In this document: in pieces, positions 1 to 64,000 of the stretch | Position numbering within the stretch: the first letter of the stretch is position 1 | Layout: every line of letters starts with the position of its first letter | From: Ascidiaceihabitans donghaensis | Lineage (GTDB): Bacteria; Pseudomonadota; Alphaproteobacteria; Rhodobacterales; Rhodobacteraceae | Reading direction: 5' to 3' | Assembly (NCBI RefSeq): GCF_900302465.1 | Contig: NZ_OMOR01000001.1 | Location: 2,170,001 to 2,234,000, forward strand | DNA length: 64,000 nt | Position numbers and translations under genes: made by a program | Notes under the pieces: generated by a model | Databases searched by the model: none | The model's input: the letters and a program-made list of their open reading frames with translations, nothing else | Told to the model about the DNA's origin: nothing

Positions 1-465
1 ACCATCACTAACGGCTTTTGTCTGAACGCTTGCCAAATCCGAACCTGCGCCCGGTTCTGAATAGCCTTGACACCAGCGCACTTCGCCGCGTGCAATTGGC
101 GGCAGATACTGCAATTTTTGCTCATGCGACCCGAAGGCCAGCAAGGCAGGCCCAAGCATCCAAATGCCAAAGCTTTGCAACGGCCAGCGCGCCCCGATGG
201 CGTCCAGTTCTTCTTGCAAAACCTTATCGTGGGCACGGTCCAATCCGGCACCACCGTATTCCACGGGCCATGTGGGCACGGTCCACCCCTTGGCGGCCAT
301 CACCTCAAGCCACGTCTTTTGCGCGTCTGACGTGAACTGCCAGTTGCGCCCACCCCAGCAAATCGTTTCCTCGTCGCGGACACCATCGCGCATTTCGGTG
401 GGGCAATTCGCCTCCAACCACGCGCGGGTTTCAGTGCGGAAAGCACCCAAATCTGTATCGGTCAT
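1..465 (-). CDS. Acyl-CoA dehydrogenase, N-terminal part (cut by window edge)
   Basis: Reading the minus strand from an ATG at 465 gives a protein beginning MTDTDLGAFRTETRAWLEAN and running off the left edge after about 155 residues. It matches the N-terminal alpha-helical domain of FAD-dependent acyl-CoA dehydrogenases: WLEAN near the start, a KTWLEVMAAKGWTVPTWP stretch, the EYGGAG motif, and near the edge GYSEPGAGSDLAS, which is the family signature forming part of the flavin and substrate site. The start is supported by a GGGAGGA ribosome binding site just upstream (minus strand). It is divergent from the quinone oxidoreductase at 629, with a shared upstream region that carries a 13-bp direct repeat. 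Substrate chain length cannot be told from this part. Family assignment is firm; the C-terminus is not visible. Confidence 0.85.
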   Translation of the reverse strand, partial: MTDTDLGAFRTETRAWLEANCPTEMRDGVRDEETICWGGRNWQFTSDAQKTWLEVMAAKGWTVPTWPVEYGGAGLDRAHDKVLQEELDAIGARWPLQSFGIWMLGPALLAFGSHEQKLQYLPPIARGEVRWCQGYSEPGAGSDLASVQTKAVSDG

Positions 466-497
466 GTTTGTCCTCCCAGACAGGTGGCGCTGCGGGT

Positions 498-603
498 TAT
501 GCCGTTACGTTCCACCCTGCAAAATCGTATTTCGCATTTACTGGTCCAAGTGTTGCAGCCAAACTTACCCCTGACAAGATGTCTGGCAGCTATGCCGTTA
601 CGT
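498..603. promoter_or_regulatory. 13-bp direct repeat in divergent promoter region
   Basis: The 13-mer TATGCCGTTACGT occurs at 498-510 and again at 591-603, in the same orientation. The first copy lies 33-45 bases before the acyl-CoA dehydrogenase start, the second 26-38 bases before the oxidoreductase start. The near-symmetric placement suggests a binding site for one regulator acting on both divergent genes. That is inference; no known consensus was recognised. Confidence 0.4.
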
Positions 604-628
604 CAAAACTTTTAGGGGAGAGATTACA

Positions 629-1621
629 ATGAAAGCCATGTTGAGCACTGTTGCCGGAGGGCCCGAGGCACTTGAGCTGACTGAACTGCCAGACCCCACC
701 CCCGCCAAAGGCGAGGTCCGCATCGCAGTCAAGGCGGCTGGCGTGAACTTTCCCGACACTTTGATCATTCGCGATCTTTACCAGATGAAACCACCACGTC
801 CCTTTGCACCGGGCGGCGAAGTGGCAGGCGTAGTTGATGCGGTTGGTGAAGGGGTCAAAGGCCTGAAAGAAGGTGACAAAGTGATCGCCATGACCGGCTT
901 TGGCGGGTTTGCCACGCATCTGTGTGTCGCGGAGGCACGGTGTTTGCCGATGCCAGACGGTATGCCGTTTGAAGATGCAGCCTGCCTTGTTCTGACCTAC
1001 GGCACGTCGCACCACGCATTGAAAGACCGCGCTGCGATCAAGGAAGGCGAAACATTGTTGATCCTTGGCGCCGCTGGCGGTGTCGGCGCCGCAGCGATCG
1101 AGCTGGGCAAAGCCGCCGGTGCACGTGTAATCGCGGCCGTATCCTCCGAGGACAAAGCGGCGTTTTGTAAGGAACTGGGCGCGGACGAGACCTTGATTTA
1201 TCCCGGCGACATGGACCGCGCAGCCCAAAAAGAGTTCTCAAACCAGATCAAATCCCTGACCGGCGGCAAAGGTGTTGATGTGGCCTATGATGCGGTTGGC
1301 GGTGATTACGCAGAACCGGTTGTGCGCGCCATGGCATGGGCAGGCCGTTTCCTTGTGGTTGGCTTCCCCGCAGGCATTCCAAGCATCCCCTTGAACCTGA
1401 CGTTGCTGAAATCCTGCCAGATCGTTGGTGTCTTCTGGGGGGCGTCCACAATGGTGGACCCCAAAGGCCATATGGAAAATATGACCGAACTGTTTTTGAT
1501 GTACAGCAAGGGACAAATCAAACCCCGTGTGACCCAGACATTCACTTTAGAAGATGCCGGTAAGGCATTGGAATACATATCGGATCGGAAAGTCTTGGGC
1601 AAAGTCGCGCTGACCCTTTGA
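629..1621 (+). CDS. NADPH:quinone oxidoreductase family protein (MDR superfamily)
   Basis: This 330-residue protein is a zinc-independent medium-chain dehydrogenase/reductase of the quinone oxidoreductase class. The N-terminal GroES-like domain holds the GVNFPDTLIIRD motif near residues 38-49 and FAPGGEVAGVV. The nucleotide-binding domain has LILGAAGGVGAAAIELGKAAG near residue 145, the AxxGxxG Rossmann motif of NADPH users, and later VDVAYDAVGGD. No structural-zinc cysteine cluster is present. A GGGGAGAG ribosome binding site precedes the ATG by about seven bases. It is divergent from an acyl-CoA dehydrogenase, which hints at a role in fatty acid or aldehyde metabolism, but the substrate is unknown. 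It ends five bases before the convergent phosphatase gene. Confidence 0.85.
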   Translation: MKAMLSTVAGGPEALELTELPDPTPAKGEVRIAVKAAGVNFPDTLIIRDLYQMKPPRPFAPGGEVAGVVDAVGEGVKGLKEGDKVIAMTGFGGFATHLCVAEARCLPMPDGMPFEDAACLVLTYGTSHHALKDRAAIKEGETLLILGAAGGVGAAAIELGKAAGARVIAAVSSEDKAAFCKELGADETLIYPGDMDRAAQKEFSNQIKSLTGGKGVDVAYDAVGGDYAEPVVRAMAWAGRFLVVGFPAGIPSIPLNLTLLKSCQIVGVFWGASTMVDPKGHMENMTELFLMYSKGQIKPRVTQTFTLEDAGKALEYISDRKVLGKVALTL

Positions 1622-1626
1622 AACCG

Positions 1627-2289
1627 CTACAGCCCTTCAAGATGGCTGATGTCGTTGAACCCGCGCACAGCCATCTGATCGCCAGTAATGACCAACCGGC
1701 TTATCGACCCGTTTGCCGCGCCCCCGAAGGTAAACGGGCCGCACCCTGTGGCGATAGACATCGCAGCTGCGATCACGCCGCCGTGCACAAAGACCGCCAC
1801 ACGTTCGTCCGCATGGGCCGCTGCAACACGGGCCAATCCGCGTTTGACCCGTCCATGGAACTGCGCCGTGGTTTCCGCCCCGGGAATTTCGCCCCATTCG
1901 CCTGTTTCGCGCATGCGATCAAAAGCAGGATCACCCTGCGCGGCTTTGATGCGGTACAATCCCCCATCCCAATCGCCCAAATGCACTTCATGCAGGTCGG
2001 GATCTTCAACAGATTGCATCCCCAGATGTCCCAGCAGCGGCGCTGCGGTTTGATGCGTCCGCTGCAGCTTGGTCACGTAAATGCAGGCAAAGGTGCTATT
2101 TTTCAGTCTTTCCCCGACCGCAACGGCTTGTCGTTCCCCTTGGGGGTGCAGCACCGGGTTGCCATGTCCGTCTTTCATCGGAAAATCCACGCCTGCCTTG
2201 GCGGGCATGCTTTCGCCGTGCCTGATCAACATGATGTCAGCCGCCCCTTTGGGGGGGTGATAGACTGGCTGCCTGTATTCCTGCGTCAT
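1627..2289 (-). CDS. Histidine phosphatase family protein (phosphoglycerate mutase-like)
   Basis: This 220-residue protein has the branch-1 histidine phosphatase signature MLIRHGES near residues 20-27, where the His is the phosphorylated nucleophile of the RHG motif. A second catalytic His lies in VFVHGGVIAAAM near residue 170, and an HLGDWDGG-type motif lies in the middle. Such enzymes dephosphorylate small metabolites or act as mutases; the substrate cannot be told. A GGAGTG ribosome binding site precedes the ATG. It lies between, and opposite to, two MDR oxidoreductase genes, so it is probably transcribed alone. No signal peptide is seen, so it should be cytoplasmic. Confidence 0.85.
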   Translation of the reverse strand: MTQEYRQPVYHPPKGAADIMLIRHGESMPAKAGVDFPMKDGHGNPVLHPQGERQAVAVGERLKNSTFACIYVTKLQRTHQTAAPLLGHLGMQSVEDPDLHEVHLGDWDGGLYRIKAAQGDPAFDRMRETGEWGEIPGAETTAQFHGRVKRGLARVAAAHADERVAVFVHGGVIAAAMSIATGCGPFTFGGAANGSISRLVITGDQMAVRGFNDISHLEGL

Positions 2290-2333
2290 CTCAACACTCC
2301 TTTTTCCAAGAAACCTAACAAGGAAATCCCAAC

Positions 2334-3344
2334 ATGACCAACCGTCAAATTATTGTTTCACAGCTGCCGCAAGGCACATTGACCGAAGACCATTTCGCAC
2401 TTCAGGATGCCGAAATGCCTGTAGCGGGCGAAGGCGAAGTGTTGCTGCGCACGATCCTGATGTCCATTGACGCGGCCAACCGGTCTTGGATGCAAGGCGC
2501 CACGTACCGCGACGCTGTGAAAGCGGGCGACGTTATGGCCACCTATTCAATTTGCGAAGTCATGGCATCCAACAGCCCGAAAATCGCGATTGGGGACATT
2601 GTGGCCGCCGAAAGCGTGTGGGCTGATTATGTCACGCGCCCCGCACGCGCGGTGCAAAAATTGCCAAAGGTCGACACGTTGTCCAACCTGATTTCGGTCT
2701 ATGGCATCGCGGGCAAAACAGCATTTCACGGGTTGGTTAGCGTCGGCAATCCCATGGCAGGCGAAACGGTTGTTGTGTCAGCGGCTGCCGGATCGGTCGG
2801 AGGCTACGTCGGGCAGATCGCCAAAGCGCTTGGCTGTCACGTGGTTGGCATCGCAGGCGGACCCGAGAAATGCAAATGGGTGGTTGATGAGCTTGGGTTC
2901 GACGCCTGTGTGGATTACCGCGAAAAAGGATTGTTCAAAGCTCTGCGTGCCGCCTGCCCAAACGGGATCGACGTCTATTTCGACAACGTTGGCGGACCTG
3001 TGTTGGAAACAACTGTGGCACTGATGAACGAACGGGGCCGCATTGCCTGCTGCGGCGCCATCAGCCAATACGACAGCGCCAACCCCACCGGGCCACGCAA
3101 CCTGCCCGGCGCCTTGGTGGTCAAGCGTCTGCGCATGGAAGGCTTCATCGTGATGGACTTTGCCAAAGACGACAACAAGGCCATCCGCGCGCTGCAAACC
3201 TGGGTGGCAAACGGCCAGATCAAAGTCACCGAAGATATCGTTGAGGGGCTTGAAAACGCTCCCAAGGCGCTGATCGGGCTTTTGGCAGGCGACAACAAAG
3301 GCAAACGCATGGTCCGCGTCGGTGCCGATCCAAAGGGAGAATGA
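2334..3344 (+). CDS. NADP-dependent oxidoreductase (CurA / leukotriene B4 12-hydroxydehydrogenase-like)
   Basis: This 336-residue protein belongs to the MDR family that reduces alpha,beta-unsaturated carbonyls with NADPH. Features seen are the N-terminal substrate region with SMDAANRSW-like sequence near residue 49, YGIAGKTAFHGL near 123-134, the nucleotide motif VSAAAGSVGGYVGQIAKALG near 149-168, and VYFDNVGGPVLE near 215, all typical of this branch. An AAGGAA ribosome binding site lies before the ATG. It overlaps or abuts the downstream MaoC-like dehydratase, so the two are probably one operon. A dehydratase next to an enoyl reductase fits modification of an acyl or enoyl-CoA substrate; this is inference. 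Confidence 0.85.
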   Translation: MTNRQIIVSQLPQGTLTEDHFALQDAEMPVAGEGEVLLRTILMSIDAANRSWMQGATYRDAVKAGDVMATYSICEVMASNSPKIAIGDIVAAESVWADYVTRPARAVQKLPKVDTLSNLISVYGIAGKTAFHGLVSVGNPMAGETVVVSAAAGSVGGYVGQIAKALGCHVVGIAGGPEKCKWVVDELGFDACVDYREKGLFKALRAACPNGIDVYFDNVGGPVLETTVALMNERGRIACCGAISQYDSANPTGPRNLPGALVVKRLRMEGFIVMDFAKDDNKAIRALQTWVANGQIKVTEDIVEGLENAPKALIGLLAGDNKGKRMVRVGADPKGE

Positions 3345-3346
3345 TC

Positions 3347-3817
3347 ATGACACATATTGAAACCGCAAAAGCAGCAATGGAGGCGCAAATCGGCACAGAG
3401 GTCGGCGTCTCAAACTGGATCACCGTTGATCAGGCCATGATCGACGATTTTGCCAAAACCACACATGACGACCAGTGGATACATATCGATCCCGAACGCG
3501 CCAAAGCCGAAACCCCGTTCGGGGGCGCAATCGCACATGGGTTTTTGACCCTGAGCCTTGCGTCGCGGTTTGCCTACGATTGCTTTGACATGGCCGAAGG
3601 ACAGGTGATGGGCATCAACTACGGTTTCAACAAACTGCGTTTTCTGAAGCCGGTGACAGCAGGAAGCCGTTTGCGGGGGCGCTTTGTTCTGACGTCGGTC
3701 ACTCAACGCAACGCGACAGACCTGTTGCGCGAAAATGCGCTTACCATCGAAATCGAAGGGTCCGACACACCCGCTTTGGTTGCCGATTGGCTGGGACTGG
3801 CGGTGTTTGAGGCGTAA
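3347..3817 (+). CDS. MaoC family dehydratase (hot-dog fold)
   Basis: The 156-residue product resembles NodN/MaoC-like enoyl-CoA hydratases. The hydratase motif is visible as DDFAKTTHDDQWIHIDPERA near residues 32-51, with catalytic Asp and His, followed by PFGGAIAHGFLTLSL, the conserved substrate-tunnel segment. I chose the ATG at 3347 because the GGGAGA ribosome binding site lies seven bases before it; an ATG at 3341 overlaps the preceding stop codon but is only one base from that site. The gene follows the CurA-like reductase directly, so the pair probably acts on the same acyl-CoA. No CoA specificity can be read from the sequence. Confidence 0.88.
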   Translation: MTHIETAKAAMEAQIGTEVGVSNWITVDQAMIDDFAKTTHDDQWIHIDPERAKAETPFGGAIAHGFLTLSLASRFAYDCFDMAEGQVMGINYGFNKLRFLKPVTAGSRLRGRFVLTSVTQRNATDLLRENALTIEIEGSDTPALVADWLGLAVFEA

Positions 3818-3906
3818 CGCGTTTGCAGACACAACGCATACACTAGACATACGCCCCCCGACCCAGCTAACACAGATGGGACGCACTCACGCCGGAACAC
3901 ATCGTT

Positions 3907-4350
3907 ATGACCGCACTCTTGATCCTGAACGGACCAAACCTGAACCTGTTGGGCACACGCCAGCCAGAGGTCTACGGCAGCACGACACTGGCCGACATCG
4001 AGGCCACGTGCCGGGCACATGCAAAAGCACTGAACCTTGACATAGGCTTCATGCAATCCAACCACGAAGGCGCATTGGTCGACGAAATCCATGCAGCCAA
4101 GGGGGTGTTTGGCGGTTTGATTTTGAACGCGGGTGCCTACACACACACATCGATTGCGTTGATGGACGCCATCGCCAGCGTGGAATTGCCGTGCATCGAA
4201 TTGCATCTCAGCAATGTGCATGCCCGCGAAGAGTTCCGGCACACAAGTTACATTGCAAAAGTGGCCCTTGGGGTGATCTGCGGCTTTGGCGCGAATGGAT
4301 ACCCCCTGGCCATAGCAGCTATGCACACCCATTTGCAGGCCACATCATGA
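3907..4350 (+). CDS. aroQ: 3-dehydroquinate dehydratase, type II
   Basis: This 147-residue enzyme catalyses the third step of the shikimate pathway, dehydration of 3-dehydroquinate to 3-dehydroshikimate, as a cytoplasmic dodecamer. The start ILNGPNLNLLGTRQPEVYG carries the catalytic Arg and Tyr loop, and the mid-protein NAGAYTHTSIALMDAI and HLSNVHAREEFRHTSY segments carry the catalytic His and substrate-binding Arg. Length is typical for type II enzymes. The gene ends in an ATGA overlap with the LuxR-family regulator, indicating translational coupling of the two, an arrangement with no obvious metabolic reason. Confidence 0.95.
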   Translation: MTALLILNGPNLNLLGTRQPEVYGSTTLADIEATCRAHAKALNLDIGFMQSNHEGALVDEIHAAKGVFGGLILNAGAYTHTSIALMDAIASVELPCIELHLSNVHAREEFRHTSYIAKVALGVICGFGANGYPLAIAAMHTHLQATS

Positions 4351-5117
4351 CCAGCGCCGACATGCGAAGCTACCTGCATTTCCTGTCCAACTGTCAAAGT
4401 ATGCAGGAATTGTGGACGGCCCATACCGAACGCATGGCCGACTACGGGTTCGATCGGCTGATCTACGGGTTCACGCGTTACCGATCAGGGACCTCCCTTG
4501 GCGACCCTGAGGATTTTATAATCCTCACCAACCACGACAAAGACTACACCGACACGTTTTTGGGCGAACAGCATTATGCCAATGCGCCAATGGTCAATTG
4601 GGCGTTGACCCATGAAGGTGCCAGCAGCTGGGGCATTCTGGCTGCTGAAAATCGCCTGAAAGACCTGACCCCTGCCGAAATGCGTGTGTTAGATTTCAAC
4701 CTGTCGATGGGGGTTACGGCGGGCTACACCATCAGTTTCAAATCCATCTCGGCCCGATCAAAAGGTGCAATCGCTTTGACCGCGCGACGCGGTCTGTCGC
4801 AGCAAGACATTGACGCCGTATGGAAAAATCATGGCCGTGATATCCACCTGATGAACAATATTGCACATCTGAAAATTCTGACGCTGCCCTATTCCGGCCC
4901 CAATCGGAACCTGACAAAGCGCCAACGCGAAGCGCTTGAATGGGTCGGTGACGGCAAAACAATGCAAGATATCGCACTTTTGATGGGGCTTACCTCAGCA
5001 ACTGTGGAAAAACATCTGCGGTTGGCACGGGAAAATCTGGCGGTTGAGACGACAGCACAGGCTGTGTTGAAAGCCGCGTTTGCCAACCAGATGTTTATTC
5101 TGGAAGCAGAAGTTTAG
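4347..5117 (+). CDS. LuxR-family transcriptional regulator, orphan (no luxI nearby)
   Basis: The ATG at 4347 overlaps the aroQ stop (ATGA) and gives a 256-residue protein. Residues about 5-170 resemble the autoinducer-binding domain (YGFDRLIYGF, HYANAPMVNWALTHEGASSWG), and about 190-250 form a LuxR/NarL-type helix-turn-helix with LTKRQREALEWVGDGKTMQDIALLMGL and TVEKHLRLARENL. In AHL-binding LuxR proteins an Asp-Pro pair follows the conserved Tyr cluster; here the aligned place reads Ala-Pro (NAPMV), so the acyl-amide contact may be missing. No synthase gene lies in the window, so this is a LuxR solo whose ligand is unknown. A bidirectional terminator follows. Confidence 0.88.
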   Translation: MTSADMRSYLHFLSNCQSMQELWTAHTERMADYGFDRLIYGFTRYRSGTSLGDPEDFIILTNHDKDYTDTFLGEQHYANAPMVNWALTHEGASSWGILAAENRLKDLTPAEMRVLDFNLSMGVTAGYTISFKSISARSKGAIALTARRGLSQQDIDAVWKNHGRDIHLMNNIAHLKILTLPYSGPNRNLTKRQREALEWVGDGKTMQDIALLMGLTSATVEKHLRLARENLAVETTAQAVLKAAFANQMFILEAEV

Positions 5118-5154
5118 GGTCAGGACCCGAGGCAAAGACGTCCCCTCAAAACGC

Positions 5155-5184
5155 AAAAAGAGCCGCCCGAAGGCAGCCCTTTTC
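5155..5184. terminator. Intrinsic terminator shared by convergent luxR and csbD genes
   Basis: GAGCCGCC-CGAA-GGCAGCCC at 5160-5179 forms an eight-pair stem (two G-U pairs on the minus strand) with a tetraloop. It is flanked by AAAAA on the left, which reads as a U-tract on the minus strand, and TTTT on the right. It can serve both convergent genes. Confidence 0.75.
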
Positions 5185-5203
5185 GATGGTCGTGTCCTGC
5201 GTC

Positions 5204-5401
5204 TTAGTGGGACGCAAGGAAGCTGTCCACTTCCTCTTTTGCCTGTTCTTTGGTCTTGCCGTATTTCGCTTGCAGCTTGCCTTCCAGCGCCTCGCGGTCA
5301 CCATTGACTTCGGCGATTTCGTCGTCGGTCAGTTCGCCCCACTTGGCTTTGACAGAGCCGGACATTTCTTTCCATTTACCTTCGATTTGATCCCAATTCA
5401 T
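5204..5401 (-). CDS. CsbD family stress-response protein
   Basis: This 65-residue small hydrophilic protein begins MNWDQIEGKWKEMSGSVKAK and continues with WGELTDDEIAEVNGDREALEGKLQ, the CsbD family pattern. Such proteins accumulate in general stress responses; their biochemical role is unknown. I chose the ATG at 5401 rather than a start 48 bases further upstream because a GGAG ribosome binding site sits about seven bases before it and family members start here. It is a single gene with its own terminator downstream. Confidence 0.9.
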   Translation of the reverse strand: MNWDQIEGKWKEMSGSVKAKWGELTDDEIAEVNGDREALEGKLQAKYGKTKEQAKEEVDSFLASH

Positions 5402-5503
5402 AGTGATCTCCATTCTCGATTTCCAGTGTCGCGGATCGTGCATGTGCAATCATCCGCGTCTCATGGAAACAACACGGGACGTCCCGAAAGGTTCCAAACA
5501 ATT

Positions 5504-5523
5504 TGGGCGCCCGAAGGCGCCCA
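5504..5523 (-). terminator. Terminator downstream of class II aldolase gene
   Basis: TGGGCGCC-CGAA-GGCGCCCA is a perfect eight-pair hairpin followed on the minus strand by an AT-rich run (AAATTGTTT). It lies about 40 bases after the aldolase stop codon. Confidence 0.65.
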
Positions 5524-5561
5524 CTTTAAAAAGGCATGTTTGCGATCGGGGTTTTTGCCCG

Positions 5562-6392
5562 CTAATGATCATGACCGGGATTGGTGCGTTTCAGTTTGCG
5601 CATCAATCCGGGCCAAACAAGATTGTCACCAGAGCCCGGCGTAAAGGCCGCAGCCGCCTGTCCGCCCACGGTGTCAGCCATGGCTGGCGGTTCTTCGATC
5701 AGCTTGTCTTCGGATCCCACGCTTTGCGCAAAAATTTGCGTTTTGCAGGCGTTTTCAAGGAAATACATGCGCAAGAACGCAATCGCACAGTTCGGCCCGA
5801 CCGTCAGGGTGCCGTGGTTGCGCAACATCAGCAGGTTCTTGTCGCCCATGTCCTGCACGATGCGTTCCCGTTCGCTTAAATCCAGCGCAATGCCTTCATA
5901 GTCATGATAGGCCAAGTCATTGTTCACAATCATGGAAAACTGGGTGTACCGACGCAACCCGTCTTTTTGCACCGACACGGCCACACCGTAAGGCGTGTGC
6001 ACATGGATCACACACCCTGCGTCCATCCGTGCCATGTGGATCGCAGAATGGATGGTAAACCCTGCCGGATTGATAAAGTACGGCGTGTCCTGACAAATGG
6101 TGCCTTCGGTGTCGATCTTCACCAGACAAGACGCGGTCATTTCGTCAAACATCACCCCGTAAGGGTTAATCAAAAACCGCTCTTCGCCGTCTTCGTCTGG
6201 CAACCTTGCAGAAATATGCGTGAACACCAGATCGGTCCAACCATGCATGGCGCAAAAGCGGTAGGTGGCTGCCAGTTCAACCCGCGCCTGCCATTCGGCG
6301 TCAGACACATGTCCTTTAAGTGACTGAATTTCCATAGGGTCAGGGATGTCGAACCCTTTTCCCAAACCTGTTTGTGGGGCTTCATCTTTCAT
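5562..6392 (-). CDS. Class II aldolase/adducin family protein
   Basis: This 276-residue protein has the zinc-dependent class II aldolase fold of the fuculose/ribulose-phosphate aldolase and adducin head family. Seen are GWTDLVFTHISARLPD near residues 50-65, the metal-ligand motif VIHVHTPYGVAV near 125, and LLMLRNHGTLTVGP near 190, which carries the third metal His. The ATG at 6392 has a GGAGGAG ribosome binding site; starts further upstream lack one. The substrate is not predictable; related proteins act on sugar phosphates or open-chain polyols, and many remain uncharacterised. It is a lone gene with its own terminator. Confidence 0.85.
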   Translation of the reverse strand: MKDEAPQTGLGKGFDIPDPMEIQSLKGHVSDAEWQARVELAATYRFCAMHGWTDLVFTHISARLPDEDGEERFLINPYGVMFDEMTASCLVKIDTEGTICQDTPYFINPAGFTIHSAIHMARMDAGCVIHVHTPYGVAVSVQKDGLRRYTQFSMIVNNDLAYHDYEGIALDLSERERIVQDMGDKNLLMLRNHGTLTVGPNCAIAFLRMYFLENACKTQIFAQSVGSEDKLIEEPPAMADTVGGQAAAAFTPGSGDNLVWPGLMRKLKRTNPGHDH

Positions 6393-6537
6393 CGTTGTCT
6401 CCTCCGCTTTGCACTTAGGATAGGTGCAACACACGAACCTGCATAGTCCCACAGACCTAACGTCATCAGATCACACACCTATAAGTTGGTAAGGATTCCC
6501 TGACTTTCCTTAATCACGGCTAAGTACCATTCTAAAA

Positions 6538-6763
6538 GCGTTCCTTGAGTGGAGGCTTTGGCCTGAGGGACGCTGGGGAAGACGCTTGCAATTACAAGTT
6601 AATCTACCTCGCCCGGTAAATCCCGGACCCCGGCCCAGATGTGCGTAATGTATGCATCTGGGTCGATTTATTGCACATGTCCCGCGTCTCATCCCCGTGG
6701 CTTTGGACGTGCAAAAACGGGGCAAGGACGGTGGGGTTGTGTGAGTGCGACCCCGCCGTTTTT
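6538..6763 (+). ncRNA. Candidate structured small RNA ending in an intrinsic terminator
   Basis: The plus strand contains consecutive hairpins: GCGTTCC...GGGACGC (6538-6572 region) with an inner AGGC-TTTG-GCCT stem; CCCGG-TAAAT-CCCGG near 6612; CCCAGATG...CATCTGGG near 6634-6662; and finally a ten-pair terminator with a T-tract at 6728-6763. A weak promoter-like pair (TGACTT at 6501, TACCAT at 6525) precedes it. No coding frame explains the region. I could not match it to a known RNA family, so identity and strand are inferred only from structure. Confidence 0.3.
6713..6763. terminator. Intrinsic terminator, probably bidirectional
   Basis: ACGGTGGGGT (6728-6737) pairs with ACCCCGCCGT (6750-6759) and is followed by TTTTT. 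An outer AAAAACGG at 6713-6720 can also pair with CCGTTTTT at 6756-6763, giving a U-tract on the minus strand. It can therefore end the EamA transcript and any plus-strand transcript from the intergenic region. Confidence 0.7.
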
Positions 6764-6806
6764 CCTTTGTGTGTCGCGGTTCGCGCAGCCGTTGGCCACC
6801 AGATGA

Positions 6807-7685
6807 CTACGCCGCCGATTTGCTGGCGCCGCGCATCAAAATGAAAAGCCCGGACAAAACAATCAGACCTGATCCAACAACCATGTTGGCCGTAATCGTT
6901 TCGCCAAACCAGAACACTGCGGCGCCGATCCCGAACAACAACCGCGTGTAGCGAAACGGGGTGACAGCCGCAACTTCACCTGTGCGCATGGCTTTCATCA
7001 GGCACGCATATGCCAGAACACCAGCCCCGACTGCGCCCGTCATGGTCCACGCAACCACGGGGGAAAGCGCCACCGCACCGCGCCCTTCCCACAGGAAATA
7101 AAGCCCCCCCGCCACGGCAACAGCCATGAACCCGTAGACCCCCAACACCGACGTGCTTAGGGACGCAGGGGCGGCCCGTGACGCCAGATCGCGCCCCGCA
7201 AACCCCAAAAGGCCAACCACAGCCAAAAGGGAGGCCCATGTGAAACTGTCAGCACTGGGGTTCAAGATCACCAACACCCCCAACAGCCCCACAAAAATAG
7301 CAGTCCACCGCCGCCATCCTACCGTTTCGCCCATAAACAAAGCCGCAAAGGCAATGACGACCAATGGCGTCGCTTGTAAAATGACTGTTGCGGAAGACAG
7401 GGACGCATAGGCCAAGGCAAGCACGTAAAACAATCGGCCGGTGATTTCAAAGCACACCCGCACCAACATGGGCGGAGATACCACAGCTTTGGAAAACAAC
7501 GGATCTTTGAGGCGAAAGGCATTCAACGCAAACACCAGCGCCCCGCCCAACCCGAAAAGGACCAAAACCTGCGCCACTGGCAAAGTTTTCGTGGCCGCTT
7601 TTACAAAGCTGTCCTCGACGGCAAAACCTGCCATCGCAGCAATCATCCAAAGACTGCCAACAAGATTGTCACGGTTGGTTTTCAT
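6807..7685 (-). CDS. EamA/DMT family transporter
   Basis: This 292-residue integral membrane protein has the ten-helix, two-EamA-repeat build of the drug/metabolite transporter superfamily. Hydrophobic segments run the whole length, with repeat motifs such as SSATVILQATPLVVIAFAAL near 105-124 and, in the second half, EVAAVTPFRYTRLLFGIGAAVFWFGE. A Glu-rich GETVGWRRW motif lies after helix 4, as in S-adenosylmethionine or metabolite exporters. The substrate cannot be predicted. It is a single gene with its own downstream terminator, and tsf ends nearby in the same direction behind a strong terminator. Confidence 0.88.
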   Translation of the reverse strand: MKTNRDNLVGSLWMIAAMAGFAVEDSFVKAATKTLPVAQVLVLFGLGGALVFALNAFRLKDPLFSKAVVSPPMLVRVCFEITGRLFYVLALAYASLSSATVILQATPLVVIAFAALFMGETVGWRRWTAIFVGLLGVLVILNPSADSFTWASLLAVVGLLGFAGRDLASRAAPASLSTSVLGVYGFMAVAVAGGLYFLWEGRGAVALSPVVAWTMTGAVGAGVLAYACLMKAMRTGEVAAVTPFRYTRLLFGIGAAVFWFGETITANMVVGSGLIVLSGLFILMRGASKSAA

Positions 7686-7702
7686 AATCCACCTGCAGAA
7701 AT

Positions 7703-7731
7703 AAAAAAGGCGCCTCAGTGATTGAGACGCC
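7703..7731 (-). terminator. Intrinsic terminator of the rpsB-tsf operon
   Basis: On the minus strand GGCGTCTCA-ATCAC-TGAGGCGCC forms a nine-pair stem (one G-U) followed by TTTTTT. It lies 26 bases after the tsf stop. Confidence 0.92.
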
Positions 7732-7756
7732 TTTTCAATACGTTATCAGATGAAGC

Positions 7757-8632
7757 TCACCCTTGAGCAGCTTTCGCAACTTCAGCTGCGAAGTCTTCTT
7801 TGACAACTTCGATGCCTTCGCCAACTTCAAGACGTACAAACCCTGTGATGGTCGCACCCGCTTCTTTGGCAGCGGCTTCCACTGTCAAATCGGGGTTCAC
7901 CACGAAGGATTGGTTCAAAAGTGTCACTTCAGCCATGTATTTCTTCATGCGGCCAACGATCATTTTTTCGATCACAGCTTCCGGCTTGCCGGATTCGCGT
8001 GCGATGTCCATCTGAACGGTTTTCTCTTTTTCGACAACTGCCGGGTCAAGGTCCGCTTCAGACAAAGACGCAGGGTTCACAGCGGCGATGTGCATCGCAA
8101 CCTGTTTGCCAAACGCTTCGTCGCCGCCGTCCATAGCAACCAAAACACCGATTTTGCCCATGCCGGGTGCCGCCGCGTTGTGAACATAAGACACCACTGT
8201 GCTGCCTTCTTGCACGGCCATGCGACGCACGGACATGTTTTCGCCGATCACAGCAACCGCGTCTGTCACGGTCTGCTCAACGGATTTGCCGTCCATGTCA
8301 GCCGCTTTCAGCGCGTCGATATCGGATGTGTTGATCGCAACGTCTGCAATGCCTGCAACCATCTTCTGGAAGTCCGCGTTTTTGCCAACGAAGTCGGTTT
8401 CAGAATTCACTTCAACCGCAACGCCTTTGCCGCCTTCAACTTTGACGGCCACAAGACCTTCAGCTGCTGTACGACCGGATTTTTTCGCCGCTTTGGCCAA
8501 ACCTTTGGTGCGCAGCCAATCAACCGCTGCTTCCATGTCGCCATCGTTCTCGGTCAACGCTTTTTTCGCGTCCATCATGCCTGCGCCGGTGCTGTCGCGC
8601 AGTTCTTTTACCATTGCTGCTGTAATAGCCAT
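7757..8632 (-). CDS. tsf: Translation elongation factor Ts
   Basis: This 291-residue protein is the guanine nucleotide exchange factor that recycles EF-Tu-GDP. The N-terminal UBA-like part reads [26 protein letters not shown], the classic family signature, followed by [16 protein letters not shown]. The core has [12 protein letters not shown], the TDFV motif that contacts EF-Tu. The ATG at 8632 is preceded by AGGAGAAC; a TTG one codon upstream is ignored. It follows rpsB by about 70 bases in the same direction, the standard rpsB-tsf operon, and ends at a strong terminator. Length is normal for alphaproteobacteria. Confidence 0.97.
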
Positions 8633-8704
8633 CAATGTTCTCCTGATAAGAGGTGTGAGTGAAGCGGACCCCTGCCCGCTTCATGTGTCATCCGTATGAA
8701 AGCC

Positions 8705-9490
8705 TTAGCTTTCGGCAGGCGCTTCCGCTGCAGCTTCTTCAGCTACGGCTTCTTCGACAGGTGCTTCTTCCATTGCGCCCAGATCAACGCCAGCGGCGCC
8801 CAATTGAGCGGACATGCCGTCAAGTGCCGCACGTGCTGCAAGGTCTGTGTACAAAGCGATGGCGCGTGCCGCGTCGTCGTTGCCTGGAATGATGTAGTCG
8901 ATGCCATCAGGAGAGCAGTTGGTGTCGACAACAGCCACAACCGGGATACCCAGTTTGTTGGCTTCCGCGATGGCCAATGCCTCTTTTTTCACGTCGATCA
9001 CAAAGATCAGGTCGGGACGACCGCCCATTTCGCGAATGCCGCCCAAAGACGCTTGCAATTTGCCCTGGTCACGTTCCATGCCCAGACGTTCTTTTTTGGT
9101 GAAGCCCTCAAAGCCCATCTCGGATTGCTCGTCGATGTTTTTCAGACGCTGGATGGACTTGGACACGGTTTGCCAGTTGGTCAATGTGCCGCCCAACCAG
9201 CGGTGGTTCATGTAGTACTGTGCGCATTTTTCGGCTGCATCAGCGATAGGCTGTGCCGCTTGACGTTTTGTGCCCACAAACAACACGCTGCCGCCTTTGG
9301 CGACTGTGTTGCGGATCACTTCCAGCGCTTGGTCCAGCATGGGCACTGTTTGTGTCAGGTCCATGATGTGAATGCCGTTGCGTGCGCCGTAAATATACGT
9401 GCCCATACGCGGGTTCCAGCGCTGTGTTTGGTGACCAAAGTGTACGCCTGCTTCAAGCAATTGGCGCATGGTGAACTCAGGAAGAGCCAT
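8705..9490 (-). CDS. rpsB: 30S ribosomal protein S2
   Basis: This 261-residue protein begins [20 protein letters not shown] and contains the S2 signatures [22 protein letters not shown] and [33 protein letters not shown]. The C-terminus is an acidic, Ala/Glu-rich tail (about 25 residues) common in alphaproteobacterial S2. S2 binds late on the 30S subunit near S1. It is the first gene of the rpsB-tsf operon and has a well-formed promoter about 115 bases upstream. Confidence 0.97.
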
Positions 9491-9941
9491 GTTGTCTTTA
9501 CCTTTCCGGTTTTCGCCTCGTCGGGGGAAGATGCGATTGCATCAACCGGTGGACGTTGGGGGATGTCTGTCCCAAGGCCCGATAACCCCGACTGCGGGTT
9601 TAAGTGCCGCGCGTATAAGCGGGATTTGCCTGCACGGCAAGGCGTTATTGCGGGATTTAGAGCGCCATAGGCCAGATCCCGTGCGAATCGCCAACCAAAA
9701 CAACGCGCTATGGTTGTGGCGCCGGCCGAAAATTCGAATTTGCCCCATCATGGATCAGCATTTGTATATGGTCAAAAACACCTCAAGCGTCAAAAGGTAC
9801 GGAAAACCCTGTGTCGTAGCCCTTGTTTGCCCCGGTCTTGTGCCTTGGCGAAAACCTGCATGACGCGTATAGTTGATGCATTGGTTTTAATGACTTTAGG
9901 GCGCGTATTTTGCGCTGCAACTGTGAAGGATTGCTTGAGCA
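9491..9941. other. Divergent intergenic region between rpsB and the cyclase gene
   Basis: About 450 bases with no credible gene. The left part is the rpsB leader and promoter. The leader holds GC-rich inverted segments that might be an autoregulatory S2 site, but I cannot match a known rpsB leader. The right part is upstream of the cyclase gene and shows no clear promoter. Confidence 0.5.
9612..9640 (-). promoter_or_regulatory. Sigma-70-type promoter for rpsB-tsf
   Basis: On the minus strand TTGCCG (9640-9635) and TATACG (9617-9612) are separated by exactly 17 bases. Transcription would start near 9605, giving a leader of about 115 bases before the rpsB ATG. Confidence 0.7.
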
Positions 9942-10826
9942 ATGAGTGTGGATCGCGCAATTTTGCTGTGTGACGTGTCAGGCAGCACCCCGCTTTATGA
10001 ACAACATGGTGATGAACGCGCCAGTAAGATGGTCCACGATTGTGTCGAGGGCATGCTGGAAATCGCCAACCGCCGCGGCGGCGAATTTGTCCGCACCAAA
10101 GGCGATGATGTGCTGTGCCTGTTCGAAAACGCGGATCGTGCATTGATCGCGGCCAAAGAAATTCTGGACTACGGCACCGCAGGCTCTGTGTCTGTCCATG
10201 GTGGCTTGCACTACGGCACTGTTTTGTGGCGTGGCACCGAATTGTTTGGGGGGGCTGTCAATGTGGCCGCCCGATTGTCTGGCCGGTCCAAAGACAACGA
10301 AGTTTTGTTAAGCGGCACATTTGTCGAAAAGATCGCACCCAGTCAGGCCTCTGAGTTGCGCCCCATGGGGGAAATGACTTTAAAAGGCACCGAAGTGCCA
10401 ACAGAGATCTACGCCCTTCTGGCACCAGACGAAGACGGCATGACCCGCCTTGTCGCACAACCCGAGATGCTGAACCTGAAACGCCGCGCCACAGAAACAG
10501 GTGCCGTTGTGACATTGCGATTTGATGGCAAAACGCACACCCTGCACGAAGGCGAAGAGATCAAAATCGGGCGATCCCCTGAATGCACCATTGTCATCGC
10601 AGAGCCGTGGATTTCACGGGTGCATGCCACAATGACAGTGCGCGGTGGTCTGGTGGAATTTACGGACCGTTCTGCGGGGGGGTGTTCGTTGACCTTCGGA
10701 TCAACGGTCGATTTTTTCATCCGCCGTCAAACCGTAGCGCTTACAGGTGAAGGCAGTATCGAAATGGCGGGCGCCGCTGTTGGCACCGCCCTGCCGCGAG
10801 TTCACTTCGACATCACTGCGGCCTGA
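9942..10826 (+). CDS. Class III nucleotidyl cyclase domain fused to an FHA domain
   Basis: This 294-residue protein has an adenylyl/guanylyl cyclase homology domain at about 1-165 and an FHA domain at about 185-290. In the cyclase part the first metal Asp lies in LLCDVSGST (Asp11), and the KGDD motif (Lys53, Asp55) carries the adenine-selecting Lys and the second metal Asp. GAVNVAARLSG has the Asn and Arg transition-state residues, so it may be active and make cAMP. The FHA part shows IKIGRSPECTIVI, then EPWISRVHATM, the phosphothreonine-binding Arg/Ser/His pattern. No transmembrane segment is seen. Its last 25 bases overlap the convergent olsA gene. Confidence 0.82.
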   Translation: MSVDRAILLCDVSGSTPLYEQHGDERASKMVHDCVEGMLEIANRRGGEFVRTKGDDVLCLFENADRALIAAKEILDYGTAGSVSVHGGLHYGTVLWRGTELFGGAVNVAARLSGRSKDNEVLLSGTFVEKIAPSQASELRPMGEMTLKGTEVPTEIYALLAPDEDGMTRLVAQPEMLNLKRRATETGAVVTLRFDGKTHTLHEGEEIKIGRSPECTIVIAEPWISRVHATMTVRGGLVEFTDRSAGGCSLTFGSTVDFFIRRQTVALTGEGSIEMAGAAVGTALPRVHFDITAA

Positions 10827-11662
10827 TCTTCGATCGCGCGGTGTTTGCGGTGGTGCACCGATCGCACTTCGGCCTCGCAGAACGCAGCCAGCGCTTTGCG
10901 CCCCCCATGATCCCAGACCTTGGTGGGCGGATGATAGGTGATTTCCACCGAACCTTGCTGCTTTTGCGCCAAAGTCATCAACAGATGCGTACCAAACGAC
11001 ATATCACCCCACCAACCATAGAACCGCGGGTCTTCGCCCGGCGGCGCATGAAACACAGCCGAGATGCATTGGATGTAGGTCTGGTCCGGCAGGCCAGGTG
11101 CCAGAAAGGCTTCGAACAACGTCGGTTTGAAAGGCAACACCCGCAGCCCGTCCGTGCTGGTGCCTTCAGGGAAAAACAGCATGCGGTGCCCTGCCTTCAG
11201 CCGTCGCGTCAGCATCGCGGTTTGCTTGTCCGCATGCGCACGGTCGCGCACAACAAACATTGTGCCCGTGACACGCGCCAGAACACCGATGCCCGGCCAA
11301 TTGGCGACTTCGTCTTTGGAAACAAAAAACACCTGTTGTTCGGCGTTAAGCACCAAAATGTCCAACCAGCTGGTGTGGTTTGACACCACCGCCCCTGCCT
11401 GCGTCATGGGCTGCCCGTGTTGCGTGATTTTGATGCCAAGCACAAACAATGAAGTGCGGCACACAAATTGCACAATATAAGGGGTCAACGGACGACGACG
11501 GCCATAAAACGCGCGTTCCGGCAAGCGCAGGACAAGCAGGGCCAACAACGACACAAGGATTACCGCGATGATAACGATACCGCGCCGCACCACACGCAGC
11601 TTGTCCGCCATGCCAAAGGTCTTTGGCTCGGGCTCTTGCCCGTCGCTCCAGCTGACGGTCAT
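10802..11662 (-). CDS. olsA: Lysophospholipid/ornithine-lipid O-acyltransferase (PlsC family)
   Basis: This 286-residue protein is a 1-acylglycerol-3-phosphate acyltransferase family member, with an N-terminal membrane helix at about 27-47. The catalytic HxxxxD motif is NHTSWLD near residue 94, and the acceptor-binding block is FFPEGTSTDG near 164. It directly follows olsB with an ATGA overlap, so it very probably catalyses the second step of ornithine lipid synthesis, O-acylation of lyso-ornithine lipid. Ornithine lipids replace phospholipids in many marine roseobacters when phosphate is low. Some OlsA proteins also acylate lysophosphatidic acid, so a dual role is possible. Confidence 0.85.
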   Translation of the reverse strand: MTVSWSDGQEPEPKTFGMADKLRVVRRGIVIIAVILVSLLALLVLRLPERAFYGRRRPLTPYIVQFVCRTSLFVLGIKITQHGQPMTQAGAVVSNHTSWLDILVLNAEQQVFFVSKDEVANWPGIGVLARVTGTMFVVRDRAHADKQTAMLTRRLKAGHRMLFFPEGTSTDGLRVLPFKPTLFEAFLAPGLPDQTYIQCISAVFHAPPGEDPRFYGWWGDMSFGTHLLMTLAQKQQGSVEITYHPPTKVWDHGGRKALAAFCEAEVRSVHHRKHRAIEDQAAVMSK

Positions 11663-12429
11663 GATGCGGGTCCTTTGACGTCTGTGCGCGCATACAGACG
11701 CGCGTGCTTTGCGTTGATTTTGCTCGTGTCCATCATCATAAAAACATCCGTCGTGTTAAACTGCCGGTCAATATACGCGCCTTCCCCGACGACGCCACCC
11801 AAACGCAAATAGGCTTTGATCAACGCAGGCATATCAACCATAGCCGCACGTCTGTCCAACGCAGGTTCAGGCACCAGATTCATCGTTTGAAAGGCGTCTG
11901 CCTGCGCCCGCACACGTAGTTTTTGTGGTGCCAAATGGCGGTGGTGCAGCAAAGACAAAGGCGCCGCAAGACGGGCGAGATCAGTGCCATGGAAACTGGC
12001 CACACCAAACAGAATGTCAATACGATGACGTGCAATGTAGTCCGCCAGTGCGCCCCACAGGTGGATCATCGCGGCACCACCGCGGTGGTCGGGGTGCAAG
12101 CAGGATCGGCCCAGTTCCAGCACCTTTTGGTCTGATCGCAACAGCGGGGCCAGATCGTATTCGGCCTGCGAATAAAACTGACCGGCGCTGCGGGCTTGAT
12201 CACGTGACATCAAGCGGTACACCCCCACGACCGTCCCCAAAGCATCGTCAAACAGCAAAAGATGGTCTGATACCGCGTCAAAGCGGTCTTTTTCCAGTTT
12301 GTTGTCATGATCGACCATTGGGCCTGTGCCGCCCAGCTCTGACACGAACACGTCATACCGCAATCTCTGCGCCAAGCGCAGGTCATTGGGGGTTTCAGCA
12401 AATGCTGCGCGAAACTTAGGGATGTGCAC
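11659..12429 (-). CDS. olsB: L-ornithine N-alpha-acyltransferase
   Basis: This 256-residue GNAT-like acyltransferase transfers a 3-hydroxyacyl group from acyl-ACP to the alpha-amino group of ornithine, the first step of ornithine lipid synthesis. Typical motifs are AQRLRYDVFVSELGG near residue 20, VGVYRLM near 68, and VLELGRSCLHPDHRGGAAMIHLWGALADYI near 104-133, which form the acyl-ACP binding core. The start is a GTG with no strong ribosome binding site, so it could be misplaced by a few codons. It forms a translationally coupled pair with olsA. Confidence 0.88.
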   Translation of the reverse strand: MHIPKFRAAFAETPNDLRLAQRLRYDVFVSELGGTGPMVDHDNKLEKDRFDAVSDHLLLFDDALGTVVGVYRLMSRDQARSAGQFYSQAEYDLAPLLRSDQKVLELGRSCLHPDHRGGAAMIHLWGALADYIARHRIDILFGVASFHGTDLARLAAPLSLLHHRHLAPQKLRVRAQADAFQTMNLVPEPALDRRAAMVDMPALIKAYLRLGGVVGEGAYIDRQFNTTDVFMMMDTSKINAKHARLYARTDVKGPAS

Positions 12430-12526
12430 TTGCGAATCTCGCGTATAAGTAGAATATGAGATAGTTCACAACCTGAATTAATTAGGATAAACTTGTAGAC
12501 CACACGTCCCGTTAACCTTTCGGAAA

Positions 12527-12715
12527 CTATGTTGATCCATCAAATACGGGAACCAGCGGCACTCTGGAACTGTCGATCGTGATTTTACCTTGATGGCGAA
12601 AATTCACAGTCACACGGCCCGAGATGTTGCTTTGAACCTGCCCGGTGCCCCAATCACTATGATCAGGGTGCCTGACCAACATACCCGGAGCCAGAATGGC
12701 ATTTAGATCTTCCAT
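12527..12715 (-). CDS. DUF3553 family small protein
   Basis: The 62-residue product has LNAILAPGMLVRHPDHSDWG followed by GTGQVQSNISGRVTVNF, matching the short DUF3553 family found widely in Rhodobacterales. It resembles the RNAP-interacting/Tudor-like fold seen in some UvrD C-termini, but the function is not established. It has a GAAGGGA ribosome binding site and is divergent from chpT with only about 40 bases between the two start codons, so the promoters must overlap. Confidence 0.8.
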   Translation of the reverse strand: MEDLNAILAPGMLVRHPDHSDWGTGQVQSNISGRVTVNFRHQGKITIDSSRVPLVPVFDGST

Positions 12716-12756
12716 ATCCCTTCATCGCCTCCCACAGCTTCGCATTGGAACATCCA

Positions 12757-13359
12757 ATGGGGCATAACACAGTCAACCTTGCCGCTTTGATCGGCAGCCG
12801 CATTTGCCATGATCTCATATCGCCAATCGGGGCAATCAACAATGGGTTGGAATTGTTGGGCATGACGGGGGCTGCTGCCAATGAAGGCCCCGAGCTGGAT
12901 TTGATCACGGAAAGCGTCGACAACGCCAGCGCACGCATCCGGTTTTTCCGTGTGGCTTATGGCGCATCGAGTGATCAGGAAATAGGGCGCTCTGAAATCG
13001 TTTCTGTCTTGAATGATGTGATGCGCAGCAGCCGCTTGAAAGTGGCTTGGGGGCCATTGGATGCGCAGCCGCGCAGCATGGTACGTCTGGCATTTCTGGC
13101 CATTCAATGCGCTGAGACAGCCATGCCTTACGGTGGACGTTTGGAAGTCACATGCACCGACGGCAAATGGATGATCCACGGCAAAGCCGACAAGCTGAAC
13201 ATCGATACGGCCCTGTGGCGTATTCTGGACGGCGCTGACGCAGAAGACAGTTTGGCCCCTGCGCATGTACAGTTCGCATTGCTTCCTGCTGTGGCGCAGG
13301 ACGAAAACCGCACACCGGCCACATCAATCGGCGATCAGGACATCAAGATCAGCTTCTGA
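12757..13359 (+). CDS. chpT: Histidine phosphotransferase ChpT
   Basis: This 200-residue protein matches ChpT, which relays phosphate from the hybrid kinase CckA to CtrA and CpdR in the alphaproteobacterial cell-cycle and motility pathway. The phosphorylated His lies in SRICHDLISPIGAINNGLELL near residues 13-33. The C-terminal half is a degenerate HATPase-like domain, as expected for this dimeric phosphotransferase. I chose the ATG at 12757; a TTG twelve bases upstream is also in frame, and neither has a strong ribosome binding site. In roseobacters this pathway controls motility and gene transfer agents. It converges on proA. Confidence 0.87.
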   Translation: MGHNTVNLAALIGSRICHDLISPIGAINNGLELLGMTGAAANEGPELDLITESVDNASARIRFFRVAYGASSDQEIGRSEIVSVLNDVMRSSRLKVAWGPLDAQPRSMVRLAFLAIQCAETAMPYGGRLEVTCTDGKWMIHGKADKLNIDTALWRILDGADAEDSLAPAHVQFALLPAVAQDENRTPATSIGDQDIKISF

Positions 13360-13370
13360 CGCCTATGCCA

Positions 13371-14636
13371 TCACGCGCGTGTTGTTCCATCCCCGACCAC
13401 CAGATATTTAAAACTGGTCAATTGGGCTGCCCCCACTGGGCCGCGCGCGTGCATCTTGCCTGTTGCGATACCGATTTCGGCCCCCATGCCGAATTCGCCA
13501 CCATCGGCAAATTGGGTCGACGCATTGTGCATCAAAATCGCGCTGTCGAGACGCTGCATAAACCTGTCCGCAACGTTTTGGTCTTCGGTAAGAACGCAAT
13601 CGGTGTGGTTTGATCCATACTGGCGGATGTGGGCAATCGCTTCATCGACGCTGCCAACGGTTTTAGCAGCGATTATCATATCCAGATACTCTGTGCCCCA
13701 GTCCGTTTCATCGGCAGGCACAGTACCCGCGATCTTGGCCAGATTGGCGCCCGCGCGCACTTCTACGCCTGCATCGACCAACGCTTTCACAATGCCCTGC
13801 CCGATTGTGTCGGCCACAGCCTCATGGATCAACAAACACTCCGCAGCACCGCAAATACCTGTACGCCGCGTTTTGGCGTTCAACACCACGTTTAGTACTT
13901 TTGCGGGATCGGCGTGTTGATCCACGTAGATATGCACAATGCCCTCCAGATGGGCAAAAACCGGCACGCGGGCTTCTTTTTGCACCAGTCCCACCAATCC
14001 CTTCCCACCTCGGGGCACAATCACGTCAATGGTGTTGGTCATGGTCAGCATTTCTTGCACGGCGGCGCGGTCGCGTGTGGGCACAAGCTGGATTGACGCT
14101 TCGGGCAGGTTCGCGTCCTTCAACCCCTGAACCAGACACGCATGAATGGCGCGTGAGGAATTGAAGCCTTCTGACCCGCCGCGCAAAATCACCGCATTTC
14201 CGGCTTTAAGACACAGCGCCCCGGCATCCGCTGTCACGTTGGGACGGCTTTCGTAAATCACGCCAATCACGCCCAAAGGTGTGCGCACCCGCTTGATATT
14301 CAGCCCCGTGGGTTGTGTCCATTCGGCAATGACTTCGCCCACCGGATCGGCCTGCTCTGCGATGTTGCGCAGCCCGTCGACGATGGATTGGATGCGGTCC
14401 TCGTCCAGCATCAACCGGTCCATCATCGCATCCGACAGCCCCTTTTCCTTACCATATGCAAGGTCTTTGGCGTTTTCAGAAATGATATGTGCCCGCGCAT
14501 TCCAAACGTTGTCTGCGGCAGAAATCAATGCAGCATGTTTACGTTCCGCGCTGGCTGATGCCAATTCGCCAGCCGCCGCTTTCGCATCTGCGCCAAGTCG
14601 CGCCATGAGAGTTTTGATATCTTGAGTGTCAGTCAT
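13371..14636 (-). CDS. proA: Gamma-glutamyl phosphate reductase
   Basis: This 421-residue enzyme makes glutamate-5-semialdehyde from glutamyl phosphate with NADPH, the second step of proline synthesis. Motifs are [41 protein letters not shown], of which [10 protein letters not shown] is diagnostic, VPRGGKGLV, and the catalytic Cys region [15 protein letters not shown]. The reading frame extends upstream, but the ATG at 14636 has an AGGA site and begins like the family ([20 protein letters not shown]). It follows proB by about 70 bases in an obgE-proB-proA operon. Confidence 0.95.
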
Positions 14637-14703
14637 GTGTTTGGTCCTGTTGCCGGCTTGGGGAGCCTCCGGCGGAGGTTTATTTGGCGAGATGAAGATG
14701 GGA

Positions 14704-16841
<2,138 letters not shown>

Positions 16842-16868
16842 CTAACCTGTGTCGCGCACAGGCTCAAT

Positions 16869-17405
16869 CTATAGTTTATGGGTGTAGGTCCAAGTGGGCA
16901 CGGTCGTGTCGCGCGCCACGCAGAAACTTTCGGCGTCTCCGAGGTATTCAAAGCCGCAATGGGTCAAAACGCGCGCGGAGGCTGCGTTGTCTTGGAAGAC
17001 GGATGCAAACATTGTGGCGTGCCCCATCGGGTTGGCGTTGACCAGGGCCTCGACTGCGTCACGCGCAAGCCCGGTGTTCCAAAAGGCCGGCGCCACCCAA
17101 TAGCCGACTTCGGACTGGTTGCGATCCATACGCTGTAAGGAAATCACGCCCATCACTTCGGCCCCGTCCGCTTTGGTGCCATCCATAACCCAGATGTCTT
17201 CGGCGCGGTCGTCTTTCATGGCCCGCGCCACAAAGGCGTCTGTGGTACCGGGGGGCAACGGATGTGGGATCGAGGTTGTCATATGCGCCACGCGCTTGTC
17301 GCTGCTGTACATCTCGATAAGCCCCTTGTCCGACACCCGCAAAGGCCGCAGATCAAAGCGTTCTGTTTCTATCGTCGGCTGCATCGCCAATTCTTTAACG
17401 TCCAT
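16869..17405 (-). CDS. GNAT family N-acetyltransferase (RimJ/RimL-like)
   Basis: This 178-residue protein has the RimJ-type pattern TIETERFDLRPLRVSDKGLI at the N-terminus, then EVGYWVAPAFWNTGLARDAVEALV as the acetyl-CoA binding motif A, and ASVFQDNAASARVLTHCGFEYLG at the C-terminal half. The substrate is unknown; relatives acetylate ribosomal protein N-termini or small amines. A GGAGGAAC ribosome binding site fixes the ATG at 17405, far inside the longer open frame. It lies between the LysE exporter gene (three bases away) and obgE, all on the same strand. Confidence 0.87.
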   Translation of the reverse strand: MDVKELAMQPTIETERFDLRPLRVSDKGLIEMYSSDKRVAHMTTSIPHPLPPGTTDAFVARAMKDDRAEDIWVMDGTKADGAEVMGVISLQRMDRNQSEVGYWVAPAFWNTGLARDAVEALVNANPMGHATMFASVFQDNAASARVLTHCGFEYLGDAESFCVARDTTVPTWTYTHKL

Positions 17406-17407
17406 CG

Positions 17408-18010
17408 TTATGTTCCTCCTCCGAACAGCACGAAAAGCACCGATGCAACCGTCAGGCCCGCAAGGGTGTACATAAGATAGGGTTCGCTGCGCGTTCCTGC
17501 GAGGGTGTGCGCGATCACATGCCCGCCAAGCGTCCAGAACGGATGCATCAAAAGCTGACACGCCAGCAGTACAGCCCCAATCGTTGCAGTCGCGTAAAGT
17601 GCCGACGTGCCCGGCTCAACAAATGCTGTAAAGCCACCCACGATCATCGCCCAGGCCTTTGGATTAAGCGGATGCACGATCAGCCCTGCGGCAAAACCGG
17701 GTGGCTTGCCCGGTCCTTGTGCCGTGTTCAGCCGCATATTCGCAACTTTCCACGCCAGCCAGATGATATATGCGGCAGATACATATTTGAGGGCCGTGAA
17801 CACAAACGGCGCACGGTCGGCCAGTTCCATCAGACCGAACCCTATGGGCCAGATAATCAGCTGTTTGCCAAAGGCGACACCCAGCATGAAAGGCAACGCG
17901 CGGTAAAACCCGTACCGCGCCCCTGTGGCCAGAAGCGCCATGTTGGCAGGCCCGGGCGTGCCAACTTGGCTGGCCGCGAAGATGGCGAAGGATGCTATGG
18001 CCACGCTCAT
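17408..18010 (-). CDS. LysE family amino acid translocator
   Basis: The 200-residue integral membrane protein has the RhtB/LysE fold with about six helices. The N-terminal GTPGPANMALLATGARYGF stretch is the family hallmark, and later HPLNPKAWAMIVGGFTAF repeats the pattern. It should export an amino acid or similar metabolite. I chose the ATG at 18010 because it overlaps the stop of the upstream GNAT gene (ATGA), so these two are translationally coupled, suggesting the acetyltransferase modifies or is linked to the exported compound; that is inference. Confidence 0.87.
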   Translation of the reverse strand: MSVAIASFAIFAASQVGTPGPANMALLATGARYGFYRALPFMLGVAFGKQLIIWPIGFGLMELADRAPFVFTALKYVSAAYIIWLAWKVANMRLNTAQGPGKPPGFAAGLIVHPLNPKAWAMIVGGFTAFVEPGTSALYATATIGAVLLACQLLMHPFWTLGGHVIAHTLAGTRSEPYLMYTLAGLTVASVLFVLFGGGT

Positions 18011-18504
18011 GACTGTGCCTCCCACTGTGTTCGCGTCAGACATACAGACTTTGCCGGGACCGCGATGCCACGCGAGCGGATGTGCAACATTGTGTTGCCA
18101 ACAACCACAAAACCCAATTTCCGCAAGACCGCAGCCGACGCGAAGTTGTCATCGACATAACCAGACATCACATCTGTATCGCTGTGGGCGAAATGATCTG
18201 CCAAAACAGCATGCGCGGCTTCAGTGGCGTAACCTTTGCCCCAGTGCGGTTTTGCAAACCAATACCCCAATTGGGCACCCAAGCCTATGCAACCGATCAA
18301 CTGGCCGTCTTTCAAACACACGGCAGACGCCTGCGCCGTACCGTCTGAAATGAACTGGTCCGCATCCTGGTTCGTATACGGGTATGGCACCACAGTCAGG
18401 CCGCGGCAGGTTTCGGCATCATTGAGGGCTGCAACAATAGCATCAGCATCCTGCGGCACAAAAGGGCGCAAGATCAGGCGTTCTGATGTCAGGGTATGTT
18501 GCAC
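18007..18504 (-). CDS. GNAT family N-acetyltransferase
   Basis: This 165-residue protein begins with LTSERLILRPFVPQDADAIV, a RimJ/RimL-type start, and has QLGYWFAKPHWGKGYATEAAHAVL as the acetyl-CoA binding motif and DNFASAAVLRKLGFVVVG near the end. The start codon is a GTG at 18504 with a distant AGGA. It is a paralog in layout of the GNAT protein at 16869, flanking the LysE gene from the other side. The target is unknown. It lies just after the rpmA terminator, so it may have its own promoter. Confidence 0.85.
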   Translation of the reverse strand: MQHTLTSERLILRPFVPQDADAIVAALNDAETCRGLTVVPYPYTNQDADQFISDGTAQASAVCLKDGQLIGCIGLGAQLGYWFAKPHWGKGYATEAAHAVLADHFAHSDTDVMSGYVDDNFASAAVLRKLGFVVVGNTMLHIRSRGIAVPAKSVCLTRTQWEAQS

Positions 18505-18541
18505 AACAAAAGGATCCTAAGTTCACTAAAGGATTGAAACG

Positions 18542-18570
18542 AAAAAGGGACCGGCGTTTCCGCCGATCCC
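18542..18570 (-). terminator. Intrinsic terminator of rplU-rpmA
   Basis: On the minus strand GGGATCGGCG-GAAA-CGCCGGTCCC makes a ten-pair stem (one G-U) with a GAAA loop, followed by TTTTT. It lies about 28 bases after the rpmA stop. Confidence 0.92.
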
Positions 18571-18597
18571 TTTGATGCTTTTCAATCCGGGTACGGC

Positions 18598-18867
18598 TTA
18601 TTCAGCGGCCTCGGCCACCGGTGTCACGGAAATGAATTTGCGGTTTTTCAGGCCGGAGTGGAACGTCACGTTGCCGTCCACTGTTGCAAAGATCGTGTGA
18701 TCCTTGCCCATGCCTACGCCTTGGCCCGGCCAAAACTTCGTGCCGCGTTGACGGACGATGATGTTGCCTGGGATGACAGCTTCGCCGCCATATTTTTTCA
18801 CGCCAAGACGACGACCCGCTGAATCGCGACCGTTCCGGGATGAACCACCTGCTTTTTTGTGTGCCAT
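18598..18867 (-). CDS. rpmA: 50S ribosomal protein L27
   Basis: This 89-residue protein begins [20 protein letters not shown] and continues [28 protein letters not shown], the L27 signature. The N-terminus reaches the peptidyl-transferase centre. There is no N-terminal extension requiring cleavage, as in Firmicutes. It follows rplU by 26 bases and ends at a strong terminator. Confidence 0.97.
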
Positions 18868-18893
18868 TTGGAATTCTCCTGAATTTTGGGGCC

Positions 18894-19604
18894 TTAGCCT
18901 TTAGCCAGCTCTTTGGCTTGCTTGATCCACTCTTCACGGCCAACGCGGCCTTTGAATGACAGTTTCTCTTCGATCGCTTCAACGTCGGCATCTGTCCACG
19001 CAGCGATTTGCGCGAATGTTGTTACGCCTTCAGCGTGCAGCTTTTTCACGATGACCGGACCGACACCAGAAATGGTGGACAGATCGTCGCCGTCGCCTTT
19101 GGCTGCTTTCTTAGGAGCGGCCTTCTTAGGCGCTGCCTTTTTCTCTTCAGCTTTTTCGGCAGGGGCTGCTTTGGATGCTTTTTTCACCTGATCTTTGTTG
19201 GCAGCAGGTGATTTCGCGTCGATTGCCGCCAAAGCAACAGAGCCAACCGACCCTGCACCGACAGCCGCGGCGACGCCGGATTTGTCTGCGCCAGAGGCGA
19301 GGATCTCGGTGATTTTCACCAGCGTCAGTTTTTGACGGTGGCCTTTGGTGCGCTTGGAGGAGTGCTTACGACGGCGTTTGACGAAGTTGATCGTCTTTTC
19401 GCCTTTGATCTGATCGACCACTTCGGCTTGCACGCCTGCACCAGCGATGAGAGGTGCACCAACAGTGACCTTGTCACCGCCCAGCATCAATACATCGTTG
19501 AATTGGATTGTTTCGCCAGCATTTGCAGCCAATTTTTCAACACGAAGAATATCTCCGGATTGAACTTTGTACTGTTTGCCGCCGGTTTTCATGACCGCGA
19601 ACAT
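18894..19604 (-). CDS. rplU: 50S ribosomal protein L21 with C-terminal helix-hairpin-helix extension
   Basis: Residues 1-102 are a normal L21 ([33 protein letters not shown]-like block, [13 protein letters not shown]). Residues about 103-170 are a low-complexity Ala/Lys linker with [14 protein letters not shown]. Residues about 172-236 form a helix-hairpin-helix domain, [21 protein letters not shown] followed by [21 protein letters not shown] and [12 protein letters not shown]. The same module is fused to NuoE and other proteins in alphaproteobacteria. The ATG at 19604 has an AAGGAAG site; an upstream in-frame extension is rejected. The total of 236 residues is more than twice a standard L21. 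Confidence 0.95.
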
Positions 19605-19792
19605 GGGGTCTTCCTTGTGTTTACCGCGTCTTGTGGCAGCTGTTTCACCAGCATTTTCGGGCACTTACCCGCCTCGGACTGCGCATCCCGCTAGAGATGT
19701 TCATATAAATAAGAGGGATGTATCCCCCAATGGAAGCCGCCAAATGCACCGGATCGCCCCCCAAGTCAAGCGCTTTGCCCTTATAAATCCCC

Positions 19793-20605
19793 CTACAGAT
19801 CAGCGCCCTGCATGTTCAACGCAACGGCCCGCCCCAAGGCGTAGGAAATATCGGCATACATCGTGTTGAACCCGTCAAAGATCGCAGCGTTCAACGCCCG
19901 CCCTGCCTGCGTTTGGGTGAACGCCAGATACGTTTGGAAATCCTGCTCGTCCAAGGGCCGGTAGCTTAGCATCAGATAGCCCATCAGCCACTGCTCTGTT
20001 TCGATACGTATATCCGCTTCTTGCGCCCAAGATTCCGCCAGCATTTCGTCGTCCGTCATATCGAACGCGCCGCCATCGACCATTCCGCTGTAAAAGCGAT
20101 AGTTGGCCGTCAGCGCACCGGTCACATTGCGATCAATCATGTCACCGGCACTGGCGAGGTCTTTCAACGGGCCAACTTTCACAGGATCCTCACTCAAAGC
20201 CCGTTCATACGCGTTTTTTGCCATGTCTTCGATGGTTTCATCCATCATGGCGCGTCTGGCCGCCAATTCCAGTTCAATGATCTCCGATCCCAGTTCGGAC
20301 CCGAAGAACAAGTTGATCTGTTGCAGATGAATATCCGACATTTCGTCGAACGCACCGCGCACTGTTTCATACATACGGTCCGCATCGTAGATATCCCGGA
20401 TTTGCCCGTCCCAAAGGCCGCCGCCCTGCCCGCCTAGAAAATCGGTGTTCAGCGCTTGCGCGTAATCGGCCCCTTCAATCCGCATGATGCCAATCATGTC
20501 CGAGACGCCCAAACGGTCCAAGGCCACAGTCAGCTGTGCATCGGCCCAAGCCATAGGTGCGGACCACAGCAGAACAGCTGCGGACAGAAGCGTACGACGC
20601 AACAT
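19793..20605 (-). CDS. Secreted DUF2059-like protein, copy 2
   Basis: This 270-residue protein has a Sec signal peptide (MLRRTLLSAAVLLWSAPMAWA, cleavage after Ala21). The mature part is helical and acidic, with FFGSELGSEIIELELAARRAMMDETIE near residues 99-125 and, near the end, YLAFTQTQAGRALNAAIFDGFN; the pattern of a short C-terminal segment after FxxSxxGR resembles DUF2059. Function is unknown; probably periplasmic. It abuts the stop of the next-upstream copy with no spacer, so the two are co-expressed and may interact. Confidence 0.7.
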   Translation of the reverse strand: MLRRTLLSAAVLLWSAPMAWADAQLTVALDRLGVSDMIGIMRIEGADYAQALNTDFLGGQGGGLWDGQIRDIYDADRMYETVRGAFDEMSDIHLQQINLFFGSELGSEIIELELAARRAMMDETIEDMAKNAYERALSEDPVKVGPLKDLASAGDMIDRNVTGALTANYRFYSGMVDGGAFDMTDDEMLAESWAQEADIRIETEQWLMGYLMLSYRPLDEQDFQTYLAFTQTQAGRALNAAIFDGFNTMYADISYALGRAVALNMQGADL

Positions 20606-21445
20606 TTACAACTCCTGTGAGGGCTGCAAACCCTTCATACGGGCCGCCAGCGCCTCAAAGCGGTTGGCCATGATTTCGTATTGTACGGCGTTCATCAAAT
20701 CATAGACTTTACGCATATCGGGATGTTCCAACGCTTGCGTATAGGTTTCGACTTCGGCGTCTGAAAACGCCTGATAGGTATAGGCCGCACCAGACAAGGC
20801 AGACACTTGCAAGCTCCGGCGCATTTCGGCTTCATCTGCTCGGAACGCTTCGCGCAGGTCCGCTTCGTCCATACGCAATTCCACCACACCAGCCGCCGCC
20901 GCAGCCATCAAAAAGCGCACCTGCACCTCTTGAATGGCACGCACGGCAGTGCCTGCGCTATCGCTGGCCTGGTTCATACGTTTCAGGATTTCCAAACGCG
21001 GGCTGCCGATACGCAAAAGGCCTGCCACGATGTCTTCACCGCTTTCGGATTTCAATCCATCATCTTGCGTCAAGTGTGATGCGTTTTCCACCGCGACCAG
21101 TCGTTTGCCCAGATCCGTTTCATAGAATGCCGCCGCGTGGTTCAGCAAATCGTCGCTTAAAGTTTCGCCAAGAATATCCAGTGCAAGCCCGTGCATGATC
21201 TTTTTGTCAAAGACCTGTTCCGTCAAAGCGGTCCATTGAAACCCGAAGTCCTGCGCATCTGCACCCAGCATTTGCGGCGCGCTTTCCGCCGAAAGCTTGA
21301 TGCTTTCCAATGCAACATCAAACCCCGTCACCTCTAAAAAGTCCTGCAATCGGGCGCGATCGGCAGCTTGGGCCGCAACTGCAACACACAATGATGCGAC
21401 AAGGGCTGCAAACAGTCGGTGAAGTGTAAGACGGACGTGATGCAT
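20606..21445 (-). CDS. Secreted DUF2059-like protein, copy 1
   Basis: This 279-residue protein starts at the ATG at 21445 with an AGGA site and has a Sec signal peptide of about 29 residues (LFAALVASLCVAVAAQA). The mature protein shows LQDFLEVTGFDVALESIKL, HAAAFYETDLGKRLVAVENASHL and SDAEVETYTQALEHPDMRKVYDL, DUF2059-like features. It is immediately followed by a second protein of similar length and design, probably an old tandem duplication that has diverged strongly. Role unknown; periplasmic by signal. Confidence 0.7.
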   Translation of the reverse strand: MHHVRLTLHRLFAALVASLCVAVAAQAADRARLQDFLEVTGFDVALESIKLSAESAPQMLGADAQDFGFQWTALTEQVFDKKIMHGLALDILGETLSDDLLNHAAAFYETDLGKRLVAVENASHLTQDDGLKSESGEDIVAGLLRIGSPRLEILKRMNQASDSAGTAVRAIQEVQVRFLMAAAAAGVVELRMDEADLREAFRADEAEMRRSLQVSALSGAAYTYQAFSDAEVETYTQALEHPDMRKVYDLMNAVQYEIMANRFEALAARMKGLQPSQEL

Positions 21446-21588
21446 AGGTTCAATCCTTTGATAGGTTGGACACCAACTTAGGTGTTCGCAGCACATGTGC
21501 AATTAAAAACCCCTTTCGTAAGGATGGATATCATTGACGCTTGCGTGGGGACGCATTGCGCACTAAATGACGCGCACCAGACCCCCGC

Positions 21589-21678
21589 GGAGAGGTGCCG
21601 GAGTGGTCGAACGGGGCGGTCTCGAAAACCGTTGAGCCTTCACGGGTTCCCAGGGTTCGAATCCCTGTCTCTCCGCCA
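21589..21678 (+). tRNA. tRNA-Ser (anticodon CGA)
   Basis: A complete class II tRNA of 90 bases. The acceptor stem GGAGAGG pairs with TCTCTCC; the anticodon loop CTCGAAA gives CGA, reading UCG. A long variable arm, the T-arm CAGGG-TTCGAAT-CCCTG and an encoded CCA end are present. TTGACG at 21534 may be part of its promoter. Confidence 0.97.
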
Positions 21679-21812
21679 CACTCCTATTCCTGTTGATTTT
21701 GTAAAAGACGGCAGTTCTGGGCGCACAAAAACCCTGCGCGCATGTGATAAAGTCACATAAAGCTGCTTTGCGTCTTGGTACTCAGGTCCTATCACACACA
21801 GGGAGACACTTG

Positions 21813-22001
21813 ATGACACGTAATTTGGCACGTTGGGATCGTATCGCACGACTGGCTTTAGGGGCTTTACTGATTGTTCTGGCCGCGACGGGAACCATTG
21901 GCGCGTGGGGTTTTATCGGTGCGATTTTGGTTGGGACAGCACTTGTAAATTTCTGCCCGATCTACCGCATCTTCGGTCTAAGAACCTGCAAAGACTGCTA
22001 G
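21813..22001 (+). CDS. DUF2892 (YgaP-like membrane) family protein
   Basis: This 62-residue protein has RWDRIARLALGALLIVLAATG, a short turn, and a second hydrophobic stretch GFIGAILVGTALVNFCPIYRIF, ending in GLRTCKDC. That is the two-helix DUF2892 fold seen as the C-terminal membrane part of the rhodanese YgaP. Three cysteines (Cys in NFCP and the CKDC end) are typical. It has a GGGAGA ribosome binding site. Small DUF2892 proteins often accompany sulfur-metabolism genes, which agrees with the following genes. Confidence 0.82.
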   Translation: MTRNLARWDRIARLALGALLIVLAATGTIGAWGFIGAILVGTALVNFCPIYRIFGLRTCKDC

Positions 22002-22073
22002 CGCCTGTTAATCATGACTATTACAAACGCCGTTGGCGTCATGTTGTGTGATGTTTGAAGCATCTGAGGAAAA

Positions 22074-23174
22074 ATGATGACACCGTCAGCTGCCAAATCT
22101 ATCGTTCTTGTTGGCGGCGGCCATACGCATGCTTTGGTGCTGAACGCTTTGAAAGCCGCCCCATTGGCAGGCGCTGACGTCACGGTGATCAATCCGGGCA
22201 AGACGGCGCCTTATTCAGGCATGTTGCCCGGGTTTGTGGCGGGGCACTACACGCGCCAAGAGCTGGACATAGACCTTGCGGCATTGTGTCGACGTGTCGG
22301 GGCAAATTTGATTGACGGTAAAGCCGTGGCAATGAACCTTGAACGCAAGACTGTTCAACTGGAAAACGGAACCGACTTGAACTACGATCTGGCATCGGTC
22401 GATGTGGGGATCACGTCGCGGATGGACGCCCTGCCCGGTTTTCAAAAATACGGCGTGCCCGCAAAACCACTGGATCGCTTTTCACGCCAATGGGACAGGT
22501 TTCGCAACCAATCCGGCCCGAAACACGTGGCTATTATAGGTGGTGGTATCGCAGGCGCGGAACTTGCCATGGCGATGGCTTGGGCGTTGCGGCAGCATGA
22601 CGACGCCGTTTCAGTGACACTTTTGGACCGCAGCAAAATTTTGTCCGCAAACAGCACGCAGACGCAAAACCGCATTCGGCGGGAACTAAAGGCAAACGCA
22701 GTGGATGTGCGCGAGGGTGTGGACGTTGCCGAAGTCACAGCTGCCAGCGTTATTTTTGCAGATGGGACTGAAACACCGGCCAACTTTATTGTTGGTGCTG
22801 CAGGTGCCACCCCACATGATTGGATCACGGACACCGGCCTGATCTTGGACGCTGGGTTTATTGAGGTTTCAGACACACTTGAAACCAGCGCACCCGGCGT
22901 GTTTGCCGTCGGTGACTGTGCACATATGGGATTTGCCCCCCGCCCGAAGGCTGGTGTTTACGCCGTGCGGCAGGCACCTGTGTTGTTGCAAAATCTGCGA
23001 AATTCTATGCTTGGGGATGCCCTGCAAATGTATGATCCGCAGTCCGACTACCTTAAATTGGTCTCGCTTGGCGGCAAACGGGCCTTTGGCGAAAAAAGAG
23101 GTTGGAGCGCTGCAGGACACCTTGTTTGGCGGGTCAAAGACCACATTGATCGCAGCTTTATGAACCAATTCTGA
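22074..23174 (+). CDS. FAD-dependent pyridine nucleotide-disulfide oxidoreductase family protein (NDH-2/SelD-N-terminal type)
   Basis: This 366-residue flavoprotein has an N-terminal FAD site IVLVGGGHTHALVLNALK (residues about 10-27), PYSGMLPGFVAGHYTRQELDID near 46-67, the NAD(P) site HVAIIGGGIAGAELAMAMAWAL near 150-171, and the C-terminal FAD motif GVFAVGDCAHMGFAPRPKAGVYAVRQAP. The GGGHTH start and SGMLPG block match the family found fused N-terminally to SelD. No CxxxxC redox pair is seen, and the cysteines of sulfide:quinone reductase are not present, so it is not an SQR. It is probably a quinone or other electron-acceptor reductase; the substrate is unknown. It heads the plus-strand sulfur arm. 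Confidence 0.8.
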   Translation: MMTPSAAKSIVLVGGGHTHALVLNALKAAPLAGADVTVINPGKTAPYSGMLPGFVAGHYTRQELDIDLAALCRRVGANLIDGKAVAMNLERKTVQLENGTDLNYDLASVDVGITSRMDALPGFQKYGVPAKPLDRFSRQWDRFRNQSGPKHVAIIGGGIAGAELAMAMAWALRQHDDAVSVTLLDRSKILSANSTQTQNRIRRELKANAVDVREGVDVAEVTAASVIFADGTETPANFIVGAAGATPHDWITDTGLILDAGFIEVSDTLETSAPGVFAVGDCAHMGFAPRPKAGVYAVRQAPVLLQNLRNSMLGDALQMYDPQSDYLKLVSLGGKRAFGEKRGWSAAGHLVWRVKDHIDRSFMNQF

Positions 23175-23290
23175 AGTGTGACCACGGCGGGTTCCAACTT
23201 GCTCACACGTGTCGCTCTACAACCAAATGCTTGCGATGCGGAAAACAATCCGTCATATTCCTATAAAAGAATTTATAAGGGGATATGCCG

Positions 23291-24205
23291 ATGAAACCTT
23301 CACGCAGAGCGTTTCTTGCAGGCGGTAGCGCCGCGGCCTTGCTTGGACTGCACCCAAAGTTTGCCCATGCAGAATTGACCTTGGGGGATATCCGGCTGGA
23401 TGTTGTCAGCGATGGGTCGTTGACCTTGCCGGGCGGGTTTATTTTTGACCCTATGCCAAAGGACAAACTGGCCCCCATATTGGAGAAATTCAGCCTTTCG
23501 TCCGACGTGCTTGAACCACCATGCAATGTGACGCTGATGCGCCACGGTGATCGCACGGTGTTGTTTGACGTGGGCTCCGGGCCGGATTTCGCGCCGAACT
23601 CTGGCATCCTTCTGGAGTCGCTGGACGCTTTGGGTGTCGCCCCCGAAGACGTCACCGACGTTGTATTCACCCATGCGCACCCCGATCATTTGTGGGGATT
23701 GCTGGATGATTTTGACGATCCGCTGTTCACGGAAGCGACTTATCAGATCGGCAAAGCGGAATGGGATTACTGGATGGACCCCAACACGGTCGACAGCATT
23801 GGAGACGCACGCGCGTCTTTTGCTGTGGGCGCCAAACGGCGGCTTGAGATGATCGAAGACAACATCACCTTCTTCAAAGACGGCGAAGAAATCATGCCGG
23901 GCGTCGCGGCGCGCGCCACTTTTGGTCACACACCCGGCCACATGGCCATCGAAGTGCGCAACGGCACAGAGGCGGTGATGATTTTGGGGGACTGCATCGG
24001 CAATCACCACGTTGCGTTCGAAAAGCCCGAATGGAACTCTGGATCGGATCAGGATCAGGAAATGGCTGCACAAACCCGTTTGCGCCTGATGGATCAACTG
24101 GCTGCGGAAAAGACCCGCATCATCGGATACCATTTGCCCGGCAACGGCACGGGCTATGTCGACAAGGCCGCGTCTGGCTATGTTTTTGTACCGGAGGATA
24201 CGTGA
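23291..24205 (+). CDS. Tat-exported metallo-beta-lactamase-fold hydrolase
   Basis: This 304-residue protein carries a Tat signal MKPSRRAFLAGGSAAALLGL and a full dinuclear metal motif, FTHAHPDHLWGLLDDFD near residues 120-136 (HxHxDH). Further ligands are GHTPGHMAIEV (third His), MILGDCIGNH (bridging Asp) and IIGYHLPGNG (last His). It is a periplasmic metallo-hydrolase. The ATG at 23291 is favoured because AAGGGGA lies seven bases before it; an ATG at 23285 is too close. It overlaps the next metallo-beta-lactamase gene by one base (TGATG), so they are coupled. A sulfur-compound substrate is plausible from context. Confidence 0.87.
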   Translation: MKPSRRAFLAGGSAAALLGLHPKFAHAELTLGDIRLDVVSDGSLTLPGGFIFDPMPKDKLAPILEKFSLSSDVLEPPCNVTLMRHGDRTVLFDVGSGPDFAPNSGILLESLDALGVAPEDVTDVVFTHAHPDHLWGLLDDFDDPLFTEATYQIGKAEWDYWMDPNTVDSIGDARASFAVGAKRRLEMIEDNITFFKDGEEIMPGVAARATFGHTPGHMAIEVRNGTEAVMILGDCIGNHHVAFEKPEWNSGSDQDQEMAAQTRLRLMDQLAAEKTRIIGYHLPGNGTGYVDKAASGYVFVPEDT

Positions 24206-25149
24206 TGAAACCGCTTGCCTTTGTCTTGTGCCTCGCCGCCCTGCCCTGTTCCGCCAGCGAAGATATTGCCGATCAATATCCAGCGTCGGTTCTGTATTCC
24301 AAACCCGTAGAAGTCATCCCCGGCGTCTTTTCCGCCATCGGCGCCACCGCCCCGCCCACCTATGAAAATGCGGGCCACAACAACAACCTAAGCTTCATCG
24401 TCACAAGCGAAGGCGTCGTTGTGATCAACAGCGGTGCGTCCTATGCGCTGGCCGAAGCATTGCACGCCGAAATCAAAGCCATCACAGATCAGCCTGTCAA
24501 ACTGGTGTTCAACGAAAACGGTCAAGGCCATGCCATGCTTGGCAATTCATATTGGGCCACGCAGGGCGTTGACATCGTGGCCCACGTCGATGCCGCGCAC
24601 GAATTTGAGGAATACGGGGACAGATCGCTGCAAGCCGCCCAAAATCGCGTCAAAGAAAAAGCCGACAAAACAGACGTGGTTGCGCCCACCATCACCTTTG
24701 ACGACACCTACGCCCTGACATTGGGCGGGGTCGACATCGAAGCACGGTATTTGGGGCCAGCCCACAGCCCCGGCGACATTGTCGTCTGGTTGCCTCAAAA
24801 AAGCTTGGTGATTTCCGGAGACATGGCCTTTCACGAGCGGATGTTGCCGATCTTTGATCACACCATGACTGCCGACTGGATCACAACGTGGAACGATGCC
24901 TTTGAACCGTTGCAGGCGACTTATGTCATTCCCGGTCACGGCCATCCCACAAATATGGATCAGGTGCGCCGGTACACCCATGACTATCTGATCTATTTGC
25001 GTGGCAAAGTCGGGGACCATCTGGATGCGGGCGGCGATCTGGCCGAAGCCTACTACGTCGATCAATCGCCCTATTCCCATCTCGACACATTCGAAGAGCT
25101 GGCGACGAAAAACGCAGGCCGCGTGTATGAGCAAATGGAGTTTGAATAG
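24205..25149 (+). CDS. SoxH-like metallo-beta-lactamase-fold protein lacking the HxHxDH motif
   Basis: This 314-residue protein has a Sec signal peptide (MKPLAFVLCLAALPCSASE) and the SoxH/quinoprotein-associated metallo-beta-lactamase architecture: VFSAIGATAPPTYENAGHNNNLSFIV, GVVVINSGASYALAEALHAEI, and, where HxHxDH should be, NENGQGHAMLGNSYW. Later metal-ligand places are kept: GPAHSPGDIVVWLP, VISGDMAFHERM and YVIPGHGHPT. Thus only one metal site may be complete. It follows the Tat-exported hydrolase with a one-base overlap and has GGAGG upstream. SoxH of Paracoccus is likewise at the edge of the sox region and dispensable; the role here is uncertain. Confidence 0.8.
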   Translation: MKPLAFVLCLAALPCSASEDIADQYPASVLYSKPVEVIPGVFSAIGATAPPTYENAGHNNNLSFIVTSEGVVVINSGASYALAEALHAEIKAITDQPVKLVFNENGQGHAMLGNSYWATQGVDIVAHVDAAHEFEEYGDRSLQAAQNRVKEKADKTDVVAPTITFDDTYALTLGGVDIEARYLGPAHSPGDIVVWLPQKSLVISGDMAFHERMLPIFDHTMTADWITTWNDAFEPLQATYVIPGHGHPTNMDQVRRYTHDYLIYLRGKVGDHLDAGGDLAEAYYVDQSPYSHLDTFEELATKNAGRVYEQMEFE

Positions 25150-25239
25150 CTGATTTGCCCTTAGGCTCAGGACGTTGATGCACATCAAAGCTGTTGGGGC
25201 ATTGATCTGGCAGGGTGCCGTCACGGGCCGAAGGGACAC

Positions 25240-26304
25240 ATGATGGAACAGCTGTTAGACCGATTTGGGGAAGGCCCCGTTCTTTTTGTCCTCGCTTTGG
25301 GTGTCGGCATGCTCTTTGGGGCCGCAGCGCAGCATTCACGCTTTTGTCTTCGGTCCGCGACGATAGAATTTGCGACACGGGCATGGGGCAGCAGCCTTTC
25401 GATTTGGGTGATTGCATTCAGTGCCGCTGTTTTGGGGGTTCAGTCGATGATCGCCTTTGGCGTTCTGGACGTGAGCCAAGCCCGCCAACTGGCTGCCACA
25501 GGAAGCTTGTCGGGGGCGATTATAGGGGGCGCACTGTTCGGCGCAGGCATGATCCTTGCCCGCGGCTGTGCCAGCCGGTTGCTTGTTTTGTCCGCCACAG
25601 GAAACCTGCGTGCCGTGATTACAGGATTGGTGCTGACATTGACGGCGCAAGCGTCCCTGCGCGGTGGTCTGGCCCCGGTCCGCGAGGCGCTTGGCGCTTT
25701 GTGGACTGTGCCGGGGGGCGATGGCCGCAACCTGCTGACAGCTTTCGACATATCCCCCACCGCGATGGCCATTGTGTCGGGGGCAACCTTGCTGTGCGCC
25801 CTTTGGTTCGCGCAGGCAAAAGGCACTGCTATCTCACGCATTTTTGCTGCAGTGCTTGTGGGTGTTGCTGTCGCCTTGGGCTGGATGGGCACCTATGCGG
25901 TCGCCACAGCGTCTTTCGATGTGGTTGCGGTGTCGTCTGTTACCTTTACCGGCCCATCGGCTGATACGCTTATGGGGTTGGTCAACGAACGCTCACTGCC
26001 TTTGGGCTTTGGGTCAGGCTTGGTTCCGGGGGTGTTTTTGGGGGCCATGGGTATGGCGATGTTGACCGGTGACGCCCGCATTCAACGGTTTGAGCCAGAC
26101 ATGCCGATGGAGCGGTATCTGCTTGGCGGCGTATTGATGGGGTTTGGCAGCATGCTGGCGGGCGGTTGCGCTGTGGGGGCAGGCATGTCAGGCGGATCAG
26201 TCTTCGCTGTCACCGCCTGGGTCGCGCTGCTGTTTATGTGGATTGGGGCCGCCGCAACACAACTGGTGCTGTTGCGAATGCCGCGTTCCACTGCAGTGGC
26301 CTGA
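25240..26304 (+). CDS. YeeE/YedE family transporter (thiosulfate/sulfur uptake type)
   Basis: This 354-residue membrane protein has the DUF395 duplicated fold with about nine to ten helices. Family Cys motifs are seen: QHSRFCLRSATIEF near residue 36, ILARGCASRLLVL near 110, and LAGGCAVGAGMSGGSVF near 305-320, matching the GCxxGxGxS pattern of the thiosulfate transporter TsuA. It probably moves thiosulfate or another sulfur species into the cytoplasm. It stands downstream of two metallo-beta-lactamase genes and ends right against the convergent hemA gene. A second family member lies at 38688, on the far side of the sox genes. Confidence 0.85.
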   Translation: MMEQLLDRFGEGPVLFVLALGVGMLFGAAAQHSRFCLRSATIEFATRAWGSSLSIWVIAFSAAVLGVQSMIAFGVLDVSQARQLAATGSLSGAIIGGALFGAGMILARGCASRLLVLSATGNLRAVITGLVLTLTAQASLRGGLAPVREALGALWTVPGGDGRNLLTAFDISPTAMAIVSGATLLCALWFAQAKGTAISRIFAAVLVGVAVALGWMGTYAVATASFDVVAVSSVTFTGPSADTLMGLVNERSLPLGFGSGLVPGVFLGAMGMAMLTGDARIQRFEPDMPMERYLLGGVLMGFGSMLAGGCAVGAGMSGGSVFAVTAWVALLFMWIGAAATQLVLLRMPRSTAVA

Positions 26305-27537
26305 TTATTGTGCGGCCATCGGAATACGAGCCAGTTGGCATTGTTCCCATAGACCCCCCAACGCCCCGATCAGATGGGCGATATCCGCGTCTGAATGCAC
26401 AGGGGACGGCGTGATGCGCAGACGTTCGGTGCCTTTGGGCACAGTCGGGTAGTTGATGGGTTGAATGTAGACGCCATAATCTTTCAACAGCACATCCGAG
26501 ATGAATTTGCATTTCACCGGATCGCCGACCATTACCGGAATAATATGGCTAGGATTGTCGACATGCGGGATGCCAATGCGGTCCAGATCGGCACGGACCT
26601 GTGCCACTTTGGCCTGCTGGGTCCGGCGCTCTGTGTTGTTTGCTTTCAGGTGGCGTATCGAGGCCGCAGCGCCAGCCGCGACAGCAGGCGGAATGGCAGT
26701 GGTAAAGATAAAACCGCTGGCAAAGCTGCGCACAAAATCACAAAGTTCGGCAGAGGCCGCGATATACCCGCCCATCACACCAAAGGCCTTGCCAAGCGTG
26801 CCTTCAATCACCGTCAGCCGGTCCATCAAGCCTTCTTGTTCAGCCACACCGCCCCCGCGCGGGCCGTAAAGGCCAACGGCATGCACCTCATCAAGGTAGG
26901 TCATGGCGTTGTATTTATCTGCCAGATCACAGATTTCACGGATCGGGGCGATGTCACCGTCCATGGAATAGACGCTTTCAAAAGCAATCAGCTTGGGGCG
27001 GTCTATGGGCAAGCTGGCAAGTTTGGCTTCTAGATCGGCCAGATCATTGTGCTTCCAAATCATCCGATCCGCACGTGAATGGCGAATGCCTTCGATCATC
27101 GACGCATGGTTCAGCGCGTCTGACAGCACGACGCAATCGGGGATACGTCCCGCCAAGGTGCCCAAAGCAGCCCAGTTCGACACGTAACCGGAGGTGAACA
27201 AAAGTGCGGCCTCTTTGGCATGCAGATCAGCAAGTTCAGCTTCCAGCAACACGTGATCATGGGTGGTTCCAGAGATATTGCGCGTGCCGCCAGCCCCTGC
27301 CCCGCAGCGATCCAATGCATCGTGCATCGCATTCAGAACATCCGGATGCTGGCCCATGCCAAGGTAATCATTCGAACACCAGATCGTGACGTCGGCGGTG
27401 TCATGTCCAGACGTGCCATCGCGGGCGGTCGCCCGTGGGAAAGATCCACGGTGGCGTTCAAGATCCGCAAAAACGCGGTAGTTGCCTTGGTCACGCAGGT
27501 CATCAAGCGCGTCTTTGAAGAAAGTCTGGTAATGCAT
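26305..27537 (-). CDS. hemA: 5-aminolevulinate synthase
   Basis: This 410-residue PLP enzyme condenses glycine and succinyl-CoA to 5-aminolevulinate, the first step of heme synthesis in alphaproteobacteria (C4 route). The start [20 protein letters not shown] is typical. Other motifs are [59 protein letters not shown] (the Asp that holds PLP) and [16 protein letters not shown] (the PLP Lys). The ATG shares one base with the stop of the DUF302 gene, so it lies at the end of the sox-strand gene string. That position fits a need for heme in Sox cytochromes; Rhodobacterales may carry a second synthase elsewhere. Confidence 0.96.
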
Positions 27538-27977
27538 CAGAAGTCTATCGCCTCGTTTACAATGTCGTCCAACAGCGCCTGCACCTTTTGCATGGGGCCC
27601 TCGGGATAGTTGCGATACCCGATCATCACCTTGCCGTCGCGTTCCGCGACAAAGATGCCATAGGGGCAGTGTGCAATGTTCATCGGGTCAGCTTCCATCA
27701 CTTTGCGTGACAGGGCCGCGGAACAAAAAACAAAGATGTCGGCGGCTTCAAACAGTTTCACATCACTGCCCACATCGGCACGTGTCCGTTCCAGCATCTC
27801 ACCGGTGTGGCTGACGTAATCAATCACCAGCCCTTTGCCGATGATGGCGCTTTCGACGCTGAACGCTGCGTCATCAAACGAGCCGTCGTAGATGTAAGTG
27901 GTTGAGGTGTCTTGCGCAGCCGCCAGCGTCACAGACGCCGCAGACATTAATCCGCCCAATAGTATTGATTTCAACAT
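27537..27977 (-). CDS. Periplasmic DUF302 family protein
   Basis: The 146-residue product has a Sec signal peptide ([22 protein letters not shown]) and the DUF302 core: [25 protein letters not shown] followed by [23 protein letters not shown] and [30 protein letters not shown]302 proteins are frequent beside sulfur oxidation genes; the function is unknown. Two cysteines (FCSA, AHCPYG) lie in the fold. It follows soxF after a strong inverted repeat and leads directly into hemA. Confidence 0.87.
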
Positions 27978-28017
27978 GGTGCTGTCCTCCTGTTGGGCAG
28001 TTTGCGTCGGATAGGAA

Positions 28018-28049
28018 CAAGGGGCCTTGATCTAGCGCAAGGCCCCTTG
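28018..28049 (-). terminator. Strong hairpin between soxF and DUF302 gene
   Basis: CAAGGGGCCTTG (28018-28029) and CAAGGCCCCTTG (28038-28049) form a perfect twelve-pair stem with an eight-base loop, six bases after the soxF stop on the minus strand. The following run (TTCCT) is only weakly U-rich, so it may attenuate transcription or protect the 3' end rather than stop it fully. Confidence 0.6.
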
Positions 28050-28054
28050 ATGTA

Positions 28055-29320
28055 TCAGCCGAACATGTCAGCCGTGATACCTGCATACCAACCTTCGGAT
28101 TCCTCATAGGTGGCTTTGCGCAACTCCGCGCTTTCCCCTGTGGCCGAAATGAACCCGTCGACTTTGGCGATCTTTTCGTCCGTGGCCTCGTAGGTTGCAC
28201 CGACTTTGACACCATCATTTGTGTCGATCAAAGACCAGCAGGTGTTCGAGAACTTGGCCGGGAAGACTTTGGAGCCGGTCAAGGCACCGCGCACCGCATT
28301 GGCGCACACTTTGGCCTGAGAGTTGGCAGAAAAGCCCGATTTCGGCATGTCGCCCTGGCTTGAGGCATCGCCTAACACATAGACATCCGCGTCCGCCTTT
28401 GTGGACATATCAGCGGCATTCACAGGCGCCCAATTGCCGTCTGTTACACCCGCAAGCTCTGCAATGCGGCCCGCTTTCATGGCAGGAATGACGTTGCAAA
28501 CATCGACCTTGGTGACTTCGCCGTCGATGGTCACGGTCATCGCATTCGGATCAACGGACACTTCGCCGCCGCCAAAATCTTCGCCGATCCAGTCGATCAT
28601 ACCATCGTAATGTTCGCCCCATCCTTCTTGGAACAACGCCATTTTCGAGAATTTCGGCTTGGGGTCCGCGACGATGATTTTCGCCGTTGGGTTGTTGGCC
28701 TTCAGGTAATGCGCAACCATCGAGACACGCTCATATGGTCCGGGGGGGCAACGATAGGGGTTGGGTGGGGCCACCATCGCAAAGGTGCCGCCTTCGGGCA
28801 TCGCCGCGAGCTGTGCTTTCAACAATTCGGTCTGTGATCCGCCTTTATAGGCATGTGGCATCGCGTTCTGGGCAGACAAATCCCACCCTTCGACCGCGCC
28901 CTCAACAAAGTCGATGCCTGGGCTTAGGATCAGCTTGTCGTAAGGCACGCTGCCACCACCGGCCAGCGACACAGTCTTGGCGTCGCGGTCCACAGCAACG
29001 GCCCAATCATGCACAACATTCACGCCGCCTGCGGCCAGACCGCCGTAGGAATGGCCCAGATCGTCGATCTCTTTCACGCCCCCAAGATAGAGGTTCGAAA
29101 AGAAGCATGTGTAGTACATGCGCGTGGGTTCGATCAGGGTGACGTCAATCGCGCCTTTGCTGTCTTTGGCGATGTAGCGGGCAGCGGTTGCCCCACCGGC
29201 GCCACCACCAACAACCACAACTCGTGGCTTGCCGTGACCATCGGCAAAAACCGTGGGCGCGGACAGTGTTGCCGCAGCAGCAGTCCCTGTTCCTAAAAAT
29301 AGGCGTCTGTTCAGTTTCAT
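28055..29320 (-). CDS. soxF: SoxF, flavocytochrome c sulfide dehydrogenase flavoprotein subunit
   Basis: This 421-residue FAD protein has a Tat-like signal (MKLNRRLFLGTGTAAAATLSAPTVFA) and the FAD site PRVVVVGGGAGGATAARYIAKDS. It is homologous to FccB: PTRMYYTCFFSNLYLGG contains the Cys of the redox disulfide, LILSPGIDF follows, and the second half has VYVLGDASSQGDMPKSGFSANSQAKVCANAV. The partner would be the diheme SoxE encoded next to it. It may oxidise sulfide or reactivate the SoxYZ carrier, as shown for Paracoccus SoxF. It is the last sox gene on this strand before DUF302-hemA. Confidence 0.93.
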   Translation of the reverse strand: MKLNRRLFLGTGTAAAATLSAPTVFADGHGKPRVVVVGGGAGGATAARYIAKDSKGAIDVTLIEPTRMYYTCFFSNLYLGGVKEIDDLGHSYGGLAAGGVNVVHDWAVAVDRDAKTVSLAGGGSVPYDKLILSPGIDFVEGAVEGWDLSAQNAMPHAYKGGSQTELLKAQLAAMPEGGTFAMVAPPNPYRCPPGPYERVSMVAHYLKANNPTAKIIVADPKPKFSKMALFQEGWGEHYDGMIDWIGEDFGGGEVSVDPNAMTVTIDGEVTKVDVCNVIPAMKAGRIAELAGVTDGNWAPVNAADMSTKADADVYVLGDASSQGDMPKSGFSANSQAKVCANAVRGALTGSKVFPAKFSNTCWSLIDTNDGVKVGATYEATDEKIAKVDGFISATGESAELRKATYEESEGWYAGITADMFG

Positions 29321-29347
29321 GTTTTTCTCCTCCCAGAGTGTGGCCTC

Positions 29348-30052
29348 TTATTCGAGGTCCTTAAAATACGCAGCAAGTGCCGCGATTTCTTCGTCGTTCA
29401 ACCGCCCCGCCATCATTTGCATGACGGGATGTGGCCTAAGTTTGCGTTTGTAGGCGTGCATGGCGATCACAAAGTCTTCCGTGTCCCATAGCGTGATGGA
29501 TGGAATACCGTCCGCGCTGCCGTCCGCCTTGTGGCAGGTCAGGCATTCGCTTGCGAGGTATTCGCCGTATTCCGGATCGCCCTCCAAGGCGAGGATCGCA
29601 GGATCGATGTCGTGATCTGTCGCAAGCGCCGTGGGTTCAGCTTCGGGAATGTCGGCGGGATTGTCAGAAAAACCGCGTAGATAGGCCAGCACATTTGCGC
29701 GGTCTTCGGCATCTTTCAGCCCCCGAAAGCTCATGCGTGTTTTGGACACAAGGGCACGTGGATTTTCAAGATAGGCGTCCAGCGTTTCAGCCGTCCAGAT
29801 CAACCCGTCATCGCCTGCACGTTTCATGGATTTTGAATAACGGTACCCGTCGTGGGCTGCGGCTTGGCTTCCAAAGATGCCGTTCAGGTGCGGTCCGATC
29901 TTATCGACGGCGCCGCTGCCAATTTGGTGGCAACCGGTACATTTCTTGAAGATCTTTTCACCCTTTTCAGGGTCGCCAAGATCCTCTGCAGCAGCCACCC
30001 CCGCAGCCACAAAGGCTGCGCAGGTTAGCAATAATCGAAATCGGCCCAACAA
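29348..30052 (-). CDS. soxE: SoxE, diheme cytochrome c
   Basis: The 234-residue protein has a Sec signal (RLLLTCAAFVAAGVAAAE) and two c-type heme sites: KKCTGCHQIG (Cys38, Cys41, His42) and SECLTCHKADG (Cys170, Cys173, His174). The first half resembles a cytochrome c2-like domain with SKTRMSFRGL supplying a Met ligand; the second half is FccA-like. It is expected to accept electrons from SoxF. The start is a TTG at 30052, supported by GGGGGA seven bases upstream, a site formed by the end of soxD; only three bases separate the genes. Confidence 0.92.
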   Translation of the reverse strand: MLGRFRLLLTCAAFVAAGVAAAEDLGDPEKGEKIFKKCTGCHQIGSGAVDKIGPHLNGIFGSQAAAHDGYRYSKSMKRAGDDGLIWTAETLDAYLENPRALVSKTRMSFRGLKDAEDRANVLAYLRGFSDNPADIPEAEPTALATDHDIDPAILALEGDPEYGEYLASECLTCHKADGSADGIPSITLWDTEDFVIAMHAYKRKLRPHPVMQMMAGRLNDEEIAALAAYFKDLE

Positions 30053-30055
30053 GGA

Positions 30056-31102
30056 TTATTCCCCCACCGATTTGAGGTATTCAATCACGGCAAGCTGGTC
30101 CGCTTCCTTTTTCAATCCGGCAAACGACATTTTTGTGCCTTTCATGTATGCTTTCGGCTTCGCCAGAAATGCAGCCAGTTCTGTTTCCGTCCAGATCAAT
30201 CCACCTTCTGCCGCAGCTTTCATGGGTTTGGAGTATTTGAACCCGTCAACGGTACCCGCAGCACCGCCCACAATGCCGTTCAACACAGGACCAGACCGGT
30301 TTTTGGCTTTTTCACCGACTTGGTGGCAGGATTTGCATTTTTTAAAGACCTTTTCGCCTTTGGCTGCCAGATCAGGATCAAACGCTGCTTCAACAACCTC
30401 TGGCGCTGGATCTGCAACAGCAGCTTCTTCCACCACAGCCGCGGGTTCGGCTTTGGGGGCCTCCCCTTCTTCTTGTGGGGTCACGTCCAGAACCATGGCA
30501 CGCATGGTGACTTTTACAGCGCTGTCCTTGCAGTTTTCCATGCACGGCGCGCCTGTCCATTGCGCGTATTCCGTCTCTGCCCTATCATCGAGGATGAAAC
30601 CACCTGCGTTTGGCATCTCTACGTCAAAGAATGTCTCGTTCGACAAGACAAAATCATCGTCAATCAGATCATTGGAATACAGGATATAGGCCACGATTGC
30701 GTAAACCTCGTCGTCGGACAATGTGCCCGCATTGCCGTAGGGCATAGACCGTTTGATGTAGTCATATGTTGTGCTGAGGTACGGCCAGTAAGACCCCACT
30801 GTTTTCAAAGGGTCTTCATGGTCCAAGGTCCCTGCACCACCTGCAAGTTTTGGCCAGTTATCAATGCCTTCGGCGAAATCACCGTGGCAGGCAGCACATT
30901 GATCGGCAAAGATTTCTTCGCCATCAATCGCATCACCTGAGCCAACGGGAAGGCCCGTGCCATCCGGGCTGACGTCACCGTCCCATGCTGCAATTTCAGC
31001 CGGAAGGGCCGCACGTCCAAGTCCGAATTTCTCTGCCATTGCAGGACTTGAAACCAGACCAAACACCGCAACCAAAGCTGTTGATTTAAGAAACTTCGAC
31101 AT
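30056..31102 (-). CDS. soxD: SoxD, diheme c-type cytochrome of sulfur dehydrogenase
   Basis: This 348-residue subunit partners SoxC in the Sox(CD)2 sulfur dehydrogenase, which takes six electrons from the SoxY-bound sulfane. A Sec signal covers about residues 1-23 (VAVFGLVSSPAMA). Heme sites are QCAACHGDF (Cys69, Cys72, His73) and KKCKSCHQVG (Cys256, Cys259, His260), joined by an acidic, proline-rich linker at about 209-240. Its ATG at 31102 lies inside the end of soxC (17-base overlap), indicating coupled translation, as expected for a fixed-ratio complex. Confidence 0.95.
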   Translation of the reverse strand: MSKFLKSTALVAVFGLVSSPAMAEKFGLGRAALPAEIAAWDGDVSPDGTGLPVGSGDAIDGEEIFADQCAACHGDFAEGIDNWPKLAGGAGTLDHEDPLKTVGSYWPYLSTTYDYIKRSMPYGNAGTLSDDEVYAIVAYILYSNDLIDDDFVLSNETFFDVEMPNAGGFILDDRAETEYAQWTGAPCMENCKDSAVKVTMRAMVLDVTPQEEGEAPKAEPAAVVEEAAVADPAPEVVEAAFDPDLAAKGEKVFKKCKSCHQVGEKAKNRSGPVLNGIVGGAAGTVDGFKYSKPMKAAAEGGLIWTETELAAFLAKPKAYMKGTKMSFAGLKKEADQLAVIEYLKSVGE

Positions 31103-32381
31103 TTTCCGCCTCGCCGTTTGAGCGCACCAACCAAGTTTGAATGCAGTTGTTGTGATAGATTGAATTCAGCCCGCGCACCTCGCGTAACTGCGCTTTGGTC
31201 GGTTGCACATAACCTGTGTCGTCCATTGCACGGCTTTGCAGCATCATCTCTGAGCCGTCCCAGTCCGTGTCCAGATAGAAGCGCGTCAGCGCCATTTTCT
31301 CACCCGGTTTGGCCAGACGCGCGGTTTCCCATGTCATGCCGCCGTCTTTGGACACATCAACGCGGGTGATGGCCCCGCGGCCCGACCAAGCAAGGCCTGT
31401 GACCACCAGTGGTCCTTTGCCATGGGTGATTGGCGCTTGTGGGCTTGGGCTGGTGACCACGGATTTGGCATCCATCGCCCAGGTCCATTTGCGCGCAATT
31501 CCGTTGTCCAGAACATCTGTGTATTTGCTGGTTTCTTCACGACTTTCAATGGCTTGGTCGGTGACCTCAATGCGGCGAATCCACTTCACCCACATGTTGC
31601 CTTCCCAGCCCGGGACAACCAGACGCACAGGATAGCCGTGTTCCTTGCGCAGGGCTTCGCCGTTGGCTTTGAAGGCCACCAGAACATCGTCCAGCGCTTT
31701 TTCCATCGGAATGGACCGCCCGTTTGAAGACGCATCCGCCCCCTCCACAAAGACCCATTTGTCTTTCAGGTCGCCTGCCGTATCCAGACCCGCTTCTTCC
31801 AACAAGGTGCGCAAGGGCACGCCTGTGTATTCCATGTTGTGGATCATGCCATGGGTGAATTGTGCGCCGTTCAACTGTGCGCCTGCCCATTCCATGCCCG
31901 TATTGGCGGCACATTCGCAGAAGTAGACGTGGTTTTCGCGCGGGAAACGTTCCAGATCGGCGTAGGTAAAGACCAAAGGCGTGTCGACAAGCCCGTTGAT
32001 CATCAAACGGTAATCTTCTTTGCGCAGCTCGATTGCACCGGAATGGTGACGCTCAAACGCGCACCCCTGCGGCGTGATCGTGCCGTCCAGCGCATGGATG
32101 GGCGTGAAATTGATAGAGCTTACTGTGTCGGCTGTCAGCCATTCGACGTTGCGGCGCACCACATCATCTTCAAACTTGATCGGCATGCCATAAGGCGTCT
32201 CGTCGACCCCTTCCCCGAAGGCTTGCGCCCAAGGCTGTACTTCGGTGATGAGCGGATCCGGCGTTGCGGCGTTTGCTCCTGTGGCGGTCAGCGCCCCCGC
32301 GCCTGCCGCAGCTGCACCACGCAAAAACGCACGCCGCGACGGATGAGCGGATGAACCGTTCCCTGTTTCATTATCTGACAT
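31086..32381 (-). CDS. soxC: SoxC, molybdoprotein of sulfur dehydrogenase
   Basis: This 431-residue protein has a Tat signal (SRRAFLRGAAAAGAGALTATGANA) as needed for a molybdenum cofactor enzyme. It belongs to the sulfite oxidase family: the Moco-binding block is HVYFCECAANTGMEWAGAQLNGAQ, with Cys157 the probable Mo ligand, and VRLVVPGWEGNMWVKWIRRIEV later. The C-terminal immunoglobulin-like dimerisation domain is present. Presence of soxCD indicates complete thiosulfate oxidation to sulfate without stored sulfur globules. AAAAGGAGG precedes the ATG; soxB ends 27 bases upstream. Confidence 0.95.
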   Translation of the reverse strand: MSDNETGNGSSAHPSRRAFLRGAAAAGAGALTATGANAATPDPLITEVQPWAQAFGEGVDETPYGMPIKFEDDVVRRNVEWLTADTVSSINFTPIHALDGTITPQGCAFERHHSGAIELRKEDYRLMINGLVDTPLVFTYADLERFPRENHVYFCECAANTGMEWAGAQLNGAQFTHGMIHNMEYTGVPLRTLLEEAGLDTAGDLKDKWVFVEGADASSNGRSIPMEKALDDVLVAFKANGEALRKEHGYPVRLVVPGWEGNMWVKWIRRIEVTDQAIESREETSKYTDVLDNGIARKWTWAMDAKSVVTSPSPQAPITHGKGPLVVTGLAWSGRGAITRVDVSKDGGMTWETARLAKPGEKMALTRFYLDTDWDGSEMMLQSRAMDDTGYVQPTKAQLREVRGLNSIYHNNCIQTWLVRSNGEAENVEVS

Positions 32382-32408
32382 GTCTTATGCCTCCTTTTCG
32401 TGGTGCGC

Positions 32409-34112
32409 TTAAGCGCCGACCACTTTCACGCTATTGTTTGGATCAAGGGAAATCGTCCCCTGTTTGGCGATATGCGCCTCAACCACATCCCAGATTTGCG
32501 GCCCTTCGGTGTCTTCATTGACCGACGCCCAGCCGGCCACTTGATAGGACTTGGCAGGGTCAATGGCTTCGCCGGTTTTCAGCAAGGTCATTTCTGTGAT
32601 GCGGTCCCCTTGGGGTTTGGAGATGTCGATGCGGTACCCAAGGCCACCCACACGCACCATATCGCCACCTTGCTGATAATAGGGGTCCGGATTGAACAGG
32701 TTGTCGGCCACGTCTTCCAGCACCACATGCAGGAATTCACCAGTCATTTCAGTGCGGTAAGCTTGACCATAGGTCATGGATGTGACGTTCCAGATGTCTT
32801 CGCGGGTGATGTCCTGACCCGGCAAAACAGACGGCCCCCAACGCACGCCCGGCGACAAGGCGATGTCGGCCTCGCGTTCGGAAATCAAAGCGTCGCAAAT
32901 CAGATCGTCCCATGTCCCGTTAAAATTGCCACGGCGGTACAAAAGCTGATCGTCTGCCGTTTTGCCGATGACTTCGCGCAGCGCGTCAATATGTGGTGCG
33001 CGTTGTTCTTCGATGACTTTGGTGACAATCGGGTCAGGCGCAATCACATCCGACAAAATCGGGATCAGTTTATGGCGGAACCCCATCATGCGGCCATCGC
33101 GCACGTCCAGATCCACACGGCTGACGAATTTCCCTGTGGACCCGGAGGCCACGATGATTGTCTCGCCAATCAAAACGGGTTCAGGCAACGCGTCATGTGT
33201 ATGGCCCGACAGGATCACGTCGATGCCGGTCACTTTGCCTGCCATCTTCTTGTCCACGTCAAAGCCGTTGTGGCTGAGGCACACAACCAGCTCTGCGCCT
33301 TTGCTGCGCACCTCATCCACCATCTCTTGCATCCGTTCGTCGCGGATACCGAATGAATATTCAGGGAACATCCAACCGGGGTTGGCGATGGGCATGTAAG
33401 GGAACGCTTGACCGATAACGGCGATCTTCACACCGCCGCGTTCAAAGAATTTGTAAGGTGGAAACAGCTCTGCGGGTTCGTCCCATTCGGCGTCAAAGAT
33501 GTTTTGACCAAGGGCTGCAAAGGGCAATCCTTCGACGATCTCAGCCACGCGGTCAGAACCCAGCGTGAATTCCCAATGAAAAGTCATCGCGTCGGGCTTC
33601 AACGCGTTCATAACGTTGACCATATCCTGACCCTGACTTTGGTAGCAGGTGTAGCTGCCGTGCCATGTATCACCGCCATCCAGCAGCAATGCGTCGGGGC
33701 GATCGGCGCGGATCGCATTGATCACGGTCGATACGCGGTCCATGCCGCCAATGTTTCCGTAGCCTTTGGCCAGTGACGAAAAATCGTTGTACGTCAACGC
33801 ATAAGCAGAATGGCTACCGTCGTCGATCCCGTACAGTTTGCGAAAATCCGCGCCCGTTACATGCGGCACCGCCCCTTTGTTTGACCCGACGCCGATGTTG
33901 ACAGAAGGTTCACGGAAGTAATGCGGCACCAACTGGGCGTGGATGTCTGTGATGTGGATCAGGGACACGTTCCCGAAAGTGTCGAATTCAAGCAGCTTGT
34001 CTTGCGACAGGCTTTGCTGTGCGGCCAGACGGGACCAGTTTCCAAAACCCGACGCCCCGTAAAGAGCGGCTGTGGCCATGCTGGTCTGTAGAAAGTCGCG
34101 GCGAGAAATCAT
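32409..34112 (-). CDS. soxB: SoxB, sulfate thiohydrolase (manganese enzyme)
   Basis: This 567-residue protein releases sulfate from the cysteine S-thiosulfonate on SoxY. It has a Tat signal (MISRRDFLQTSMATAALYGA) and the 5'-nucleotidase/metallophosphoesterase fold: NVSLIHITDIHAQLVPHYF gives Asp56 and His58 metal ligands, LDGGDTWHGSYTCYQSQG the next, and VILSGHTHDALPEPV a later His pair. The C-terminal domain has FNGTWDDLICDAL. I chose the ATG at 34112, with GGAG before it and family-like start, rather than an upstream in-frame codon. An intrinsic terminator separates it from soxA upstream. Confidence 0.96.
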   Translation of the reverse strand: MISRRDFLQTSMATAALYGASGFGNWSRLAAQQSLSQDKLLEFDTFGNVSLIHITDIHAQLVPHYFREPSVNIGVGSNKGAVPHVTGADFRKLYGIDDGSHSAYALTYNDFSSLAKGYGNIGGMDRVSTVINAIRADRPDALLLDGGDTWHGSYTCYQSQGQDMVNVMNALKPDAMTFHWEFTLGSDRVAEIVEGLPFAALGQNIFDAEWDEPAELFPPYKFFERGGVKIAVIGQAFPYMPIANPGWMFPEYSFGIRDERMQEMVDEVRSKGAELVVCLSHNGFDVDKKMAGKVTGIDVILSGHTHDALPEPVLIGETIIVASGSTGKFVSRVDLDVRDGRMMGFRHKLIPILSDVIAPDPIVTKVIEEQRAPHIDALREVIGKTADDQLLYRRGNFNGTWDDLICDALISEREADIALSPGVRWGPSVLPGQDITREDIWNVTSMTYGQAYRTEMTGEFLHVVLEDVADNLFNPDPYYQQGGDMVRVGGLGYRIDISKPQGDRITEMTLLKTGEAIDPAKSYQVAGWASVNEDTEGPQIWDVVEAHIAKQGTISLDPNNSVKVVGA

Positions 34113-34163
34113 GGGAGGCTCCAGATCATGCGCACGTATGCGCATTTGTGAATGAATTTCTTA

Positions 34164-34202
34164 AAAAAACGACCCCGCACCAAACCGGTGACGGGGCCGT
34201 TT
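34164..34202 (-). terminator. Intrinsic terminator between soxA and soxB
   Basis: On the minus strand AACGGCCCCGTCACC pairs with GGTGCGGGGTCGTT across a short loop (one bulge and a G-U pair), followed by TTTTTT. It begins only a few bases after the soxA stop and lies before soxB, inside the sox gene string. Confidence 0.82.
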
Positions 34203-34207
34203 TCAGG

Positions 34208-35053
34208 TTAGTTTCGGATAGACGGACCCTCGACGCTTAGGCCGTTGCCGCGTGACGCGACATATAGCTCAAGCGCTGTGAATTCGTTGCTGCCCGGGCT
34301 GTAGGTTTCTGCACGCGTGTCGCGCACACACCCTTTGAAGCGGGAATGTGCCCCGTTCAGTTTGGTGTTTTTCAACCGGTACACAGGAAAGCCGTTGATC
34401 TGCCCTTGGCTGAGGTGGTCGGCGCGGATCATCATCCCGTAGCTGTCTTCGTGGCAATTGGCGCAAGACAGCTCTAGCTGACCTGTGCGTGTATAGTACA
34501 TCTCTTTGCCCAGCTCCCACGTGGATTGCGCAGGGCCGTCGATGGCCACATTGACAGGTATGCCGCGTGACACAGAAGACAAAGCAGCTTCCATGTTGAT
34601 GGCGTCGCTTTTGTCATATTTCCAAGGCTCGGCACCCATGCGTTCAGTGCGACATTCGTTCATCTGCATTTGCAGCGTTTGAACCTTGCCTGCCGCCTCG
34701 TCCCACTTTGGGTAGGTTGGCTTTACGCCCGCCATGCTTTCGATGTCGTTGTGGCAAGACGCACATGATTTGCCTTCGGATCCATCAGCAACCGTCCATG
34801 CGTCCATGGCTTGTTCCACAAAGATCATGCCGGGGTTGTCAAAGTCGTCCGCTTGCATCGCGCGGGTTTCCGTGCCGCGAAACAACCAGCCAGACATCAC
34901 TTCGTCCAAGGCGTCCGATACATGTGCAGGGGCGGCTGTACGCGTCACAATTTGCGTTTCTTCGTTCAGGACAAGGTTGTCATCAACTGGATCAGCTGAA
35001 GCGACCGTCGTTGTCAGAACTGTCGCCAGAATGGCGCCCGTCAATTTTCTCAT
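34208..35053 (-). CDS. soxA: SoxA, diheme subunit of the SoxXA c-type cytochrome
   Basis: This 281-residue protein has a Sec signal of 20 residues (ATVLTTTVASA). Two heme motifs are seen, KSCASCHND (Cys97, Cys100, His101) and LSCANCHED (Cys197, Cys200, His201), so this is the diheme form. Cys134 (NECRTERMG) is the expected axial ligand of the first heme, and Cys242 in FKGCVRDTRAETY is the catalytic cysteine, found as a persulfide ligand in known structures. SoxXA oxidatively joins thiosulfate to SoxY. It follows soxZ by 25 bases and is the last gene before an intrinsic terminator. Confidence 0.96.
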   Translation of the reverse strand: MRKLTGAILATVLTTTVASADPVDDNLVLNEETQIVTRTAAPAHVSDALDEVMSGWLFRGTETRAMQADDFDNPGMIFVEQAMDAWTVADGSEGKSCASCHNDIESMAGVKPTYPKWDEAAGKVQTLQMQMNECRTERMGAEPWKYDKSDAINMEAALSSVSRGIPVNVAIDGPAQSTWELGKEMYYTRTGQLELSCANCHEDSYGMMIRADHLSQGQINGFPVYRLKNTKLNGAHSRFKGCVRDTRAETYSPGSNEFTALELYVASRGNGLSVEGPSIRN

Positions 35054-35078
35054 GATGTCCCTCCCAAGACTGTTTCGC

Positions 35079-35408
35079 TTATTCGATCGCGATTTTTTTG
35101 GTTGTGTCGTAGACAGAACCGTCGTCGTCGTACCACGTAAACGCAAATTCACCGGCTTCAGGAACGACCGCTTCGAATTCGAAATACGGGTTGGTCGAAA
35201 TCGCAGGCTCAAGCTTTACATCGACAACGTTCTCACCGTTGAAATCGCATGTGAAGCGGTTGATGATCGAACGCGGAATCACGTTGCCTTCTTTGTCTTT
35301 TCGCTGGCCGGATTCCATTTTGTGGCTGATCAAAGTCTTGATCGTGATCGTTTCACCAGCCGCCGCTTTTTTGGGGACTTTGACGCGGGGTTTTACACCA
35401 GATGCCAT
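35079..35408 (-). CDS. soxZ: SoxZ, thiosulfate carrier subunit
   Basis: This 109-residue protein is the small partner of SoxY. Features are VKPRVKVPKKAAAGETITIKTLISHKMESGQRKD, the conserved SHxMESGxRxD block, and FEFEAVVPEAGEFAFTWYDDDGSVY near the end. There is no signal peptide: it crosses the membrane bound to SoxY, which carries a Tat signal. It sits between soxY and soxA, each about 22-25 bases away, in one transcript. Confidence 0.96.
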   Translation of the reverse strand: MASGVKPRVKVPKKAAAGETITIKTLISHKMESGQRKDKEGNVIPRSIINRFTCDFNGENVVDVKLEPAISTNPYFEFEAVVPEAGEFAFTWYDDDGSVYDTTKKIAIE

Positions 35409-35429
35409 GATTGTTTCTCCTAGATGCTT

Positions 35430-35852
35430 TTAGCCGCCGCAGCCGCCGATTGTTACTTTGACAGTGCTGGACGTTTTCACAAACGACCCGTCTTCCAGCT
35501 TCGCGATGGCAACGACATCCTGTGTGCCCGCCAGGCGAATACGCGTGGACGCGGCACGAGAGGCCGCCAATGTGCCAAATTTGAATGTTGCGACACTTGG
35601 CGTTGGATTGCCCATCGCAAGCACCAGAATTTCAGTGGCCGTGCCAGAGGATACCTCGATTGGCACTGTGTTGCCGTTTTCGGCAATTTCAGGCGCCGTC
35701 AGTTTGATGTCGCCTGCGCCAACTTCTGCACCACCCGTGAAGGCCGCGATCAATTCATCGCTGGTTGCCGCGGCAGCACCCTGCTTTGGCAGCCCCGCCA
35801 CAAGCAGCGCACTTGCGCCCAAAATGATTGCACTACGTCTTGTGAGTTCCAT
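35430..35852 (-). CDS. soxY: SoxY, thiosulfate carrier with C-terminal GGCGG arm
   Basis: This 140-residue protein begins with a Tat signal (MELTRRSAIILGASALLVAGLP) and ends VKVTIGGCGG, where Cys138 on the flexible arm carries the sulfur intermediates of the Sox cycle. The Ig-like core shows VTVPIEVSSG-like strands and IRLAGTQDVVAIAKLEDGSF. Only one SoxY-SoxZ pair is seen in the window. It follows soxX by about 33 bases and precedes soxZ. Confidence 0.97.
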   Translation of the reverse strand: MELTRRSAIILGASALLVAGLPKQGAAAATSDELIAAFTGGAEVGAGDIKLTAPEIAENGNTVPIEVSSGTATEILVLAMGNPTPSVATFKFGTLAASRAASTRIRLAGTQDVVAIAKLEDGSFVKTSSTVKVTIGGCGG

Positions 35853-35885
35853 GAACGTGTCTCCTTTGTGTCCCGATTAGGGGAC

Positions 35886-36362
35886 TTATTCTTCTTTGAG
35901 CGTGGCGAGATATGCCACGACGTCTTCGATTTGCTGGGCGCTCAGAAGTGGGCCAAACGTGTCGTCCGCCGCTTTTCCTGTGTATGCGTTGCCGGGCCGG
36001 ATGAAGCCTTCGGTTTTGTAGAAAGACGGCATCATGCTGTCTTCGAACATGATTTTGGCATTGGCCACGATCCCGCGCAGCTCTGCCTCTGACCAGCGTT
36101 CGCCCGCGCCGTCCAGCGCCGGACCAATTTCGCCTTGAAACGGCACATCCGCCAAATCCGCAACCTGATGGCATGCAACGCAGTTGCCCTGCCCTTTGTC
36201 GCCCACGATGATGCGCCCGTTTGCGGCATCACCCGCCACGCCAGACAATGACTGCTCAACGGCGCCGTCGTTGAAGGCCACATTGGTTGGCAGAACTTCT
36301 TCAGCGTGCAAACCCGTCGCGGCGATCATCGTGGCCGCAACTGCAAAAATAGAATTCTTCAT
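35886..36362 (-). CDS. soxX: SoxX, monoheme c-type cytochrome
   Basis: The 158-residue protein has a Sec signal (MKNSIFAVAATMIAATGLHA) and one heme motif GNCVACHQVAD (Cys61, Cys64, His65). A Met ligand probably lies in EDSMMPSFY near residue 110. It forms the SoxXA complex with SoxA and passes electrons onward. The ATG at 36362 has GGGAGGAC upstream, fixing the start four codons inside the longer frame. It is the first gene of soxXYZA and has the putative SoxR operator in its promoter region. Confidence 0.95.
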   Translation of the reverse strand: MKNSIFAVAATMIAATGLHAEEVLPTNVAFNDGAVEQSLSGVAGDAANGRIIVGDKGQGNCVACHQVADLADVPFQGEIGPALDGAGERWSEAELRGIVANAKIMFEDSMMPSFYKTEGFIRPGNAYTGKAADDTFGPLLSAQQIEDVVAYLATLKEE

Positions 36363-36425
36363 GCGTCCTCCCAAACACTTAGCTTTGTATACCGTAGCGC
36401 ACGAAAACGTGAGGACGCAACATCA

Positions 36426-36443
36426 AATTCACTTAATTGAATT
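36426..36443. promoter_or_regulatory. Putative SoxR operator (ATTC-N8-GAAT) upstream of soxX
   Basis: AATTCA-CTTAAT-TGAATT is a perfect inverted repeat and contains ATTC-N8-GAAT, the published site type for BigR/SqrR-class ArsR repressors. It sits 64 bases before the soxX start, between soxX and soxW. An ArsR-family SoxR with the matching cysteine pair is encoded at 38250. Confidence 0.65.
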
Positions 36444-36480
36444 ATAATATTTGACTGCAAACTGCCACGCCCCAAATTTG

Positions 36481-37044
36481 TCATTTGGATTGTTCTGCAA
36501 ACTTACGTGCATGATATCGTTGGAAACTTTCTTCTCCGTCATACCCTTTTTCCACAACCCAATTCAGCATATTGAAGGTAGTGTATTGCCCAAAAGCCCC
36601 TGGCATCGTTGCAACAGACGCTTCAGCGGCGCTTTGGTCATCTGCCACTTTTTCGGGAAAAAACAGAATCATCGGGGTAAACAAAGCCCCCCATTTCCGC
36701 ACCATGTCCTTTTCCGGCAAGGTTGTGCCGTCGAAGTCTGTGACCTCTACGTCGCCAAACATGTTGATCTGAACAACAAAGTAATTGTCTTCGATAAAGG
36801 CCGCGATGTTTTCAAGCGGGAAGACATCTTCATGCATCTGCTGGCAATAGATACAGCCGCGTTGTTCAATGATCACCATCAGGCGTTTGCCTTCGGCTGT
36901 GGCCTCTTCAAGATCCTCGGACAGATCTTTGAACGTGTCCCGCATCCAAGAGGCCTTGTGCAAACCATCATCGCCCAGCTCAGCGGCATACGCCCCCGAT
37001 ACTGCAAAAATACCCATAACCCATGCCAGCAAAAACCGTTTCAT
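36481..37044 (-). CDS. soxW: SoxW, periplasmic thioredoxin
   Basis: This 187-residue protein has a signal peptide (LLAWVMGIFAVSGAYA) and a thioredoxin fold with the redox motif QRGCIYCQQMHEDVF (Cys64, Cys67), followed by PENIAAFIEDNYF-like sequence and the cis-Pro segment LFTPMILFF. It should be reduced by SoxV and keep Sox proteins in their thiol form. The ATG at 37044 has AAAGGAGC upstream. It is 17 bases after soxV, and is separated from soxX by about 118 AT-rich bases that hold the SoxR-type operator. Confidence 0.92.
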   Translation of the reverse strand: MKRFLLAWVMGIFAVSGAYAAELGDDGLHKASWMRDTFKDLSEDLEEATAEGKRLMVIIEQRGCIYCQQMHEDVFPLENIAAFIEDNYFVVQINMFGDVEVTDFDGTTLPEKDMVRKWGALFTPMILFFPEKVADDQSAAEASVATMPGAFGQYTTFNMLNWVVEKGYDGEESFQRYHARKFAEQSK

Positions 37045-37060
37045 GCCTGCTCCTTTCAAA

Positions 37061-37801
37061 TTAACGCAACACACCGATGTCCGGTCCGACTTCAAGCATC
37101 CATTGCGCGATGATGTTCATAGAATTGGTGGCGATCAGAAGGCCAAAAACAATCAGCAACACGCCCATGATTTTTTCAATCAGCCCCAAATGCCTGCGAA
37201 AACCGGACATCCAACGCATGAAAGGCCCGATAAACAGTGCCGCCAAAACAAACGGGGCTGTCATGCCCAAACCATACACAAACAACAGCAATGCCCCGTG
37301 TGACGCGGTATCAGACCCCGCGGCCGTGAATAAAATCGCGGCCAGTACTGGCCCCACACAGGGGGTCCAGCCAAAGGCAAAGGCCAGCCCGATCACATAG
37401 GCCCCCACAAGGCTGACACTTGAGGTGGCCCCGGTGTCCGCCCGCAATTGGCGATACAGAATGCCGATCCGTAAGACGCCCAGAAAATGCAGTCCCATTG
37501 CAATGATGATCGCCGCCGCAATCCAGCGCAAAACATCGAAGTAGTCCCGAACAACCTGCCCAAAAACAGTGGCCGCCGCCCCCAGCCCCATGAAAATGGT
37601 GATGACACCAGCCGCAAAAAAGCAAGCTGCCAAGACGGCCCGTCCACGCGTTTTGCTGTCGATGTCTGCATCTGCGCTGATCTGGTTCATGCCCACACCT
37701 GCCAGATAACTGAGGTAAAAAGGCACGATGGGCAGAATGCAGGGCGACAAAAAGGACAGCAATCCGGCAAACGCCGCACCTGCAAACGTGATATCCAACA
37801 T
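37061..37801 (-). CDS. soxV: SoxV, CcdA-type thiol-disulfide transporter
   Basis: This 246-residue membrane protein has about six helices and the CcdA/DsbD-beta pattern: LLSFLSPCILPIVPFYLSYLAG near residues 15-36 carries the first membrane Cys, and LAFAFGWTPCVGPVLAAIL near 150-168 the second. It moves reducing equivalents from cytoplasmic thioredoxin to periplasmic SoxW. It is the first gene of the minus-strand string and diverges from soxS with 70 AT-rich bases between, where a partial SoxR-like site lies. Confidence 0.93.
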   Translation of the reverse strand: MLDITFAGAAFAGLLSFLSPCILPIVPFYLSYLAGVGMNQISADADIDSKTRGRAVLAACFFAAGVITIFMGLGAAATVFGQVVRDYFDVLRWIAAAIIIAMGLHFLGVLRIGILYRQLRADTGATSSVSLVGAYVIGLAFAFGWTPCVGPVLAAILFTAAGSDTASHGALLLFVYGLGMTAPFVLAALFIGPFMRWMSGFRRHLGLIEKIMGVLLIVFGLLIATNSMNIIAQWMLEVGPDIGVLR

Positions 37802-37822
37802 GGGTGTGCCGTCCTCTTGTGT

Positions 37823-37839
37823 AATTCACATATTCATAT
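37823..37839. promoter_or_regulatory. Partial SoxR-type site between soxV and soxS
   Basis: AATTCACATATTCATAT shares the AATTCAC half with the perfect operator at 36426 and has ATAT where GAAT is expected (ATTC-N8-ATAT). Its position in the divergent soxV/soxS promoter region suggests a weaker SoxR site. Confidence 0.4.
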
Positions 37840-37871
37840 TAAGTTGTTTATTATCGAAAGGTCAATTTCAC

Positions 37872-38240
37872 ATGTTCTTCCGCCGCCTGTTTCTTGCTAT
37901 ATCCTTGCTGACTGCTTCGGTTGGCGCAGCTTGGGCTGACACCCAGCTGGTTATGGTCGAAGAAAAGGGGTGCATCTGGTGTGCAAGATGGAACGCAGAA
38001 ATTGCGCCGATCTATCCAAAAACCGAAGAAGGGGCCGCAGCGCCGCTGAGGCGGATGGATATTCGCGCCAAACGGCCCGATGATATCACTTTTGCGCGAT
38101 CCTTGACCTTCACACCCACATTTGTGCTGGTCGTGGAGGGACAGGAAATGTCACGCATAGAGGGCTATCCGGGCGAGGACTTTTTTTGGGGATTGCTTGG
38201 CAAGATGCTGTCTCAGGCCAACGTTGATATCTCAGGGTAA
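37872..38240 (+). CDS. soxS: SoxS, periplasmic thioredoxin-like protein
   Basis: The 122-residue protein has a Sec signal (LFLAISLLTASVGAAWA) and a short thioredoxin fold with EEKGCIWCARWNAEIAPIY (Cys34, Cys37) and the cis-Pro segment LTFTPTFVLVVEGQE. In Paracoccus SoxS activates the SoxYZ carrier by reducing it. The ATG at 37872 is preceded by AAAGG; a longer frame upstream would run into soxV. It is divergent from soxV and followed by soxR after nine bases. Confidence 0.92.
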   Translation: MFFRRLFLAISLLTASVGAAWADTQLVMVEEKGCIWCARWNAEIAPIYPKTEEGAAAPLRRMDIRAKRPDDITFARSLTFTPTFVLVVEGQEMSRIEGYPGEDFFWGLLGKMLSQANVDISG

Positions 38241-38249
38241 GGACAGTAC

Positions 38250-38642
38250 ATGACCACGATCAATCATTTGGACGCAGATATCGTTCCACTAAACAGAGAG
38301 AGACCTATGGGGCTTCCAGTTTTTGACGCCAATATGTGTACGGAAGACATGGACAAGATGGCTGCCAATGCCATGCAAGCCGCCAACTTCCTCAAGGCCA
38401 TCAGCCATGAGGGTCGCTTGATGATCCTGTGCCATCTGGCATCCGGCGAAAAGTCGGTCACGGAACTTGAGGAACTGCTGTCTGCACGTCAGGCCGCCGT
38501 GTCCCAACAGCTGTCCCGCCTGCGTCTGGAAGGTCTGGTTGTACCGCGGCGTGCGGGCAAGGCAATCTACTACAGTCTGGCAGATGATCGTCCCACACAG
38601 ATCATGGAAGTGGTTTATGATCTGTTCTGCCGCGACGCCTAA
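38250..38642 (+). CDS. soxR: SoxR, ArsR-family repressor of the sox genes (BigR/SqrR type)
   Basis: This 130-residue winged-helix protein has the ArsR core FLKAISHEGRLMILCHLASGEKSVTELEELL, recognition helix ARQAAVSQQLSRLRLEGLVV and wing RRAGKAIYYSL. Cys61 (ILCHL) and Cys127 (DLFC) are placed like the two cysteines of SqrR and BigR that form a per- or polysulfide link when sulfide is present, releasing DNA. A third, Cys30, lies near the N-terminus. An N-terminal tail of about 40 residues is longer than in SqrR. It is expected to repress soxV-W, soxXYZA and its own operon. Confidence 0.93.
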   Translation: MTTINHLDADIVPLNRERPMGLPVFDANMCTEDMDKMAANAMQAANFLKAISHEGRLMILCHLASGEKSVTELEELLSARQAAVSQQLSRLRLEGLVVPRRAGKAIYYSLADDRPTQIMEVVYDLFCRDA

Positions 38643-38687
38643 AGGCCGCAAAGCATTTCCATCGTCCCATAGCAGCGGACCAAGTTC

Positions 38688-39755
38688 ATGGGTGACATGA
38701 TATCAGACGCTGGACTGGTGGCTTTGATTGGCACCTTTGGTGGTATTCTTTTGGGGCTGGCTGCACGGATCGGGCGGTTTTGCACTTTAGGTGCGATAGA
38801 GGATCTGTATTACGGTGAAAATCCCTTGCGGCTGCGCATGTGGGGCATCGCGATTGGCGTCTCGGTGATTGGCACATTTTCCTTGTCTTTGTTCGGTTTT
38901 CTGGACCTGCAACAAACACTGTATCTTGGGCGCGGTTGGAACCCACTGGCCAGTATCTTTGGCGGTCTGGTCTTTGGCTATGGCATGGCTTTGGCGGGCA
39001 ATTGCGGCTACGGCGCCTTGGCGCGTGTCGGCGGCGGAGATCTTCGGTCCCTTCTTATTGTTCTGGTGATGGGCATCTTTGCCTACATCGCTTTGGGCGG
39101 GCCATTGTCGGCCCTGCGCTTGTGGGTGTTTGGCAATCCCGACCTGACAAGCGATCCAACATACAACACAACAACCTTTGCACATGTCTTGGCGCACTGG
39201 ACCGGTGCGACCCCCGAAATAAGCGGCATCGTCATAGGCACGGCAATTCTGGGCTTTACCCTGTTAAGTCGTAGTTTGCGGCGCGACCCAAGTTACATTG
39301 TGTGGGGTGCTGTGGCAGGCGCGGCCATTGTTTCGGGGTGGGCAGGAACACAGTGGGTGGCGGCAACTGGCTTTGATGCGACGCCCGTCCTCAGCCACAC
39401 ATTTTCAGCGCCCATTGGCGAAACGGTTTTATATACGATGACTTCATCGGGCAATTCTATCAGTTTTGGCACCGGATCTGTTGTGGGCGTATTGCTGGGG
39501 GCCTTCCTTGGCAGCCTTTACAAAGGCCATTTTCGTTGGGAAGCCTGTGACGATCCACGCGAATTGCGCCGGCAGATTCTGGGCGCGGCCCTTATGGGGA
39601 TTGGTGCCGTTGTCGCCATTGGGTGCAGCGTGGGTCAGGGACTGTCTGCGATGTCGGTACTGGCGTTCAGTGCGCCTGTCACACTTGTGTGCATTTTGAT
39701 GGGTGCCGCAGTTGGATTGCGACAGCTTATTCTGGGCTTTGGAAAAGTGATTTAA
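38688..39755 (+). CDS. soxT: SoxT, YeeE/YedE family sulfur-compound transporter
   Basis: This 355-residue membrane protein has the DUF395 double repeat with about nine helices. Family cysteines lie in ARIGRFCTLGAIEDLYYG near residue 28, ALAGNCGYGALARVGGGDLRS near 100-120, and VAIGCSVGQGLSAMSVLAF near 308-326. Its place right after soxR matches soxT of other sulfur oxidisers, and the GCSxGQGxS motif agrees with thiosulfate transporters. Compared with the paralog at 25240 it keeps NCGYGALAR in place of RGCASRLL, so the two may differ in substrate. Confidence 0.87.
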   Translation: MGDMISDAGLVALIGTFGGILLGLAARIGRFCTLGAIEDLYYGENPLRLRMWGIAIGVSVIGTFSLSLFGFLDLQQTLYLGRGWNPLASIFGGLVFGYGMALAGNCGYGALARVGGGDLRSLLIVLVMGIFAYIALGGPLSALRLWVFGNPDLTSDPTYNTTTFAHVLAHWTGATPEISGIVIGTAILGFTLLSRSLRRDPSYIVWGAVAGAAIVSGWAGTQWVAATGFDATPVLSHTFSAPIGETVLYTMTSSGNSISFGTGSVVGVLLGAFLGSLYKGHFRWEACDDPRELRRQILGAALMGIGAVVAIGCSVGQGLSAMSVLAFSAPVTLVCILMGAAVGLRQLILGFGKVI

Positions 39756-39890
39756 GGCCCGTTTTCGCCCACAATGTAAATCGTCAAGCCTGCCCAGCCT
39801 TGAAACCTGTTGTTCCGCCGCCTAAACCATTAGTTGACTATTTTTATAAACTAAGAAGCCACCGGTAACGCCCCGAAGGAACCAGGCAAA

Positions 39891-40154
39891 ATGCCCAAAA
39901 CGCCCAATCCCTGTATCGATGTCTGCAAGTACAAACGCCAAGGGCATTGTATCGGGTGTTCCATGACAAAGCCCCAGAAATCGATGTTCAAGCGTTTGAA
40001 ACGGGACGACCACCGGGCCGCATTTGTTGACATGCTGACGGCTCAACAAGACCGTCTTGGACAGTATTCCGCATGGAATTTGGCCTATGCCAAAAAATGC
40101 AAAAAGAAGGGCAGTGCCCTGCCCCACTCATTACGTGAATGCGATCTGGATTAA
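39891..40154 (+). CDS. DUF1289 family protein
   Basis: This 87-residue cytoplasmic protein begins MPKTPNPCIDVCKYKRQGHCIGCSMTKPQKSMFKRL, with four cysteines in the C-x3-C-x7-C-x2-C spacing that defines DUF1289, probably binding a metal or Fe-S centre. The family is widespread and uncharacterised. It is longer than many members, with a basic C-terminal tail (YAKKCKKKG). It overlaps the end of the convergent dps gene by four bases. Confidence 0.9.
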   Translation: MPKTPNPCIDVCKYKRQGHCIGCSMTKPQKSMFKRLKRDDHRAAFVDMLTAQQDRLGQYSAWNLAYAKKCKKKGSALPHSLRECDLD

Positions 40155-40621
40155 CGCAAATGCGACCGCAAAATCCATGCGAACTTTTCGTGGATTTGAC
40201 CGCGCGCGATACACAGGTCTTCGGTCAAGGTGTCAGCGTAATTGGCTGCGATTTCACCACACCCCGCCAAGGTCGAGGCCAGTGTTTCTTGCGCCGTCAG
40301 TAGTGCTGCGATCATGTCTTTGTCCGTACCGTGGCCTGAATCTTCCGATACCTTTGACCGTTTCAGCATCCCGGCCAACGTGCCTTCCGCATGGCCATCC
40401 AACGCTTTGATCCGTTCAGCCAGATCATCCTGACCGATGAAATGGTCTTCGTAAATCTGCTGGAACAAGTCGTGAAGCGGACCAAAGCCCATTCCTGTCA
40501 CATTCCAGTGAAAGTTCTGCGCCAACATAGTTGTCACGGCGGTTTCAGCAACGGATTGGTTCAGTGCCTCAACGATGGCGGCGGTGGCATCTTGCGACAG
40601 TGCGCTTGCGGTCTGTGTCAT
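40151..40621 (-). CDS. dps: Dps/ferritin-like DNA-protection and iron-storage protein
   Basis: This 156-residue protein has the Dps ferroxidase residues: AQNFHWNVTGMGFGPLHDLFQQIYEDH, giving the conserved His, the HxxF-type helix and Asp/Glu ligands at the dimer interface. Length is normal for Dps. It stores iron and protects DNA from peroxide, in the cytoplasm. I chose the ATG at 40621 with AGGGAC upstream; five residues more would precede it in the open frame. A perfect Irr-box lies about 100 bases upstream, so iron/heme control is likely. Confidence 0.9.
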   Translation of the reverse strand: MTQTASALSQDATAAIVEALNQSVAETAVTTMLAQNFHWNVTGMGFGPLHDLFQQIYEDHFIGQDDLAERIKALDGHAEGTLAGMLKRSKVSEDSGHGTDKDMIAALLTAQETLASTLAGCGEIAANYADTLTEDLCIARGQIHEKFAWILRSHLR

Positions 40622-40723
40622 GATATGTCCCTGCATGGTCTATGATAAAACGGATAAACTGGCTGGCAACGAAGCTGGCTATGCACATCATCTATGACGC
40701 TGATGGTGTTTGCCAAGCCCCAA

Positions 40724-40740
40724 TTTAGAATTATTCTAAA
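40724..40740. promoter_or_regulatory. Irr-box (ICE motif) upstream of dps
   Basis: TTTAGAA-TTA-TTCTAAA is a perfect palindrome matching the TTTAGAA-N3-TTCTAAA iron-control element bound by the heme-sensing regulator Irr in alphaproteobacteria. It lies 103 bases before the dps start codon; candidate -35/-10 elements (CTTGGC, TAGATG) fall between. Confidence 0.72.
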
Positions 40741-40836
40741 AAAATCGCAATTGGCACAAAACGCGTACTTGGAAATACAAGGCTACCCCTGTTTGGCGGC
40801 CTTCACACAAACGCTCAGGGCGGTATCAACAACAGA

Positions 40837-41376
40837 TCAGCTTAACGCCTTGCCAAGCCGCGGAAGTCTTGCCTTTTTCATCAAGCTGCGAATGGACCAA
40901 TCGGGGCCGGGCATTTGTCTTGCCTGATGCAACACGCGTGCACCGACGTCTGCCATGGCCTCGGGGTGTGTCTTTTGGATGCGCACCAAAAAGCCGTCAG
41001 GGTCCACGCGGCCCAACCCTTCTTCGGCCAGAATGTGTTTCGGGAAATCCTTGGTGTTGGACGTCATGATCGCATCGGCAGACCCGGTGATCGCAGCCGC
41101 CAGAACATGAATATCATTGTCATCTGGCAGCCACAAACGCTGATCAAGGCCTTGTTTCGGCGTCACTTCTGCCTTGGGAAATGCGCTGCGCAGCAAAGCG
41201 ATTTCGGCGCGGGCCTGCATCTCGCCCATGTCTCCCAGACGCCGCGCCGCGCGGGCCCATTCCTCGAGCACGCGGGGCGAATACTGGATCTGGAATGCTC
41301 CCGACTTTGCAGCGCCCACGATCATTTCACGCATCACCGTCGGAAACAAAACGCAGGCGTCCAGAAAGACGATCAC
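40837..41376 (-). CDS. PIN domain protein (RSP_2648-like family)
   Basis: This 179-residue protein starts with IVFLDACVLFP, giving the first catalytic Asp of PIN-domain nucleases. Further acidic residues lie at VLEEWARAARRL (Glu) and LPDDNDIHVLAAAI (Asp pair), then DAIMTSNTKDFP. The fold is that of VapC-like RNases, but no antitoxin gene is adjacent; the start is a GTG that overlaps the stop of rlmI (GTGA). It is also longer than common VapC toxins, with a C-terminal extension. It may therefore be an RNA-processing enzyme coupled to the rRNA methylase rather than a toxin. Confidence 0.82.
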   Translation of the reverse strand: MIVFLDACVLFPTVMREMIVGAAKSGAFQIQYSPRVLEEWARAARRLGDMGEMQARAEIALLRSAFPKAEVTPKQGLDQRLWLPDDNDIHVLAAAITGSADAIMTSNTKDFPKHILAEEGLGRVDPDGFLVRIQKTHPEAMADVGARVLHQARQMPGPDWSIRSLMKKARLPRLGKALS

Positions 41377-42596
41377 AGGCGGAAGAACACTGACTTGAGA
41401 TATCCGCTTTCGGCCAATTGGGGCAGCATCGGGTGGTCGGGACCTGCAAAGCCAGTGTGGATGATGGCCCCTTGCCTGCCGCCGCGCCCGATCCCACGCA
41501 CACAGGCCGCGCGGAATTGCGACAGGTCAGCAGCATGGGAACACGAACACAGCCCCAAAATCCCGTTGTCTGCCACCAATTGCGCCGCCAGTCGCGCGAT
41601 ACGCTCATAGGCACGCAAACCGGCATCCAAAGCTTGACGCGAAGGCGCAAAGGCGGGCGGATCACAGATCACCACATCGAATGTGGCCCCCTCTTCGCGC
41701 AATGCCGCCAATGTATCAAACGCGTCGCCCTGACGGGTTGAAAACGCATCACCAAAGCCCGACGCCGCAGCTCCGGCTTTCGCCAGTTCAAGCGCGGGCG
41801 CAGAGCCATCCACAGCCACAGCAGAGGTCGCACCAGCCGCCAAAGCCGCCAAGGAAAAGCCGCCCACATGGGAAAACACATCCAACACGCGTGCGCCCTT
41901 GGATGCCATCGCCGCAAAGGCGTGGTTGGGGCGTTGGTCAAAAAACAGCCCGGTTTTCTGCCCGCCTGTCAGGTCCGCCATATACGTCGCACCGTTCATC
42001 AAAACAGGAACAGGGGCAGATGGCGTTTCGCCTAAAAGCGTCATGGACACATCATCCAGCCCTTCCAAGCCGCGCGTGCGCCCGCTGGCGTTTTTCAGGA
42101 TACAAGACACTCCGGTGACGGACGCCAATGCGTCGCGGATCATTTCGATATGCACATCGGCATAGGCTGCGTTTGGTTGAATAACACACACATCCCCGAA
42201 ACGGTCCACCACGACACCGGGCAAGCCATCTGCTTCGGCATGGATCAAACGATAGAACGGCGTATCATAGATTTTCTCGCGCAAGCCAAATGCACGCGCA
42301 ATGCGGGCTTCGAACCACGCCTGATCGATCACAGCGTTTGGGTCGGTGTCGATCATACGTGCGATGATTTTGGAGGCCCCGTTGACCGAAACCAATCCCA
42401 AAGGCACCCGCGCTTCGTCTTCCAGAACGGCAAAAGCACCGGGAACCAGAGCCTTGGTGCGGCGGTCGGTCACCAATTCGTTGGCATACACCCACGGAAA
42501 GCCGTGGCGTATGGCACGCGCATTGGACTTTGGGCGCATGCGCACAACGGGACGTGAAGGGGCGAGGGTCGGGTCATCAGAAAAGGGAGCTGTCAT
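41373..42596 (-). CDS. rlmI: Class I SAM-dependent 23S rRNA cytosine methyltransferase (RlmI/RlmK type)
   Basis: The 407-residue protein has an N-terminal PUA-like domain (residues about 12-80: RMRPKSNARAIRHGFPWVYANEL), a middle EEHAD-like part with YRLIHAEADGLPGVVVDRFGD, and a C-terminal methylase with GARVLDVFSHVGGFSLAALAAGA (SAM site) and DVVICDPPAFAPS, the catalytic DPPxF motif of m5C methylases. It probably modifies C1962 of 23S rRNA (E. coli numbering). It is translationally coupled to the PIN gene. Confidence 0.87.
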   Translation of the reverse strand: MTAPFSDDPTLAPSRPVVRMRPKSNARAIRHGFPWVYANELVTDRRTKALVPGAFAVLEDEARVPLGLVSVNGASKIIARMIDTDPNAVIDQAWFEARIARAFGLREKIYDTPFYRLIHAEADGLPGVVVDRFGDVCVIQPNAAYADVHIEMIRDALASVTGVSCILKNASGRTRGLEGLDDVSMTLLGETPSAPVPVLMNGATYMADLTGGQKTGLFFDQRPNHAFAAMASKGARVLDVFSHVGGFSLAALAAGATSAVAVDGSAPALELAKAGAAASGFGDAFSTRQGDAFDTLAALREEGATFDVVICDPPAFAPSRQALDAGLRAYERIARLAAQLVADNGILGLCSCSHAADLSQFRAACVRGIGRGGRQGAIIHTGFAGPDHPMLPQLAESGYLKSVFFRL

Positions 42597-42635
42597 AGCG
42601 CCCTTCCCTACGGTCTATTGTAGCATTGTGAAAGC

Positions 42636-43289
42636 TTAAAGCTTGTTCACGGCCTGCAGAAATCCAAGTCTGGCGTTTTTGTAGCCTTCGGGGTTGGTCA
42701 ATTCCTGCCGGATCACTTCAGCCAGATGGTCTGTGATGCGGACCTTTTGTGTTTGTCCGCGGGCTTCAGCGGCCAAAGCATGACGGCCACCAAAGGCTGC
42801 CAGATCTGCGGTCACTTCATAAGGTTCACCCAAAGCCAAGCCGGTAACGGCATCACGAAGGCGCATTTTAAAAATGATGTTGTGAACGCCGCCAGTCGAA
42901 TAGCGGGCCTTTTCAGTCAGCGCATGAAAGCGTTGCACTTGCACATCCAACACAACAGGCACCAGACCATCCATTTGTGCAGCGCCCTTGGCGAAACCTG
43001 CTTCAAAGATAGCTTTGACCTGGGCATGGCGGTCGCCGATGGGATCTTCGCGCCATACAATGTCACCGCCTGGGTAGTACAGATTGCGTTCAGAGACCTT
43101 CAGGGTGCGGGGCACAGAGACGTTGATGCGTTCAATGCGGACAGACGACTTGGTGATTGCAGGAACTGTCGCTTGCAGTTTCGGGGCTTCGGGCACGAAA
43201 CGCGCGTTACGTGTGGCGGTGTCCGGATTTGCACAAGCAGAAACCAATCCGCCAACGACCAATGCCATCATAAGTTTAATTGTCTTCAT
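42636..43289 (-). CDS. Putative lipoprotein (conserved Rhodobacterales family, DUF6778-like)
   Basis: This 217-residue protein has a lipoprotein signal, MKTIKLMMALVVGGLVSACAN, with lipobox LVSAC (lipidated Cys about residue 19). The mature part has VRIERINVSVPRTLKVSE, YYPGGDIVWREDPIGDRHAQVKAIFE and TGGVHNIIFKMRLRDAVTG, consistent with an outer-membrane-attached beta-rich protein. The function is unknown. A GGAGGAC site fixes the ATG at 43289. It stands alone between rlmI and the glnE pair. Confidence 0.72.
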   Translation of the reverse strand: MKTIKLMMALVVGGLVSACANPDTATRNARFVPEAPKLQATVPAITKSSVRIERINVSVPRTLKVSERNLYYPGGDIVWREDPIGDRHAQVKAIFEAGFAKGAAQMDGLVPVVLDVQVQRFHALTEKARYSTGGVHNIIFKMRLRDAVTGLALGEPYEVTADLAAFGGRHALAAEARGQTQKVRITDHLAEVIRQELTNPEGYKNARLGFLQAVNKL

Positions 43290-43469
43290 GTCGTCCTCCA
43301 GCCGATTGTTCGGCAATTACCATTTTTGGTTGAGGCAACATTTGACGTGGAATTGGGGCAACTTTGCGTCAAATTTTCTGTAATGCTGTGAAACTATATG
43401 GGCAATGTCGCGGCGGGTGCATCCCGGCACGCTATGTCCAATGACGTGGAAAACGCCAAAGCGCAGGGA

Positions 43470-43742
43470 TCAATCCCGCGCCCGGCTACGCCATCCACCG
43501 CGCCTGCGCGGAGCAGCCATTCCGACCAGACCTTCGTGCATAACCTCGGACATCGGATGCTGTGGCATATCCTTTGCATATTTTTCGATCAAAGCCCGAA
43601 GCGTCTGTGCCGTATCAGTTTCCATCGGCAAACTCAGCGCCCAGTCCAAAAAAATCGTCCGGCATTCCGACTTCAGGATGCCTTCAATGCGGTAGGCTTC
43701 AAAAATCAAACCCTTCGGGTCCAGATCATCCCCTTTTCTCAT
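43470..43742 (-). CDS. Conserved small protein downstream of glnE, function unknown
   Basis: This 90-residue protein begins MRKGDDLDPKGLIFEAYRIEG and continues with SECRTIFLDWALSLP, then a basic C-terminus (APRRRGGWRSRARD). The start codon at 43742 lies inside the last 17 bases of glnE and has GGAGAGC before it, so it is translationally coupled to glnE. No enzyme motif is seen; the helical, acidic N-terminal half and basic tail suggest a protein- or nucleic-acid-binding role. I do not recognise a named family. Confidence 0.7.
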   Translation of the reverse strand: MRKGDDLDPKGLIFEAYRIEGILKSECRTIFLDWALSLPMETDTAQTLRALIEKYAKDMPQHPMSEVMHEGLVGMAAPRRRGGWRSRARD

Positions 43743-46503
43743 GCTGCTCTCCCAGTGCAACGACCCTGTCAATGACAGCCGCCGCTTTAGCATAGTGTGT
43801 TTCAAGATCATCTGATCCGATCCCATCCATTGTCCGTCGCAAAAAGTCATGACCGCCAGACCTGACATCGTCATGCCCCAATGATCGCCCCGTCAGTAGC
43901 TTGGACGCCATTTGCACGCGCCAACACACATCATAAACGTCAGATAAAACAACGCCATCCGCGTCACTCAGAAGGCCAGCACCGACACCAGCGACTATAC
44001 CATCCTGCACAGATCGCGTAACGCTCCCAGAAATCAGCAAAAAGGCTTGGGCGCACAGTTCGATATCCTGCAACCGGCCGGGTCCGATTTTGGCGTCCCA
44101 CATCGATGTGGCTTCCTTGGCTTGCGCGATCCGCACCCGCATTTGCGCAACCTCGTTCAGGATGTGGGCCGCGTCGCGGGGCGTGTGAAGCACCTCGTGG
44201 CGGAAGGCTTCGACATCGCGCCCCAATGCGTCTGCCCCCGCCACCACTGCCGCGCGGGTCAGTGCAAGATGTTCCCAAACCCATGCCTGTTCTTTCTGGT
44301 AGCTTTGAAAACTGCCCCAACTGGTGGCCACCGGCCCTTGGGTGCCAGAGGGCCGCAGGCGCATATCCACCTCATAAAGCCGGCCTTGCGCCATAGGCGC
44401 CGTCATGGCCGTGATCATCGCTTGCGTCAGGCGCGCGTAATATTGCCGCGTGGCCAAGGGCTTGGGGCCTGATGACGCCTCGACCCCGTCCGCATCATAG
44501 ATCACAATAATATCCAGATCAGATGTCGCATTCAGACGCCCAGCCCCCAACGATCCCATGCCAAGCACAACAGCCCCGCGCCCCGGTGCGGCCCCGTGTT
44601 TCTTTGCAAACTGTGCGCCGACCTCTGGCCACAAGCAGACAATGACAGCCCGCGCCAGATCGGCATATTGCGCAGCCGCTTCCGAGGCGCTGACCAATCC
44701 ACGCAACTGGTGCACACCGATGCGAAAGTGCCATTCTTTGTTCCACCGGCGCACAGCATCCAGTTTTGCCTCATAGTCGGCCTCATGGTTCAAAAGCTGC
44801 GCTAGCTCGGCTTGCAAAGCGTCTTGGCCGGGCCACTGCGCAAAGAAACTACCCCCAATCACCGCATCAAACACGCCGGCGTTGCGAGACAAATATTCCG
44901 CCAAGGCCGGCGATGTGCTGACAATATCGACCAAAAGATCCACCAAAGACGGGTTGGCATCAAACAGCGCAAACAATTGCACCCCCGCAGGCAACCCCGC
45001 CAAAAACCCGTCAAACGCCAACAATGCATCTTGCGGTCGGGGCGCTTGTTCAAGTCGGCGCAACAGCGTGGGTTTGATCCGCTCGAACAATGCGGCGGCC
45101 CGTTCACTGCGCAGCGACGGATAGCTGTGCCACCGTTCAATCGCCGCCGTGTCCAACGTATGCTCTGGCGCATCATCTGTTGCAGAGGGGGCGAAAAAGC
45201 CTTCGATGGCGTCATGCACCGCGCTGAGCCTGTGATGCAAATCGGCTTCAAGGTCGCGCACGTCCATGTCCATCAGGCAGGCGATCCGTGCCATGCCATC
45301 GCCACTTTGCGGCAAACTGTGTGTTTGGGCATCGCGCACCATTTGCAAGCGGTGTTCGACGGTGCGGTGTGCCACATAATTGTCAGTCAACAGGTCCGCG
45401 ACGTCCGCATCAATCCAGCCCTTTTGGGACAGCCCCGCCAAACCTTCACAGGTGCCACGCATGCGCAGATCGACATCGCGCCCCCCTGCAATCAACTGGC
45501 GGGTCTGGGTGAAAAATTCGATTTCGCGGATACCGCCACGCCCCAGTTTCATGTTGTGACCCGGCAATGTAATGGGGCCACCCAGCCCTTTGTGTTCGCG
45601 GATCGCAAGCCGCATGTCATGGGCATCTTGAATGGCCGCAAAGTCCAGATGCTTGCGCCACACAAATGGCCGCAGCGCCTTCAAAAAGCCGTCGCCCGCG
45701 GCAAGATCACCCGCCGCAGGGCGTGCTTTGATGTAGGCGGCCCGTTCCCAGGTGCGGCCAAGGCTTTCATAGTAACGCTCTGCCGCTTCCATCGCCATAC
45801 ACACCGGCGTCACCCCCGGATCAGGGCGCAGGCGCAAATCAGTGCGAAACACATACCCATCGCCTGTCAGATCATTCAGCAAAGCCGACATAGCGCGTGT
45901 CGCTTTCACAAATCCCATGCGGGCCTGCGCAAAATCCGCAACATCAAAGCGGGTCTCATCAAACAGGCAGATCAAATCGATGTCGGACGAATAGTTCAAT
46001 TCTCCGGCACCCATTTTCCCCATGGCTAGCACCACCATACCGCCTGCGGTTTCCACATCATCCATCGAAACTCCGGGCAGTTTGCCGCGCTTCACTTGGG
46101 CCGCGATGCTGGCTTGTAGTGCGGCCTGAGTGGCAGCATCCGCAAAATCTGTCAGGGCTTGTGTCACCTGCGCCAACGACCATGCCCCCCCCAAGTCCGC
46201 CAAAGCCGTCAGCAAAGCCACCCGGCGCTTGCCCTGTCGCAAGACCGCCCCCAACTGATCCGGCGCCACATCCCTGCCACACAGCATTTGCGCGGCAAGG
46301 GCTGCGTCAGGATCGTCAATGGCGCCAACAATCCAATCGGCTTCCTTTTGAATAAGACCCGCCAGATAAGGGCTGCTGCCCGCCGCGCCATGCAGAAGGT
46401 TTTGCGCGGGTGGGGCAAGGTTCCGGACGTGGTCTGTGGCCCCTGCCCCAAGTTCGGGGTCAAAGGCGCGGGGGCATCGGGTCATTTGATCAAGCAAAGT
46501 CAT
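43726..46503 (-). CDS. glnE: Bifunctional glutamine synthetase adenylyltransferase/deadenylase
   Basis: This 925-residue enzyme adds AMP to and removes AMP from glutamine synthetase in response to PII and glutamine. Two nucleotidyltransferase domains are seen: KMGAGELNYSSDIDLICLFDE near residues 160-180 and GMGSLGAGRLNATSDLDIIVIYD near 650-672, each with the GSxxxxxDxD-like metal site. Between them is the regulatory helical part. Length is typical. It is divergent from the YbaK-like gene and overlaps a small unknown gene at its 3' end. Confidence 0.95.
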   Translation of the reverse strand: MTLLDQMTRCPRAFDPELGAGATDHVRNLAPPAQNLLHGAAGSSPYLAGLIQKEADWIVGAIDDPDAALAAQMLCGRDVAPDQLGAVLRQGKRRVALLTALADLGGAWSLAQVTQALTDFADAATQAALQASIAAQVKRGKLPGVSMDDVETAGGMVVLAMGKMGAGELNYSSDIDLICLFDETRFDVADFAQARMGFVKATRAMSALLNDLTGDGYVFRTDLRLRPDPGVTPVCMAMEAAERYYESLGRTWERAAYIKARPAAGDLAAGDGFLKALRPFVWRKHLDFAAIQDAHDMRLAIREHKGLGGPITLPGHNMKLGRGGIREIEFFTQTRQLIAGGRDVDLRMRGTCEGLAGLSQKGWIDADVADLLTDNYVAHRTVEHRLQMVRDAQTHSLPQSGDGMARIACLMDMDVRDLEADLHHRLSAVHDAIEGFFAPSATDDAPEHTLDTAAIERWHSYPSLRSERAAALFERIKPTLLRRLEQAPRPQDALLAFDGFLAGLPAGVQLFALFDANPSLVDLLVDIVSTSPALAEYLSRNAGVFDAVIGGSFFAQWPGQDALQAELAQLLNHEADYEAKLDAVRRWNKEWHFRIGVHQLRGLVSASEAAAQYADLARAVIVCLWPEVGAQFAKKHGAAPGRGAVVLGMGSLGAGRLNATSDLDIIVIYDADGVEASSGPKPLATRQYYARLTQAMITAMTAPMAQGRLYEVDMRLRPSGTQGPVATSWGSFQSYQKEQAWVWEHLALTRAAVVAGADALGRDVEAFRHEVLHTPRDAAHILNEVAQMRVRIAQAKEATSMWDAKIGPGRLQDIELCAQAFLLISGSVTRSVQDGIVAGVGAGLLSDADGVVLSDVYDVCWRVQMASKLLTGRSLGHDDVRSGGHDFLRRTMDGIGSDDLETHYAKAAAVIDRVVALGEQHEKRG

Positions 46504-46578
46504 GACGCAACTTCCGCCGCAGCGACGTCAGCGTCAATGGGGCTTGCACTTGTTTTATGGCATCGACAGGATGCGCCC

Positions 46579-47055
46579 ATGAGCAAAAGTTTAAAACGTG
46601 TCCGCGCCGCTTTGGAAGCTGCAGGGCTGACCCCGAATATTGTGGAAACTGCACAAGCCCGCACCGCAGCTGACGCAGCGCATGCTATTGGATGCGAGAT
46701 AGACCAAATTGCCAAATCCATCATTTTTGCAGGCGAAACCAGCGGAGAGGCAATTCTGTTTATCACCGCCGGTGGCAATCAGGTCGACGCCGCCAAAGCA
46801 GCGGCATTGGCATGTGAGCCTTTGGGCAAAGCGGATGCCGCGTTGATCCGTGCACAGACAGGGTTTGCAATCGGCGGCGTGTCGCCAGTTGGGCATAAGA
46901 ACCCAATACGGGCGTTTCTGGACCCTAAGTTGCAAGAATTTGATGTGATTTGGGCGGCCGCAGGCACCCCGAACCATGTTTTCTCAAGCTCGACTGCGGA
47001 AATTTGCGCATTAACATCCTGCCAAGTATCTGATTTTAAAAAACAAACAAACTAA
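46579..47055 (+). CDS. YbaK/EbsC family aminoacyl-tRNA deacylase
   Basis: This 158-residue protein has the YbaK/ProX fold: SLKRVRAALEAAGLTPNIVE, then QARTAADAAHAIGCEIDQIAKSIIF (with the conserved Lys of the active site), LFITAGGNQVDAAKAAA and GFAIGGVSPVGHKNPIRAFLDPKL, the GxxSPxGH loop. Such proteins hydrolyse mischarged tRNA, for example Cys-tRNA(Pro) or Ala-tRNA(Pro). The specificity is unknown. The ATG at 46579 has AGGA upstream; a longer frame would run into glnE. Confidence 0.9.
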   Translation: MSKSLKRVRAALEAAGLTPNIVETAQARTAADAAHAIGCEIDQIAKSIIFAGETSGEAILFITAGGNQVDAAKAAALACEPLGKADAALIRAQTGFAIGGVSPVGHKNPIRAFLDPKLQEFDVIWAAAGTPNHVFSSSTAEICALTSCQVSDFKKQTN

Positions 47056-47171
47056 ATGTAAAAAAGATTTACATTATACCTTGCCAGACAGCGGTTGCGG
47101 TCCCATCTTGTATGATGTGAAAGGGATTTACATTGTCTTTCACACTGATCGTCACCAACGAAAGGCAACAG

Positions 47172-47591
47172 ATGACAACCCTGACACAAACCGCCCCTTC
47201 CTCTGCCTCTGGCGGATGGTTCACGAAGACCGAAGACTGGCTTGATAACAAAGGCAAAGGCGCATGGATCGCAGCCATGGTTCTGGGTTTTGTGTTCTTC
47301 TGGCCCGTCGGCCTCGCCCTTCTGTTTTACATGATCTGGAGCAAACGCATGTTTTCTAAATCTTGCAGCCATAAAATGAGCCGTCACAGTGGATTTGGCG
47401 CGACACGCACCACAGGCAATTCGGCCTTCGACAGCTACAAAGCAGACACGCTGCGCCGCCTTGAAGAAGAGCAACACAATTTCGAAGCCTTCCTTGAGCG
47501 CCTGCGCGAAGCCAAAGACAAGTCGGAATTCGACCAGTTTATGGACGAACGTGCCCGCAAGTCTGACGACGCTGCAACACCTGACGCGTAA
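47172..47591 (+). CDS. DUF2852 family membrane protein
   Basis: This 139-residue protein has KTEDWLDNKGKGAWIAAMVLGF and FWPVGLALLFYMIWSKRMF, a single hairpin of two hydrophobic segments at about residues 32-56, and a C-terminal charged helix with LRRLEEEQHNFEAFLERLREAKDKSEFDQFMDER, probably a coiled coil. This is the DUF2852 family common in Rhodobacterales, of unknown function. AAAGG lies before the ATG at 47172. A hairpin terminator follows. Confidence 0.85.
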   Translation: MTTLTQTAPSSASGGWFTKTEDWLDNKGKGAWIAAMVLGFVFFWPVGLALLFYMIWSKRMFSKSCSHKMSRHSGFGATRTTGNSAFDSYKADTLRRLEEEQHNFEAFLERLREAKDKSEFDQFMDERARKSDDAATPDA

Positions 47592-47599
47592 CCCAGTGT

Positions 47600-47636
47600 C
47601 CGGCCCGTATTCCATCGGGCCGGAGCCACCTTTTCC
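47600..47636 (+). terminator. Terminator after DUF2852 gene
   Basis: CCGGCCCG-TATTCCAT-CGGGCCGG forms a perfect eight-pair stem followed, after a short spacer, by TTTTCC. It lies nine bases after the stop codon. Confidence 0.6.
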
Positions 47637-47670
47637 CTGTTCCTGACATAAAAAGCGCAAAAGACACCCC

Positions 47671-48105
47671 ATGACACATCTGCCTGATCCAGATCGCCAA
47701 TCCCAATTCTATGCCGATGTGCCGGGCAAACGGTTGTTGGCATGGGTTATCGACGCCGTGATCATCGGTATTCTCACCGCCGTTATCGTGCCATTCACCG
47801 CCTTTACAGCACTGTTTTTCCTGCCGTTTTTGTTGTTTGTGGTCAGCCTTGGCTACCGCATCATCACCATTGCCGGCGGATCGGCGACACTTGGAATGCG
47901 TATCGCAGCCATCGAATTGCGCAACCGCGACGGCATGCGCCTGAACTTTGCAGAAGCGGCGTTACACACCATCGGTTACCACCTAACCTTGGGTACAGTC
48001 GTTGTTCAGATCGTTTCGGTGATCTTTATGTGCGCCAGCCCGCGTGGTCAGTCCTTGACCGATATGGTCCTTGGCACGGCGATGCTAAACCGCCGCAGCC
48101 GCTGA
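47671..48105 (+). CDS. RDD family membrane protein
   Basis: This 144-residue protein has the RDD pattern: [21 protein letters not shown] near residues 22-42, with the R and D-D residues that name the family (KRLLAWVID), then a second hydrophobic span [20 protein letters not shown], and [20 protein letters not shown]. Three membrane helices are likely. Function is unknown; some relatives are sodium/proton antiporters. It stands between DUF2852 and bpt on the same strand. Confidence 0.87.
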
Positions 48106-48190
48106 CACAGGTTTCATAAACCACAATGCACTGAATCGCTTGCGCTTGCAGGTGGTTGGGATACAATTGAGTAAATCAGTCAGGTCCCTT

Positions 48191-49009
48191 ATGCGCCACA
48201 CGCTTCCCATTGCGCCGCAGTTTTATGTAACGGCACCGCAACCCTGTCCGTATCTGGATGGGCGCATGGAACGTAAGCTTTTCACCGCATTGCAGGGCGA
48301 AAACGCAACCACACTGAACGACAGCCTATCACAACAAGGATTTCGCCGGTCGCAGAACGTCTTGTACCGCCCGTCCTGTTCGGAATGCTCTGCATGTTTG
48401 TCTGCGCGCATCGACGTTTCAAAATTTGTGCCCTCCAAAAGCCAAAAGCGCGTCATACGCCGAAACACATCCTTGTCGCGCCGCGCTACATCCCCTTGGG
48501 CCACCGAAGCACAATATGACTTGTTTCGCACCTATCTGGACAGCCGCCACGCGGATGGGGGCATGGCGGACATGGATGTGTTCGAATTTGCCGCGATGAT
48601 CGAAGAAACACCGATCCGCAGCCGTGTCATTGAATACACCGACGACGATTCAAAGGACCTCACTGCCGTCAGTTTGACGGATGTTTTGTCTGATGGCCTT
48701 AGTATGGTTTATTCTTTTTACAAGCCCGACATGCCACGCAACAGTTTTGGCACCTACCTGATCCTTGACCACATCGAGATCGCCCGCGAAGCGAACTTGC
48801 CCTACGTCTACTTGGGCTATTGGGTGCCGGGCAGCCAGAAAATGGGCTACAAAGCCAATTTTTCCGGGCTTGAGGTCTACACAGACGGCGCATGGACCCC
48901 GATGGACGATCCCGAAAGGTTCCGCGCGCGCCGCCATCCTTTGTCCACGGATCCCATCGCGGAACAGGTGGCCAATATCTCTTTGCCAGACACACGCCCC
49001 ACCACCTGA
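48191..49009 (+). CDS. bpt: Aspartate/glutamate leucyltransferase (Bpt family)
   Basis: This 272-residue enzyme is a bacterial arginyl/leucyl-transferase, which adds Leu to proteins with N-terminal Asp or Glu and so marks them for ClpS/ClpAP. The N-terminal domain has [23 protein letters not shown] and a cysteine-rich [18 protein letters not shown]; the C-terminal GNAT-like domain has [28 protein letters not shown] and [14 protein letters not shown] chose the ATG at 48191, which gives the family N-terminus; a start 51 bases upstream is in frame but less likely. Confidence 0.93.
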
Positions 49010-49129
49010 CGCGGTGACGCCGCCAGTTTGTTACAAAGCGTCTGTTACAGCGTCGGTTAACCTGTCTGTTACAACGACTGACAGCTTTGTCATTTGGCCA
49101 CGGCTGGTGTCGCGTCATATATACCCGTT

Positions 49130-49843
49130 ATGGAATTTGTATTTGCTTATCTCGCCGGGCTGCTGACCCTGATCAACCCTTGCGTACTGCCGGTGTTGCC
49201 GATTGTCTTGGTGTCTTCATTGAACGCCAGCCGCATGGGGCCGGTGGCTTTGGCCGCGGGTATGAGCCTGTCTTTTGTTGTCTTTGGCGTGCTGGTCACA
49301 GCCTTTGGCGGTGCCATCGGGTTGACGCAAGACACGTTGGCCCAAATCGGGGCCGTTATAATGGTCGTCTTTGGCACGGTCCTTTTGGTCCCTGCATTGT
49401 CCACCCGCTTTGAAGCTGCGGCAGCAGGTATGGCAGGTCGTGCAGACGGCACGATGAATGACATCGACAATCAAAGCACCAAAGGGCAGTTCATCGGCGG
49501 ATTGCTGTTGGGCACCGTTTGGTCGCCGTGCATTGGTCCCACGCTGGGTGGGGCAATAGCACTTGCATCACAGGGTGAAAACCTTGGCTATGTGACACTG
49601 ATTATGGTCGCGTTCGCTGCAGGCGTATCCACTTTGATTCTCGGTCTGGGTCTGGGTGCGCGCGAAGCCATACGCAGCCGTGCCACACGCCTGCGCACGG
49701 TGGCTGCAAAATCCAAACCGATCCTTGGTGCGACATTTGTGGTCGTGGGCCTGATGCTGCTGTTCAAAGTCAACCACATCATCGAGGCGTGGTTGGTGCA
49801 GGTTTTGCCCTACTGGCTGCAAGACCTATCTGTTTCAATATAA
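49130..49843 (+). CDS. CcdA-family cytochrome c biogenesis / thiol transport protein (second copy)
   Basis: This 237-residue membrane protein has six predicted helices with LTLINPCVLPVLPIVLVSSL near residues 13-32 and GTVWSPCIGPTLGGAIALAS near 128-147, the paired membrane cysteines of CcdA. It is a paralog of SoxV (37061) but distinct in sequence. It is followed by a secreted thioredoxin-like protein, so the two should form a route of reductant from cytoplasm to periplasm, probably for cytochrome c maturation or repair of oxidised thiols. The start ATG at 49130 has no strong ribosome binding site. Confidence 0.88.
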   Translation: MEFVFAYLAGLLTLINPCVLPVLPIVLVSSLNASRMGPVALAAGMSLSFVVFGVLVTAFGGAIGLTQDTLAQIGAVIMVVFGTVLLVPALSTRFEAAAAGMAGRADGTMNDIDNQSTKGQFIGGLLLGTVWSPCIGPTLGGAIALASQGENLGYVTLIMVAFAAGVSTLILGLGLGAREAIRSRATRLRTVAAKSKPILGATFVVVGLMLLFKVNHIIEAWLVQVLPYWLQDLSVSI

Positions 49844-49858
49844 TCTCAGGAGATCCAA

Positions 49859-50260
49859 ATGAACCGTCGTGACTTTTTCCTTGCCTGCACTGCCACAGCT
49901 GTCTTGCCGATGGCGGCACAGGCCAGCACGGAACTGAAAGACTATACGCCCGGCCTGATCCAAGACGCTTTGGACCGCGGCGAAACCGTGTTTGTGGATT
50001 ATGCCGCCGACTGGTGTTCCACATGCGCACGCCAAGAACGCATCATCGGGCAATTGCGCGGCGAAAACCCCGCCTACAACAGCGCCATGACGTTTGTGCG
50101 CGTGGACTGGGACGACTACAAGTCACACGACGTCACCACATCACGCAACATCCCGCGCCGTTCCACGTTGATCGTTCTGAAAGGCGGTCAGGAACTGGGC
50201 CGCATCGTGGCCGGCACGTCGCAGGCAGACATCAAAGACTTGATGGACAAAGGCTTGTAA
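49859..50260 (+). CDS. Periplasmic thioredoxin-like protein partnered with CcdA
   Basis: The 133-residue protein has a Tat-like signal (MNRRDFFLACTATAVLPMAAQA) and a thioredoxin domain with DYAADWCSTCARQERI (Cys53 and Cys56, WCxxC) and IPRRSTLIVLKGGQELGR. The DsbD gamma-domain-like start suggests it takes electrons from the CcdA protein encoded 15 bases upstream. An AGGAGATCC ribosome binding site is clear. The target is unknown; a cis-Pro is replaced in the RRST segment, where R-R-S-T stands instead of the usual T-P-T, which is unusual. Confidence 0.83.
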   Translation: MNRRDFFLACTATAVLPMAAQASTELKDYTPGLIQDALDRGETVFVDYAADWCSTCARQERIIGQLRGENPAYNSAMTFVRVDWDDYKSHDVTTSRNIPRRSTLIVLKGGQELGRIVAGTSQADIKDLMDKGL

Positions 50261-50269
50261 GCCAAACGC

Positions 50270-51253
50270 CTAGTCTTTTTGATACTGCTTGAAATTGCGC
50301 CCGTTGCGGCCTGCGATATGTTCGCCGGCCGTGACAACAGTATAATTCGGATCAACTGCCCCGAAATCCGCCGGATCAATCGGTGTCTGGCTGGCGGGGT
50401 CGAAAAAGATCGGCACCGAGTACCGGCTGCGTCCCGAACTGTTCAACACCCGATGTTTGGTGGACACCAGACGCCCATTGCTCCAGCGTTCCAGAAGGTC
50501 CCCGATGTTGCACACGAATGTGCCCGGCAGCGGCGGCGCGTCGATCCATTCCCCAGCAAGGTTTTGCACCTGAAGCCCGCCCACGTCGTCTTGCTTTAAA
50601 ATTGTAAGCGCTCCGAAATCAGAATGGGCCGCTGCACCAAAGCGCTGGGCCATCCGGTCGTCTTCGGTCATGGCCGGATAGTAGACCAATTGCCCCCGCG
50701 CCAAAGGCGCTGCATAGGCTTTGTCGAAAAATGTGGCCTCGCGCCCCAACCCGGTGGCAAGGGCACCCATGATCTTGCGGCCCATGTCTACGACACTGAG
50801 ATAATAAGCCATCAGCTGTGGCTTCAAATCAGGGGCGACCGCGTCTGGCCATTGGTTGACGGCCACCATCGGCACACCTGCTTTGACGTCCTTGTTGTCT
50901 GCATCCACATCCCACCCCCAAAAGAACACTTCCTTGGCGTCGTGGGTTTTGGCGCCCTCCAGATGGGTCATGCCCTGCCCCATCCATCCGCGCTGATCCG
51001 TGTTCACCTGTACCGTGGCTTTGTCATCCGCCGGTAAAGCAAAGAAGTCACGCGAGGCGGCAAAGGCGCGATCTATCAGGCCCTGGTGGATGCCATGGCC
51101 CGAAATATAGAAAAACCCCGACGTTTGCGCCGCCGCCATGATGTCAGCACTGATGCGGGCGCGGCCGACTGCGGTGTCCAGTTCGGACACATCCACAACG
51201 GGAATTTCGTCAAAATCCACAGTTCGCGACGCTGCGTAGTCGGGTTGGGCCAT
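50270..51253 (-). CDS. Isopenicillin N synthase family 2-oxoglutarate/Fe(II)-type oxygenase
   Basis: The 327-residue protein has the plant-type 2OG dioxygenase fold. The N-terminal DIOX_N part reads IPVVDVSELDTA and GFFYISGHGI; the double-stranded beta-helix has AAHSDFGALTILKQDDVGGLQV, the HxD iron ligands, and STKHRVLNSSGRSRYSVPIFFDP, the distal His and the RxS substrate-carboxylate site. In bacteria such proteins act on varied substrates, and the true one is unknown. AAGGAGA lies before the ATG. The TRAP operon ends about 90 bases away with a terminator between. Confidence 0.85.
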   Translation of the reverse strand: MAQPDYAASRTVDFDEIPVVDVSELDTAVGRARISADIMAAAQTSGFFYISGHGIHQGLIDRAFAASRDFFALPADDKATVQVNTDQRGWMGQGMTHLEGAKTHDAKEVFFWGWDVDADNKDVKAGVPMVAVNQWPDAVAPDLKPQLMAYYLSVVDMGRKIMGALATGLGREATFFDKAYAAPLARGQLVYYPAMTEDDRMAQRFGAAAHSDFGALTILKQDDVGGLQVQNLAGEWIDAPPLPGTFVCNIGDLLERWSNGRLVSTKHRVLNSSGRSRYSVPIFFDPASQTPIDPADFGAVDPNYTVVTAGEHIAGRNGRNFKQYQKD

Positions 51254-51291
51254 TTCGTCGTCTCCTTGCCCACCACCCAACACCAGACCCC

Positions 51292-51318
51292 AAAAAAAGG
51301 CCACTCAAAAGAGCGGCC
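51292..51318 (-). terminator. Intrinsic terminator of the TRAP transporter operon
   Basis: On the minus strand GGCCGCTC-TTTT-GAGTGGCC makes an eight-pair stem (one G-U) followed by TTTTTTT, about 26 bases after the large permease stop. Confidence 0.92.
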
Positions 51319-51343
51319 TTTCCGGTTTGCAATTTTGCCTCGA

Positions 51344-53698
51344 TCAGTTCGGGATCAGGTCCGGCACGATCGTGACAATCGCAGGGAACCAATAGAGCAG
51401 GAACAATCCCCCCACCTGGATCAGAACGAATGGCAGGATGCCGCGATAGATGTGACGTGTTGTGACCTCTTTGGGGGCGACCCCGCGCAGGTAGAACAGC
51501 GCAAATCCAAAGGGCGGTGTCAGGAAGGACGTCTGCAGGTTCACCGCGATCATAATCGTCACCCATTTGGGGTCGAAGGTGCCGCCGTAGATGACGGGAC
51601 CAACGATAGGGATCACGATGTAGATGATCTCAAGGAAGTCCAAGACAAACCCAAGGATGAACAGCACCAGCATCACAATCAGGAAGACCGTCACCTCATT
51701 GTCAAACGACTTGAGGAATTGCTGGATGTAATGTTCGCCCCCGAAGCTGATGACCACAAGGTTCAACAACTGCGATCCAATCAGGATGGTGAAGACCATG
51801 GACGTGACCTTGGCGGTTTCCCGTACCACTGGCGTCAAGACGCCGCTTGTGAACAGGATCCAGCAGGAAAACAACAAGCCGAACAATGCGTACATGTAAG
51901 CGCCGTAAGCCACGAAGAAGGCCACCCAGCTTTCAAAAGACACATCGTCTTGGTTGATGCGAAGATCAAAATTCACGCCCACAAGGATGCAGATGATGAT
52001 GGCCAGCGTAGACCAGATGATGACCTTGGGTGAGCGGTCTGTGTCACGCAGTTTGCGGTAGGCCGCCAACATGATCGCCCCACCTGCCCCAAGAGCCGCA
52101 GCAGGCGTCGGGTTTGTGATGCCGCCAAGGATAGACCCAAGAACAGCCACGATCAGGATCAGCGGTGGAAAGACCACGCGGATCAGTTCGTTTTTGGCGC
52201 AAAGCGTGACACCAAAGACAACCCCGTACAGGATCGCCACTGCTGGCAGGAACATCATGGCGACATAAACGCCAGCCGATGTTTCGGGGCCGACCAAGGC
52301 AATGTCCACAATCAAAGCCAACACAACACCAATGCCACCGACGATCAGAGGGCGCGGGTTTGCCGATGGTGAGACGCCGCGTGCGACGCTCAGGATCAGC
52401 CCCATAAAGATCAGCAAAATGGCTGTGCCAGTCCCGATGGGGGCTGCAGCTGCGACTTTTGCATCAATCGCCGCTTGCAACGCCTCAGGGCTGAGACGTT
52501 CGGACTGTTGAACACCGCCTGCTGCTTCAATGGCCGCTTGCTGTGCCACGGCTGCATCCCATGCAGGCTGGCCGTGCAATTCGATCATCGCTGCTTGGCA
52601 CATTTCAGAGACATTGGTGCGCAAAGACGCGCTTTCGCCTATGTCGGAGAACGAAGACACCACCATGCTTTGGCTGCCCACAATCCCAAGATTGCCCAAA
52701 AGCACCGTGCCCACGATCAACGCCACTGGCACAAACAAGAACCATGTCAGCGCTTCACCGCGTGTGACGGGTTCGGCGTTGGTGGATCCCATCGGCACCG
52801 CAGGGGCTTTGTCGGGGTTCAACAACGCGTATCCAAAGGCATAAAGCGCATAGAGCAACGCCAACAGAATGCCCGGCAACAAGGCTGCCTGGAACAAGGT
52901 ACCGACAGACACAACCGCAGGCTCACCCAAATACGTCAGCGCCGATTGGCAGCCCACGGACATGGCGCGTGCTTCTTGCGCGGATGAATACAAGTCCCCC
53001 GCCAACGTGCCCAACAAAACAATCACGATGGACGGCGGAATGATCTGCCCCAAAGTGCCAGAGGCCGCGATGACGCCCGTTGCGATCTCAGGTGAGTACC
53101 CATTGCGCAGCATTGTCGGCAACGCCAGCAGGCCCATTGTCACCACTGTTGCGCCGACGATCCCCGTGGAGGCCGCCAAAAAGGCACCAACCACTACAAT
53201 CGAAACAGCCAAACCACCCGGCAACGGGCCAAAGACACGCGCCATTGTGGTCAGCAGGTCGTTGGCAATCTTTGAGCGCTCCAACGTGATGCCCATCATA
53301 ACGAACATCAAAACCGCCAGCAGCGTCTCGATAGAAGCCCCCGCGAACACGCGTTCATTCATGCGGTTCACGATGAACGATACGTTCCGGTCCAGTGCAA
53401 CTTCCCAGCCTTTCGGGAACACAGGCTCACCGATGCGTGGCAGGTCAGGGAACCTGAAGACGCTGATGCTGTTGGGATCAACGCCGGAATTGACCAAATC
53501 GCGGTAGGCTTGTGCAGACTGGTCAATGGCTTGGTGGATCAGCAATCCTGCACTGTCCAAGGCGGCAATAATGCCGAAAGATATGACACCCGCACCACCG
53601 ATGGCAAAAGCCACGGGAAAGCCGGACAAAATGCCGCCAAACAGGCAAACAAAGACGATAATCAGGCCAATCTCGACCCCATCAAGACCAAATAGCAT
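51344..53698 (-). CDS. dctM: TRAP transporter large permease, long (784-residue) form
   Basis: The protein has the DctM fold, but is nearly twice as long as usual DctM (about 430 residues). N-terminal helices start LIIVFVCLFGGILSGFPVAFAIG, then a soluble insert near residues 75-110, MFVMMGITLERSKIANDLL, and the DctM signature GASGTLGQIIPPSIVIVLLG-like block near 210-230. A large extra region at about 300-560 contains a soluble acidic part (MCQAAMIELHGQPAWDAAV) and several membrane helices. The C-terminal half has the second DctM signature IMIAVNLQTSFLTPPFGFALFYLRGV. Long forms occur in the FcbT3/mannitol-chloroaromatic subgroup. It moves substrate with sodium. Confidence 0.88.
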   Translation of the reverse strand: MLFGLDGVEIGLIIVFVCLFGGILSGFPVAFAIGGAGVISFGIIAALDSAGLLIHQAIDQSAQAYRDLVNSGVDPNSISVFRFPDLPRIGEPVFPKGWEVALDRNVSFIVNRMNERVFAGASIETLLAVLMFVMMGITLERSKIANDLLTTMARVFGPLPGGLAVSIVVVGAFLAASTGIVGATVVTMGLLALPTMLRNGYSPEIATGVIAASGTLGQIIPPSIVIVLLGTLAGDLYSSAQEARAMSVGCQSALTYLGEPAVVSVGTLFQAALLPGILLALLYALYAFGYALLNPDKAPAVPMGSTNAEPVTRGEALTWFLFVPVALIVGTVLLGNLGIVGSQSMVVSSFSDIGESASLRTNVSEMCQAAMIELHGQPAWDAAVAQQAAIEAAGGVQQSERLSPEALQAAIDAKVAAAAPIGTGTAILLIFMGLILSVARGVSPSANPRPLIVGGIGVVLALIVDIALVGPETSAGVYVAMMFLPAVAILYGVVFGVTLCAKNELIRVVFPPLILIVAVLGSILGGITNPTPAAALGAGGAIMLAAYRKLRDTDRSPKVIIWSTLAIIICILVGVNFDLRINQDDVSFESWVAFFVAYGAYMYALFGLLFSCWILFTSGVLTPVVRETAKVTSMVFTILIGSQLLNLVVISFGGEHYIQQFLKSFDNEVTVFLIVMLVLFILGFVLDFLEIIYIVIPIVGPVIYGGTFDPKWVTIMIAVNLQTSFLTPPFGFALFYLRGVAPKEVTTRHIYRGILPFVLIQVGGLFLLYWFPAIVTIVPDLIPN

Positions 53699-53780
53699 TA
53701 TTTAGCTCCCGTCACATTTTCGAACCGAGCGAGGGTCGCTGACCCAAAGACCGGTACCCACTTTTTCTGAAAATGTTCCA

Positions 53781-54716
53781 TTAGTGCGTCCCTTCATAGG
53801 CTTCTTCGCCTTCGCCAAGTGTGTCGCGATCCAGATATTTGCCTTCGCTTTCTTCGCCCTCTTTCCATTCAAGGTAAGAGCGATACAGGAAAGCTATTGC
53901 GTGTAAAAACACCAGTGCAGTGAACGCGACCAGCAGGATTTTGAACAAGAAATAGCCCGTAAATCCGTTGGGGGAAAAGCCGATGGTTTCGACGTTCCAG
54001 CGCATGGCGCGTGATTTCAGCAGCAAGCGGTCCAATGTGTCAGAGGCCGACGGCTTTGGCACGATCAGGTGGCGCCACAAGAAGTACCAGCCATACATCC
54101 ATGTCAGGATTGCCGCAGGCATCATGAAGAAAATGGCACCGAACATGTCGATGACCTTCTTGGTGCGGAATTTGACGGCGGAATATACCAGATCCACGCG
54201 GACATGGCCGCCCTGTACAAAGGTATATGTCGCACAAAGTGCAACGACCAAGGCGTTGTAAAGCTTCAGTTCTTCGGCGAACCAGGAGATGTCGAACTGA
54301 AGCGGAATACCAAAGCCGATAGAGATGTCGGGGCGCGTGAAAATCCGCTGCAAAAATACGATGATAATCTGTTGAAGCACCATCAAAAGGCCAGCCCAAG
54401 CAAACAAGCGGCCGATGCCGTTGGCGAAACCTTCAAGGATACGCACGACCCCCCACATGATTTCGTTCCGGATCAGGCCGCCGATGGTCAGCACCAGAAA
54501 GAGGGCGAACACTGCAAAGAAAAATTCAGTAGAGCCGCCGTAATACACAAAGCGCATGACAGCTTCTTTGTTGCTCCAGTCCAGCCAAAGGCCGGGATGC
54601 GTTACCGCGTAGGCAATGTTGTAAAAGGCCATCACCGTTTCGGTCAGCATCCACACAATGCCTGACCCGATCCCGCTGATCAGCTGTCCAAATGACACGA
54701 CGCCTTCATTTCCCAT
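53781..54716 (-). CDS. dctQ: TRAP transporter small permease, long form
   Basis: This 311-residue membrane protein is a DctQ-type subunit, longer than the usual 160-220 residues. Hydrophobic segments lie at about 18-38, 52-72, 85-105 and 160-180 and beyond. DctQ-like features are GGHVRVDLVYSAVKFRTKKVIDMFGAIFF, the conserved HVRVD motif, and a C-terminal acidic tail (EWKEGEESEGKYLD). The long size agrees with the long large permease, and both belong to the FcbT-like subgroup. It follows the binding-protein gene after a hairpin terminator and precedes dctM by 82 bases. Confidence 0.87.
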   Translation of the reverse strand: MGNEGVVSFGQLISGIGSGIVWMLTETVMAFYNIAYAVTHPGLWLDWSNKEAVMRFVYYGGSTEFFFAVFALFLVLTIGGLIRNEIMWGVVRILEGFANGIGRLFAWAGLLMVLQQIIIVFLQRIFTRPDISIGFGIPLQFDISWFAEELKLYNALVVALCATYTFVQGGHVRVDLVYSAVKFRTKKVIDMFGAIFFMMPAAILTWMYGWYFLWRHLIVPKPSASDTLDRLLLKSRAMRWNVETIGFSPNGFTGYFLFKILLVAFTALVFLHAIAFLYRSYLEWKEGEESEGKYLDRDTLGEGEEAYEGTH

Positions 54717-54790
54717 GATGTCCCCCCGAACCCGTTATGGGCCTTGCAATTCTTTTAAGGCGATGCGTGCCTGTAATCGTGGTTTGTGTC

Positions 54791-54829
54791 AAAAAGGCCC
54801 CTGAATTTATCATTAAAAATCAGGGGCCT
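54791..54829 (-). terminator. Intrinsic terminator between dctP and dctQ
   Basis: On the minus strand AGGCCCCTGA pairs with TCAGGGGCCT across a 15-base AT-rich loop and is followed by TTTT. It lies 24 bases after the binding-protein gene and would make that gene more strongly expressed than the permeases. Confidence 0.9.
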
Positions 54830-54852
54830 ATTCGATGTTTTTAAGCTAAGCC

Positions 54853-55938
54853 TCAGCCGCCCAGAACGCGGATACGCTGTTGGACATAGTAGGCATCGGA
54901 TTTGTTGATCCAGCTTGCGGAAGACGCCAAAGACGCTTCGAACGATTCACGGATCTTCGCGAACAGTTCGTCGCCCATGTTTTCGTCCATGACTTCTTTG
55001 GAGGCTGCACCGAATGCATCCCAAACGTCGTCACCAAACTGCAGTGTTTTCACACCTTGCTGCTGCAAACGGGCCAATGCCGCGCCGTTGTTGGACAGTG
55101 TTTCTGCCAACTGGACGTGTGTCGTGGCGCGCGATGCGTTTTGCAAGATCGCCTGATGCTGTGGTGTCAGGTCGTTCCAGACGTCAAGGTTGACGGAAGA
55201 CGCCAAAGCCGAACCTGGCTCGTGGAAGCCGGCTGTGTAGTAGACTTTTGCAACTTCTTGGAAGCCCGCGCGTTCGTCCGCTTGTGGGCCAACCCACTCA
55301 AGACCGTCCAAAGCACCGGAAGACAGCGCTTGATACAGTTCGCCGCCTGGGATGTTTTGAACAGAAGCGCCCAATTTACCCAGAACTTTACCGCCAAGAC
55401 CCGGCATACGGAACTTGAGGCCGTTGAAGTCGGCAGCAGAGTTGATTTCGTTGCGGAACCAACCACCGGACTGCGAACCGGAGTTACCCGCCAACAGGCC
55501 TTTGAGGTTGAAGATTTCGCCCAGCTCGTCGTGCAGCTCTTGGCCGCCGCCGTGCTCGTACCAGTTTGTGACTTCTTGTGCTGTGCCACCGAAAGGCACG
55601 GCTGTGAAGTACGCGTAACCGGGGTGCTGACCGATGTAGTAGTAGTCGGCAGAGTGGTACATGTCGGCTTGACCGGAAGAAACCGCGTCAAACACTTCCA
55701 ACGCGCCAACCAGTTCGCCAGGTGCTTTTTTGTCGATGGTCAAGTTGCCATCGGACATTTCGCCCACGAACTTTTCCAAGTATGACGCAGCATCATCCAG
55801 AACCGCAAAACCGCGGGGCCAGGATGTAACCATTGTCAGGGTGCGCTTGCCTTGCGCGTAAACAGGTGCGGCCAATGTAGATGCAGCAGCGGCTGTGCCG
55901 CCCAGTGCAGATGTCTTCAAAAATGAACGACGATCCAT
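54853..55938 (-). CDS. dctP: TRAP transporter substrate-binding protein
   Basis: This 361-residue periplasmic protein has a Tat signal (MDRRSFLKTSALGGTAAAASTLAAPVYA). The DctP fold shows GKRTLTMVTSWPRGFAVLDD, then PGELVGALEVFDAVSSGQADMYHSADYYYIGQHPGYAYFTAVPFG, NEINSAADFNGLKFRMPGLGGKVLGKLGA, where the Arg of FRMPG normally clamps the substrate carboxylate, and the YQALSSGALDGLEW motif. It resembles binding proteins of the alpha-keto acid/mannitol-chloroaromatic group. The ligand is unknown but probably an organic acid. It is the first gene of the operon, divergent from a histidine kinase. Confidence 0.9.
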   Translation of the reverse strand: MDRRSFLKTSALGGTAAAASTLAAPVYAQGKRTLTMVTSWPRGFAVLDDAASYLEKFVGEMSDGNLTIDKKAPGELVGALEVFDAVSSGQADMYHSADYYYIGQHPGYAYFTAVPFGGTAQEVTNWYEHGGGQELHDELGEIFNLKGLLAGNSGSQSGGWFRNEINSAADFNGLKFRMPGLGGKVLGKLGASVQNIPGGELYQALSSGALDGLEWVGPQADERAGFQEVAKVYYTAGFHEPGSALASSVNLDVWNDLTPQHQAILQNASRATTHVQLAETLSNNGAALARLQQQGVKTLQFGDDVWDAFGAASKEVMDENMGDELFAKIRESFEASLASSASWINKSDAYYVQQRIRVLGG

Positions 55939-56179
55939 ATAGTGATCCTCCCAGATATGATGTCCAAAGGGGGATTGCCCCCGCAGACGGATCGTTTCGA
56001 GTGTCGCCACACTAGTCGCATCGTGAAAATTTGAAATACCTATTACTGCGTAGACGCAGCACGTAAGCCCCCGCATTTAGCGCTATCGGGGGATTTTTTT
56101 ACATCATTTCCAATGGTTTTCCGCCCCTCGCGTCCCCCTCCCCCTTTGATTCGGGCGAAATCCCGCGTATCGATTCGCC

Positions 56180-57610
56180 ATGCGCCGCCTCTTGTCAGCC
56201 TTCACACCGAACTATGGTCAAAAGCTATCTTTGGTGGCCTCTATCCCCCTTATTCTGGCGGTGGCTGCCATCGCAGCCCTTGTCGCGGTCCAAAGCCGCG
56301 CTTTGGCGGAACGCGAAATCAAAGCACTGGAAAACCAGTTGCTTGAGGCAAAGAAAGCCGAACTGCGCAATTACGTCACTCAGGCACGCAACGGGTTTTA
56401 CTTTATCTATGGAAATGCGTCCCCCGATGACGAAGAAGCGAAACAACAGGTCAAACAGATCCTGTCAGCGATGATTTACGGCGATGACGGGTTCTTTTTT
56501 GTGTATGATTACGATGGCACCAATCTGGTCAGCCCCCGTCAAACAGAACGCATCAACCAGACTTTTGTGAACGAAACCGACAGCGAAGGAACGCCCGTTG
56601 TCGATGAATTGATCCGCATTGCACGGCAAGGCGACGGGTATTTGACGCATCTGTGGTCGAAACCCTCGACGGGCAAAGAAGCGCGCATGATCACTTATGT
56701 CACCTCTTTCCCCTCATGGCGGTGGGCTGTTGGCACAGGCGTGTTCATCGACGATGTGCTGGCCACAGTTGCCACAGCCCGCGCGGACGTTGAAAGCCGT
56801 ATCCAGCGGACATTCGTATACATCTCAGCGATCACGCTGGCTGCGATACTGATGGTGTTTTTGTCAGGCATGGTCATCAACTTTCGTGAACGCCGTTTGG
56901 CCGATGCCAAGCTCAAGAAACTGACCCAGCGCGTTTTCGATGCCCAAGAAGAAGAACGCGGCCGCGTGGCGCGTGAATTGCACGATGGCATCAGCCAGAT
57001 TTTGGTGGGCGTGCGCTACACATTGGACAGTGCACGGCGCAGATTCGATCGTGGCACGCCAGATGCCGACCAATCCCTCGACCAAGGCATTGAACACTTG
57101 GGCACTGCCATCAACGAAGTGCGTCGCATCAGCCGGGATTTGCGCCCCGGTGTTCTAGATGATTTGGGGCTTGGTCCCGCCCTCAAATCGTTGACCGAAG
57201 ATTTTGAAGATCGCACAGGCATTCAAACCGACTTTCACACCGTAGTGTTTCGCAACCGGCTGGATTCAAATGCCAAGATCGCGCTGTACCGCATCGCGCA
57301 AGAAGCTTTGACCAATATTGAACGCCACGCCGGCGCCACGCAGGCCAAGCTTGATCTGCGCGGGCACAAACGGGGCGCGACGCTGCGCATATCAGACAAC
57401 GGTCGGGGTATGAACCAATCCGTAGAACAGCGTGGCCCCGGTATCGGATTGCGCAACATGCAAGAACGCGTTGAGCAGTTGGATGGCACATTGCGCATCC
57501 TGTCCGCACGCGGGATCGGCAAAGGCACAATCATCGAAGCCACTGTTCCGCTCACGCATCTTCTGCCGCCTTCTTCTGACGAAACCCTCGCAAAACGAGT
57601 TCCCGTATGA
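56180..57610 (+). CDS. Cache-domain sensor histidine kinase, NarX/DegS type
   Basis: The 476-residue protein has a membrane helix at about 18-37, a periplasmic single-Cache domain at about 45-205 (QARNGFYFIYGNASP, GDDGFFFVYDYDGTNLV, FPSWRWAVGTGVFIDDV), a second helix at about 211-231, a HisKA_3 dimerisation part with RVARELHDGISQIL (His268) and a HATPase domain (NIERHAGATQAKLDL, ISDNGRGM, GIGLRNMQERVEQL). It senses a small organic ligand. It lies beside the TRAP transporter and is coupled (ATGA) to a NarL-type regulator, so it may control the transporter. Confidence 0.92.
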   Translation: MRRLLSAFTPNYGQKLSLVASIPLILAVAAIAALVAVQSRALAEREIKALENQLLEAKKAELRNYVTQARNGFYFIYGNASPDDEEAKQQVKQILSAMIYGDDGFFFVYDYDGTNLVSPRQTERINQTFVNETDSEGTPVVDELIRIARQGDGYLTHLWSKPSTGKEARMITYVTSFPSWRWAVGTGVFIDDVLATVATARADVESRIQRTFVYISAITLAAILMVFLSGMVINFRERRLADAKLKKLTQRVFDAQEEERGRVARELHDGISQILVGVRYTLDSARRRFDRGTPDADQSLDQGIEHLGTAINEVRRISRDLRPGVLDDLGLGPALKSLTEDFEDRTGIQTDFHTVVFRNRLDSNAKIALYRIAQEALTNIERHAGATQAKLDLRGHKRGATLRISDNGRGMNQSVEQRGPGIGLRNMQERVEQLDGTLRILSARGIGKGTIIEATVPLTHLLPPSSDETLAKRVPV

Positions 57611-58251
57611 CCCAGCCTATCCGCGTTCTGATTGTTGATGATCACCCGATGGTTGCCCAAGGCATCCAATCCGTTCTGGAAAGCTACCCCGAGCTGGATG
57701 TGGTCGGCACCTTGAACAACGGCCGCGCAGTCGTAGAGCAACTTGAAACCCTGAACCCCGACGTCATCTTGATGGATCTGAACATGCCGGAAATGGGCGG
57801 CCTGACCGCCACAGAAATGGTGATCGAACAGCGCCCGGGCACACGTGTGCTTGTGCTGTCGATGCATGACAGCCCCGAATACATATCGTCCGCCCTAAGC
57901 CACGGGGCGATGGGGTATGTTCTGAAAGATGTGCCAACCGATGAAATCAAGCTGGCGATAGACGCAGTGATGCGGGGCGAACAATACCTCTGCACCGGGG
58001 CTGCCGGATCGTTGAAACCCAAACCCGGCGATGCACGTGATGCGCTGACGGGGCGTGAACAAACTATTTTGCTACAACTGGCGCAGGGTAAGTCGAACAA
58101 ACAAGTGGCCAATGAGCTGGATATTTCTGTGCGCACAGTTGAGACACACCGCAAAAATATCAAACGAAAATTGGGGATCTCCTCAACCGCCGGGCTGACG
58201 CGCTACGCGATGGAGCATGGCGTATTGCAGGGCACAGGCAGTACGCTTTGA
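57607..58251 (+). CDS. NarL/FixJ-type response regulator
   Basis: This 214-residue regulator has a receiver domain with IVDDHPMVAQG and LNPDVILMDLNMPEMGG (phospho-acceptor Asp57), and a LuxR-type helix-turn-helix at about 145-205 (LTGREQTILLQLAQGKSNKQVANELDISVRTVETHRKNIKRKL). It overlaps the kinase gene by four bases (ATGA), the standard cognate pair. The TRAP operon across the divergent promoter region is a likely target, because both gene sets share that region. Confidence 0.93.
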   Translation: MTQPIRVLIVDDHPMVAQGIQSVLESYPELDVVGTLNNGRAVVEQLETLNPDVILMDLNMPEMGGLTATEMVIEQRPGTRVLVLSMHDSPEYISSALSHGAMGYVLKDVPTDEIKLAIDAVMRGEQYLCTGAAGSLKPKPGDARDALTGREQTILLQLAQGKSNKQVANELDISVRTVETHRKNIKRKLGISSTAGLTRYAMEHGVLQGTGSTL

Positions 58252-58299
58252 CCTTTGCTTTTTAGGGTTTATTAGCAATTTTTAGCTATCGCCTTTGGA

Positions 58300-59049
58300 A
58301 TGAATATCCAAGCTCCGCAAACAGTGCCCCCTCCTAACAACGTATCACGCATTGACGACTTTCCGATGCGCCGTGACGTGATCGACCGCATAGCGACCAC
58401 GCGGGCGAAGGTTATTCGTGTCGGGCTGACCGGACGCATCATCTATTTGCCCGACCCCATTACAAAACCGTCAGATGCAGAACAAGCTGCGGTATTTGAC
58501 CTTTTGGCACAGCAAATACGCGAAATAGAAGATGTTAAAGCACTGTTAACTGGAACTTACATCAACGACGACATCCCGAAGGAAATAGCTGATTGGGTGT
58601 TCAGACTGGCAAAGACAATGCCCGCAGACGTCGACGGTGTCTTGCATATGCTGGAACTGTCAAAAGTTATCGAAAAAACAGCCGCGCAGCCTCAAAACGC
58701 CAAAGCACTTGCGAACGCGCTAAAGGCCCATATGGATTTTGCCCGCAACAAAGGGTTCCACGATATGGTCACACGCCTGTGCAACAGGCTGTGGACCGAT
58801 CTGGACAGTGCGCGGGAACGAAAGGCCAGCGAAGCCCAAAAATCATCCCGCGCGGTCATGTCCACATTGGGTCGGCTTGAACACATCGGCAAACACGTGC
58901 GTCTTGTGTCGCTCAACGCCTCTGTGGAAGCGGCCCGCGCAGGTGACGCAGGGCGCGGGTTGGCTGTGATTGCCACGGAATTCAAATCACTTGCGGAAGA
59001 AATCCAGTCTCTTGCCACAAGCGCACGTGCGGAAATCGAGACGAAATAG
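58300..59049 (+). CDS. Soluble MCP-like signalling protein
   Basis: The 249-residue protein has no membrane segment or Cache/HAMP domain. Its C-terminal third contains the methyl-accepting signalling tip IGKHVRLVSLNASVEAARAGDAGRGLAVIATEFKSLAEEI, the conserved hairpin that binds CheA/CheW, though the long coiled-coil arms are truncated. The N-terminal 140 residues have no recognised domain. It follows the Cache kinase/regulator pair by about 50 bases on the same strand, so it may relay the same signal to chemotaxis or act by another route. Confidence 0.75.
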   Translation: MNIQAPQTVPPPNNVSRIDDFPMRRDVIDRIATTRAKVIRVGLTGRIIYLPDPITKPSDAEQAAVFDLLAQQIREIEDVKALLTGTYINDDIPKEIADWVFRLAKTMPADVDGVLHMLELSKVIEKTAAQPQNAKALANALKAHMDFARNKGFHDMVTRLCNRLWTDLDSARERKASEAQKSSRAVMSTLGRLEHIGKHVRLVSLNASVEAARAGDAGRGLAVIATEFKSLAEEIQSLATSARAEIETK

Positions 59050-59222
59050 ATCAAGTCAGGCGAAAACCGGCACTCAATTCGCAAAAATGTCGCGCGAAGC
59101 GCCCTTGGCGAAATAAAAATACAAAAAATTACACCCCTGCGACACATTTTCCGTCAAGCAGGTGTTGACGCTGCTGTTTACCACACATATTGTCACAAAA
59201 CGCAACGAAAGGCCCAAAGGGT

Positions 59223-59270
59223 ATGTACGCACTTGTCGTCATTCTAGGAAAACAGCGCATGGGCCGGTAA
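59223..59270 (+). CDS. ilv leader peptide (attenuation control)
   Basis: ATG at 59223 opens a 15-codon frame giving MYALVVILGKQRMGR and a TAA at 59268. The tract Leu-Val-Val-Ile-Leu covers all three branched-chain amino acids, as expected of a leader that senses their charged tRNAs. An AAAGG-like site lies before it. The leader ends just before the RNA hairpins that decide read-through into ilvI. Confidence 0.82.
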   Translation: MYALVVILGKQRMGR

Positions 59271-59323
59271 CGGACTTCCCTAAAGGATCCCATGCGCCCC
59301 CGCCAGAACGGGGGCTTTTTTTT
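59255..59323 (+). promoter_or_regulatory. Transcription attenuator of ilvI (antiterminator and terminator)
   Basis: GCGCATGGG (59255-59263) is a perfect complement to CCCATGCGC (59289-59297), forming an antiterminator. The terminator stem GCCCCCG (59296-59302) with CGGGGGC (59309-59315) and eight T (59316-59323) overlaps it by two bases. A ribosome stalled at the LVVIL codons leaves the first arm free and permits read-through; a ribosome reaching the stop covers it and the terminator forms. This is the classical ilv attenuation arrangement. Confidence 0.85.
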
Positions 59324-59365
59324 GCGCAAATGAAAATGACACATCTTTAAACGGAGCACAAAAAG

Positions 59366-61117
59366 ATGACACGCCAAATGACCGGAGCGAAAATGGTTGT
59401 TCAAGCCCTGATTGATCAGGGTGTCGACACAGTATTCGGATATCCTGGTGGTGCTGTGCTACCAATTTATGACGAGATTTTTCAGCAAAACTCTATCAAA
59501 CATATTCTTGTTCGCCATGAACAAGGTGCCGTGCATGCCGCCGAAGGCTATGCGCGATCCACCGGCAAACCCGGCGTTTGCCTTGTGACATCAGGTCCCG
59601 GTGCAACGAACGCAGTGACCGGGTTGACCGATGCGCTTTTGGACAGCATTCCGATTGTTGTTCTGACGGGTCAGGTGCCCACATTCATGATCGGCTCTGA
59701 CGCCTTTCAGGAAGCCGACACCGTTGGCATCACGCGCCCCTGCACCAAACACAATTGGCTGGTCAAAGAGACGGACGCACTGTCCGGCGTGCTGCACGAA
59801 GCTTTTCATGTGGCCACCAATGGCCGTCCCGGCCCGGTTTTGGTCGACATCCCGAAAGACGTACAGTTCGCCAACGGCCAATACACCGAAAAGAAACCGT
59901 CGGTGTCACATTACCAGCCCAAATTGAAGGGCGACATGGAAGAGATCGAAGAACTGGTCGCCGCGATTGAAAAGGCCAAACGCCCCTTGTTTTACACGGG
60001 CGGCGGCGTGATTAACTCTGGCCCCGGTGCCAGCCAGTTGCTGCGCGAACTTGTTGGCGCCACAAACTTCCCCATCACATCGACATTGATGGGCCTTGGC
60101 TCATACCCTGCGTCTGGCAACAATTGGCTGGGGATGCTGGGCATGCACGGGCTATACGAAGCCAACATGGCCATGCATGACTGCGATTTGATGATCAACA
60201 TTGGCGCACGGTTTGACGACCGTATCACCGGATTGATCAGTGCGTTCAGCCCAAAATCCAAAAAGGCCCACATCGATATCGATCCATCGTCCATCAACAA
60301 GGTGATCCGCGTCGACATTCCGATTGTGGGTGACGTGGGCCATGTGTTGGAGGACATTCTGAAGGTTTGGAAATCACGCGGTCGCAAAACGAACGTGGAC
60401 GCTGTTGGCAAATGGTGGGGCCAGATCAACGAATGGCGCAAGGTCGACTGCTTGAAGTTCACGCAAAAGGGCAAAACCATCAAGCCGCAGTACGCATTGC
60501 AGCGGCTTGAGGCATTGACCAAGGGTCACGATCGCTACATCACGACCGAAGTGGGCCAACACCAGATGTGGGCTGCACAATATCTGGGCTTTGAAGATCC
60601 AAACCGCTGGATGACATCGGGTGGTCTGGGAACAATGGGCTACGGGTTCCCTGCCTCAATCGGCGTGCAAATGGGCCATCCGGAAGCTTTGGTCATCAAT
60701 GTTGCAGGCGAAGCCAGCTGGTTGATGAACATGCAAGAGCTGGGCACCGCGATGCAATACAATTTGCCGGTCAAACAGTTCATTTTGAACAACGAACGCC
60801 TTGGCATGGTGCGCCAGTGGCAGGAGCTTTTGCATGGTGAACGCTATTCGTCCAGCTGGTCGGAAAGCCTGCCCGACTTTGTGAAGTTGGCCGAAGCCTT
60901 CGGGGCCAAAGGCATCATTTGTTCAGACCCCGATGATTTGGACGACGCCATCATGGAAATGTTGAACCATGACGGGCCGGTGCTGTTCGATTGTTTGGTC
61001 GAAAAACACGAAAACTGCTTCCCGATGATCCCGTCGGGCAAGGCCCACAATGAAATGTTGCTGGGCGAAGCCGACACCCAAGGTGTGATCGACGCAAAAG
61101 GCTCTGTTCTGGTTTAA
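59366..61117 (+). CDS. ilvI: Acetolactate synthase, large catalytic subunit
   Basis: This 583-residue TPP/FAD enzyme makes acetolactate or acetohydroxybutyrate, the first common step of Val, Leu and Ile synthesis. The start GAKMVVQALIDQGVDTVFGYPGGAVLP is typical, and VRHEQGAVHAAEGYARSTG carries the catalytic Glu. The TPP-binding segment reads VINVAGEASWLMNMQELGTA, where the usual Gly-Asp of the GDG-like motif is Gly-Glu. The C-terminal FVKLAEAFGAKG and EKHENCFPMIPSGKAHNEM close the protein. It is under the attenuator upstream. The small subunit gene ilvH follows at 63370, but a kinase gene on the other strand lies between. Confidence 0.95.
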   Translation: MTRQMTGAKMVVQALIDQGVDTVFGYPGGAVLPIYDEIFQQNSIKHILVRHEQGAVHAAEGYARSTGKPGVCLVTSGPGATNAVTGLTDALLDSIPIVVLTGQVPTFMIGSDAFQEADTVGITRPCTKHNWLVKETDALSGVLHEAFHVATNGRPGPVLVDIPKDVQFANGQYTEKKPSVSHYQPKLKGDMEEIEELVAAIEKAKRPLFYTGGGVINSGPGASQLLRELVGATNFPITSTLMGLGSYPASGNNWLGMLGMHGLYEANMAMHDCDLMINIGARFDDRITGLISAFSPKSKKAHIDIDPSSINKVIRVDIPIVGDVGHVLEDILKVWKSRGRKTNVDAVGKWWGQINEWRKVDCLKFTQKGKTIKPQYALQRLEALTKGHDRYITTEVGQHQMWAAQYLGFEDPNRWMTSGGLGTMGYGFPASIGVQMGHPEALVINVAGEASWLMNMQELGTAMQYNLPVKQFILNNERLGMVRQWQELLHGERYSSSWSESLPDFVKLAEAFGAKGIICSDPDDLDDAIMEMLNHDGPVLFDCLVEKHENCFPMIPSGKAHNEMLLGEADTQGVIDAKGSVLV

Positions 61118-61132
61118 TTCAGGCGCACAACA

Positions 61133-61158
61133 ACCGGGGCTGGCGCGCCTGCCCCGGT
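61133..61158. terminator. Hairpin between convergent ilvI and hybrid kinase genes
   Basis: ACCGGGGC and GCCCCGGT form a perfect eight-pair stem with a ten-base loop. The flanks are only weakly T-rich (TTGTTG on the minus strand), so it is a probable, not certain, terminator for one or both genes. Confidence 0.45.
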
Positions 61159-61172
61159 GCTTAGCTTGGTGC

Positions 61173-63227
61173 TTAGCTGGCGATACGCAAATGCCGGTCC
61201 AGACAGGTCAAAAGGTCATCCAGACGCACAGGTTTGGTCAAAAAGTCATCCATCCCCGCATCTTGCGCCGCTTCTTTGTCTTTATCGAACGCATTGCCCG
61301 TCAAGGCCACGATTGGGCAACGCGTCTTCCCATTGTTCTGTTCAAATGACCGGATTGTTACGCTGGCTTCCAGACCGCTCATGACGGGCATGGACAAGTC
61401 CATCAAAACCAAATCAAACCGTTCATCCATGTAAATCTCGCACGCCCGTTCACCGTTGTTGGCCGCCACGATGGTAACACCGTTTTTTTCCAACATTCGC
61501 CGCACGACCAACTGGTTGGTCTTGTTATCTTCGGCCACCAGGACCCGCACGCCTTCGAAGCATGTATGATCATGTCGTGCCTCAACTTCGGGAGTTTTGA
61601 GGCTGGCGGCTGCCTCTTCTAAAGGCATGACCACGCAAAACCGCGACCCCTTTCCCAAACGGGATGTTACAGACAGGGTGCCGCCCATGACTTCTACGAT
61701 GTTGCGCGTGATGGACAGTCCAAGGCCAGTTCCCTCGAAACCTCGCCGCAAGCCTGCATCGACTTGTTCGAACGGTGTAAAAATATTATCCAGCATTTCT
61801 TCGGGGATACCGATGCCTGTGTCAGACACCGCAAATGCAAGAAGCCCGGTTTTCGGGTTTCGCGTCACAGTCAGGGCAACACGTCCTTGCCGCGTAAACT
61901 TCACAGCATTGCCAAGCAAATTTAACAAGACCTGACGCAATCGAAATGCATCGCCCATCACATCCGCCGGCACGTCCGGATCGACATGCAGGCTTAAATC
62001 CAGCCCGGTAGACTGCGCAAGCGGGTTCAACAACCCGCAAACTTCGTACAACAGGCTGCGCAATTCATAAGGTTCCAGTTTTAGCTCAAGATGCCCAGCT
62101 TCTATCTTGGAGAAATCCAGAATGTCCGAAATCAACCCCGTCAAAGCCAAAGCAGAAGACCGGATCGTTTCAATATATTCTTGTTGATCCGTGTCCAATT
62201 CGCTTTGCGCGAGCATATCGGCCATGCCGACGATGCCATTCATCGGTGTCCGGATTTCATGGCTCATGGTGGCAAGAAAATTTGACTTGGTGGTCGCAGC
62301 CACCTCGGCAGCATCTTTGGCTTCTTGCAGCATCAGATTATGTGCATGTAATTCTGTGACATCTGAATGCACTAGAATGTAGCCACCGTTGCGGCGCATA
62401 CTCGAGGTCACGGAACAGGTCCGGTTCAAACCGGGAATGTCGATCAATACAGGTCGCATGGCCATGGTTTCTTCCTCGAAGCGCTTGCGCAATACGTCGT
62501 CCTTGGACACATGCCCCCGCTCTACCAGTTTGCGGGTGAGATCTTTCACCAATGTTCCCGGCATCACGTCATCATCATCAAGATCAAACAGTTTCCGGTA
62601 TGCCGGATTCACCATGATGACTTCATTTTCCGGGTCAAACAGCTTGTGCTTGGAGGTCACAATCAACCCTTCCCCCATCGCTTCCAATACCTCGCTGAGA
62701 AGTTTGTTGTTGGCCTCCAGCTCTGCGTTGCGGGTGGACAGTTCACGTTCAAGCGCATCTGCACGCGACTTGAGCCCGTAGACCAGACCGGATGTTGCGC
62801 CCGCCTTTTCGATTGTGTGCGTGACATGAATGCTGATGCCGTTGAAACCGCGAAACGCACCCTTGTCGTCGAAGACCGGAATAGCACTGTCCATCAAAAC
62901 CACGCGCGTTCCGTCTTTCATGTTTCGTTCGTAGCATAAGTTGTTAAACGGTCGTTGCGCGCGTAAGGCCGAATAATAGGCATCTATGCCTGCTTCGGTT
63001 TTGGCGTCACCATAGATAGGATCCAAGATCGAAATGCCCGTTAAATCGGAATGCGTGGATCCGGTGATCACGCCGACATTGTCGCTGAGATACGTCAAGG
63101 TATAGTTTTCATCGACGCTCCAAAACCAGCCAGGCAATGTGTCCAGCATAGGCGCCCAATCGCGGGACAACGCCGCCAGCCCGTCGGGTGCACCAAATGC
63201 TTGATCGATCAGATTTTGCAGCAACAT
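61173..63227 (-). CDS. Cytoplasmic PAS hybrid histidine kinase/response regulator
   Basis: This 684-residue protein has no membrane helix. Residues about 25-140 form a PAS domain (WFWSVDENYTLTYLSDNVG), and a second PAS lies at about 180-290 with a coiled linker before it. HisKA has the H-box NFLATMSHEIRTPMNGIVGM (His323), the HATPase has VLLNLLGNAVKFTRQG, VSDTGIGIPEEML and GTGLGLSITRNIVEVMGG, and a C-terminal receiver has VRVLVAEDNKTNQLVV and FDLVLMDLSMPVMSG (Asp610). A separate phosphotransferase and output regulator are expected elsewhere. It is inserted, on the opposite strand, between ilvI and ilvH. Confidence 0.93.
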   Translation of the reverse strand: MLLQNLIDQAFGAPDGLAALSRDWAPMLDTLPGWFWSVDENYTLTYLSDNVGVITGSTHSDLTGISILDPIYGDAKTEAGIDAYYSALRAQRPFNNLCYERNMKDGTRVVLMDSAIPVFDDKGAFRGFNGISIHVTHTIEKAGATSGLVYGLKSRADALERELSTRNAELEANNKLLSEVLEAMGEGLIVTSKHKLFDPENEVIMVNPAYRKLFDLDDDDVMPGTLVKDLTRKLVERGHVSKDDVLRKRFEEETMAMRPVLIDIPGLNRTCSVTSSMRRNGGYILVHSDVTELHAHNLMLQEAKDAAEVAATTKSNFLATMSHEIRTPMNGIVGMADMLAQSELDTDQQEYIETIRSSALALTGLISDILDFSKIEAGHLELKLEPYELRSLLYEVCGLLNPLAQSTGLDLSLHVDPDVPADVMGDAFRLRQVLLNLLGNAVKFTRQGRVALTVTRNPKTGLLAFAVSDTGIGIPEEMLDNIFTPFEQVDAGLRRGFEGTGLGLSITRNIVEVMGGTLSVTSRLGKGSRFCVVMPLEEAAASLKTPEVEARHDHTCFEGVRVLVAEDNKTNQLVVRRMLEKNGVTIVAANNGERACEIYMDERFDLVLMDLSMPVMSGLEASVTIRSFEQNNGKTRCPIVALTGNAFDKDKEAAQDAGMDDFLTKPVRLDDLLTCLDRHLRIAS

Positions 63228-63369
63228 CGACTGTCTCTTTCTGTGCTTTTTCCCCTCATATCGCCAAGCTCTTAATCGACAATTATCAAGCTCAAAAAAA
63301 CAGTGTTTCTCTGGTCATTTGACAGGAACAGCGGTAGGCTTAAACATCGTTTGCGTAAGGAAAAATCCC

Positions 63370-63930
63370 ATGTCCGCTCTGAAGATCAAAAAAGGTGCTT
63401 CATCCAAATCCGCATATAACTTGCGGCCCACGTTTTCAGACGTCATTGAACGTCACACGTTGGCGGTCTTGGTCGAAAATGAACCCGGTGTTCTGGCGCG
63501 TGTGATTGGGTTGTTTTCAGGACGCGGGTACAACATTGAAAGCCTGACGGTGGCTGAAGTGGACCATCAGGGTCATCTAAGCCGCATCACCATTGTCACC
63601 GCCGGCACCCCGCAAGTGATCGAACAGATCAAGGCGCAGCTGGGACGGATCGTGACAGTACACGAAGTACACGATCTGACTGTAGAGGGCCCTTGCGTTG
63701 AACGCGAACTGGCCATGTTCAAAGTGGCCAGTACCGGAGATAAACGTGTCGAAGCCCTGCGGCTTGCGGATATTTTCCGGGCCAACGTGGTGGACAGCAC
63801 GCTTGAAAGCTTTGTTTTTGAAATTACCGGTGCGCCCGAAAAAATTGACGCTTTCGCTGATCTGATGCGCCCCTTGGGGCTTGCTGATGTCGCACGCACC
63901 GGTGTTGCCGCCCTGTCACGCGGCGATTAA
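63370..63930 (+). CDS. ilvH: Acetolactate synthase, small regulatory subunit
   Basis: This 186-residue subunit activates IlvI and gives it feedback control by valine. The ACT domain reads HTLAVLVENEPGVLARVIGLFSGRGYNIESLTVAEVDHQGHLSRITIV (residues about 30-78), with the PGVLxR and RGYNIESL signatures. The second half, VERELAMFKVAS and DIFRANVVDSTLESFVFEITG, completes the family. The ATG at 63370 has AAGGAAAA before it; a longer upstream frame is rejected. An N-terminal extension of about 25 residues precedes the ACT domain. Because a kinase gene lies between ilvI and ilvH, it probably has its own promoter at 63228-63369. Confidence 0.95.
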   Translation: MSALKIKKGASSKSAYNLRPTFSDVIERHTLAVLVENEPGVLARVIGLFSGRGYNIESLTVAEVDHQGHLSRITIVTAGTPQVIEQIKAQLGRIVTVHEVHDLTVEGPCVERELAMFKVASTGDKRVEALRLADIFRANVVDSTLESFVFEITGAPEKIDAFADLMRPLGLADVARTGVAALSRGD

Positions 63931-64000
63931 ACGTCTACGCGCCCTGCACGTTGCGTTTGTTTGGTGTAGTTGGTGTCTCAGGCACTGGCCGGAATGGAAT

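Follow-up and report, generated by a model that had tools for sequence, protein, structure and literature searches.

We find that the inverted repeat at 36426–36443, between soxW and soxX, is most probably (probability roughly 0.87) the main operator of the repressor SoxR, encoded at 38250–38642, from which soxX would be repressed, with a degenerate copy at 37823–37840, at soxV/soxS, and with release by sulfane sulfur via Cys61 and Cys127. This reading builds on the two sites, their conservation and geometry, how rarely they occur in the genome and how they co-vary with SoxR; binding, repression, sulfur sensing and start sites are predictions. SoxR, the switch protein that would hold the sulfur-oxidation genes silent in the absence of sulfur compounds, very probably docks at the first site. 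The support for this is unusually good, since many marine bacteria retain the site and its form changes together with SoxR. Operators of this kind are already known, and the present candidate adds a further one with very strong support; what was not expected is an operator sequence that appears to have changed with the SoxR lineage.

The window, by which we mean the whole 64,000-nucleotide stretch of DNA analysed, contains the repeat AATTCA-CTTAAT-TGAATT (AATTCACTTAATTGAATT, plus strand), formed of two six-base arms and a six-base spacer, within the 118-base soxW–soxX interval. The repeat reads back exactly as an earlier note on this DNA had claimed. Its core, 36427–36442, is an exact ATTC-N8-GAAT, the recognition consensus of the SqrR/YgaV class (excerpt of PMC9774250), in agreement with the note's assignment of the site to the sulfide-responsive ArsR repressors. 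soxX, soxY and soxA were identified by curated models, all above cut-off. soxR lies in the sox cluster, with soxSR divergent from soxVW, an arrangement already described (excerpt of PMC5748708), as is that of soxSRT (excerpt of PMC11582611). The operators and genes are as follows.

36426–36443, no strand: candidate primary SoxR operator AATTCA-N6-TGAATT, between soxW and soxX; conserved, and the single profile match in the genome
37823–37840, no strand: candidate second, degenerate SoxR operator, in the soxV–soxS interval and in register with the first
35886–36362, minus strand: soxX, the first gene after the operator (NCBIfam TIGR04485, above cut-off)
36481–37044, minus strand: soxW, thioredoxin-like, ending 37 bases before the operator; a neighbour conserved in relatives
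37061–37801, minus strand: soxV, CcdA-like
37872–38240, plus strand: soxS, thioredoxin-like, without an NCBIfam match, its position conserved in relatives
38250–38642 (alternative start 38307), plus strand: soxR, ArsR-family repressor (NF033788, above cut-off; solved relatives)
38688–39755, plus strand: YeeE/SoxT-like transporter, in a soxS–soxR–soxT arrangement (weak TsuA-model match, below cut-off)

Within the window alone, neither copy of the palindrome is significant by frequency: ATTC-N8-GAAT is found twice against 1.30 expected (at least two in 36 of 100 shuffles), and AATTCA-N6-TGAATT with up to three mismatches at 24 places against 28 expected (at least 24 in 80 of 100 shuffles). The comparison of relatives was therefore used instead. 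The other exact ATTC-N8-GAAT of the window is ATTCCTATAAAAGAAT at 23257–23272, the number being as chance predicts. Across the 4.08-Mb genome, exact ATTCA-N6-TGAAT occurs at three places, the other two of which are inside ORFs (one ferredoxin-like, one of 269 amino acids). The sole match of an operator profile to the genome was the first site, on both strands (E 0.0014 and 0.05); this search scored 150 of 1793 first-look candidates and could overlook weak sites. The idea of a wider SoxR regulon in this genome, for which the profile gave no further match among those candidates, was set aside.

The loci compared include roseobacters, Roseibium/Labrenzia, Cohaesibacter and two Rhizobiaceae MAGs. 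They were taken from a SoxW scan of named sequences (the best 80 of 381 loci encoding a relative), with further loci from whole-genome searches; rows that were partial or from another locus (L001 and L006–L009) were dropped before counting. The soxW–soxX interval was delimitable in 112 loci and usable in 110, with L037 (not delimited) and L099 (a run of N) dropped, and removal of near-copies left 84, the window's own among them. An exact ATTC-N8-GAAT is present in 104 of the 110 usable intervals (five others have one mismatch and one has two) and in 79 of the 84 non-redundant ones; Markov resamples (n = 200) averaged 0.285 and never exceeded 3. In the flanking coding DNA, the exact dyad was found in 3/84 cases in the 400 bases of soxW before the interval and in 0/84 in the first 400 of soxX. 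A seedless count of 96,877 four-mer pairs placed ATTC-N8-GAAT tied for top, and first among palindromic pairs. Conservation of the candidate operator is thus far beyond chance, and the possibility, raised in the earlier note, that the repeat is absent from all related sox clusters can be dismissed.

SoxR is an ArsR/SmtB winged-helix protein (NF033788, 81.2 bits, cut-off 55). Against the BigR equivalog model NF040642 it scores 92.9 bits (93.1 in the genome search), below the cut-off of 155, making it a relative of BigR and not BigR itself. The closest solved structures are 6o8k (E 5e-37) and the 13ct/6o8l group (E 6e-37); residues 10–109 align without gaps to the 111-residue ArsR structure 6o8k, and likewise to 13ct, with both cysteines matched. 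We take 6o8k and 13ct to be R. capsulatus SqrR. The cysteine pair that the earlier note had recognized as that of the sulfide-responsive ArsR class is present as Cys61 and Cys127 in the 130-residue reading from 38250 (Cys42 and Cys108 if the start is 38307), with a spacing of 66, and both cysteines are found in 96 of the 97 loci that have an exact operator and a complete SoxR. The start of SoxR is ambiguous, 38250 or 38307, and a third cysteine lies near the N terminus. A good ribosome-binding sequence precedes 38250; a start at 38307 gives 111 residues, the length of the solved relatives. Among 97 relatives, methionine is found at the place of 38307 in 38, at that of 38250 in 9 and three residues further in 31. 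The genome has one strong SoxR-class gene; a search of it for a second strong SoxR homologue found none, and a weak ArsR homologue is present at G000:C1:714168 (24.7 bits).

The form of the site varies with the lineage of the regulator. For this comparison 173 loci were reduced to 143 non-redundant ones, an interval with N being left out. A close SoxR was defined as complete, linked and scoring at least 145 bits, a cut-off drawn after the data had been seen, and some of the loci had been picked for a weak or missing SoxR or for its presence. Twenty loci were first taken as lacking soxR; 15 of these carry a linked divergent SoxR and were moved to the divergent class. Of the 72 loci with a close SoxR, 70 have the exact dyad, compared with 5 of the 27 with a divergent one (Fisher p 3.4e-15, not corrected for relatedness). 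In the remaining 44 loci, SoxR is cut by the locus end (22, of which 21 have the dyad) or there is no SoxR in the locus, mostly with cut flanks (22, of which 14 have it).

Loci with a divergent SoxR have ATGCA-type sites, ATAT-N12-ATAT sites or none that could be named. In a Paracoccus-type clade, ATAT-N12-ATAT replaces ATTC-N8-GAAT and the recognition-helix Ala is replaced by Val/Ile: where Val/Ile occupies the sixth residue of the helix string SARQAAVSQQL, the site is ATAT-N12-ATAT (6/6 loci), and Val/Ile is found in 0/118 others scored. Three further Paracoccus plasmids agree, with ATAT-N12-ATAT and helix Val, and a Ruegeria plasmid has helix Ala and the exact ATTC form. In all, the soxW–soxX intervals with ATAT-N12-ATAT are those of four Paracoccus plasmids (L161, L187, L188 and L191) and of L128, L171, L173, L176 and L178; where scored, their SoxR lacks a cysteine aligned with the second one. 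The plasmid of Paracoccus sp. SMMA_5_TC (L190) has helix Ala and a rearranged cluster in which soxX and soxR diverge; the interval between them shows neither operator form. Another plasmid locus, L189, the flanks of which are not a sox cluster, was left unscored. In a SoxR tree of 76 rows (a random half or so of the close SoxRs omitted; based on few columns and with 42 of its 73 inner branches left open), the ATAT group forms one clade with support 80, and the Val/Ile association therefore counts as one event. We tentatively suggest, at somewhat below even odds, that SoxR has switched DNA code within one bacterial family, with ATTC-N8-GAAT in most roseobacters examined and their Stappiaceae relatives and a wider ATAT-N12-ATAT in the Paracoccus-type clade, to which some of the earliest studied SoxRs belong. 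The switch would go with one Ala-to-Val/Ile substitution in the helix and with a second sensor cysteine missing from the aligned position, and further divergent SoxRs would face less symmetric, ATGCA-type sites.

With SoxR as query (E 1e-10), no homologue was found in four of the 23 genomes searched (G098, G133, G318 and G396). Loss of the sites was judged in G098 and G133 only, because the distant SoxW match of G318 has no neighbouring soxX and the contig of G396 ends after soxW. In both G098 (L166) and G133 (L167) the two operator sites are lost, the best match in the first interval having three and two mismatches, respectively, and the second interval being judged by eye. Both sites are also lost in L071, which has no SoxR in its flanks (at the scope of the locus only). 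G332 and G178, with only unlinked weaker homologues, have degraded first sites; G253, with a 92-bit homologue, has an exact dyad without the usual −35-like context; and G165, with a close SoxR on another contig, keeps the operator.

The palindrome could instead be the operator of a different regulator, another ArsR protein or an unrelated dimeric factor, with SoxR acting only at soxS–soxV. Besides the weak ArsR homologue mentioned above, this explanation can draw on cases that depart from a simple rule of joint loss of regulator and site: on G284 and G272 (L130 and L177), which have only unlinked weaker SoxR-like proteins (61% and 60% identity) yet a perfect first site, and on G302, G164 and G360, which have a perfect first site and no close SoxR (best E 1.4e-17, 2.7e-22 and none listed). 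The contigs of these last three genomes (L168, L123 and L023) end before the place of soxR, however, and an assembly gap may thus explain the absence. Against a different regulator, the form of the site tracks the SoxR lineage and the helix residue, the site is lost in the two judged genomes in which no SoxR homologue was found, and the consensus equals that of the SqrR/YgaV class; we consider it improbable. In favour of SoxR as the protein that reads the site are the match to the class consensus, the cysteines 66 apart, the co-variation with SoxR lineage and the loss in G098 and G133. The earlier note's central claim, that the site matches the SoxR encoded nearby, is borne out to that extent, with G284 and G272 as exceptions. 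We therefore describe the two sites as a candidate operator pair of the known SqrR/BigR/SoxR type, with SoxR as its supported reader and with binding and the response to sulfur as predictions.

Alignment of 79 loci on the dyad gives the family logo AAATTCA-nnTAnn-TGAATTT, followed by TTGTTGTTGCGT, 18 mostly variable bases and TAnGGT; columns −30 to −14 hold at most 0.42 bits. A moderately conserved block lies 7–13 bases before the dyad in relatives, all but one of its columns holding about 0.5 to 1.15 bits. The operator thus stands at a constant distance from a conserved promoter-like element reading into soxX (TTGCGT-N18-TAcGGT), and is conserved at this candidate promoter of the regulated genes, the activity of which is predicted. 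Its elements in the window are the following.

36415–36420, minus strand: soxX −35-like TTGCGT, 5 bases from the operator (conserved logo columns +22 to +27)
36391–36396, minus strand: soxX −10-like TACGGT, after a spacer of 18 (conserved logo columns +46, +47 and +51)

Counting 7 bases beyond the −10-like element, soxX transcription is likely to start at about 36384, which would place the operator centre at about −51. GTGGCA-N16-TATAAT (36468–36441, minus strand) overlaps the operator edge in the window. It is a stronger promoter match, but was set aside because it is not conserved in the family logo.

This geometry bears on whether SoxR might be an activator or dual regulator acting from the first site. 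The soxX −35-like and −10-like elements are weak compared with the E. coli consensus, neither being listed by a consensus scan, and the operator lies just upstream of the weak −35, so that activation would be possible in principle. However, the SoxR proteins of Paracoccus, Pseudaminobacter, Bradyrhizobium and Hyphomicrobium are described as repressors (excerpts of PMC10451225 and PMC5748708), and in G133 the −35-like TTGTTGTTGCGT persists although the operator is gone, which fits a repressor site. Activation is on this evidence slightly less probable still than a different regulator. The explanation that the repeat is AT-rich chance, or an RNA hairpin or terminator of soxW, can be dismissed almost entirely: ATTC-N8-GAAT is not rare in 64 kb and an RNA stem is possible (−6.7 kcal/mol), but pure chance is refuted by the conservation in 79/84 intervals, and the fold z-score is only −1.40, with no Rfam match in 35900–38400 and no listing as terminator-like.

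The second candidate operator, AATTCACATATTCATATT, lies between the divergent genes soxV and soxS, in an interval of 70 bases (37802–37871). It has three mismatches to AATTCA-N6-TGAATT and two to ATTC-N8-GAAT, both in one arm. The half-conserved copy that the earlier note had placed here is present and in register, although it ends at 37840 and not at 37839. Removal of near-copies reduced the soxS–soxV intervals from 106 to 71, of which 55 could be anchored and 16 could not. The best match to ATTC-N8-GAAT anywhere in the interval has 0, 1, 2 and 3 mismatches in 2, 41, 23 and 5 of the 71, respectively; random motif controls were made for the first site only, and these counts stand without shuffles. 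All 55 anchored intervals have the right arm GAAT, partly by construction of the anchor. Their left arm is AATC in 28, ATAT (the window's type) in 11 and ATCT in 4, the rest being rarer, and L030 and L032 have a perfect ATTC in the same register. The second site is thus conserved as the same motif, in register, in the 55/71 anchored intervals; against the first site's profile it scores 4.9 bits only. The promoter scan gave four promoter-like elements around it.

37860–37865, minus strand: soxV −35-like TTGACC
37836–37841, minus strand: soxV −10-like TAATAT, N18 from TTGACC, overlapping one operator arm
37825–37830, plus strand: soxS −35-like TTCACA, inside the other operator arm
37849–37854, plus strand: soxS −10-like TATTAT, N18 from TTCACA

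In the soxS–soxV intervals of relatives, soxV has TTGACG/C-N16-18-CATAAT/TAATAT, and soxS a promoter-like element in the opposite orientation. Promoter scores in this second interval are 10.0 and 9.4, against 8.4 in Markov resamples. In the AATC loci printed, the two −10 elements share four bases. At many roseobacter loci, the opposed soxV and soxS elements share their −10 region and resemble a bidirectional promoter under one repressor site. One SoxR dimer at the second site would cover both promoters.

We propose that a reduced SoxR dimer would sit on the first palindrome, next to the −35-like element and centred some 51 bases upstream of the probable soxX start, and would block RNA polymerase at the soxX promoter, keeping soxX and the sox genes behind it off. 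On the degenerate copy, SoxR would overlap the divergent soxV/soxS promoter-like elements and restrain soxVW together with its own soxSR(T) operon. Sulfane sulfur, probably imported by the SoxT/YeeE-like protein, would bridge Cys61 and Cys127, and SoxR with bridged cysteines would leave both sites, allowing the cluster to be transcribed. The first site would provide a base-precise, widely shared candidate operator for the thiosulfate-oxidation switch of marine roseobacters, so that sox induction may be predictable from sequence. Because operator variants occur in nature alongside a corresponding helix change, the specificity of SoxR lends itself to direct tests.

Among the titles and abstract openings of the matches listed, no report of a roseobacter SoxR motif or of a SoxR operator switch was seen, most subscription papers being outside the scope of that search; the excerpt of a 33-regulator survey (PMC5343134) has no SoxR or BigR entry that we found. 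The first site shares ATTC-N8-GAAT with SqrR of Rhodobacter capsulatus and YgaV of Escherichia coli, whose described targets are sulfide-response genes or their own operon, whereas the site presented here is in the sox cluster; YgaV also binds a katG site that lacks this motif (excerpt of PMC9774250). Structurally, SoxR is also matched by YgaV (3cuo) and by BigR of Xylella/Agrobacterium, an ArsR-family sulfide sensor (3pqj), although it falls below the BigR model cut-off. SqrR is presumably among its closest solved structures, as 6o8k. The overlapping soxV/soxS −10 layout of the AATC loci resembles E. coli bidirectional promoters (excerpt of PMC12825309).

SoxR and sHdrR of Hyphomicrobium denitrificans have two cysteines 66 apart, as here (Cys50 and Cys116 in its SoxR), release DNA with polysulfide and bind sox intergenic regions; the excerpts give no ATTC-type consensus for either (PMC10451225 and PMC12423496). 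That organism has a truncated Sox system and sHdrR as a second repressor, whereas one strong gene only is present here. SoxR-bound promoter–operator segments are described in the sox clusters of Paracoccus and Pseudaminobacter salicylatoxidans (Rother 2005 and Mandal 2007, as cited in an excerpt of PMC10451225). These systems resemble the one presented here in having an ArsR-family SoxR, soxSR divergent from soxVW and operators inside the sox cluster. Mandal 2007 reportedly showed a soxW–soxX operator in Pseudaminobacter. By contrast, the four Paracoccus plasmid loci with a soxW–soxX interval, compared by interval sequence and not by footprint, have ATAT-N12-ATAT and a helix Val in place of the ATTC-N8-GAAT found here, suggesting that Paracoccus results may not be transferable base for base to roseobacters.
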